In this document: in pieces, positions 1 to 34,847 of the stretch
Layout of the letters: each line of letters starts with the position of its first letter
Position numbering within the stretch: position 1 is the first letter of the stretch
NCBI GenBank assembly: GCA_913030835.1
Contig: CAJWDP010000034.1
Coordinates: 1 to 34,847 of the forward strand
Length of the DNA stretch: 34,847 nucleotides
Reading direction: 5' to 3'
Origin: an uncultured Flavobacteriales bacterium
Lineage (GTDB): Bacteria > Bacteroidota > Bacteroidia > Flavobacteriales_D > Parvicellaceae
Notes under the pieces: model-generated
What the model saw: only the letters and a program-made list of their open reading frames with translations
Told to the model about the DNA's origin: nothing
Database searches by the model: none
Position numbers and translations under genes: made by a program

Positions 1-100
1 GACTGCCGCCTGATACCGTTAATCGATGTTGGCCATAACTTGAGCAGGTAAGCAAACCTAAGGCTATAGCAAAAAAGCTATTCAACAACAACTCTCTCAT
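1..100 (-). CDS. Partial exported protein (N-terminus only)
   Basis: Reading the minus strand from an ATG at 98-100 gives an open frame of 33 codons that runs off the left edge. It starts MRELLLNSFF and continues as a hydrophobic stretch ending near SSYGQ, which is a typical Sec signal peptide with a probable signal peptidase I cut before the Gln. There is too little mature protein (about ten residues, beginning QHRLTVSGGS) to name a family. It lies on the element side of the tRNA-fragment attachment site at 431-456, so it is probably cargo of the integrated element. The frame and signal peptide are seen directly; the cargo role is inference. Confidence 0.55.
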   Translation of the reverse strand, partial: MRELLLNSFFAIALGLLTCSSYGQHRLTVSGGS

Positions 101-430
101 AAAAAATGGAGTTTTTACAACCAACTTTCAGCAGGTACAATCCTACATCTAAATTTGAAACGTTAATTTGGGCAATTTCGTGTTGATTTTAATGAATCTG
201 TTTTTCTTTTCAAAAACCAGAATTAATCTAATTCTACTTTGAAATATACTGTTCTTTGCGTAATCTCCAGTAAAGAATACTTCTATTAAATTCATACTAT
301 TTAGCTCATAAAATCGTATTATTAGAATACAGGGTTTTTAGAATTATTGAACTGACTAAAAGTGGTGACCTATTCGGTGACCTATATGATTGAAAAAATT
401 TTAGATTACTGATTATCAGTTAATTAAATT
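101..430. other. AT-rich non-coding end of a probable integrated element
   Basis: I see no convincing coding frame here. The DNA is markedly AT-rich compared with the genes to the right. It holds the upstream region of the partial exported gene and, near its right end, two direct copies of GGTGACCTAT just before the tRNA fragment. This fits the end of an integrative element, which usually carries integrase arm sites but no genes. No promoter matching the Bacteroidota consensus was clear. Confidence 0.4.
364..385. repeat. Paired direct repeat GGTGACCTAT, possible integrase arm sites
   Basis: GGTGACCTAT occurs at 364-373 and again at 376-385, a 12-bp period separated by TC. The core GGTGACC is itself a near-palindrome (GGT-N-ACC). 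The pair ends 45 bp before the tRNA 3' fragment. Short direct repeats close to a core site in a tRNA gene are the usual layout of arm-type binding sites of tyrosine recombinases. The repeats are seen; the integrase role is inference, as no integrase gene is in the window. Confidence 0.5.
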
Positions 431-456
431 ACTGGTTCGAGTCCCGTCCAGACCGC
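431..456 (+). other. tRNA 3' fragment (T-arm and acceptor strand), likely attachment site
   Basis: The sequence carries the TTCGAGT T-loop between T-stem halves ACTGG and CCCGT (one mismatch), then a 7-nt acceptor 3' strand CCAGACC and a discriminator-like G. Nothing upstream could form the D-arm, anticodon arm or the pairing GGTCTGG strand, so this is not a whole tRNA. A terminator follows directly, as expected at the native end of a tRNA gene. The simplest reading is the displaced 3' end left when an element integrated into the gene, with the restored tRNA lying off the left edge. Which tRNA it was cannot be told. Confidence 0.6.
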
Positions 457-486
457 AAAAAGCCATCCGATTGGATGGCTTTTTTG
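457..486 (+). terminator. Intrinsic terminator, probably bidirectional
   Basis: AGCCATCC and GGATGGCT pair perfectly (8 bp) around a GATT loop at 469-472, followed by a T run. The stem is preceded by an A run, so it also works on the other strand, where it would end the minus-strand peroxidase transcript. It fits as the original terminator of the disrupted tRNA gene. Confidence 0.85.
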
Positions 487-517
487 TTTGTTACTTATTT
501 ACGTTTACTTGCTAGTC

Positions 518-1060
518 CTATAATAATCTGGTAATGTCTGTGCTAAGCGGTTTTGTCATGCTGGAGAAACTTTTCACCAAATTTCCCTTTTCGTCCACCA
601 GATATTTATGAAAGTTCCATTTTACGGAAGAGCTTTGTTTTCCATTGTTCTCTTTCTTGGTCAAAAACTGATACAAAGGATGTTGCTCCGGCCCTTTCAC
701 CTTGATCTTTTCCGTGATCAGAAAATCCACTCCGTAATTTTTTTCGCAAAATGACTGTATTTCCTCAGAAGTGCCCGGTTCCTGTCCTCCAAACTGATTG
801 CACGGAACTCCGATCACCACCAGCTTTTCCTTGTATTTGCTATGCAATTCTTGCAGCCCTTTGTACTGTGGAGTAAAGCCGCATTTCGAAGCTACGTTGA
901 CAAATAGAATCTTCTTCCCTTCGAACGATTTAAAATTTACATCCTCCCCTTCCAAGCTAGAGATTCCTATAGTGTACAAGTCCATTTTACCTTCTATTTC
1001 CTGTGCGTTTGCCGAAGCACCTGCCAACCCAAAAAGGGCGGCCAACCAATATTTTCTCAT
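518..1060 (-). CDS. Exported glutathione/thioredoxin peroxidase
   Basis: A 180-residue glutathione peroxidase family protein, which reduces hydroperoxides. The catalytic tetrad is complete: Cys60 in NVASKCGFT, Gln93 in CNQFGGQ, and Trp148-Asn149 in VKWNF. The peroxidatic residue is Cys, not selenocysteine. Cys105 (SFCEKNYGVDF) sits where the resolving Cys of thioredoxin-dependent members lies, so thioredoxin is the likelier reductant (family knowledge). The start was set at the ATG at 1058-1060 because it opens a signal peptide (MRKYWLAALFGLAGASANAQ); the frame is open further upstream, but that extension is unlike a protein N-terminus. It is therefore probably periplasmic. It is transcribed divergently from the small Lacal_2735-like gene. 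Confidence 0.9.
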   Translation of the reverse strand: MRKYWLAALFGLAGASANAQEIEGKMDLYTIGISSLEGEDVNFKSFEGKKILFVNVASKCGFTPQYKGLQELHSKYKEKLVVIGVPCNQFGGQEPGTSEEIQSFCEKNYGVDFLITEKIKVKGPEQHPLYQFLTKKENNGKQSSSVKWNFHKYLVDEKGNLVKSFSSMTKPLSTDITRLL

Positions 1061-1117
1061 TTGTTTTTTATTTAAGAACAATTCAAGAAGATTTTGGTTC
1101 AAAATAAGTACTACAAT

Positions 1118-1135
1118 TTGTTCCTGCAAGAACAA
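1118..1135. promoter_or_regulatory. Imperfect 18-bp palindrome between divergent genes
   Basis: TTGTTC and GAACAA arms flank a CTGCAA centre; only one symmetric position pair mismatches. It lies about 58 bp upstream of the peroxidase start and 37 bp upstream of the divergent small gene. Reading minus, TTG inside the palindrome followed after 20 bp by TATTTTG could be the peroxidase promoter, so a bound regulator would cover the -33 region. No regulator can be named. Confidence 0.3.
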
Positions 1136-1172
1136 AGGTTCTTCTTATTTGTTTCTTTTTAAAACACCAACC

Positions 1173-1361
1173 ATGATCCGATTTTTTAAGAGAAAAACAG
1201 AGCTTGAGTTCCTACAAGTAAAATACAACAAGCTACTTCGTCAAGCGATGGAAACCGGGCGAGTAAACCGATCAGAAGGAGACCGAATTCTCGCGGAGGC
1301 GAACGTTTTACTACAGCGAATTGAGGAGCTAGAGGATGCAGAAATGCGGAGCTCCGACTAA
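1173..1361 (+). CDS. Small Lacal_2735-family-like protein
   Basis: A 62-residue charged protein beginning MIRFFKRKTELEFLQ, with no signal peptide or membrane segment. It has a basic, aromatic N-terminus (FFKRK), a KLLRQAMETGRVNRS stretch and a helical C-terminal half ending in an acidic tail. Length and pattern match the small Flavobacteriia family Lacal_2735 (function unknown) as I remember it. The frame stays open upstream to 798, but that part is antisense to the peroxidase, so I start at the ATG at 1173. Function cannot be predicted. Confidence 0.65.
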   Translation: MIRFFKRKTELEFLQVKYNKLLRQAMETGRVNRSEGDRILAEANVLLQRIEELEDAEMRSSD

Positions 1362-1390
1362 TTGAAAATCTTACTCTTCAGCATTCTCCA

Positions 1391-2005
1391 TCATTTAAAA
1401 TGGTCCATGTAGCGTAAGCCTTTACTGGCATAAGATGGATCATGTGTCCTTCCGGTAGGAGATCCGGTGTTGTGAATTCGAAAAGCCTGTTCAAATTTTC
1501 CCTGACGAAGTTGCTTTCCATATTCTTCATTGATCCATTTTGCTCCCCAGTATATCGCATCGTCTCCTCGAACATCAGCCACCGTAATGCCCAATTGCAA
1601 ACATTGATACCCCATCAATTGAAAAGGCCCCCAGGAGCTGGCTAAATTTTTGAGTGCTTCATCAGACGCGTTTTTCAGGTCTTTTTGGTCGATTCCTTCA
1701 TACGACTTTTTCGATCCATCTCGCACCTTTTTCAATCGCTGAAAAACGTGTTTCTCAAAGCGGGATGGTACGGGCTTTCTTCCGGATGATTCCAACGCAA
1801 TGAGTGCTTTTAAATAATTTGCAGGCAAATCAAAATCCGTGGCAACCTGATCAGCTTCAGCACCATAATTTCGCTCAACCGCATTCAAGCCTCCCCGGCC
1901 ATAATGAATCAATTTGGATTTTCCCTCCTTCCAATGTCCCTTGATAAAAATAAATCCTGCTATCACGAACACACCCAAAACCGCAAGTCTTAGAATCGTC
2001 TTCAC
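1391..2005 (-). CDS. Muramidase / lytic transglycosylase-like protein (DUF3380-like)
   Basis: A 204-residue protein with an N-terminal hydrophobic segment (residues 5-21), so membrane anchored or exported. It carries the N-acetylmuramidase/DUF3380 signature: catalytic-type Glu72 in ALIALESSGRK, FEKHVFQR (83-90), and SSWGPFQLMG (123-132). A C-terminal HNTGSPTGRTHDPSYA segment resembles lysozyme-like folds. The expected role is cleavage of peptidoglycan glycan strands. The start is GTG at 2003-2005. It lies 33 bp downstream of the last gene of the multicopper operon and probably shares its transcript, though its link to copper enzymes is unclear. Confidence 0.75.
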   Translation of the reverse strand: MKTILRLAVLGVFVIAGFIFIKGHWKEGKSKLIHYGRGGLNAVERNYGAEADQVATDFDLPANYLKALIALESSGRKPVPSRFEKHVFQRLKKVRDGSKKSYEGIDQKDLKNASDEALKNLASSWGPFQLMGYQCLQLGITVADVRGDDAIYWGAKWINEEYGKQLRQGKFEQAFRIHNTGSPTGRTHDPSYASKGLRYMDHFK

Positions 2006-2038
2006 TGCCTAAAATTTCGCTTACTTGTTTCCATCAGA

Positions 2039-2476
2039 TCAATTTGCACTTACCCTGAATTCAATGATCTCTGAACCAGCATTGCTGATTGGGTCAATCA
2101 ATTTGAATTTTACTCTTCCGCTCCCCGGTATCCCTTTAGGAAGGACATGAATGGCTACAAATCCGGTCTTTCCCGGGCCAATTGATCGTAAGGTGCCGAA
2201 CTCAGGGATTCCCACTTGGCACTTACCGTAGGCACACATGGAGTAATCCCATCCGGATGGCAACGTGTTTTCCAAACAGGACCACTTCAGCTCCAGCTGC
2301 CCATCTGTATTATTTGCTATCTTGATCTCTGCCAGCTCCAGCTTTTCATTCTTATTGATCGATAAACGGACAATCGAATCGCCTACCACACTAAAACTTG
2401 ATGTGGATAGTTGCCACGAAATCAACGCAGCACTTGCAATCAGAATGGGCAGTAGAATCCTTTTCTTCATCATCAT
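2039..2476 (-). CDS. Secreted Cys-x4-Cys protein, paralogue-like to the first operon gene
   Basis: A 145-residue exported protein with an N-terminal hydrophobic segment (residues 5-22) and no T9SS tail. The mature part is a single beta-rich domain with Trp65, Cys67, NT, Trp76 and the motif CAYGKCQVGIP (Cys81, Cys86), then GF...G.GRVKF..ID. The same order of residues is found in the protein at 4569-5267, so the two share a domain. Three ATG codons lie in a row at the start; the first overlaps the upstream stop in ATGA, implying translational coupling with the multicopper oxidase gene. Function is unknown; a partner or metal-handling role is only inference. Confidence 0.7.
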   Translation of the reverse strand: MMMKKRILLPILIASAALISWQLSTSSFSVVGDSIVRLSINKNEKLELAEIKIANNTDGQLELKWSCLENTLPSGWDYSMCAYGKCQVGIPEFGTLRSIGPGKTGFVAIHVLPKGIPGSGRVKFKLIDPISNAGSEIIEFRVSAN

Positions 2477-3705
2477 TTCTTTATAAACGATTTAGAGGTT
2501 ACGTTGTTGCCATCTGAAAGCGAAAGGATATACTGCCCACTTGCATACTCATTAGTTGACAGAACCAGTGTGTGCTTCCCCTGTTCATATACCCGTGGAA
2601 ATTCAGACAACATCAATTTACCATCGATGCTTACAATACGAAGACTCAAATTGGTTTCCTTCAGAAGATCAAATGAAATCCTTACATCCTGATCAACCGG
2701 ATTCGGGGCAATGGAGAAATCAATTACATTTTCGAATTCCTCCACCTGATTGGGTACGCGAATATCTACTTTAACGTGCTGAATGTTCTTCAATTCGCTC
2801 GTCATCATATCGAAATAATGCACCTCAATTGAGTCTAGAATAGGGACAGAAGACTCTACTAAAACACCGTATCGTTCGCCCGGATACACTTCAATTGTAT
2901 CGCTGAATTCTTCAATGGGCAGCGGTCTTCCATCACTGTCTACAATTCGTGCACCTAGTGAAGAAGGAAAAATCACCTTGTTCGTGCAATAGCCAATGTT
3001 CACCAATCGAAAATAGTTGACGTAGTTCGTTTTTGAATTCAATTCCACAGAATCCTCCAGCTGCTGATCCGACAACCCGTTGATCAAAAAGTAATCGGGA
3101 TTGTATTTGGGCACCAAAAGGGTATCGTGCACTGCTCCATCTATGTGCTCATGATCCAATATTGAATCGGTATGCCAGAATGTATCCAACTCCGACATGA
3201 ACAATAGGGTTTCCGTATCAAACGCATACCCCCCATCCCAGGTTGTATTGCTGCCGTCAGACGGTCGGATAATGATCGGTCCGTACATACCTGCTTGCAG
3301 ATGCAAGGTAGATCCAACATGACAGTGATACAAGTAAGTGCCGGCATGTGGTGCCTCAAAATGATACCAACCGTGTTCCATATGATCGACAGAAAACGAC
3401 AACATCGGAACCCCATCGTTCGCCTGATCGACATCCAAACCATGCAGGTGAATCGTATGGTGGTGCAATTGTGACACATTCCAGAAGTCAATGTGAACGG
3501 AATCTCCCTGATTCGCCTCGATCAAAGGAGCAGGAATTGGAGGATGGGTAGAAAGACTCGGAGCGAATCCATATACACGAAGGGTATCACCATTGGCAAT
3601 CACCTTCTCACCAAGCGTACGACCAATAAGGAATACGTTGGTCTGAGCTTCCGCAAATAAGAAGATCATCAGTAACAAACAGGTTCCTATCAATTTCCGC
3701 ATCAT
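2473..3705 (-). CDS. T9SS-sorted multicopper oxidase-like protein with intact type 1 copper motif
   Basis: A 410-residue exported protein. After a signal peptide (1-20) comes a cupredoxin domain with HHTIHLHG (His83, His86, His88) and a type 1/type 3 copper motif YHCHVGSTLHLQAGM (His127, Cys128, His129, His135, Met140). The usual HCHxxxH spacing is lengthened by two residues. A second beta domain (about 200-320) lacks copper ligands. Residues 328-410 are a T9SS type A sorting domain (IAPNPVDQDV to the end, KSFIKK), so it should be outside the cell or surface bound. It overlaps both neighbours by ATGA. The substrate is unknown. It has one copper-binding cupredoxin domain, so a partner or oligomer is needed to build a trinuclear site. 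Confidence 0.85.
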   Translation of the reverse strand: MMRKLIGTCLLLMIFLFAEAQTNVFLIGRTLGEKVIANGDTLRVYGFAPSLSTHPPIPAPLIEANQGDSVHIDFWNVSQLHHHTIHLHGLDVDQANDGVPMLSFSVDHMEHGWYHFEAPHAGTYLYHCHVGSTLHLQAGMYGPIIIRPSDGSNTTWDGGYAFDTETLLFMSELDTFWHTDSILDHEHIDGAVHDTLLVPKYNPDYFLINGLSDQQLEDSVELNSKTNYVNYFRLVNIGYCTNKVIFPSSLGARIVDSDGRPLPIEEFSDTIEVYPGERYGVLVESSVPILDSIEVHYFDMMTSELKNIQHVKVDIRVPNQVEEFENVIDFSIAPNPVDQDVRISFDLLKETNLSLRIVSIDGKLMLSEFPRVYEQGKHTLVLSTNEYASGQYILSLSDGNNVTSKSFIKK

Positions 3706-4559
3706 TGAATTAAAATGGTTAAAAACATTCCGAACGGATAAAGGCCTCCGCCAGTTATTGACAATAAATTATGATCATGCACCGGATACTCACCCGTTTG
3801 ATGTGGAACAAGGCGCAGTAAATAACCTTCCATTCTCTTAAGTGGAAATGTGTCTTTGATTCGACCAGCGTGCATGGAACTGCTCGTTGAATAGAGTATT
3901 TCGCAATGGTAACCGTGAAAGTGAATGGAATGTTCTGCTTGTCCCGTGTTGGCCATAAAGATCAAAATGGTATCTCCTATATTTCCCTCAACTCGGGCTG
4001 TAGTATCGGAATTGATGTCAGGATTACTCAATCCATTGATCGTAAAATAATCCGGGTAATAGTCAAGCCAATCTACCACACCACCCGAGGCAATGGAATC
4101 ATTCCAATCGCTTTGGTGGTCTTTTATGTTCCAGTAATACGTATTGGCGTTGGCCCCAACTGCAAGAATTCCGGCAAGTCCCATATATGCATTGTTCGGG
4201 TAATTGATGTGATCGTAGTAGATGCACACCCTTGGAGTCGATGAGTGGAAGGTCACTTCCAATGTATCACCTTGCTGAAGCGTATCTTTGTATCCGGAAA
4301 TGCCCCTGATATCAAAACCATGCAGGATCGTATCATTATTTACAATGGTTAATACAAGCGTATCCATTATTCCAACAGAGAGCTGCGCATTCCGATTTTC
4401 GTAAGTTGGTGTGGAATTGAATCCTTTGCAAGGCATTTGTTTGCCGTTCACAAATAACCCCTGTCCCGAATTGATGTATATCGTATCACTTACATTTCCA
4501 GCAAAAAAAATGGTCTGAAACCCAAGTAAACAGACCAATGTGAGTAGGGCACGTTTCAA
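3702..4559 (-). CDS. Multicopper oxidase-like protein lacking the type 1 copper cysteine
   Basis: A 285-residue protein of two cupredoxin domains with a signal peptide (about 1-20) and no sorting tail. The first domain is degenerate. The second has HSIHFHGYH (His210, His213, His215) and GEYPVHDHNLL (His261, Asp262, His263): the histidines for a type 2/3 copper site are kept, but the Cys of the canonical HCH is Asp and the following type 1 His is absent. It may therefore supply trinuclear-site ligands while its neighbour at 2473-3705 carries the type 1 copper (inference). It starts 9 bp after the first operon gene and ends in an ATGA overlap with the next. Confidence 0.8.
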   Translation of the reverse strand: MKRALLTLVCLLGFQTIFFAGNVSDTIYINSGQGLFVNGKQMPCKGFNSTPTYENRNAQLSVGIMDTLVLTIVNNDTILHGFDIRGISGYKDTLQQGDTLEVTFHSSTPRVCIYYDHINYPNNAYMGLAGILAVGANANTYYWNIKDHQSDWNDSIASGGVVDWLDYYPDYFTINGLSNPDINSDTTARVEGNIGDTILIFMANTGQAEHSIHFHGYHCEILYSTSSSMHAGRIKDTFPLKRMEGYLLRLVPHQTGEYPVHDHNLLSITGGGLYPFGMFLTILIQ

Positions 4560-4568
4560 TTTACACCA

Positions 4569-5267
4569 TTATTTTTTGATGACTTTTTTTGTAGAGATCA
4601 ATCCTTCCTCTCCTCTGAAGTTTACGAGATATACTCCCTTCCTGACACCTGAAAAATCAATGTAAGCTAGGCTTCTCGAGTTTAAATTGGCAGATTGGAC
4701 TACTTTACCCAAAACATCTGTTACTACTACAACGCCATTCTCACTGGAAGGATTGTGAACCGTTAGCTGACTCTCAACAGGGTTTGGATAAGCTCCGATT
4801 CTCAACTCGTTTTCTTGAATTGTTGAAATGGAAGGGTCTGGCCAAGACACAAAAAAGCTGACCGTATCACCACGTGAATAGTCATTCTGATCAAACACAT
4901 AGATTTCCACTTTTCCTTCTCCATAATTTAGACCACATGTCATATTGCATTTTATAAATCCAAAGGTTCCCGCTGCCATTTCTGCGGCAGTGATAGCGGT
5001 CATTGCAGCATTGGCAGGAAAGCCAACATAACAACCGGTATAGTCACAAACGGAACAAGACCAATTCGGATCAAATGTGTTCGAGAGCAACTGCCATCTG
5101 AATGTAATGTCTTCCGGAGTAGGCGTTACCACCCGAATTTCAAAACTCTCGTAATTTTCATTGAAGATGGTATCTGTTCGATGCTGGCCCGTTGGGTACA
5201 CAAAATTTTGCGCCATCAAACCGGAGACAAAAGCCAACAATAAAATTGAGGTAAGCAGGTATTTCAT
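4569..5267 (-). CDS. T9SS-sorted secreted Cys-x4-Cys protein, first gene of the multicopper operon
   Basis: A 232-residue exported protein. I start at the ATG at 5265-5267 because it opens a clear signal peptide (MKYLLTSILLLAFVSGLMAQ); the frame is open for 19 more codons upstream. The central domain has RWQLLSNT, Trp69, and the motif CSVCDYTGCYVGFP (Cys71, Cys74, Cys79), plus Cys107 and Cys111. It shares its residue pattern with the protein at 2039-2476. Residues 157-232 form a T9SS type A sorting domain (IGAYPNPVES, ending VIKK). Its promoter with a palindromic operator lies about 55 bp upstream. It has no known enzymatic motif. Confidence 0.75.
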   Translation of the reverse strand: MKYLLTSILLLAFVSGLMAQNFVYPTGQHRTDTIFNENYESFEIRVVTPTPEDITFRWQLLSNTFDPNWSCSVCDYTGCYVGFPANAAMTAITAAEMAAGTFGFIKCNMTCGLNYGEGKVEIYVFDQNDYSRGDTVSFFVSWPDPSISTIQENELRIGAYPNPVESQLTVHNPSSENGVVVVTDVLGKVVQSANLNSRSLAYIDFSGVRKGVYLVNFRGEEGLISTKKVIKK

Positions 5268-5321
5268 AATTCTAGTAACATTTACCATAAAATTACTGAT
5301 TATTTTATTACTCGATAATTC

Positions 5322-5351
5322 CAAAATTGTAATGGAAATTACAATCCAAAA
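5322..5351 (-). promoter_or_regulatory. Promoter of the multicopper operon
   Basis: Read on the minus strand, TTTTG (5347-5351) and CAATTTTG (5322-5329) are separated by 17 bp and match the Bacteroidota -33 TTTG and -7 TAnnTTTG elements (one mismatch). Transcription would start near 5315, giving a leader of about 48 nt to the first operon gene. The spacer is nearly filled by a palindrome. Confidence 0.5.
5326..5345. promoter_or_regulatory. Perfect 8-bp inverted repeat, probable operator
   Basis: ATTGTAAT and ATTACAAT are exact reverse complements around a GGAA centre, a 20-bp site. It sits between the -33 and -7 elements of the multicopper operon promoter, where a bound repressor would block RNA polymerase. 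The sequence does not match a copper-responsive site that I can name with confidence. Confidence 0.55.
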
Positions 5352-5370
5352 GAATTAACCTGTCTAGTGC

Positions 5371-6117
5371 TCATAGTATAAACAATTTAGCACTGGCCAA
5401 AAGCAATACCAATGCAAGAAGATATCGAAGTGTTGAATTGTTCATTTTTCTGCTTCCCAAATATCCGCCGAAAAATCCGCCTACAAAGGCAAACAGTACC
5501 ATTGTAATTGCTTCATAACCAAATGATACCCCAGAAATGAGCTGACCTCCTAACCCTGAAGCAGAATTGACCCAAATAAACAGCGCCGATACCGCTGCGG
5601 CTTCTTTCATTCTACCCCAGCTGAACAATAGTATAATCGGGGTAAGAATAATACCTCCGCCAATACCAATTAAACCGGAGAAAAATCCGATACCACCACC
5701 AATTAATATGCCTTGCCAAAATTTCACATCTCTATTTGTTTCTCTGTCTCCTCCGAAAACATTCAACATCCTCAACATCGCGATCAAAAGCAGCACTCCT
5801 AGAATCTGTTTGTATAAATTCGTTTCAACTTCAATTAGACCGCCTAAAAAAGCCGCAGGTATCGAGGCAATCGCAAATGGAAGAAACAGCTTTAGTTTAA
5901 AATGTCCACCTTTCCAATAATGCAGGAACGAAACCGCCGCAACAAATAAGTTGAGCAAAAGTGCCATCGGCTTCATTTCAGCAGGTGCAAAATCGAAAAA
6001 AACCATCAGACCCAGATAGCCACTGGCGCCTCCATGGCCTACCGAAGCATACAAAAATGCGACGATCGGCAACAGAATTAAAAAAAACAAGTCAAGCTCA
6101 CCAAACAATGCCTCCAT
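5371..6117 (-). CDS. TSUP family exporter (TauE/SafE)
   Basis: A 248-residue integral membrane protein with about eight hydrophobic helices and the two-fold repeat typical of the TauE/SafE (TSUP) family: LYASVGHGGASGYLGLM in the first half and GLIGIGGGIILTPI in the second. Members move sulfite, sulfonates or other organic anions out of the cell; the substrate here cannot be read from sequence. I start at the ATG at 6115-6117 (MEALFGELDLFF); the 22 codons upstream are soluble and unlikely. It is divergent from the MoeB-like gene. A role in keeping sulfite low near the sulfur-handling Moco genes is possible but unproven. Confidence 0.8.
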   Translation of the reverse strand: MEALFGELDLFFLILLPIVAFLYASVGHGGASGYLGLMVFFDFAPAEMKPMALLLNLFVAAVSFLHYWKGGHFKLKLFLPFAIASIPAAFLGGLIEVETNLYKQILGVLLLIAMLRMLNVFGGDRETNRDVKFWQGILIGGGIGFFSGLIGIGGGIILTPIILLFSWGRMKEAAAVSALFIWVNSASGLGGQLISGVSFGYEAITMVLFAFVGGFFGGYLGSRKMNNSTLRYLLALVLLLASAKLFIL

Positions 6118-6219
6118 ATCGGCTAAAATTAGACATATTTTATCCTTGATTTCTGAGCAGACCAAAGAAGAACCATACTTCAATCTGAATTTTTACCGCA
6201 AAGACATTTTCTAAACCAT

Positions 6220-6227
6220 TAAATTTG
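6220..6227 (+). promoter_or_regulatory. -7 box upstream of the MoeB-like gene
   Basis: TAAATTTG is a perfect match to the Bacteroidota -7 element TAnnTTTG and ends 6 nt before the start codon at 6234. No clear -33 TTTG lies at the right distance. If used, the transcript would be nearly leaderless. Confidence 0.4.
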
Positions 6228-6233
6228 TAGACA

Positions 6234-7313
6234 ATGAGTCTGACTGAAGAAGAGTTAAAGCGATACGACCGACACTTGCGACTGCTAGAAGTTGGTGTAA
6301 AGGGACAGGAAAAACTGAAGAACTCGAGCGTACTGGTCGTTGGTGCAGGAGGATTGGGTTGCCCAGCGCTACTCTATCTGAACGCTGCAGGTGTTGGCAC
6401 CATCGGCATTATTGATTTCGATGTGGTGGATCTTTCCAATTTACACAGGCAGGTGCTTTTTAACACGGCAGACATTGGAGAAAATAAAGCTCAAGTAGCC
6501 AAAAAGAAACTAACGGCCCAAAATTCGTTTGTACGTTGTATTGCTTTCGATGAGAAGCTGACCAACAAAAATGCACTGGATATTTTTAGCCAATTCGATG
6601 TGATCATCGACGGAACTGACAATTTTTCAACTCGGTATTTAGTGAATGATGCATGTGTTTTACTGGATAAACCATTGGTCTACGGAGCAATCAATAATTT
6701 CGAAGGACAAGTTTCTGTTTTCAATTATCAAGGTGGACCTTGCTATCGATGTCTTTTTCCGGAACCACCTGCACCAGGCTCGGTTCGCAGCTGCTCAGAA
6801 GCCGGTGTATTAGGGGTTTTACCCGGAATCATTGGTTCACAGCAAGCCAATGAAGCACTGAAAATAATTTTAGGTATCGGCGAACATTTGAGTGGCAGGC
6901 TATTGATTTACAATGCGTTGAATGCTAGTTTCAATCAGCTCATCTTGGAAAATACAACATGCGAATCCGCGGTTAAGAACAGCTCCGATTTCGAGAGCTA
7001 TAATTACGATTTCTTTTGCGGATTAGAGCAGGTTGCAGCCAATAGCATTTCACTCAAAGATTTTGAATCCCTGTCATCCAACACTATAGTACTTGATGTG
7101 CGCGAAGATTGGGAACAACCAAAAATTAACGACAAGAAAGTATTGGAAATTCCCTTAGCTGAATTACCTAAAAAACACGCCAGTATTCCTGTTGACATTC
7201 CCGTTTACGTTGTTTGTCAGAAAGGAGGCAGAAGCGCCTCTGCAATTGAATATCTTGAGAAGGAGTTTAGTTTTCAAAACCTGATCAATGTGAGTGAAGG
7301 AATGCTTGGATAA
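6234..7313 (+). CDS. moeB: MoeB/ThiF-type adenylyltransferase with C-terminal rhodanese domain
   Basis: A 359-residue E1-like enzyme that adenylates the C-terminal Gly-Gly of a sulfur carrier such as MoaD, so that sulfur can be loaded for molybdopterin synthesis. The N-terminal domain has YDRHLRL (11-17), the nucleotide loop GAGGLG (37-42), NLHRQ (69-73), DGTDN (126-130), the zinc pair Cys170-Cys173 and the catalytic Cys187 (SCSEAGVLGVLPG). The second zinc pair of E. coli MoeB is not kept as CxxC: only Cys243 and a distant Cys262 are present. Residues 270-359 are a rhodanese domain with active-site Cys328 in CQKGGRS, which could supply the persulfide sulfur. moaE follows 14 bp later. It could also serve ThiS. 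Confidence 0.88.
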   Translation: MSLTEEELKRYDRHLRLLEVGVKGQEKLKNSSVLVVGAGGLGCPALLYLNAAGVGTIGIIDFDVVDLSNLHRQVLFNTADIGENKAQVAKKKLTAQNSFVRCIAFDEKLTNKNALDIFSQFDVIIDGTDNFSTRYLVNDACVLLDKPLVYGAINNFEGQVSVFNYQGGPCYRCLFPEPPAPGSVRSCSEAGVLGVLPGIIGSQQANEALKIILGIGEHLSGRLLIYNALNASFNQLILENTTCESAVKNSSDFESYNYDFFCGLEQVAANSISLKDFESLSSNTIVLDVREDWEQPKINDKKVLEIPLAELPKKHASIPVDIPVYVVCQKGGRSASAIEYLEKEFSFQNLINVSEGMLG

Positions 7314-7327
7314 TAATCAAATGGATC

Positions 7328-7780
7328 ATGACCCAAAACAAAGAAAGAAAACCGAAAAACGTATTTGTAGAAGGCCCAATAACACCCGATAAGATTGCGA
7401 CCTCAATCAGCCACCACCAGCACAAAACACAAATTGGAGCACACGAAATTTTTTTAGGACAAGTTCGAGAAGATGTGATCGAAGGGAAAAAAGTTGTAGC
7501 TATCGACTATTCAGCCTACGAGGAAATGGCGTTAGAAGAATTTCACCGAATTAGAGAATCGGCCTTTGAAAAATTTGACTTAACGTGCATGCACATTTAT
7601 CATAGCATTGGTAGAGTAAAGACCGGGGAATTATCGCTTTTCATATTTACCTCATCTCCGCATCGAAAACCGGCCATGGATGCTTGCCGATTTCTGGTAG
7701 AGGAGATTAAAGCAAAGGTTCCCATTTTTGGCAAAGAGATTCTCGAAGACGAGACCCATGTGTGGAAAGTCAATCAATGA
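7328..7780 (+). CDS. moaE: Molybdopterin synthase large (catalytic) subunit MoaE
   Basis: A 150-residue MoaE, which with thiocarboxylated MoaD turns cyclic pyranopterin monophosphate into molybdopterin in the cytoplasm. Family motifs are clear: GQVRED (44-49), HSIGRVKTGE (92-101), SSPHRKPAMDACRFL (109-123), and KAKVPIFGKE with Lys130 and Lys136, the positions of the active-site lysines. The start ATG is 14 bp after the MoeB-like gene, so they form one transcript. It ends only 7 bp from the convergent moaC-moaB gene. Confidence 0.92.
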   Translation: MTQNKERKPKNVFVEGPITPDKIATSISHHQHKTQIGAHEIFLGQVREDVIEGKKVVAIDYSAYEEMALEEFHRIRESAFEKFDLTCMHIYHSIGRVKTGELSLFIFTSSPHRKPAMDACRFLVEEIKAKVPIFGKEILEDETHVWKVNQ

Positions 7781-7787
7781 TTCCAGA

Positions 7788-8702
7788 TCATGAATCGTGA
7801 CGGATGCCCTTGAAGACGCGGAATACATGAAGCAAAGGAGGAAACAGTGCATCCATGGATTCAGCTGCACCATTTGTTGATCCCGGAAGTGCCAACACCA
7901 ACGACTGGTCCTTCACACCGGCTAAACTTCTTGATAACATGGAATAAGGTGTTCGATCCTGACCATAGCTACGCATGGCTTCTGCTATACCCGGAATTTC
8001 TCTATCTAGCAGAGGCCGCAATGATTCAGGTGTAACGTCTCTTGGAGACAACCCTGTACCCCCGGTAAAAATGATCAGGTCCAGCTGTTGCTCAGCGTAC
8101 TTTTTTAATGTCGCTCCAATTACTTCGGGCTCATCCGGTATCACTTCCTGATTCGCTATTTCCGCATTCATTTTTACTAACTTATCAGCAATGGCAGCGC
8201 CTGCTTTATCCTGCTTTTTTCCGGACGACACAGAATCAGAACAAACAACGACCGCGGCACGAATTGTATCTTTAAACTTGTCGGTAAAATCAGATTTTCC
8301 ACCTTTTTTGCTGAGTAATCGAATACCTGCAATCTCCACTCCTTTATCCAAGGGCTTCAACATATCGTATATATTCAACGCCACGATACTTGCTCCGTGC
8401 ATGGCCTCTACTTCTACACCTGTTTTGTAAATCGTCTTGACCGTCACTAAAATGGATATTTCCAGACCATTCACTTCATAGTCAATACCCGTGTATTCGA
8501 TGGGCATTGGATGGCAATCCGGCAATAGCTCAGGTGTTTTCTTTACACCTAAAAGGCCGGCCGCTCTGCTCATGCTAAACACATCGCCTTTAGGAACTGC
8601 ATTGTTGTGGATTGCATCAATCGTCGCTTGCTCGCTGACTTTCACGATTGCCAGAGCGGTTGCAACTCTTAATGTGTTGGATTTAGCCGTTATATCTACC
8701 AT
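7788..8702 (-). CDS. moaCB: Bifunctional MoaC-MoaB/MogA fusion for molybdenum cofactor synthesis
   Basis: A 304-residue fusion. Residues 1-140 are MoaC, which with MoaA forms cyclic pyranopterin monophosphate: KKTPELLPDCHPMPI (54-68), TGVEVEAMHGASIVALNIYDMLK (94-116) and KKGGKSDF (132-139). Residues 147-304 are a MoaB/MogA domain that adenylates molybdopterin: FTGGTGLSPRDVTPES (212-227) and ALPGSTNGAAES (271-282). Such fusions are known in Bacteroidota. It is the last gene of a minus-strand run moeA-mobA-moaD-moaCB, 17 bp after moaD. The start is the ATG at 8700-8702. Confidence 0.9.
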   Translation of the reverse strand: MVDITAKSNTLRVATALAIVKVSEQATIDAIHNNAVPKGDVFSMSRAAGLLGVKKTPELLPDCHPMPIEYTGIDYEVNGLEISILVTVKTIYKTGVEVEAMHGASIVALNIYDMLKPLDKGVEIAGIRLLSKKGGKSDFTDKFKDTIRAAVVVCSDSVSSGKKQDKAGAAIADKLVKMNAEIANQEVIPDEPEVIGATLKKYAEQQLDLIIFTGGTGLSPRDVTPESLRPLLDREIPGIAEAMRSYGQDRTPYSMLSRSLAGVKDQSLVLALPGSTNGAAESMDALFPPLLHVFRVFKGIRHDS

Positions 8703-8719
8703 ACTTCACTATTCTTCGG

Positions 8720-8956
8720 TTATCCTCCCGCAAATGGAGGAAGTACTGCAATTTCAACATTTTCTTCCGAATCGGTCAACACATCACTCAATTTTCGATT
8801 GACCGAAACAGCGTAAGTAAATTCTTTCAAGCCCGGATGTCTCGATTCCAACACTTCTCTAACCTGCATTGAACTTGACACCTCTAATTCCCAATGTTCC
8901 TCACTCATTTCCAAATATTCGGCAATTGCTCCGAAGTACTTAACCACCAGTTTCAT
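8720..8956 (-). CDS. moaD: Molybdopterin synthase sulfur carrier subunit MoaD
   Basis: A 78-residue ubiquitin-like protein ending in the required Gly-Gly (PPFAGG), which is adenylated and thiocarboxylated by the MoeB-like enzyme and inserted into MoaE. It starts MKLVVKYFGAIAEYLEM, with the usual beta-grasp beginning, and carries VSVNRKLSD and VEIAVLPPFAGG. It overlaps the 3' end of mobA by 17 bp, suggesting translational coupling. Confidence 0.92.
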   Translation of the reverse strand: MKLVVKYFGAIAEYLEMSEEHWELEVSSSMQVREVLESRHPGLKEFTYAVSVNRKLSDVLTDSEENVEIAVLPPFAGG

Positions 8957-9518
8957 TGTATCCTTTATTTATATCGGCTTTCGTATTCAGATTACTGAAT
9001 ATCCGAACATCAAAATCAACCGATGATTCTTCAACGTCAATAATTGTGCATCCCGCTTTTTCGTTGACCAAACTCAATTTTAGCTCATCTGAATCGATAG
9101 CCTCCCGAAAAATGGATAGAGCACTTTTTCGATACACACCCATAAGCTGGTGGGTCTTTCCATTGCATCTTGGCAGAGTAACACCATTCGATGATACTTG
9201 CATAATCCATTCAATAAATTCAGTGGTCACCAAAGGCACATCACAGCTCAAGCAAATGTTCAGCTCAGTGGATGAATAATGCAAACCGGTATATATTCCT
9301 CCTACGGGACCTTTTTGGGGAATGAGGTCTGAATAAACAGGGTAACCAAATTGTCCGTACCGTTCGTCGCTGGCTACAATCAGAATGTGATCCACCGCCC
9401 CTTGCAACGCAACCAATATGTGTTCAATCATCGATTTCCCATCGTATTCGACTAATCCCTTCTCCTCTCCCATTCTTGAGCTCGCTCCCCCAGCCAATAT
9501 GATTCCAGTACTTTTCAT
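8940..9518 (-). CDS. mobA: Molybdenum cofactor guanylyltransferase MobA
   Basis: A 192-residue nucleotidyltransferase with the signature ILAGGASSRMGEEKG near the N-terminus, followed by SDLIPQKGPVGGIYTGL and LSCDVPLVTTEFI. It transfers GMP from GTP to molybdopterin-Mo to form the guanine dinucleotide cofactor. This implies that the cell has enzymes of the DMSO reductase type, none of which is in this window. A MocA-like cytidylyl activity is less likely from the motif. The gene overlaps moeA by ATGA and moaD by 17 bp. Confidence 0.85.
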   Translation of the reverse strand: MKSTGIILAGGASSRMGEEKGLVEYDGKSMIEHILVALQGAVDHILIVASDERYGQFGYPVYSDLIPQKGPVGGIYTGLHYSSTELNICLSCDVPLVTTEFIEWIMQVSSNGVTLPRCNGKTHQLMGVYRKSALSIFREAIDSDELKLSLVNEKAGCTIIDVEESSVDFDVRIFSNLNTKADINKGYNETGG

Positions 9519-10693
9519 AACCTATCCGGAATTAGATACACATCCACTTCACTTCCTGCTTGAACTTCAGTTCTATCCTCTGGTATAAAAGCTAGACAAT
9601 TTGCGTCAATGAAAGAGCTAAGCATGGATGAGTTTTGCTTTGGATTGATCTCCACTACCCCTTCTTTTATTTTTGCTTTTAGGAATTGAGCGCGATTGCC
9701 CTTTTTCACAAACGTAGTTGACAGCTCCGCCTTGCATTTTTCAAGGGAGGAATCTGAATGCCCCATCAATCGCCTGATACCCGGAAGCACATACATTAAA
9801 AAACAGGTAAGTGCTGCAGCCGGATTCCCGGGTAGTGCAAAAATGTGTTTGTGATTTTTACATCCGTAATAAAGTGGTTTGCCCGGTTTTTGATTGACCT
9901 TGTAAAATACCTCTCGTACTTGTAGCTCATTCAGCGACTTACCGACAAAATCATAATCACCGACGGAAATACCTCCGGTTGCGACAATCAAATCATTTTT
10001 CTTTATCGCTTGATCCATGCATGCTTTGGTAGAAACAAAATCATCCTGTACAAAAGACACCTTACAATCCAATCCCAATGAGCGAATAAAGGTACTCAGT
10101 GTTGATGCATTCGATTCATAGATCTTACCCGGTTCAAGTTGATTACCCGGTTGTATTAGCTCGTTTCCCGTAACAATTAGTTCTATTTTCGGCTTTCGAA
10201 TCACCTGAACACATTTGATCCCTAAACCACTTAGGAACCCAATTGCTGCCACATTCAATTTGGAGCCTTTTCTCAATACCAGATCCCCTTTAGAAATTTC
10301 TTCTCCCTGTCTCCGTATGTTCGCTGAGTCACGGATCAATCCTCTTGGACGAATGATCGTTCCATCCACATCAACCACTTCTTGAGGTACGACAGATCTC
10401 GTTCCTGCAGGCACCATTGATCCCGTAAATATTCGTGATGCCTCGCCATCCAAAAGAGTCAAGTCATCCGTTGAATCTCCTGCTTTTAATTCTGATTTAA
10501 TGACATAATCACTATGTCCGCCGCAAACAGCGTAACCATCCATTGCCGACTGATCAAAAGGAGGCATATCAATTGGAGCAAAAATATCCTCCGCCAAGCA
10601 ACAACCATTTGCTTCAGTAAGCACTACCTCAATCGGATTCAATTCCTTTATAGTTCCCTTAATTTTTTCTATGGCCTCATAGACACTAATCAT
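9515..10693 (-). CDS. moeA: Molybdopterin molybdenumtransferase MoeA
   Basis: A 392-residue MoeA, which inserts molybdate into adenylated molybdopterin. Motifs in order: MPPFDQSAMDGYAV (43-56), RRQGEEISKGDLVLRKG (127-143), IVTGNEL (173-179), VATGGISVGDYDFV (237-250), KPGKPLYYG (269-277) and ALPGNPAAAL (286-295). Length is as usual for the family. It heads the run moeA-mobA-moaD-moaCB and lies 58 bp downstream of the DUF58 gene. A plausible promoter lies directly upstream. Confidence 0.93.
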   Translation of the reverse strand: MISVYEAIEKIKGTIKELNPIEVVLTEANGCCLAEDIFAPIDMPPFDQSAMDGYAVCGGHSDYVIKSELKAGDSTDDLTLLDGEASRIFTGSMVPAGTRSVVPQEVVDVDGTIIRPRGLIRDSANIRRQGEEISKGDLVLRKGSKLNVAAIGFLSGLGIKCVQVIRKPKIELIVTGNELIQPGNQLEPGKIYESNASTLSTFIRSLGLDCKVSFVQDDFVSTKACMDQAIKKNDLIVATGGISVGDYDFVGKSLNELQVREVFYKVNQKPGKPLYYGCKNHKHIFALPGNPAAALTCFLMYVLPGIRRLMGHSDSSLEKCKAELSTTFVKKGNRAQFLKAKIKEGVVEINPKQNSSMLSSFIDANCLAFIPEDRTEVQAGSEVDVYLIPDRL

Positions 10694-10710
10694 GCTGATG
10701 ATTTTATGAA

Positions 10711-10742
10711 TAAATCTAATTGTTCAAATGCTCTTCGCCAAA
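10711..10742 (-). promoter_or_regulatory. Possible promoter of moeA-mobA-moaD-moaCB
   Basis: On the minus strand TTTG (10739-10742), a 20-bp spacer and TAGATTTA (10711-10718) resemble the Bacteroidota promoter, with A for G at the last -7 position. The start codon of moeA would be only about 10 nt from the transcription start. Confidence 0.35.
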
Positions 10743-10751
10743 CGACACAGA

Positions 10752-11672
10752 CTAAACAACCATTTTCTGCCTTTTGATCAGATAGTGTAGCAGAATATTG
10801 TTATACCCGGATTGTATATCGCAATCAACAAAATCGATCATGTATTGGCCACACTTTAGCTGAAGCGCACGTTTTTTAGTCTCGGCCATCTCCTTGAACT
10901 TCTCCTTATACTGATTCGGGTTTAGTTTGATGGATTCACCCGATTCCATATCTACAAACGTGTAAGGACGATTTTCAAAATCTAGATTGAGCTCCTTTCC
11001 TTCGTCTCGAACATGAAAAACAATTACCTCGTGCTTCGCATGACGCAAATGTTGCAGAGCTGAAAAAATTTGATCCGAATTCTCGCTGGTCAGCATATCA
11101 CTAAATATGCAAACCAAGCTTCTCCTCGGAATGTTTTCAGCAATTTCATGCAGTGTTTCCGCAACAGTCGTAGATTTTTGATTGGAGGGTTCATAATCGA
11201 AAAGCGTCTTTTCCAATTCGGCATAGATAAATCGATGGTGAGCCAGGCTACTTTTAGCAGGTGTATGCACCTCCAGTCGATCTGAAAACAAACTCAAACC
11301 TACGGCATCTCTTTGTTTCCGAAACAAATAGGCCAACGCGGCTGCCGCATGTGCAGAAAAATTTATTTTGTTCCATTGCTCTTTGCTAGGAAAATACATC
11401 GAGCTGGACGCATCAATGACCAACTGGCACCTTAAGTTTGTCTCTTCTTCGTACCGCTTAATGAATAACTTATCGGTACGAGCATAAAGCTTCCAGTCTA
11501 TGTGCTTGGTTGATTCTCCTTTATTGTACAGGCGGTGTTCTGCAAATTCTACGGAAAACCCATGGAACGGACTCTTATGCATTCCGGTAATAAAGCCTTC
11601 CACCGCCTGTTTAGCGAGGAATTCAAACCCACCAAGTGCCCTGATCTGCTGTCTGTTTATCGTTCTTTGCAC
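10752..11672 (-). CDS. DUF58 / vWA-like domain protein
   Basis: A 306-residue DUF58 protein. It has the family block from about 26 to 75 (GFITGMHKSPFHGFSVEF, LYNKGESTKHIDWKLYARTDKLFIKRYEEE), then a von Willebrand A-like domain with the metal-site motif DASSSM (Asp87, Ser89, Ser91). DUF58 proteins are usually partners of MoxR AAA ATPases, but no MoxR gene is in view, so it stands alone or its partner is elsewhere. There is no signal peptide, so it is cytoplasmic. The start is GTG at 11670-11672; the next Met would remove conserved sequence. A -7-like TACTTTTA (11677-11684, minus) ends 4 nt before it. Confidence 0.8.
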   Translation of the reverse strand: MQRTINRQQIRALGGFEFLAKQAVEGFITGMHKSPFHGFSVEFAEHRLYNKGESTKHIDWKLYARTDKLFIKRYEEETNLRCQLVIDASSSMYFPSKEQWNKINFSAHAAAALAYLFRKQRDAVGLSLFSDRLEVHTPAKSSLAHHRFIYAELEKTLFDYEPSNQKSTTVAETLHEIAENIPRRSLVCIFSDMLTSENSDQIFSALQHLRHAKHEVIVFHVRDEGKELNLDFENRPYTFVDMESGESIKLNPNQYKEKFKEMAETKKRALQLKCGQYMIDFVDCDIQSGYNNILLHYLIKRQKMVV

Positions 11673-12053
11673 CGTGTAAAAGTAACGAATTGAACACTGG
11701 AAAAGTATTTTGATCCTCGAATGTTGAGTTTCCCATAAAATTCTAAGATTGTTTCAGCCTTTGCTCTTCTATATACTACTATACGGAAGGCTGCGATTAA
11801 TCCCCCTTAATTATTCTTATTTAGGACGTAGATTGATATTTATCAATAAACTGTGCAACAAAATGAATAATCCTACGTTGACTTAAATAACTTTCTGTAA
11901 ATCCGCCGGGATCACCCTTGTTTTTCACCCCTCAATTTACGGTAACATTTTGTTTCTTAACATCTTAGCGCGTCAAAGACATTTTTTGTTATTTCACGTG
12001 TTACTTTTTTATTGTTTTATGTTATAAGAAGTAAATCAGTAGAAAAGAGTGTA
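11673..12053. other. 381-bp intergenic region between divergent genes
   Basis: I see no coding frame here. It separates the minus-strand DUF58 gene from the plus-strand sigma factor gene, so it should hold promoters for both. Its clearest element is the FNR-type palindrome at 11832-11847. A longer dyad, ACGTAG (11826-11831) and CTACGT (11873-11878), brackets it. A TTTG at 11985-11988 lies in the right area for the sigma factor promoter, but no well-spaced -7 element was found. Confidence 0.5.
11832..11847. promoter_or_regulatory. Perfect FNR/CRP-family-type palindrome
   Basis: ATTGATATTTATCAAT is a 16-bp perfect palindrome whose core TTGAT-N4-ATCAA equals the classic FNR box. It lies 160 bp from the DUF58 start and about 207 bp from the sigma factor start. 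The match is seen; binding by a Bacteroidota CRP/FNR-family regulator is inference, and chance is possible in AT-rich DNA. Confidence 0.45.
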
Positions 12054-12650
12054 ATGTTAACCATAAATTCTTCTGAATACATGCATACACAGAGTAGGTA
12101 TCACAAAACAAACGATCAATTATTGGAAGAAAACACATATGTGGAAGCTTCCAAAAAAGATCCAGCAAGGTTCGAATATTTATACAACAAATATCACGAA
12201 CAGATTTTTAGATACGTATGGCAGCGCATGGATGATAAGGATTTAGCTTTTGATGTTACTTCTCAGGTATTTATGAAAGCTCTTGCAAATATCCACAAGT
12301 ACCAATTTCGAGGCGTACCATTCGCTTCCTGGCTCTATCGAATAGCCAAGAGTGAAGTATACCAATCGTTTAAAGAGAAAAAAGCAAAAAGAACGGTCAA
12401 CATTGAATCCTCTCAAGTTTATGAGATCATTGAAGAACTGGAAGAAGACTGCAATGAAGCACTAAAGGAGGAGCTTATCCGACGCATCGCAGAACTTCCC
12501 GAACAGGATCTTCAACTAATAGAATTGAGATTTTTTGAAAAACACTCTTATCGTGAGATCGGCGAAATCATGGATCTGACTGAAAACAACGCCAAAGTCA
12601 GGGCCTATCGAGTTCTCAAGAAACTTCAAAAACAATTCCAAACGGAATAA
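12054..12650 (+). CDS. ECF-type RNA polymerase sigma factor
   Basis: A 198-residue sigma-70 family protein with only regions 2 and 4. Region 2: FEYLYNKYHEQIFRYVWQR, then DVTSQVFMKALANI and FASWLYRIAKSEVYQ. Region 4: LPEQDLQLIELRFFEKHSYREIGEIMDLTENNAKVRAYRVLKKL, a helix-turn-helix for -35 recognition. I start at the ATG at 12054; an upstream TTG at 12012 and a later ATG at 12081 are alternatives. The next gene, 5 bp downstream, encodes a single-pass membrane protein that may act as its anti-sigma partner. Its target promoters, perhaps including its own, cannot be read here. Confidence 0.88.
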   Translation: MLTINSSEYMHTQSRYHKTNDQLLEENTYVEASKKDPARFEYLYNKYHEQIFRYVWQRMDDKDLAFDVTSQVFMKALANIHKYQFRGVPFASWLYRIAKSEVYQSFKEKKAKRTVNIESSQVYEIIEELEEDCNEALKEELIRRIAELPEQDLQLIELRFFEKHSYREIGEIMDLTENNAKVRAYRVLKKLQKQFQTE

Positions 12651-12655
12651 GCATT

Positions 12656-14422
12656 ATGGAAGAGAGAAAGATTAACATAGACAGAAAGCCTTTAACATCC
12701 GAAGAAATAGCATCCAGAAGAAATTTTGACTCTGTACTGTCGGGTTCCAAAGTATTTTCCAAGCCACCTTTTTACAAGACCGGTTGGTTTACTATCGGGA
12801 TAGCAGTGATTGCCGTTACAGTGACGACTACCGTCGCCTCGCTGATCATAGATGGCGATGAACAAAATGACCAGCTTGCGGAAAACAGTCAAACGAATTC
12901 AGCTCCTTTGATCGAAGACGATTTTGACTATACTGATGACACCCCTTGTATCCAACCCCCTCTGAAAGAATTGGATGTCGAATACTCAAGCTACTTTGTG
13001 AATGCTGAAGACGGAGGAACGCTAGTCCACCATACAGGATCTGAAATTACGATTCCGCCGCATGCATTTGAGGACGATGATGGGAATCGATTAGCTGGAC
13101 CGATTGAAATCAGGTACCGAGAATTTCACGATCAGCTCGACATTTTCCTCAGCGGAATACCCATGGAATATGACTCTGCAGGCACAACGTATAATTTTGA
13201 ATCTGCCGGTATGCTTGAAATTCTTGGCTATCAAAACGATCATCCGGTAAATATCAGGCCCGAAGAATCCATCGAAATTAACCTAAGCTCAAGTAATCCC
13301 AGTCCTACCTTCAATGTGTATTACTTGGATCAGGACAATAAAGAGTGGGTCAACAAGGGAAAAGACAATATTATCAGTGCTCAACCGGAAGATCAGCTCG
13401 TACAGCTCTCATCGGAAGAAATACAAATGCAACCCGAAGTTGTTGAATGCAACAAACTGGTTTCTCAACTTACCAAAGACAAAGAAACGATTGCGGCGGA
13501 GGTACAAGAGGCTGTTAAGCAAACCGATCTAACTCGAGCAGAGAAACCAAATGAACCGAAAAGAGTAAATGAAAATAATTACAGCTTCGATCTTTCGGTC
13601 GATCCATCCGAATTTCCTGAATTGAGTAGCTATAAAGGAGTGGTTTTTGAAGTTTCGCCCGAAGAAAAATCATTTAATTCTCAAGTTTTCCAGGTGGAAT
13701 GGAGTGATGCCCAAATCAGCAAGAATGATGAAGGCAACCATTACGAAATCACCTTAACAAAGGGCAATAGAAAAGAGACCTATAAGGTAATGCCTGCACT
13801 AAAAGGACAGGATTTTAAAAATGCGTACAGAGCATTTGAAGAAAAATTTGATCAATACCAAAAACAGTTGACAACAAGACTTGAAACTGAAGCCAAAAAG
13901 AAAGCAGAGTATCAGGAAAAAATACGTGCTCTAGAAGAGGCTCAGGAACGGCAAAAGAGACTTTTTGATCAATATCGTGTAAATATGGAATTGATCTCTG
14001 GGAATGCTAAATCAGAACAAAAGATCAGTGTAAGAACGAAAGTCAGCAGAGTTTTCTCCATCATGTCTTTCGGTGTTTACAATAGTGATAGAACCATCCC
14101 TGCAAAACCTAATGGACAGAAATTCATGGCATCGTTCGTTAGTATAAATCAAGAACCATTACTTCTTGAAACTGCCCAGCTGATTGAAAAAAACACAAAT
14201 TCAGTGTACAATTATTCAAGCACAGAATTTGAAAAATTCAAAATGGATCCAAAAGAGGACAACCTATTATTGGCCATTACCCCATCCGGAAAACTTGGAT
14301 TTTTCGACTCAGAATACATGCATTCCATTTCACCAAAGGCAAAGGAGCATACCTTTCATGTTAATCTTTTTGATGTAAGTAAAATGTCACGGCAAGAACT
14401 GAGAGACAAACTGGGATACTGA
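12656..14422 (+). CDS. Large single-pass membrane protein with ZU5-like region; possible anti-sigma partner
   Basis: A 588-residue protein. Residues 1-43 are cytoplasmic and charged, 45-65 form one membrane helix, and the rest should be periplasmic. Residues 118-235 look like a ZU5-type beta domain (GGTLVHHTGSEITIPPHAFED, then PIEIRYREF and FESAGMLEI). Residues 387-440 are a strongly charged coiled coil. Near 466-480 RVFSIMSFGVYNSDRT recurs in Bacteroidota envelope proteins, as I remember. Topology and position after the ECF gene fit an anti-sigma factor, but the N-terminal 43 residues show no clear zinc anti-sigma motif (no HxxxCxxC). The role is therefore inference. Confidence 0.65.
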   Translation: MEERKINIDRKPLTSEEIASRRNFDSVLSGSKVFSKPPFYKTGWFTIGIAVIAVTVTTTVASLIIDGDEQNDQLAENSQTNSAPLIEDDFDYTDDTPCIQPPLKELDVEYSSYFVNAEDGGTLVHHTGSEITIPPHAFEDDDGNRLAGPIEIRYREFHDQLDIFLSGIPMEYDSAGTTYNFESAGMLEILGYQNDHPVNIRPEESIEINLSSSNPSPTFNVYYLDQDNKEWVNKGKDNIISAQPEDQLVQLSSEEIQMQPEVVECNKLVSQLTKDKETIAAEVQEAVKQTDLTRAEKPNEPKRVNENNYSFDLSVDPSEFPELSSYKGVVFEVSPEEKSFNSQVFQVEWSDAQISKNDEGNHYEITLTKGNRKETYKVMPALKGQDFKNAYRAFEEKFDQYQKQLTTRLETEAKKKAEYQEKIRALEEAQERQKRLFDQYRVNMELISGNAKSEQKISVRTKVSRVFSIMSFGVYNSDRTIPAKPNGQKFMASFVSINQEPLLLETAQLIEKNTNSVYNYSSTEFEKFKMDPKEDNLLLAITPSGKLGFFDSEYMHSISPKAKEHTFHVNLFDVSKMSRQELRDKLGY

Positions 14423-14428
14423 TCTGAT

Positions 14429-14956
14429 ATGGCAAAAGCACTGTGCATACTTTTTACTGCTTTGATGTGTTTTACATCTGCAGTGCATGCGCAGAAAATC
14501 GGCACCATTACGGTAAAAAAGGAAAAATCAACCGAAAGTTCATACGAATCTGCAGATCATCCCATGAAACAGGAATACATGAGGGGGTTATTTTATTCTG
14601 CCAAGATGAAAGATGAGCGCGTACATAATCCAAAATTCCAATTTCTGAAGAGATCCTCCAGATACTATTTTTATTTCTTGAACGACAAGGAAGTTTGCTT
14701 CTTTCGATCGCGAAAAAAACCCCGACACCACTTCAACCACATCCATTCCATCCCAATGAAATTGTTGGATGAGATTGGTGAATATGAAATCTACGATGGT
14801 GAGTTATACATAGAGATGAAATCTGTACATTCAAATCAGATATTCAGATACACAGGACAGGCCAACTCAAAACAAATTTGGCTGGGGAGTAGATCAGCAT
14901 ATCAAAAAAAGATGCAACTTGATGTATATTTGACGAAATGCACGGATCAAAATTAA
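14429..14956 (+). CDS. Small secreted protein of the sigma-factor operon (GTITVKKE type)
   Basis: A 175-residue protein with a Sec signal peptide ending ...SAVHAQ near residue 22. The mature protein begins KIGTITVKKEKS and includes SRYYFYFLNDKEVCFF and a basic patch RSRKKPRHHFNHIH. The start GTITVKKE and the YFYFL block recur in the protein at 15716-16225, so they are probably paralogues. I recognise no enzyme motif. It follows the ZU5-like gene by 6 bp and overlaps the next gene by 19 bp. Location should be periplasm or cell surface. Confidence 0.65.
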   Translation: MAKALCILFTALMCFTSAVHAQKIGTITVKKEKSTESSYESADHPMKQEYMRGLFYSAKMKDERVHNPKFQFLKRSSRYYFYFLNDKEVCFFRSRKKPRHHFNHIHSIPMKLLDEIGEYEIYDGELYIEMKSVHSNQIFRYTGQANSKQIWLGSRSAYQKKMQLDVYLTKCTDQN

Positions 14957-15345
14957 CGGCACTGCTCTTACTTACTTTTATGTGGTCATCACTTTTCGCA
15001 CAGACAACAGGAACCATAAAAATCAGAAAAGATCGGGACACGATTCACCCAATTGTATATTTCGCAGATCAGGATAGCGGGCCATTGAAATTGCGTGGGT
15101 TTTTGATCGACAAATGCCTTGAACCAACCTACGGGGTAATCAATAGATTTGAAGTGATCATTGAGGACAATAATGGAGAGTGGCAGCTCCTAAAGAATGA
15201 ATCAGGATGCTTTTCCGGAGAAAACTACAATTCATTGGAAATGCTGGGGAATGGAACCCACATCGAATTCATCAACATAATCGGAAACAATGAGAAAGGT
15301 AAGGAGATCATCTATCCGGGAATGAAATTTGTAATACGTAAATGA
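14938..15345 (+). CDS. Small secreted protein of the sigma-factor operon, GldM C-terminal-like pattern
   Basis: A 135-residue protein with a signal peptide ending SLFAQ (about 1-22). The mature start TTGTIKIRKDRD resembles the GTI(T/S)VKKE start of two operon neighbours. The rest, RFEVIIEDNNGEW...SGCFSGENYNSLEMLGNGTHIEFINI...YPGMKFVIRK, has the strand-and-glycine pattern of the C-terminal domain of the gliding/T9SS protein GldM. That similarity is my reading by eye, not a search result. It overlaps the preceding gene by 19 bp and the next by ATGA. Confidence 0.6.
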   Translation: MHGSKLTALLLLTFMWSSLFAQTTGTIKIRKDRDTIHPIVYFADQDSGPLKLRGFLIDKCLEPTYGVINRFEVIIEDNNGEWQLLKNESGCFSGENYNSLEMLGNGTHIEFINIIGNNEKGKEIIYPGMKFVIRK

Positions 15346-15719
15346 CTATGAAAAAATTAATAACGCTTTGGCTTTGTATCGCTTGCATTTCGGTGTGGGG
15401 ACAGTCGGACGAATCAGATCAGCTTGATTATGGATTCAACGGCATCTGGAATTCGGGAAATGTATCCCTTGATTCACTTCACACATGCCTGGAAGTAAAA
15501 AATGGAACCTTGGCCTCATTCAAAATGATCCTAATGCTCAACAACGGAGCAAAAGTCTTACAATTCAATGAAGCAGGCAAATGCTTTAGTGATAAAGCTC
15601 TGGAAGCACTAAAAACTTGTTCTGAAGGAACTCAGGTGATGTTTAGCGAAGTTATGCAAGTACAAGATAATGGTGGGCGAAGTAAAGTAAAGGGCAAAAG
15701 CTATATTGTGGTACAATGA
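15342..15719 (+). CDS. Small secreted protein of the sigma-factor operon
   Basis: A 125-residue protein with a signal peptide (MTMKKLITLWLCIACISVWGQ). ATG codons at 15342 and 15348 are both possible; the first is coupled to the previous stop by ATGA. The mature domain has two cysteines in TCLEVKNGTL and GKCFSDKAL plus a third in TCSEGTQVMFSEV. It follows the same CFS...GT.v.F.. pattern as the protein before it, so the two are probably related. No enzyme motif is visible. It ends in an ATGA overlap with the next gene. Confidence 0.6.
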   Translation: MTMKKLITLWLCIACISVWGQSDESDQLDYGFNGIWNSGNVSLDSLHTCLEVKNGTLASFKMILMLNNGAKVLQFNEAGKCFSDKALEALKTCSEGTQVMFSEVMQVQDNGGRSKVKGKSYIVVQ

Positions 15720-16225
15720 TTCGATTCGTTTTTCTTTTTGTAGGCATTAATTTGGTTTGCACGTTGTTTGCGCAAACAGAGCTTGAAAAATCCGGAACAA
15801 TTTCCGTGAAAAAAGAAGAACACTCATTAACAGGGCTGTATCAAAAAATAGTGGTTTACGACAATAAATCGATCATTGAAGCGGCTTCATTAAAAAACGT
15901 ACGACCTGACCGGCAGCATTCAGAAGTCTATTTCTACTTCCTTCCAAACGGAATGATTTATCAAATTGAATCCAAGCAATCTGCACGTGCCATTCTTCAG
16001 GAAATCAAAACAGATCCGGCTAAATTAAGACCAGTCCTGGCGTCTTATGGGTTGAAAGACTCAATACTTGTTATCACCCCTTTTCAAGAATCCTTAACCC
16101 GTGAATTGGAGCCAACCAGTGCGTATTTTGAAGGAATGGTTTCCGGAGATCAATTATTTCTTACTAAAAAAAACACATTAAGTGTTACCGTATTTAGACG
16201 GGTAGACGAAGAACGACGAAAGTAA
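15716..16225 (+). CDS. Small secreted protein of the sigma-factor operon (GTISVKKE type)
   Basis: A 169-residue protein with a signal peptide ending LFAQ (about 1-20). The mature protein begins TELEKSGTISVKKEEHS and contains SEVYFYFLPNGMIYQIES, matching the GTITVKKE and YFYFL features of the protein at 14429-14956 at similar spacing. The C-terminus MVSGDQLFLTKKNTLSVTVFRR also parallels that protein. This suggests two copies of one unnamed family in the operon. It is the last gene; no clear terminator follows before the hydrolase gene. Confidence 0.6.
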   Translation: MIRFVFLFVGINLVCTLFAQTELEKSGTISVKKEEHSLTGLYQKIVVYDNKSIIEAASLKNVRPDRQHSEVYFYFLPNGMIYQIESKQSARAILQEIKTDPAKLRPVLASYGLKDSILVITPFQESLTRELEPTSAYFEGMVSGDQLFLTKKNTLSVTVFRRVDEERRK

Positions 16226-16251
16226 ATCTTAACAAATTTAGAAGCACAAAA

Positions 16252-16259
16252 TAGTTTTG
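16252..16259 (+). promoter_or_regulatory. -7 box upstream of the alpha/beta hydrolase gene
   Basis: TAGTTTTG matches TAnnTTTG exactly and lies about 80 bp before the hydrolase start. No good -33 TTTG was found at 17-20 bp, so this is a weak call resting on the -7 element alone. Confidence 0.3.
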
Positions 16260-16340
16260 ACCTTCAAGGCTAAAACAGTAGATTTAGACTCCCCTATTCG
16301 ATGTTCATTGCATTGGAACAATAAACAAATTGGTTGATTC

Positions 16341-17255
16341 ATGAGTTATTCAAACTTTAAATTTAGCGGATACAATAAATTCGAGCTTGTGGGCTATTCT
16401 TGGCACTGTGAAAATCCTAAAGCCATCGTCATCATCATACACGGAATGAGCGAACATGCCGCTCGATACGACGACTTTTCGAACTTTCTTACCACAAATG
16501 GGCTTTCGGTTTATGCGTCTGACTTAAGAGGACATGGAAAGACCGCTGAAACTCCTGAGAATGTGGGACTTTTCGCTATGGAAAATGGTTGGGAAAAGGT
16601 CATTCAGGATCAAAGAGCTTTAATTTCTTATGTCGAATCCAAAAGTGATCTTCCCATTTTTATTCTCGGTCATTCCATGGGTTCTTTCCTAGCAAGATCA
16701 GTCAGTTTTTCCGGTGAGAACCGTATTGCTGGCTATCTCCTTTCGGCCACAGCGGGTGATCCCGGATTTTTAGGTAGAGCAGGCAAAATTATTGCGTCCG
16801 TTAACAGCAAATGGATGGGCAAAAAAAATCGATCTAAGCTCCTTGATAAACTGGCATTTGGTGATTTCAATAAAAAAATTGAAAATCCAAATACCGTTAA
16901 GGATTGGCTATCCAGAGATCCTGAAATAGTCCAAAAATATGTCAATGACCCCTTTTGTATGCAAGTATTTATGTCTCAATTCTTTACCGACCTTTTAGAG
17001 GGCATCCTTAGCATAAATTACACGACCAATATTCAGAATATGGCCAGAGTTCCCTATTTGCTTTTTGCAGGCAATATGGATCCTGTTGGAGAATATGGAA
17101 AAGGGGTAGAAAAGGTGCACCGAATGATGCTCAATACTAAACACGATGTAGAGCTTAACATGTACGACGGTGGAAGGCATGAAATGCTAAATGAAATCAA
17201 TAAGGAAGAGGTTTATCATGACATTCTGAATTGGATGAACAACAAATTAATTTGA
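16341..17255 (+). CDS. Alpha/beta hydrolase, monoacylglycerol lipase-like (Hydrolase_4)
   Basis: A 304-residue cytoplasmic hydrolase. The oxyanion region IIIHGMSEHAARYD (31-44), DLRGHGKT (61-68) and the nucleophile elbow GHSMGS with Ser112 are typical of the monoacylglycerol lipase/lysophospholipase group. The acid Asp247 (GNMDPVGEYG) and His280 (YDGGRHEMLNE) complete the triad. Length is usual for the family. The natural ester is not known. The glutamine amidotransferase gene starts 3 bp after its stop, so they share a transcript. Confidence 0.85.
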   Translation: MSYSNFKFSGYNKFELVGYSWHCENPKAIVIIIHGMSEHAARYDDFSNFLTTNGLSVYASDLRGHGKTAETPENVGLFAMENGWEKVIQDQRALISYVESKSDLPIFILGHSMGSFLARSVSFSGENRIAGYLLSATAGDPGFLGRAGKIIASVNSKWMGKKNRSKLLDKLAFGDFNKKIENPNTVKDWLSRDPEIVQKYVNDPFCMQVFMSQFFTDLLEGILSINYTTNIQNMARVPYLLFAGNMDPVGEYGKGVEKVHRMMLNTKHDVELNMYDGGRHEMLNEINKEEVYHDILNWMNNKLI

Positions 17256-17258
17256 TCC

Positions 17259-17828
17259 ATGAATAATTCGATCTTGATTGTTGACTGCGGCAGCTCAAAA
17301 GTCCCATTGATTGAATCCACTTTGACAGAATTTAATCAGGATTTCACCACAATACAAATGAATTCAGTTACTGCTGAATTGGCACTGTCGCACCAAGGAA
17401 TAATTGTAAGCGGAGCCCCCATATTAGTGACTAAAACCGACCCAAGTCCATTCTTAGATCAAATCAGGTTTTTACTCGATTACCCCCTACCTGTTTTGGG
17501 GATTTGTTTCGGACATCAGCTACTGGGCATGCTCCATGGCGCAAGGGCATTTGAGTGTGAGCCCGCCCGGTCAAATTTAATCGTTGAAAAACAAGCTGAG
17601 TCAATTTTATTTCAGGATATAACGGATTATACATTTAATCAGGATCACTGTGAGGCAATAGATTTACCCAAAGGATGGAAACATCTGGCTTCTTCCTCTA
17701 TTTGTCTAAACGAGGCTATGGAGCACCCTTCTAAATCTCTTTATGGCGTGCAATTTCACCCAGAGACTTCCAACAAGAACGGAGCACAACTGTTGAAAAA
17801 CTTCTGCAAAAGTTGTTCGACGTCTTAA
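17259..17828 (+). CDS. Stand-alone class I glutamine amidotransferase
   Basis: A 189-residue class I glutaminase domain with all triad residues: Cys83 in GICFGHQLLG, His167 and Glu169 in GVQFHPETS. It resembles the glutaminase half of GMP synthase, but there is no ATP-pyrophosphatase domain, so it either supplies ammonia to an unknown partner or acts as a free hydrolase. SGAP (51-54) forms the oxyanion region. It sits between an alpha/beta hydrolase (3-bp gap) and a SpmAB-like membrane protein (34-bp gap); neither is an obvious ammonia acceptor. Confidence 0.78.
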   Translation: MNNSILIVDCGSSKVPLIESTLTEFNQDFTTIQMNSVTAELALSHQGIIVSGAPILVTKTDPSPFLDQIRFLLDYPLPVLGICFGHQLLGMLHGARAFECEPARSNLIVEKQAESILFQDITDYTFNQDHCEAIDLPKGWKHLASSSICLNEAMEHPSKSLYGVQFHPETSNKNGAQLLKNFCKSCSTS

Positions 17829-17862
17829 TCAAGCCCTTTCTTTCTTTTTGCAAATTCGTTGT

Positions 17863-19524
17863 ATGGTCCTGAATTATATTTGGATTGGTTTCTTTCTTGT
17901 GGCATTCGTAGTTGCTGTCATGAAGCTGATTTACAGCTATTACCAGGAAGGAAATGCTGAAATTATTGGTGCCAGCCAAGAAATGATCGAGAAAAATCGC
18001 CATGTCTTTGGGGATATCGTTGATGCCATTTTTGAACGAGCTGAGCTGGGTTTTGAATTGTCTATCGGATTAACCGGAATTTTAGCATTGTGGCTTGGAA
18101 TCATGAAAATTGGTGAACAGGGAGGTGCTGTAAAAGCACTTTCCAAACTAGTTAATCCTTTGTTTTCCAGCATTTTCCCGAATATTCCGAAGAATCATCC
18201 TGCAAGTGGCTCAATGGTCATGAACTTTTGCGCCAATATGCTCGGATTAGACAATGCCGCCACTCCATTAGGGCTAAAAGCAATGGATCAACTTCAGGAT
18301 CTAAATCCAAAAAAAGACACAGCATCCAATGAACAGATCATGTTTTTAGTGCTGAACACGTCCGGTTTAACACTTATACCTGTAAGCATTCTTGCCCTTA
18401 GAACTGCTGCAGGATCAACAGATCCCACTTCAGTATTTTTACCCATTTTGATTGCCACGTATTTCAGCACCATTGCTGGACTAATTACCGTTTCCATCAT
18501 ACAGCGAATCAACCTATTTAAATGGGTGGTTCTAGCCTACATCGGTGGAGGAACTTTATTAATGGCGCTACTCATTTGGTTCCTTGGCGGACTCGATCAG
18601 GAATCATTGGGGGAATTTTCAAAAATCGCTTCAGGATCTTTGATTTTTTCTATCATCATTGGCTTTCTGCTTCTGGCAATCCGTAAAAAAGTGAATGTTT
18701 ATGAAGCATTCATTGAGGGCGCAAAAGATGGTTTTAATGTTGCAATCAAAATCGTCCCTTACCTCATTGCAATGCTCGTCGGAATTGGAGCCTTTACAGC
18801 ATCCGGTGCCATGGGTTGGCTCATTGACGGGCTGGCATGGGTGGTTTCATCAATCGGCATAGACACTGCATTTGTCGACTCTTTACCTACCGCCTTAATG
18901 AAACCATTAAGCGGAGGAGGAGCCAGAGCAATGATGGTAGAATCCTGGGGCAGCGAAGCAACTCTGGTTGACAGCTTTACCGGAAGACTCACCTCTATTC
19001 TTCAAGGATCTACAGAAACCACGTTTTACGTATTGGCCGTTTATTTCGGATCCGTTGGCATTAAGAAAACCCGATATGCCGTTAAAGCAGGGCTAATTGC
19101 GGATCTGGTGGGAATTGTTGTTGCTATTGTAGTGGGTTATCTGTTTTTTGGAGATCTGAAAGATCAGAACAAAGCTGATGCCTCAGCAGGTGCAGCTATA
19201 CAAATAGCCACCGATCTGAATTCCGGTGGATTTGAACGATTTGAGGGAATACCGCTTTCCGATAATGCAAATGCCTCTCTCGATTTCGGAGATTTTCTGA
19301 ATGAAAGAAGCACTTTTAGTGGAGAATTTACCATTGATACTGTATTCGCGAAAGATGCAGGTTTTATTCTCGAAACGCACTATGCCGATAGCAGAGCATA
19401 TTACAATGAACCTGTTCATGAAAAATACCTGCTTAGCTTAGAACGGGGAAAACTGTTATCCGTAAAATATTTTGGCAATATCCGACTGGAGAACCAATTG
19501 ATCCAGTTGAGACAGCAGAACTGA
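17863..19524 (+). CDS. SpmA/SpmB-like nucleoside-recognition (Gate) membrane protein with extra C-terminal domain
   Basis: A 553-residue polytopic membrane protein joining the two halves found separately as spore maturation proteins A and B. The SpmA-like half has NHPASGSMVMNFCANMLGL and DNAATPLGLKAM; the SpmB-like half has PLSGGGARAMMVESWG and GSTETTFYVLAVYFG. Both are nucleoside-recognition domains; the transported or sensed compound is unknown. Membrane helices end near residue 435 (VVAIVVGYLFFGDL). About 110 soluble residues follow (IQIATDLNSGGFERFEG to the end), which are not part of the family as I know it. I start at the ATG at 17863, not the in-frame TTG at 17848. Confidence 0.8.
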   Translation: MVLNYIWIGFFLVAFVVAVMKLIYSYYQEGNAEIIGASQEMIEKNRHVFGDIVDAIFERAELGFELSIGLTGILALWLGIMKIGEQGGAVKALSKLVNPLFSSIFPNIPKNHPASGSMVMNFCANMLGLDNAATPLGLKAMDQLQDLNPKKDTASNEQIMFLVLNTSGLTLIPVSILALRTAAGSTDPTSVFLPILIATYFSTIAGLITVSIIQRINLFKWVVLAYIGGGTLLMALLIWFLGGLDQESLGEFSKIASGSLIFSIIIGFLLLAIRKKVNVYEAFIEGAKDGFNVAIKIVPYLIAMLVGIGAFTASGAMGWLIDGLAWVVSSIGIDTAFVDSLPTALMKPLSGGGARAMMVESWGSEATLVDSFTGRLTSILQGSTETTFYVLAVYFGSVGIKKTRYAVKAGLIADLVGIVVAIVVGYLFFGDLKDQNKADASAGAAIQIATDLNSGGFERFEGIPLSDNANASLDFGDFLNERSTFSGEFTIDTVFAKDAGFILETHYADSRAYYNEPVHEKYLLSLERGKLLSVKYFGNIRLENQLIQLRQQN

Positions 19525-19583
19525 AAACCGTTTTAACTTTTCGTGTATTCTACAAGCAACCGAAAATTAGGTGTAACGCAGAT

Positions 19584-20687
19584 TTAAGGACAGTAAAACA
19601 TTTCACTTGTATACGCTAGCGAATCCGAGCAAAACTTGAGCCCGTTCGTATATTGCCCAACACAGAGCTCTTCAACAGAATTCTTTTTGAATTTAAACTT
19701 AGGATGAAGAGAAGATGGTCGATCCAAAACAACTTTTGACCGAGCAGAAAATATACCGATACCGTTTGTTACATTGGTGTAGGTCGGTCGTTCTGTAACT
19801 ATTCCAGAAACCGGTTGATTAATTTCTATAAATGTACTCAATTCATCATGAGCTGCCGTAAGCATGAATTCAATGTTCTGCACCACTCGTTTAGAAACGT
19901 TTGAAACATCAACCAAATTGGGATGCGTCTGCAAATACTCATAAAACACCTCACCGTTCACTACTTTTTCAAGCTGACCAATTCCATCAGCCGTAGCAGC
20001 TAATTGAGATCCCTGGTACCAATCAATGTATTTCTCTTCGCTTCCTCCACTGATAAAATGTTCTGTATAATGAAATCGCAAAGTCAGATCATAACGCTTG
20101 GCATCACTTCCTAACCCCCATTGAATTTTAAAGTTATCTACGTAATTTGCATTAGCCAATCCGGTTCCATTTTCAAATTCAACACCCGAAATCAATTGAT
20201 ACTTAAACAATGTGGCAAAATCAAAACTGCCGATCAACGATGTGGTTGCACTTACTGCCGGACGATTGTCATCAAATTCTGCTTTTAGGGTGTAGGTAGA
20301 AGTTGGGTCTAATGCACTTGGCACAAAATAATAGACCTTCTGCGAGTCGGTATAGAAAATACCACTATTCGGTTCCACCGGAACATACATTTCTTCCAAT
20401 GCCCAAACCATTCCCGTTGAATTTTCCTCCACCGTTACTGAAACGTTTTCGTAGGAAGTACAATCATTCATGGCGGCATACTCATAATTGTTTCCGTTGC
20501 CAAGAAAGGACTTATTTACCTTGACCCACTGAGTGTCCACAGTTTGATCTAAAACCCCGTAAACAACCGTAGTTTCAACGGGAATATTCAACTCAAAGTC
20601 TGTTGAACAGGACTCAAAAACGAGAACAAGTAACCCGATGAAACCTAAAACGATGATTTGAATGTTAGCACGACTTAATTTCTTCAT
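19584..20687 (-). CDS. Probable lipoprotein, DUF4249-like
   Basis: A 367-residue exported protein. The N-terminus is MKKLSRANIQ, a hydrophobic stretch, then FESC with Cys27 as the likely lipid-anchored residue (a relaxed lipobox, common in this phylum). The mature start FELNIPVETTVVYGVLDQTVDTQWVKVNKSFL and a later strand-rich body resemble DUF4249 proteins, which are often encoded beside TonB-dependent receptors; no such receptor is near. Function is unknown. It is convergent with the SpmAB-like gene and divergent from panB. Confidence 0.6.
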   Translation of the reverse strand: MKKLSRANIQIIVLGFIGLLVLVFESCSTDFELNIPVETTVVYGVLDQTVDTQWVKVNKSFLGNGNNYEYAAMNDCTSYENVSVTVEENSTGMVWALEEMYVPVEPNSGIFYTDSQKVYYFVPSALDPTSTYTLKAEFDDNRPAVSATTSLIGSFDFATLFKYQLISGVEFENGTGLANANYVDNFKIQWGLGSDAKRYDLTLRFHYTEHFISGGSEEKYIDWYQGSQLAATADGIGQLEKVVNGEVFYEYLQTHPNLVDVSNVSKRVVQNIEFMLTAAHDELSTFIEINQPVSGIVTERPTYTNVTNGIGIFSARSKVVLDRPSSLHPKFKFKKNSVEELCVGQYTNGLKFCSDSLAYTSEMFYCP

Positions 20688-20710
20688 TTATTCACTTTGA
20701 GAATCTGCTG

Positions 20711-20743
20711 CAAATGTAATGAACTGAGCGCATTTCGATACAA
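20711..20743 (-). promoter_or_regulatory. Promoter of the lipoprotein gene
   Basis: On the minus strand TACATTTG (20711-20718) is a perfect -7 element. TTG (20741-20743) lies 22 bp upstream, a slightly long spacer. The leader would be about 17-20 nt. Confidence 0.45.
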
Positions 20744-20902
20744 TTGTTTTACAAAAGGTCGAAATTGAGGTATTAAAGGCCCAAAATAACGAAGCGAAAA
20801 CCAAAGGCCCTATCTCTTCAACTATATGTACTTTTTGTAAATTCGCACTTGCTTATGGTGCCAGGTTTGGAATTCCATAGCCAAATTTAAGATAGATCGT
20901 TT

Positions 20903-21718
20903 ATGTCAACTTATAAAGAAGTAAAACGTATTACCACCCATGTCCTGCATGAAATGAAAGCAAGGGGCGAAAAAATCTCCATGCTAACAGCATACGACTA
21001 CTCAATGGCCAAAATCATAGATCACGCCGGAATTGATATCATACTTGTTGGTGATTCCGCTTCAAATGTAATGGCCGGGCACGAAACGACCTTGCCGATT
21101 ACCTTAAATGAAATGATCTATCATGCATCTTCGGTAGTGAGAGCGGTTAACCGAGCACTGGTCATTGTAGATTTGCCATTTGGCACCTACCAAGGTAATT
21201 CCATCGAGGCATTGAATTCAGCTATTCGAATCATGAAGGAATCCGGCGCCCATGGTGTTAAACTGGAGGGTGGCTCAGAAATCATTGAGTCTATAGAGCG
21301 AATTCTTTCAGCAGGTATCCCTGTAATGGGTCATCTGGGATTAACTCCTCAGTCTATCTACAAATTTGGAACTTATGTAGTTCGGGCGAAAGAGAACGAA
21401 GAAGCCAAAAAGTTAATTGAGGATGCACAATTACTTGAGCAAACAGGATGCTTTGGAATAATTCTGGAAAAAATACCGGCAGAATTGGCTGAAGATGTAT
21501 CTAAATCTCTAACCATGCCGGTTATTGGAATTGGAGCTGGAGCAGGATGCGACGGGCAGGTGCTTGTTAGCCACGATATGCTTGGAATAAACAACGATTT
21601 CAACCCCAGATTTCTTAGAAAATACCACAATCTATATCAGGAAATTTACGGAGCAGTCGGTGCATACATTGAAGACGTGCGTTCCGGCGACTTCCCAAAC
21701 AATAAAGAACAGTATTGA
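20903..21718 (+). CDS. panB: 3-Methyl-2-oxobutanoate hydroxymethyltransferase (PanB)
   Basis: A 271-residue cytoplasmic enzyme making ketopantoate from ketoisovalerate and methylene-tetrahydrofolate in pantothenate and CoA synthesis. It has [17 protein letters not shown] (27-43), the metal ligands Asp51 ([17 protein letters not shown]), Asp90 (VDLPFGTYQ) and Glu123 (KLEGG), and the catalytic-region Glu190 (ILEKIPAEL), then PVIGIGAG. Length matches the family. No other pan genes are adjacent. A near-consensus TACTTTTTG at 20829-20837 could be part of its promoter. Confidence 0.95.
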
Positions 21719-21783
21719 GTAGATTTTCACAAACTACTTCTCAAAGTAGAAAAGCGGCCATAAAAAATAAACACACTATTGTT

Positions 21784-21813
21784 TTTGATTTCTATTGAAA
21801 TCGTCTACATTTG
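21784..21813 (+). promoter_or_regulatory. Promoter of the rpsP-rimM-trmN6 operon
   Basis: TTTG (21784-21787), an 18-bp spacer and TACATTTG (21806-21813) form one of the two best matches to the Bacteroidota promoter in the window. Transcription would start near 21819, leaving a leader of about 80 nt. Confidence 0.7.
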
Positions 21814-21821
21814 CCGCCTCT

Positions 21822-21883
21822 GAGCCGAGATACTGTATCAATGGCTCGATAAATAACAGATTAATTAACCGGGTTTAGGACCC
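21822..21883 (+). promoter_or_regulatory. Structured 5' leader of rpsP
   Basis: Within the 80-nt leader, GAGCC (21822-21826) pairs with GGCTC (21843-21847), enclosing a second stem GATA/TATC with a CTG loop. A second small hairpin, GGGT/ACCC, is at 21871-21883. Ribosomal protein operons are often controlled through such leaders; binding of S16 here is only inference. Confidence 0.35.
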
Positions 21884-21900
21884 TTGTAAAACAATTAACA

Positions 21901-22545
21901 ATGGCAGTTAAGATAAGATTGCAAAGACACGGTAAAAAAGGAAAACCATTTTACCACATTGTAGCGGCAGACGCAAGAGCAAAAAGAGACGGTCGGTACA
22001 TCGAGAAAATCGGAACATACAATCCGAATACGAATCCAGCGAGCATAGACCTACAAATAGACCGAGCTGTAAATTGGTTGCAAAATGGTGCAATTCCAAC
22101 AGATACAGCAAGAGCAATCCTTTCCTACAAAGGAGCCCTCTACAAAAATCACTTATTAAATGGTGTTAAAAAGGGTGCATTTGACGAAAAGACAGCAGAG
22201 AAAAAATTCGAAGGCTGGTTGGCTGAGAAAACCGATAAGATTGCGAAACAAGCTGAAAAAATTGCAAAAGGAATTCAGTCCAAGAAAGATGAGCAATTAG
22301 CTACGGAGAAAGCACAGAGCGAGGCTAGAGCAAAAGAAATAGCAGAGAAAAATTCTGCAATGGCTGCTGAAGCTGCTGCCACTGAAGCTGAAACTGCTGA
22401 AGAAACAGTTGCTGAAGAAACAGTTGCTGAAGAAACAGCTGCTGAAGAAACAGCTGCTGAAGAAACAGCTGCTGAAGAAACAGCTACTGAAGAAACAGCT
22501 ACTGAAGAAACAGCTACTGAAGAAGAAGCTACTGAAGAAGAGTAA
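21901..22545 (+). CDS. rpsP: 30S ribosomal protein S16 with long acidic repeat tail
   Basis: A 214-residue protein whose first 80-85 residues are S16 ([46 protein letters not shown], then [25 protein letters not shown]), a 30S assembly protein. Bacteroidota S16 proteins often have a long Lys/Ala/Glu-rich tail, seen here from about 90 to 165. After it come about ten units of a five-residue repeat, (A/T)EET(A/V), to the end, which is unusual even for the phylum. rimM starts 2 bp after the stop. The operon has a strong consensus promoter and a structured leader. Confidence 0.95.
22396..22542 (+). repeat. 15-bp tandem repeat coding (A/T)EET(A/V) in the rpsP tail
   Basis: Nine full copies of a 15-bp unit of the form GCTGAAGAAACAGCT, plus a shorter last one, run to the stop codon. 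The last base triplet changes GTT to GCT, and the first GCT to ACT, in blocks: two AEETV, four AEETA, two [14 protein letters not shown]. Such block structure points to recent expansion by slippage or unequal exchange. The repeat number probably varies between strains. Confidence 0.9.
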
Positions 22546-22547
22546 CG

Positions 22548-23078
22548 ATGAAAGTGGATGATTGCTTCGAGCTTGGTTCAATCATCAAGCCCCGCAGTTT
22601 TAAGGGAGAAGTGATCGTTTATTTGGATGTAGATCATCCTGAAGAATATTTGGAAATGGAATCGGTTTTCGTTCAATTGAACGAACAATTGGTTCCATTT
22701 TTTGTTGAACAAATTAGACCGATCAAAAAAAATCAGATTCGCGTTAAATTCGATGGAATTAACTCAGATGAAGAAGCAAAGCGAATTTTAAAAAAGAAGC
22801 TGTTTCTGCCCAACGAGACCAAAGCAAACCTGATAAGTAGCAACACTTATGAATCTTGCGTAGGATTCAATGTTGTAGATCAAAAACACGGAGATTTGGG
22901 GAAAATCACTGACTACGTAAAAAATAAGAGCAATCCGATTTTCGTTATTGAACACATTACCGGTCAGGAAATTTTTGTTCCCGCCGCAAGTGACTTGCTG
23001 GAAAAAATAGATGAAAAGAATAAAATTTTATATACGAACTGTCCCGATGGACTCATAGAGCTATACCTTGATGTCTGA
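22548..23078 (+). CDS. rimM: Ribosome maturation factor RimM
   Basis: A 176-residue 30S maturation factor that binds S19. The N-terminal beta domain has FELGSIIKPRSFKGEVIVYLDVDHPEEY and IRPIKKNQIRVKFDGINSDEEAKRIL; the C-terminal PRC-barrel part has GFNVVDQKHGDLGKITDYVKN and EIFVPAASDLLEKIDEKNKIL. Gene order rpsP-rimM is widely kept. It overlaps the next gene by 8 bp. Confidence 0.93.
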   Translation: MKVDDCFELGSIIKPRSFKGEVIVYLDVDHPEEYLEMESVFVQLNEQLVPFFVEQIRPIKKNQIRVKFDGINSDEEAKRILKKKLFLPNETKANLISSNTYESCVGFNVVDQKHGDLGKITDYVKNKSNPIFVIEHITGQEIFVPAASDLLEKIDEKNKILYTNCPDGLIELYLDV

Positions 23079-23778
23079 ACCATTTCGATTCAAAGAATTT
23101 AATATTGTACAAGATAAAGCAGCTATGAAGGTTGGAACCGACGGCGTTTTATTAGGTTCCTGGGCATCTGCGACAGAATGTCACCGAATTTTAGACATTG
23201 GGACGGGAACAGGATTGATTGCTTTGATGTCAGCACAGCGATTCCTTGGTGCCACTGTGGAAGCTGTTGAAATTGATTCAACTGCAGCAAGTGAAGCAAA
23301 AGAAAATTTTGAAAAATCACCATGGAGCGATCGTTTGACTCTTCACCACTGCCGTATTCAAGACTTTTCTTCAGAAGAATATTTCGACCTGATTATATCG
23401 AATCCTCCTTTCTTTGAAAATTCTAAACATTCCGGGGATAGCGCAAAAGACCTAGCAAGACACACAGACCAGCTGGCCTTTACAGAGCTAATTTTTGCTG
23501 CCAATAATTTGATGAAGGAAAAAGGTACGTTTTCCGTCATAATTCCCGCTAAACAGAGTGAAAAATTCGCTCGATTGTCTCAAGCCCAAGGACTTTTTTG
23601 TAATAAAATATGTTGGGTCAAACCAACAGAATCTAAAGAACCGATTCGCGCGATGATGAACTTTAACAAGTTCAAAACCAATCGAGAAGAAGAGGAATTG
23701 GTCATCGAGGAAAACGGCAGACACAATTATTCGTCAGACTACATTCGACTTACTGGAGATTTCTATCTTAATTTTTGA
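23071..23778 (+). CDS. trmN6: tRNA1(Val) adenine-N6 methyltransferase (TrmN6/YfiC type)
   Basis: A 235-residue SAM-dependent methyltransferase. It begins FRFKEFNIVQDKAAMKVGTDGVLLGSWA, the typical start of YfiC/TrmN6, followed by SAM motif I DIGTGTGL (42-49) and the amino-methyltransferase motif NPPF (111-114). The expected product is m6A37 in tRNA1(Val); close relatives act on other substrates, so specificity is inferred. I start at the ATG at 23071, one codon after an in-frame TTG. It overlaps rimM by 8 bp and is the last operon gene. Confidence 0.85.
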   Translation: MSEPFRFKEFNIVQDKAAMKVGTDGVLLGSWASATECHRILDIGTGTGLIALMSAQRFLGATVEAVEIDSTAASEAKENFEKSPWSDRLTLHHCRIQDFSSEEYFDLIISNPPFFENSKHSGDSAKDLARHTDQLAFTELIFAANNLMKEKGTFSVIIPAKQSEKFARLSQAQGLFCNKICWVKPTESKEPIRAMMNFNKFKTNREEEELVIEENGRHNYSSDYIRLTGDFYLNF

Positions 23779-23817
23779 ACTAGCTTCATTTCTTGATTTA
23801 GACGAATCCAACAGAAA

Positions 23818-23847
23818 TTTGATTTCTCGCTTGATACAATATCTTTG
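23818..23847 (+). promoter_or_regulatory. Promoter of the GH1 gene
   Basis: TTTG (23818-23821), an 18-bp spacer and TATCTTTG (23840-23847) match the Bacteroidota consensus fully. The -7 element ends only 8 nt before the start codon, so the mRNA should have almost no leader. Confidence 0.65.
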
Positions 23848-23855
23848 ACTTTCCT

Positions 23856-25295
23856 ATGAAGAGACGAGATTGGATCAAACTTTCTGCAATTACGGGTATC
23901 GGTCTAACGTTTGCACAACGAACCATAGCGCGTTCGGTTTATCATTCATTCCCACAAAACGAGCTCAATTCCGACGACTTTGGCCCAAATTTTATCTGGG
24001 GTGCTGCCTGTGCTGCGTATCAGGTTGAGGGCGCATGGAATCAAGACGGTAAAGGAAAATCAATCTGGGATACCTTCACACACAAAAGGGGAAACATACA
24101 CAACAATCAAAATGGTGATCAAGCTTGTGGTTTTTATCACAACTACGAAGAGGACATCGCTCTCGCCGCTTCATTAAATCTAGATGTCTTTCGATTTTCG
24201 ATTTCCTGGTCACGCATATTCCCAAGCGGTGAAAAAACAATAAATCCTGATGGAGTCCAATTCTATCACAATGTAATCAACACCTGCCATAGCTACAACA
24301 TTGAACCATGGATCACCCTGTATCATTGGGACCTACCGCAAGCACTGCAGGATAAAGGAGGTTGGACGAATCGGGATATTCTCAAGTGGTTTTCTCAGTA
24401 TGTGGATTTTTGCACAAAAGAATATGGAACAAAAGTGAAAAATTGGATGGTCATGAATGAACCCGCAGCTTTTGTTGGATTAGGATATATGCTGGGCTAC
24501 CATGCGCCCGGAGAAAAAGGACCACTTAATTTTCTTAAAGCATCACACCATGCCTGTCTGGCTATGGCAGACGGAGGAAGAATAATTCGCACGAATGTCG
24601 AAGGCGCTAATGTTGGTACAACGTTCAGCTGCTCTCATGTGGATACACACAAAGGCAAACCAAGGCATGCAAAAGCCGTAAGAAGGATTGACGCACTTGT
24701 CAACCGCCTGTATATTGAACCTTCACTTGGTTTAGGTTATCCTTATGATGGATTTCCAGCTCTAAAAAAGATTGAAAATTACTTTGAGGAAGGCGATGAG
24801 GAGCGCTTGATTTTCGACTTTGACTTTATTGGTCTGCAAAATTATTTCAGAATTGTAGGTAAAAAATCGGTTTGGCCTCCCCTAGTCTGGGCGAAGGAAG
24901 TCCCGGCTAAAAAAAGAGATGTACCCATGAATGAAATGGACTTTGAAGTCTACCCTGAAGGAATGTACAAGATTCTAAAACAATTCGCCGAGTACAAGCA
25001 AATAAAGAAAATCATCGTTACGGAAAACGGAGTTTGTTACGAAGACCATCTGCAAGACGGAAAAGTGCACGATTCAAAGAGAATTCAATTTTACAAGGAT
25101 TATTTGAAAAACATATTAAAAGCTAAAAATGAAGGGGTTCCTGTGGATGGCTATTTGGTGTGGAGTTTGACGGATAATTTTGAGTGGAGCGAAGGATATG
25201 AACCACGCTTTGGATTGATCTACATTGATTTTGCCACTCAAAAAAGATACATCAAGGACTCCGGGTTATGGTTTAAAAAATTTCTTGAGAAATAG
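23856..25295 (+). CDS. GH1 beta-glucosidase with a Tat-like signal
   Basis: A 479-residue family 1 glycoside hydrolase. Catalytic residues are Glu202 as acid/base (VMNEPAAF) and Glu390 as nucleophile (IVTENGVC); sugar-site blocks FIWGAACAAYQVEGAWNQDGKGKSIWD, FRFSISWSRIFPSG and SLTDNFEWSEGYEPRFG are all present. Expected to release glucose from beta-glucosides or cello-oligosaccharides. Residues 1-27 start MKRRDWIKLSAITGIGLTFA, a twin-arginine motif plus hydrophobic stretch, so export by Tat in a folded state is likely. GH1 enzymes are usually cytoplasmic, so this is notable. It stands alone between the trmN6 operon and the RnfD-like gene, with its own promoter. Confidence 0.9.
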   Translation: MKRRDWIKLSAITGIGLTFAQRTIARSVYHSFPQNELNSDDFGPNFIWGAACAAYQVEGAWNQDGKGKSIWDTFTHKRGNIHNNQNGDQACGFYHNYEEDIALAASLNLDVFRFSISWSRIFPSGEKTINPDGVQFYHNVINTCHSYNIEPWITLYHWDLPQALQDKGGWTNRDILKWFSQYVDFCTKEYGTKVKNWMVMNEPAAFVGLGYMLGYHAPGEKGPLNFLKASHHACLAMADGGRIIRTNVEGANVGTTFSCSHVDTHKGKPRHAKAVRRIDALVNRLYIEPSLGLGYPYDGFPALKKIENYFEEGDEERLIFDFDFIGLQNYFRIVGKKSVWPPLVWAKEVPAKKRDVPMNEMDFEVYPEGMYKILKQFAEYKQIKKIIVTENGVCYEDHLQDGKVHDSKRIQFYKDYLKNILKAKNEGVPVDGYLVWSLTDNFEWSEGYEPRFGLIYIDFATQKRYIKDSGLWFKKFLEK

Positions 25296-25365
25296 TTTCG
25301 CAAATCTTTCAAAAAAAATGGATGCATTTTGAACCTTTTGAAAAGTAGCATGTACTGCAACTCAA

Positions 25366-26211
25366 ATGGAATCAAAAAACAACTTCAGACTATTCAAAGA
25401 CGCAAGAGATTTTCAAATCCTCTGGCTTTCTATATTTCTTCTTTATGGTGTTTGGAATCTGCAATGGGATAATTATGCCAGCTATGGGGTGTTGTTCCTT
25501 TCTTGCCTGACAACACAAGTATTCGGTTCATTCCTACTGAACATTCCAAGATCATCAATAAAAAGTGCCGTCATCACTGCATTAGGATTGTGCTTACTAT
25601 TCAGCGCCAATTCGTTGTGGACCTACGCACTGTGCGGTGTATTGGCCATCGCAAGTAAGTTTGTGATCCGATTAAATGGAAAGCACATATTTAATCCATC
25701 ACTATTTGGCATTGTATTCTGTTTATTGTTCACGAATGATGCATGGGTAAGTCCGGGCAAATGGGGAAACGAATACCTGATGGTAGTGTTTTTCATTGCA
25801 TGCGCTCTGCTGGTGTTATTAAAAGTAGGAAGAATTGATACGAGCCTTTCATTTCTTGGCACCTTAATGGCATTGGAATTTTTTAGAACATGCATTTACT
25901 TCAATGACAACATTTGGGTATTTCTGCAAAAATTTTCAAGTGGAACCATCCTACTCTTCGCATTTTTCATGATTACAGATCCGATGACAACGCCCCGGTC
26001 GTTTAAGGGCCGGTTAATTTATGGCAGCATTATCGGTGGATGCACATTTTACCTTACCAACTGGATGCAAGCGTACGACGCCCCCATCTGGGCATTGACA
26101 ATTGCAACACCAATCACCATACTAATCAATACCATTTTCAAAGGAGTTCAATTCAATTGGCTTCCTGAACACATGAATCTAAGTATAAACTCAAAAAACG
26201 AAATGAAATGA
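25366..26211 (+). CDS. RnfD/NqrB-like membrane protein, stand-alone
   Basis: A 281-residue protein with about nine to ten hydrophobic helices. NGKHIFNPSLFGIV (near 105) and SSGTILLFAFFMITDPMTTPRSFKGRLIYG (near 192-221) match the NQR2/RnfD/RnfE family, whose complex members bind FMN and move ions. The canonical S/T-GAT flavin site reads SSGT here, so covalent FMN is uncertain. No rnfA, B, C, E or G gene is nearby, so it is not part of a normal Rnf complex. It overlaps the DUF2330 gene by ATGA, which suggests that the pair works together. Confidence 0.75.
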   Translation: MESKNNFRLFKDARDFQILWLSIFLLYGVWNLQWDNYASYGVLFLSCLTTQVFGSFLLNIPRSSIKSAVITALGLCLLFSANSLWTYALCGVLAIASKFVIRLNGKHIFNPSLFGIVFCLLFTNDAWVSPGKWGNEYLMVVFFIACALLVLLKVGRIDTSLSFLGTLMALEFFRTCIYFNDNIWVFLQKFSSGTILLFAFFMITDPMTTPRSFKGRLIYGSIIGGCTFYLTNWMQAYDAPIWALTIATPITILINTIFKGVQFNWLPEHMNLSINSKNEMK

Positions 26212-27647
26212 AAAAGTATGCAATCATCGCATTTTTAGCCATGAGCAGTGCAGAGCTATTCGCATTCTGCGGATTCTATGTTGCCAAGGCAGATGCTAAA
26301 ATTTTCAACAAGACCTCTCAAGTAATTCTGGTGAGGGATGGCGACTACAGTGTAGTTACCATGAGCAATGATTTCAAGGGAGATGTGAAAGACTTTGCTA
26401 TGGTCGTACCTGTACCGGTAGTTTTGAACAGGCAAGATATTCGAACCGTTAATCCAGGTGTTTTCAGTAAGCTGGATGCCTACTCCGGACCTCGACTCGT
26501 AGAATATCACGACCAAAACCCATGTTATCCACCAATGGTTGATAGGTATTTGATGAACACCGAGATGGTCCAAGAAAGTATGGCTCCCACTATGATGAGG
26601 GGGAATAAAAAAGAAAAGGATTACAAGGTAACTATCGAGGCCGAATACAAGGTGGACGAGTACGATATCCTGATTCTTTCGGCTAAGGAATCCACAGGCT
26701 TAAAAGCATGGTTAACCGACAATGGATACAAAATTCCCGGCACTGCTGCTGAAGTTCTTGATCCTTACATCAAAAACAACCTCAAATTTTTTGTTGTAAA
26801 AGTGGATGCAGAGCGTTTGTCGCAAAAAAACAATGGAAAGATGAGTCCACTGCAAATTTCATTCAATTCTCCCAAATTCATGCTTCCCATTCGCTTGGGC
26901 ATGGCTAATGCAGATGGAGATCAGGACATGATCGTTTATGGCCTGACCAAATCGGGAAGAATTGAGTGCACCAACTATCGAACAGTTGAAATGCCTACAG
27001 CCCGTAAAATACCAACTTTTGTACGAAATGATTTTGGAAACTTTTACAAAGACCTATTCGACAAGGCGTATAAATATCAAGGTCGTAATGCCGTTTTCCT
27101 GGAATATGCCTGGAACGTTTCACCAAGCTTCAGAGGAATGAAATGCGATCCTTGTGTTGGCCCTCCGCCAATTTCTACCGACCTCGCTCAAGCAGGTGTT
27201 TACTGGAATGGAAACGTTCATTTTACTCGCCTACATGTTCGGTACAGCAAAGAAAAATTTGCTCAGGACCTGTTCTTTCAAGTAACCCCAAATAAAGAAA
27301 ATTTCCAAAGCAGATACATTATCACAAATCCTGCACGTGGTCCTTTCGACTGTAAAGAGGGCCAATCGTATCTACAGCAGGTTGTGAATCGAAGACAAAA
27401 TGAGCTGGCTGAACTTCAGGCATTAACCGGTTGGACCGGAGCCAATCACCCTAACTATGTTAAAGGATACAAGAACCTTATGAAAGAAAGTCCCGATAAG
27501 AATGAAATCGTACTACCGATTACTAACCCGAAAGACGATGGATTCTTACCGAAATTCATTTTCTCATTCGCAATGGTGCTGTCCGTACTACTATTGTTGA
27601 GTAAATCAATTATTGGTTTATTTAAAAGAAGAACTGCAGCACTATAG
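26208..27647 (+). CDS. DUF2330 protein, secreted and C-terminally anchored
   Basis: A 479-residue protein with a signal peptide (about 1-19) and the DUF2330 start FCGFYVAKADAKIFNKTSQVILVRDGDYSVVTMSNDFKGDVKDFAMVVPVP. Paired cysteines occur late (KCDPCVGPPPIS). Residues about 450-472 form a membrane helix followed by KRRTAAL, so the protein is fixed in the inner membrane with its bulk in the periplasm. The function of DUF2330 is unknown. It is translationally coupled to the RnfD-like gene and closed by a strong terminator. Confidence 0.8.
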   Translation: MKKYAIIAFLAMSSAELFAFCGFYVAKADAKIFNKTSQVILVRDGDYSVVTMSNDFKGDVKDFAMVVPVPVVLNRQDIRTVNPGVFSKLDAYSGPRLVEYHDQNPCYPPMVDRYLMNTEMVQESMAPTMMRGNKKEKDYKVTIEAEYKVDEYDILILSAKESTGLKAWLTDNGYKIPGTAAEVLDPYIKNNLKFFVVKVDAERLSQKNNGKMSPLQISFNSPKFMLPIRLGMANADGDQDMIVYGLTKSGRIECTNYRTVEMPTARKIPTFVRNDFGNFYKDLFDKAYKYQGRNAVFLEYAWNVSPSFRGMKCDPCVGPPPISTDLAQAGVYWNGNVHFTRLHVRYSKEKFAQDLFFQVTPNKENFQSRYIITNPARGPFDCKEGQSYLQQVVNRRQNELAELQALTGWTGANHPNYVKGYKNLMKESPDKNEIVLPITNPKDDGFLPKFIFSFAMVLSVLLLLSKSIIGLFKRRTAAL

Positions 27648-27655
27648 TTCAGCGT

Positions 27656-27686
27656 AGAGGGGAGTTAAGGCTCCCCTCTTTCTTTG
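27656..27686 (+). terminator. Intrinsic terminator after the DUF2330 gene
   Basis: AGAGGGGAG (27656-27664) and CTCCCCTCT (27671-27679) pair over 9 bp around a TTAAGG loop, followed by a T-rich tract. It ends the RnfD-like/DUF2330 transcript and lies 11 bp from the end of the convergent Rieske gene. Confidence 0.9.
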
Positions 27687-27697
27687 TAAGAGCCTGT

Positions 27698-28039
27698 TCA
27701 GAACCATACCCACCTGTTAATTCCTACGTACAAGCCACCCTCCCTTTCCGACAAAGGAAAAACATCGATACCCGTACCCGACCCTAGTCCGGTCTTTAAA
27801 TCGAAAGAATAACGATGATAGGGACATACGACTTTGTTTTCCTCGCACCAACCATCACTTAAGCGTTTACCTTGATGAGGACACTTATCTATTAAGGCCG
27901 TTAGCTCACCATCTTCTGTTTTACATAGAATAATGTTCTTTCCTGCAATCGAATATGCTTTCGGCTTATTTGGAGGAATTTCAACCAAAAGATCTGATTT
28001 TGCACCTATCCTATACCATTTAATTTTTCGAGTAAACAA
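27698..28039 (-). CDS. Small Rieske [2Fe-2S] ferredoxin-like protein
   Basis: A Rieske protein of about 113 residues with the cluster motif CPH-x16-CPYH and the following SFDLKTG. It has no signal or membrane helix, so it should be a soluble ferredoxin or the electron carrier of an oxygenase; no oxygenase gene is nearby. The frame contains no ATG before the domain. In-frame TTG codons are at 28087, 28072 and 28039. I prefer 28039 because an AGAGG motif lies 4 nt upstream and the domain begins soon after (FTRKIKWYRIG). With TTG at 28087 it would have 129 residues. Confidence 0.75.
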   Translation of the reverse strand: MFTRKIKWYRIGAKSDLLVEIPPNKPKAYSIAGKNIILCKTEDGELTALIDKCPHQGKRLSDGWCEENKVVCPYHRYSFDLKTGLGSGTGIDVFPLSEREGGLYVGINRWVWF

Positions 28040-28189
28040 GCTGCCTCTTTTTTTTATACTTCCGTTGAACAACTGAAAATTATGCAAAAACAGGTGGTTA
28101 TGAAAATGAAAGTCAAGGTATAAAAATTACTACCGCACTCTACTCTATCAATACGGTGCGATTTTTGATAAGAACTTAACCAAATTGAA

Positions 28190-28197
28190 TAACTTTA
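28190..28197 (+). promoter_or_regulatory. -7-like box upstream of the lipoprotein gene
   Basis: TAACTTTA differs from TAnnTTTG only in the last base and ends 6 nt before the start at 28204. A TTTG at 28164-28167 lies 22 bp upstream, somewhat long. It would drive the lipoprotein and Cys-repeat pair. Confidence 0.35.
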
Positions 28198-28203
28198 GCC
28201 CGT

Positions 28204-29211
28204 ATGACACGATTCATTTCTTTGATTTCGCTGAGCTTATTGCTTTCAAGCTGTTTTATTCTTGAAGAATATGAAAATGCGGCTACGGCCGAATCAGAAT
28301 CTGCTAAGAAAGAAAGACAGGATGTCATTCAAGATAGTATCATCGCATATCTGCAAAGTCAGTCTTATGACAAGCAGGAATACATACCTTATACATTTGG
28401 GTCATTGTATTCAAATAAACCTCGGGAAATTGTGGAGCTGGAACAGTTGCATCAAATAAAGGCGGAGCTTCCTACAATGCAAACGAGATACGGCGACAAA
28501 TTTGACAGTATAACGAAAGCAAATGATCAAGAAATTCATTCCAAAAGCGAAGAGATCAGAGAAAAACATTTGTATACGACTTACGACCTCACCCATCTCT
28601 ATTGCATTAAAAAAGAGAACAATGAAATCAAACTCATCGAATCAAACTTCAAGACCTATCCCAATAATGTGATAAAAGATGCTGAGATTATTTTTTCTAC
28701 TTCACTGAATAGCAAAGAGTACGAACTCTTCGAACACTATATCCACCAGGATCCTCTCATTTTTGACAATGATTATAGCTATCAGAAACATTTGAACGCA
28801 AATACCTACGAAAAACTCAACCAATCCATGATAGAAGCGCAGCCGGACAGGAAAGCAGATCTGCTCAAAACAATCTTAAAAAAGGTAGCATTCTATCAAA
28901 AAAATAACGGATTCGATCCGGAAGTATTTACCAACTATTTAATTTCCGAATGGACCAAAAATCCAAGCCTTGACATCACCATTGAAAAAGTGGTGAAAGT
29001 ATCCCCATTGAAACTCATTAAGGAACAGTCTAAAACAGGAGATAGTATACCTAAGGAATCTCTTTTAGGATTTAAGAAATTTGTATTGGTTAGAGTAAAA
29101 ACCAATGATCCTTTGGAATCCGAGTTCCCACTTTACTTCGAATTTGATGAAAATCATGTGCTTATGGGAGTTCTTCCGGTCGAAGGAGAATATCAAAAAT
29201 ATTTTGAATGA
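28204..29211 (+). CDS. Lipoprotein of unknown function, partner of the Cys-repeat protein
   Basis: A 335-residue lipoprotein with a signal peptide ending in a good lipobox, LLSSC (Cys17). The mature protein is rich in Glu, Lys and Tyr, with long predicted helices (residues 25-60 and 85-110) and otherwise no motif that I recognise. Its C-terminal part (KKFVLVRVKTNDPLESEFPLYFEFDENHVLMGVLP) looks like a small beta domain. The stop overlaps the next start in ATGA, so it should be made together with the six-repeat cysteine protein. Function is unknown. Confidence 0.7.
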   Translation: MTRFISLISLSLLLSSCFILEEYENAATAESESAKKERQDVIQDSIIAYLQSQSYDKQEYIPYTFGSLYSNKPREIVELEQLHQIKAELPTMQTRYGDKFDSITKANDQEIHSKSEEIREKHLYTTYDLTHLYCIKKENNEIKLIESNFKTYPNNVIKDAEIIFSTSLNSKEYELFEHYIHQDPLIFDNDYSYQKHLNANTYEKLNQSMIEAQPDRKADLLKTILKKVAFYQKNNGFDPEVFTNYLISEWTKNPSLDITIEKVVKVSPLKLIKEQSKTGDSIPKESLLGFKKFVLVRVKTNDPLESEFPLYFEFDENHVLMGVLPVEGEYQKYFE

Positions 29212-30422
29212 ATCGGGCAGTTTTGTTCATCCTGCTGCTGTTTCCCACCTTTTTGCTGGCCCAAGAAACTTCCATCTTTGAATACATCAACTATAAAGGA
29301 GACACGCTGCTTCTAAAAACCATTACTGCTCCAACAGTTTGTGATTGCATCAAAAAAGATTACCGCAATCTGGATCAAAAGAAAATTTGTGACAAATTGT
29401 ATGATTATGATTTCATGTCCATTCAGGACAAAAGAGAATTTGATGCGAGAAAATCCGTTTGCAACGACCCCTCCCTCTGTGATTGTGCCCTTGCCGACCT
29501 TAATGACAGAGGCTTAATCCAAGCATGCGACACCAAGTTTGATCTCGATTCATTCGATAAGCAGGAAAAACAGCAAGTGATTCAAATGATGGAGCAATGT
29601 TCTGAAAAGGACTTGACTTATCCGAAGCTACTTGCTCAATCAGCTAAAGAAACCAGTATTTGTGATTGTATCAATTTAAACGATGCCAGTATAGCGTTGA
29701 GAAATGAATGCAATACGAAGTTTTTCGATGCAAAAAATCTAGGGGAAGAAACAATTGCTAAAAATATGAGCTTACTTCAAGAATGTATCGAGAAAAAGCA
29801 ATTTTCTATTGACCCAACGCTCTGCGAATGCAAATTATTCTCAGAAACGGATGCAGAATTCAAGGTGGCGTGTGCTGAAAAATATGACACGTCCGAAATG
29901 GCTTCTGTTGAATTGATCGATTACTACTTAGCACTTGAACTTTGCAATGAATTGGAACTTTATACTGCGCTAAACAAGATCAATAGAGAAAAGAACTTTC
30001 CTAACCAGAATGACCCAATTCAAACAAAATCCTTCCTGCCTAGATACCGAAATTTATATTACAACAACGATAATTTCCTCCCTACTAAGAAATATTCCTC
30101 CAAAGTGCAAAACCAAATTGATGAAATCGCATTGATAAAAGTTTGCGATTGTCTACATCTCGACTCGACCCAGATCGAAACCATGGAAAAGTGCATGGAC
30201 TATTTCAGGCTCGAGCTGATCTCGGAAAAAGAGGCGAATTTGCTTCAAACGATAGAAGCAACTTGCGCCGGTATGCCGGATTCTATATCCATATGCAATT
30301 GCATCAAGATACCGGATCGTGCTAAATCCGCTGAGGAAAAAGAAAAATGCAAAGAGCAATTGGATTCGCTAACTACGAAAGAATTGATAAAATACCTTAC
30401 CGGAGAGGAATCCTGTGAGTAA
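29208..30422 (+). CDS. Secreted protein with six 4-cysteine repeats (CxC-x13-C-x23-C)
   Basis: A 404-residue exported protein (signal peptide about 1-19, ending LLAQ). It has exactly 24 cysteines, all in six repeats: 45/47/61/85, 91/93/107/131, 152/154/168/193, 206/208/222/246, 313/315/329/353 and 363/365/381/403. The spacing is CxC-x13-C-x21..24-C, with a typical start (V/I/L)C(D/E/N)C and an amphipathic helix before the last Cys. Repeats 4 and 5 are separated by a 66-residue Asn/Tyr-rich linker. No known domain comes to mind; disulfide-knotted helices or metal binding are both possible. It is coupled to the upstream lipoprotein by ATGA. Confidence 0.75.
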   Translation: MNRAVLFILLLFPTFLLAQETSIFEYINYKGDTLLLKTITAPTVCDCIKKDYRNLDQKKICDKLYDYDFMSIQDKREFDARKSVCNDPSLCDCALADLNDRGLIQACDTKFDLDSFDKQEKQQVIQMMEQCSEKDLTYPKLLAQSAKETSICDCINLNDASIALRNECNTKFFDAKNLGEETIAKNMSLLQECIEKKQFSIDPTLCECKLFSETDAEFKVACAEKYDTSEMASVELIDYYLALELCNELELYTALNKINREKNFPNQNDPIQTKSFLPRYRNLYYNNDNFLPTKKYSSKVQNQIDEIALIKVCDCLHLDSTQIETMEKCMDYFRLELISEKEANLLQTIEATCAGMPDSISICNCIKIPDRAKSAEEKEKCKEQLDSLTTKELIKYLTGEESCE

Positions 30423-30426
30423 TAGT

Positions 30427-30434
30427 TAACTTTG
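30427..30434 (+). promoter_or_regulatory. -7 box upstream of cca
   Basis: TAACTTTG matches TAnnTTTG exactly and ends 9 nt before the ATG at 30444. No -33 element with normal spacing was found. Confidence 0.35.
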
Positions 30435-30443
30435 CAGCTCGGT

Positions 30444-31868
30444 ATGAATCTTAAAGAGCACGTTTCAAGTAAGGTATTCGATGCAGTAGCAGAAGCAGGC
30501 AGGTCGCTGAACCAGCCCGTTTACGTTATAGGAGGATACGTCCGTGACTTAATTCTAGAACGGGGGTCTAAAGATGCCGATTTCGTAACGCTTGGCAGTG
30601 GAATTGACCTCGCAAGAAAAACGGCAGATTTATTAAAGGTCAAAAAAGTAAACCAATACAAAAACTTTGGTACTGCCGCCTTTCCGTATAAGGGTATGGA
30701 CCTTGAATTTGTAGGCGCGAGAAAGGAAAATTACGATAGAAAGAGTCGCAAACCCATTGTAGAAGAAGGCACTCTTGAAGATGATCAGAACAGAAGAGAT
30801 TTTACGATCAATGCATTGGCCATCAGTTTAAATGAAGCTGATTTTGGTGAGGTGATCGATCCTTTCAACGGTCTAGAGGATCTGAAAAAGAAAAACATTC
30901 GAACCCCGCTGAATCCCGACATCACATACTCCGACGACCCTTTGCGTATGCTCAGAGCAATTCGGTTTTCAACTCAGCTGGGCTTCGCTATTGATTCCGA
31001 TTCATTTAATTCGATAAAAAAGAATGCGGAAAGAATATCAATCGTTTCAAAAGAAAGAATCATTGATGAAGTGAATAAGATCGTACTCTGCAGCAAGCCA
31101 TCTATTGGTTTTAAATCTTTGTTTTCAACGGGACTGCTTCATTATTTTTTCCCTGAGCTGGCCAATTTGCAAGGTGTCGAAATACGAAATGGAAACAGCC
31201 ACAAAGACAATTTCTACCACACTCTGGAAGTGCTGGACAATATTTCAGTGAATACAGATCAGCTGTATTTGAGGTGGGCTGCTATCATGCACGACATTGC
31301 CAAACCGGCTACAAAGCGCTATCGTGAAAAATTGGGTTGGACCTTCCATGGCCACGAGGATAAAGGGGCAAGAATGGTTCCGGGGATATTTAAGAACTTA
31401 AAATTGCCTCTTGACAGCAATATGAAATACGTCCAGAAGCTGGTACGATTGCATCTCAGACCAATTGCACTGACCAAAGAGACAATTACCGATGCTGCCC
31501 TTAGAAGGTTATTGTTCGATGCCGGTAATGAATTGGAAGACTTGATGACCTTATGTAAAGCTGACATCACTTCAAAGAATCCGGTAAAAGTTAAAAAGTA
31601 CCTTCAGCGATTTCAAGAAGTGGAACGCAAACTCAAAGATGTTGAACAGCGCGACCAGATCAGGAACTGGGAACCTCCTATATCCGGAGAAGTAATTATG
31701 AAAACATTCGGTATCGGTCCATCAAGAGAGGTCGGAATAATCAAAACCTGCATAAAAGAAGCCATTCTTGAAGGTGATATTCCAAATAATTATCCCGACG
31801 CATGCGAATACATGATTGAAAAGGGGAAAGAAATTGGATTAACCGTTAAAGTTGCACCAACCACATAA
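30444..31868 (+). CDS. cca: CCA tRNA nucleotidyltransferase / poly(A) polymerase family with HD domain
   Basis: A 474-residue enzyme that adds or repairs the 3' CCA of tRNA. The head has the class II motifs VIGGYVRD (28-35) and the catalytic pair in DADF (Asp44, Asp46), followed by [30 protein letters not shown] and a C-terminal HD domain with [12 protein letters not shown]. tRNAs in this phylum generally lack encoded CCA, so the enzyme is needed. Splitting into separate A- and CC-adding enzymes is possible in some bacteria and cannot be excluded. I start at the ATG at 30444; the frame also contains a TTG at 30432. Confidence 0.92.
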
Positions 31869-31887
31869 GTGCAAATGATAAATTATT

Positions 31888-31895
31888 TACTTTTG
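31888..31895 (+). promoter_or_regulatory. -7 box upstream of the pRiA4b ORF-3-like gene
   Basis: TACTTTTG matches TAnnTTTG exactly, 20 nt before the start at 31916, in the short gap after cca. No clear -33 element was seen. Confidence 0.35.
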
Positions 31896-31915
31896 TTTTT
31901 TCACACGTAATTCGG

Positions 31916-32473
31916 ATGGAAATTTTAAAATTTAGGGTGGTCGTTGACCATGAGCAAGACATTTTCAGAGACATTGAGATTCAAAGTGAAAAAAACTTTG
32001 AATGTCTGCACGGTGAGATCATAAAGGCGTTCAATTTCAGAGGTGATCAAATGGCATCGTTCTACATGAGCAATGACTCTTGGGAAAAAGGACAAGAAAT
32101 AGGGCTAATGGACATGTCTTTTGGTGAAGAATCCGGCCCACCAACCATGGGATCTGCGCTGCTAAGTGAATTTGTAATCGACGCAAACCAGAAAATTCTA
32201 TATGTCTATGATTTCTTGAAGATGTGGATTTTCTATTTAGAGCTAATCGAAGGAAAACAAGCGGATCCGAATGTATCCTATCCGCGAGTAACCCATTGCT
32301 TTGGCGATGCACCTATTGAAGACGAAAAAGAAATCGACGACATCATTCCTGACTCACCGCAGGAGAATACAACCAAATCTATCGAATCGGAGATTGAGGA
32401 CATTATGAGTGAATTCGATGATGAAATAACCTCTGAAGGTGGATTTGACAACATTGATGATCTGGACATCTAG
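31916..32473 (+). CDS. Plasmid pRiA4b ORF-3-like / IS1096 passenger TnpR-type protein
   Basis: A 185-residue cytoplasmic protein. Residues 1-135 follow the pRiA4b ORF-3 pattern: FRVVVDHEQDIFRDIEI, LHGEIIKAFNFRGDQMASFYMSNDSWEKGQEI, then LLSEFVIDANQKILYVYDFLKMWIFYLELIEG. The name is historical and the function is unknown; here it is a chromosomal gene with no transposon signs. Residues 136-185 are very acidic (EDEKEIDDIIPDSP to the end) and probably disordered. It is convergent with the saccharopine-dehydrogenase-like gene. Confidence 0.75.
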   Translation: MEILKFRVVVDHEQDIFRDIEIQSEKNFECLHGEIIKAFNFRGDQMASFYMSNDSWEKGQEIGLMDMSFGEESGPPTMGSALLSEFVIDANQKILYVYDFLKMWIFYLELIEGKQADPNVSYPRVTHCFGDAPIEDEKEIDDIIPDSPQENTTKSIESEIEDIMSEFDDEITSEGGFDNIDDLDI

Positions 32474-32491
32474 CCAATTCCAATATTCGAC

Positions 32492-33650
32492 TTATTCCGC
32501 CGTTATCGGATCATTTACTTTCTTTTCATTGAATTTAATACCGTACTCTGAAAGCTTATCCAATACAGGATTATAGATTTCTGCATGAGTGGGTAACTGA
32601 ACGCCTTTCGATTGTATCGTTCCGTTTAAAATCATTTCAGCACAAATTGCGACCGGATAACCGACAGTGTCACTCATAGCCGTGTACACCTGATCTTTAC
32701 CGATATGCACCATGGATGATTCGATCCCAAATTTTTTACCATTCAAATAATAGCCAAACTTGTGCCACATCACAATCATGTCCTTGTCCTCATCCGAAAG
32801 GGACCATTTGTCTTTTAATATCTTCTGCAGCATTTGTGCCGGTGTTCCATCTTTTCCTAGATTAACGGGCTCGGAATCAAATAACCCAAGCCATTCTAGT
32901 TTTTCCCAAAGCGTATCGTCCTCATCGATCTTCAAATAGTGACGCAATTTTAGCTCTACGCTATCGTGGCGGTTGTATCGAAGGAATGAATTGATGTATT
33001 CTCGCTTTGTCATGTGCTCCGATCCTTCAATTACATAGGAATCATCCGTGCATCCCAACTGCACAAAAACATCCCAGGCCCTGCAGAAACCTACACGACG
33101 AAGTGTTCCTCGGTAAATCGTATCTATATTTTCCAAACCATAGATCGATCGATATTTAAGAGAGTCGCGATTTGCATATCCTTCAAACCTACCATAACCG
33201 TCGATGTCGATGAACTCCGTTCTCCGAAACAACTTTGTATAAGGTATGTACTTATATTGTTTATTGTGTATGAACTTAGCTGCTCCGCCTTGTCCTGCTA
33301 ACACTACGTTTCTCGGATTCCAGGTGAATTTATACTTCCAAGGGTTATTTTCACTTTCCGGAGCAAGGAGACCTCCGGTGAATGACTCAAATTGAAAAAT
33401 TTCGCCTCCTTCGGCTTCTATCTCATCCAAAATCTTTTTAGCCGACATGTGGTCTATTCCAGGGTCTAGGCCAATTTCGTTCATAATAATAATGCCTGCT
33501 TCTTTAGCCGCTCCATCAAGCTCCTTCATCTCGTTCGACACATAGGAAGGCGTTAAGACATTTTTACCAAATCGAATGCAGTCTTTCACAACCTCTACAT
33601 GAAATCTTGCCGGAACCATAGAGATAACAATATCACAATTATCAAAGAAA
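32492..33650 (-). pseudogene. Saccharopine-dehydrogenase-like gene, N-terminal part missing
   Basis: About 380 residues of a saccharopine dehydrogenase family enzyme (lysine/alpha-aminoadipate or carboxynorspermidine type). Conserved blocks run from CDIVISMVPARFHVEVVKDCI through NVLTPSYVSNEMKELD and NEIGLDPGIDHMSAKKI to HEIG-type C-terminal sequence (VGYPVAICAEMILNG). About 95 N-terminal residues with the nucleotide-binding GAGxxG motif are missing. The frame continues to 33748 only as an antisense reading of the insertion element, starting at a TTG, and those residues are not part of the family. The break lies near 33625-33650. Without the Rossmann start the product should be inactive. Confidence 0.8.
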
Positions 33651-34736
33651 TACGAAATCACACCAAAGACTATCCAAAATTGGAAGAAGCAATTTTTGAG
33701 CAATGCTTCAATGGCATTTGAGCCAGCAAAAGTAGTCAGTGAGTACAAAACAGCAATTGAGGAGCTAAAATCTCAAAATGATGAGTTAGCAAAAGCGCTA
33801 GGTAAAGCTACAGTAGAGAGGGACTGGGCTTTGGGAAAGCTAAGAGGCTTGGATACACCAAATAAAAGAAATCTTGTCGATTCCAAGCTAGAAGATTTAC
33901 CAATGGCAAGACAGTGCGAATTATTGAAGATAAATAGATCCATGCTTTATTATCAGCCAAAAATAATGAGCTTATATAATAAAAAGATTATGGATAGAAT
34001 AGACGAAATATATACAGATAACCCAGATTATGGCTATCGTTTTATGCATAAATCATTATTAGAAGAAGGCTTTGTCATTGGCAGAGATCGTACTCTTAAA
34101 TATATGAGTGTTATGGGTATAGAAGCTCTTTATCCAAAACAAAAGAAATCTATTTCTACTCAGAATAAAGCGCATAAGGTGTATCCATATCTTCTTGAGC
34201 CTTATTGGCAAACTTCCAAGAAAGGCAGTCAGTCTGTATATGTACCAAGATCAAATGAAGTGTGGAGCGGTGATATAACATACATTAGAACACCAAGTGG
34301 CTTTATGTATATGGCGGCAATTATTGATTGGCATAGTAAAGCTATCTTGAGTTATAAACTATCAAACTCAATGGATTCTAGCCTTGTAACAAGTATTTTA
34401 GAAGAGGCTCTTAGCAAATATCCAGCTCCACTGATATTCAATAGCGATCAGGGTAGTCAATATACTGGCTCAGAACATATAAGAATATTAGAGAACCACG
34501 GTATACAAATCTCTATGAATGGTAAAGGCAGAAGCATTGATAACATCATCATGGAGAGATTTTTTAGAACTCTAAAATATAATTGTATATTTATAAATGA
34601 ATTTAAAAATATTTCAGAACTTAAGGAGGGGATTAATAACTATGTAGACAAATATAATAACAGAAGATTTCATTCTAGTATTGGTTATAAAAAACCTATG
34701 GATGTTTATCTGAGTGCATTTAAAAATGCAGCTTAA
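33630..34736 (+). CDS. IS3-family transposase (orfA-orfB fused), 5'-truncated
   Basis: About 369 codons remain. The start shows an orfA helix-turn-helix (ISQLSKKYEITPKTIQNWKKQFL) that lies upstream of the first usable ATG at 33711. Then come NDELAKALGKATVERDWALGKL, the orfB N-terminal part with MLYYQPK, and an rve integrase core with the DDE triad: VWSGDITYI, IFNSDQGSQYTG and MERFFRTLKYN. A and B parts lie in one frame, with no need for the -1 shift usual in IS3 elements. The catalytic core looks intact, but loss of the DNA-binding N-terminus and left end should make it immobile. Confidence 0.8.
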   Translation: MSQLSKKYEITPKTIQNWKKQFLSNASMAFEPAKVVSEYKTAIEELKSQNDELAKALGKATVERDWALGKLRGLDTPNKRNLVDSKLEDLPMARQCELLKINRSMLYYQPKIMSLYNKKIMDRIDEIYTDNPDYGYRFMHKSLLEEGFVIGRDRTLKYMSVMGIEALYPKQKKSISTQNKAHKVYPYLLEPYWQTSKKGSQSVYVPRSNEVWSGDITYIRTPSGFMYMAAIIDWHSKAILSYKLSNSMDSSLVTSILEEALSKYPAPLIFNSDQGSQYTGSEHIRILENHGIQISMNGKGRSIDNIIMERFFRTLKYNCIFINEFKNISELKEGINNYVDKYNNRRFHSSIGYKKPMDVYLSAFKNAA

Positions 34737-34783
34737 TAATAGGAAACAAAATCTGCAAAAATTTGTCTTGATTTTTCAGTCCA
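33630..34783 (+). mobile_element. IS3-family insertion sequence, left end missing, right end intact
   Basis: The element carries a fused orfA-orfB transposase and ends on the right at 34783 with CAGTCCA, so its inverted complement begins TGGACTG, a normal IS3-family terminus (5'-TG...CA-3'). About 47 bp separate the transposase stop from this end. At the left there is no matching terminal repeat and no orfA start: the reading frame meets the dehydrogenase gene inside the orfA helix-turn-helix. The DNA is more AT-rich than the backbone. The left boundary is uncertain by about 20 bp. Confidence 0.75.
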
Positions 34784-34847
34784 CTATATGATGTTGATGC
34801 TGAATATGGATTTGGCTGGACTGCTTTGATGTATGCATCAAGAAAAG
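34784..34847 (+). CDS. Ankyrin-repeat protein fragment
   Basis: After the IS right end the frame reads LYDVDAEYGFGWTALMYASRK to the window edge. DVDA..GFGWTALMYAS is the standard start of an ankyrin repeat. The frame stays open through the IS end back to a stop at 34769-34771. Ankyrin arrays are most common in host-associated bacteria and are unlike the rest of this window. The gene is interrupted by the IS on its left and by the window end on its right. Confidence 0.6.

Follow-up and report, generated by a model that had tools for sequence, protein, structure and literature searches.

Twin CX9C (CHCH) hairpins carry two CX9C motifs, with two disulfides stapling their short helices, and the cysteines of plant nsLTPs follow the eight-Cys motif order C..C..CC..CXC..C..C. 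Plant nsLTPs are helical, and each of the two cysteines of their CXC is bonded to a partner of its own (PMC4226865). They resemble the Cys-repeat protein analyzed here in being exported helical proteins with a CXC (PMC4226865). They differ from it in that a single domain holds eight Cys, spaced in another way, and no match to them was obtained in this study.

The Cys-repeat protein is encoded in the window, by which we mean the whole 34,847-nucleotide stretch of DNA that was analyzed. In comparison with the nsLTP motif, its units have four Cys each, with CxC placed first and no adjacent CC. The CHCH arrangement is not found either: no gap of 9 occurs in any unit, CxC-x13-C-x23-C being present instead, and a gap of this length is seen just once, in the stretch that separates unit 5 from unit 6.

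The Cys-repeat gene and its cysteine pattern

The features of the gene pair are as follows (window coordinates).

28204..29211, + strand: partner gene, a 335-aa lipoprotein with the lipobox ...LLLSSC17
29208..30422, + strand: Cys-repeat protein, ATG start, 404 aa, signal-peptide-like N-terminus (about residues 1-19)
29292..29303, + strand: YKGD before unit 1, invariant in 7/7 aligned orthologues and missing in the G048 protein
29340..29462, + strand: unit 1, C45-C85 (Cys 45, 47, 61, 85)
29478..29600, + strand: unit 2, C91-C131 (Cys 91, 93, 107, 131)
29661..29786, + strand: unit 3, C152-C193 (Cys 152, 154, 168, 193)
29823..29945, + strand: unit 4, C206-C246 (Cys 206, 208, 222, 246)
29946..30143, + strand: Cys-free linker between units 4 and 5, 66 residues (71 in G002, 24 in the g9 orthologues)
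30144..30266, + strand: unit 5, C313-C353 (Cys 313, 315, 329, 353)
30294..30416, + strand: unit 6, C363-C403, with x15 and x21 (Cys 363, 365, 381, 403), present in G000 and G002

The export signal, the cysteine pattern, the number of units and the adjacency of the two genes are all read from the sequence itself. The putative signal peptide ends in ...FLLAQ and lacks a lipobox Cys; localization of the protein in the envelope is predicted.

A previous sequence-only reading had proposed that all cysteines of the mature protein fall into six regular repeats, whose first spacings hardly vary and which start with (V/I/L)C(D/E/N)C. This description was borne out. All 24 Cys of the protein lie inside six CxC-x13-C-x23-C units and none outside, and the proposed start was seen in 6/6 units. 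The intra-unit gaps are 1-13-23 in four units, 1-13-24 in unit 3 and 1-15-21 in unit 6. When the sequence from residue 19 onward was shuffled 10,000 times, a CxC whose first Cys is followed by another Cys at a distance of 12-18 residues appeared 0.46 times on average and at most 4 times, compared with 6 times in the real protein. Spacing between consecutive units is irregular (5, 20, 12, 66 and 9 residues), and the units of the window protein share 16-35% pairwise identity.

The repeat had also been regarded as unrecognized, and database searches agreed with this view. The window protein matched no Pfam family (0 families), only one NCBIfam entry far below its cut-off, and no sequence in the PDB; its relatives in G048, G002 and G038, together with five single-unit proteins (see below), gave nothing above the Pfam or NCBIfam cut-offs. 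A known Cys-repeat family was therefore rejected as the identity of the protein, since Pfam, NCBIfam and PDB sequences gave none. HMG-box matches (E 0.046 and weaker), as well as a sub-cut-off HMG_box match of the G048 protein, were dismissed as chance helix similarity. Among the open-licence papers listed in literature searches, none was relevant to the protein or its unit. The Cys-repeat protein is a new, unnamed family of a recognizable kind, namely exported Cys-patterned helical repeats.

Distribution of orthologues and age of the array

The Cys-repeat protein is single-copy in its own genome. Orthologues were detected in 3/3 genomes of the genus and 7/39 genomes of the family (2/9 genera), and a profile built from seven orthologues matched 8/399 Flavobacteriales genomes (3/70 genera), the eighth genome (G048) being a member of another family. 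Where the gene is complete, six units are encoded (G000 and G002) or five (G032, G034, G038 and G048); in G001 and G033 the contig ends within the gene, and both fit the pattern up to that point. The six complete orthologues contain 24, 24, 20, 20, 20 and 20 mature Cys, all of them inside units.

Units correspond across genomes by their position in the array. Unit 1 of the window protein and that of G002 share 69% identity, and the best match of each of window units 1-4 is the same-numbered unit in 4/4 g9 orthologues; positional matching fails for unit 4 when G002 and G038 are compared with each other, in either direction. Units 5 and 6, as well as the G048 units, show no clear positional correspondence. 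Recent tandem duplication of units 1-4 was rejected, given 16-35% identity within the protein versus positional matches across genera. Given this positional match of units 1-4, the array is older than the divergence of the two genera concerned, that of the window protein and g9.

A phylum-wide search with the repeat profile matched 5/395 genomes at E 0.01, namely the own genome and four weak matches (E 0.0047-0.0078). No repeat protein was seen at the four weak loci (L055-L058), which were taken as chance matches; that of L057 is a 105-aa frame opposite long ORFs.

Single-unit four-Cys proteins in Flavobacteriales

A weak repeat-profile match in G057 (E 0.0067) drew attention to a run of small lipoproteins that carry the pattern [VIL]C[DEN]C...C...C. 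A profile of six lipoproteins from this run matches 23/199 Flavobacteriales genomes at E 0.01. Thirty of these loci were fetched, 5 of which (L100, L102, L103, L105 and L108) had no matching ORF. Counted from the motif onward, the number of Cys is exactly four in 32 of the 35 distinct motif ORFs of the 30 loci, in a sample that leans to four Cys because the ORFs were chosen by profile and motif; the others comprise one with eight Cys (two sets), one with five, and one spurious 46-aa frame (L086). Like the Cys-repeat protein, the single-unit proteins are exported, start the unit with [VIL]C[DEN]C and have a charged helical stretch before the last Cys. They differ in usually having one unit and a lipobox, and in a C2-C3 spacing that ranges from 13 to over 30.

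Profile comparison (hhalign) of the single-unit profile with the repeat profile gave a probability of 90.5%. The repeat HMM scored 25 single-unit domains at 243.6 bits in total, compared with a mean of 94.6 (sd 17.4, max 150.5) for 300 sets of decoys that retain all cysteines and the residues around CxC; these 25 domains were hand-picked, with ten or so ORFs left out, and the sample leans to similarity because the domains were reached via the repeat profile. Individually, 12/25 single units beat 95% of their decoys, and several fall below their own decoy mean. The reverse test gave mixed results. The window protein scored like its decoys (154/200 D1 and 155/200 D2 decoys scored as high), and neither G002 nor G048 exceeded decoys; G001 exceeded the laxer decoys alone, and the four g9 orthologues exceeded nearly all (at most 7/200 as high). 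Profile A7 finds the window protein at E 0.02, and A8 fails to do so at E 0.001. By these comparisons, the single-unit proteins are probable, not proven, relatives of the Cys-repeat units. Since the single unit probably occurs in small lipoproteins, the Cys-repeat protein probably strings together copies of a module that is more common than the array. Across the phylum, single-unit profile A8 matched 1/375 genomes at E 0.001, a genome that had supplied a seed; by the phylum-wide profile searches, with the limited sensitivity of so short a profile, the module is seen solely in Flavobacteriales.

Two arrangements were observed at the single-unit loci. Seven small CDC-type ORFs stand in a row at positions 471-3163 of L083 (G057 contig C71), and in the last of them the signal peptide and the CDC part are in different frames. 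At L088, L090, L091 and L096, two different CxC...C...C small ORFs lie near each other, a possible conserved pair.

Predicted structure and the proposed role of the cysteines

The structure model of the Cys-repeat protein is weak (pLDDT 59, pTM 0.34) and all-helical past the first 40 residues. Its helices at residues 44-49, 55-64 and 72-86 surround C45/C47, C61 and C85, with ten-residue blocks at pLDDT 66-84. The model thus also predicts, at low to middling confidence, the helix that had been anticipated from the sequence ahead of the last Cys. Neither Foldseek (best E 0.58) nor VIA-align (best Z 3.3 over 48 residues) gave a fold match for the full-length model; the missing match does not show a new fold.

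Our preferred reading, to which we give an even chance, is that helical units, each stapled by disulfides, make up a scaffold or binding arm of the envelope that acts together with the partner. The exported, probably envelope-associated protein would be a tandem array of a compact helical unit, with CxC in the first turn of a short, Ser/Thr-capped helix, Cys3 in a second helix and Cys4 at the end of a third. The CxC thiols would point in different directions and bond to Cys3 and Cys4 of their own unit, giving two disulfides per unit. The units, made rigid in this way, would act as a scaffold or binding arm, and the product of the upstream gene may bind the array physically, anchoring or receiving it.

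Residue preferences around the CxC are consistent with such capping. S/T is found at -2 of the first Cys in 33/38 repeats, and D/E/N between the CxC cysteines in 35/38. The S/T-x-C-D-C start fits an S-x-x-D helix capping box, which would account for the Asp without a metal, and the geometry of a helix capped in this manner would turn the two thiols in different directions. For the single units this argument carries less weight, because S/T/D/N occurs at -2 in just 13/25 of them. Taken together, the four-Cys single units, the capping geometry and the nsLTP CXC precedent make two intra-unit disulfides the simplest reading.

Cys numbers that are multiples of four would be expected just as much from Cys4 metal sites, which counts against the disulfide reading. 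Each unit might be a Cys4 site for Zn, Cu(I) or iron-sulphur, and the protein a six-site metal buffer or carrier of the envelope; we consider this unlikely, though it is the strongest competitor and deserves some weight, as the four Cys per unit are all retained in orthologues and the D of CDC could tune a site. If the CxC lies in the first turn of a helix, however, its i/i+2 residues would point about 200 degrees apart, a poor arrangement for a shared site. Furthermore, His is unconserved in the units (any His in 8/38 repeats), known metal families gave no match, and no recognizable metal transporter, chaperone or sensor is a constant neighbour at the loci listed, which were read by eye.

Neither of the two disulfide-generating enzymes sought was found: DsbB had no match in this genome (control positive in 6/14), and VKOR had none in 39/39 genomes of the family, 15 of them at least 90% complete (control positive in 3/14). 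These absences count against the disulfide reading, for which spontaneous oxidation is a possible source of the bonds. They would suit the metal sites, whose thiols might stay reduced, and they also favour a thiol-disulfide redox relay or buffer of the envelope, in which the CxC at the helix start would be a redox-active pair and each molecule would have many such sites. The CxC of unit 1 is indeed at a predicted helix start, and I/V/L directly precedes the CxC in 34/38 repeats, in line with this proposal. We nevertheless hold the redox role to be improbable: Cys3 and Cys4 are conserved as much as the CxC, which suggests structural pairing, and no thioredoxin family match was obtained in Pfam or NCBIfam.

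The partner gene and its neighbourhood

The end of the partner gene overlaps the start codon of the Cys-repeat gene by ATGA, and the same overlap is found in L008 and L022; given this overlap, translation of the two genes may be coupled. A partner homologue lies upstream in 8/8 genomes with the Cys protein and is the immediate neighbour in 7. The exception is G048, where a 169-aa gene stands between the two and the partner has an ordinary signal peptide with no clear lipobox. The earlier suggestion that the repeat protein is translated with a lipoprotein finds support in the constant upstream gene, whereas the lipoprotein nature of the partner does not extend clearly to G048.

Partner homologues are more widespread than the Cys protein. 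They were found in 79/398 Flavobacteriales genomes (26/70 genera), including all 8 genomes with the Cys protein; the two Flavobacteriales samples of 398 and 399 genomes seem identical by their handle numbers. At 13 of the 71 other partner loci (L068-L080), no ORF of at least 80 aa with at least two CxC was present within about 1.5 kb. An obligate gene pair was thus rejected in one direction: the partner does not need the Cys protein, because the latter was detected in just 8 of the 79 partner genomes. The Cys protein would seem to have joined an envelope gene that is older and more widespread, unless it has been lost many times.

The partner was below the Pfam and NCBIfam cut-offs, and no solved sequence matched it. 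In its AlphaFold model (pLDDT 79.3, pTM 0.68), regions 32-168 and 237-332 resemble cystatin/NTF2-like chains, with Z not above background; the best VIA-align result, Z 8.0 over 77 residues at 2.8 A (1wnh), is not above the typical background of the tool. NTF2-like folds often bind ligands. This resemblance, along with the predicted helices and a CXC-containing Cys pattern like that of nsLTPs, would be compatible with a helical binder of a small ligand (lipid, haem or another hydrophobic molecule) that works in the style of plant nsLTPs and delivers to the partner. Such a role has a low probability in our estimation, as a unit of 40-45 residues offers little room for a cavity; in addition, nsLTPs were absent among the sequence and fold matches listed, which does not exclude them.

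The outer neighbours of the gene pair differ among genomes. In the window the pair is flanked by a small Rieske gene (27698-28087, - strand), which is divergent and adjoins it, and by a PolyA_pol/HD gene of the CCA-adding type. The L008 neighbourhood looks the same by sequence, and the g9 loci have other neighbours. Near the pair in G048, a divergent Rieske-like ORF (L021, 9409-9756, + strand) and a ComEC-like gene were named by sequence likeness. The Rieske-type gene near the pair in the window and, by likeness, in L008 and G048 would fit the redox relay considered above, but two g9 neighbourhoods have no Rieske-type ORF among the ORFs listed down to 90 aa.

Several other genes of the window were also observed. 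In the region 32492-34736, a transposase gene (HTH_21, rve), which we take to be IS3-like, sits where a saccharopine dehydrogenase gene of the opposite strand begins. The NADP-binding domain of the latter matches just from profile position 68, and the contig ends soon after. In L008 a like gene begins further upstream, though split in two ORFs. The transposase insertion has probably cut the saccharopine dehydrogenase gene in the window. At 2473-5324 (- strand), two genes for exported multicopper-oxidase-like proteins are neighbours; the first encodes a T9SS sorting domain (Por_Secre_tail), and a third gene beside them has such a domain too, along with a C-x2-C-x4-C motif. One ORF at 7788-8702 (- strand) presumably joins MoaC-like and MoaB/MogA-like parts.

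Significance

The unit reaches no Pfam or NCBIfam cut-off, though its probable relatives occur in 23/199 Flavobacteriales genomes. In its furthest-reaching form, which we put forward as a long shot, the finding would be a helical module with four Cys, so far undescribed, which is widespread in the envelopes of Flavobacteriales, is arrayed here by five or six, and either acquires its disulfides via an unknown route or makes up a new multi-site metal store. The unit offers a handle on the role of unnamed small lipoproteins of Flavobacteriales, and on the oxidation of envelope cysteines in bacteria where DsbB and VKOR were not found. With 24 ordered Cys in one protein, the question of envelope oxidation becomes directly measurable.
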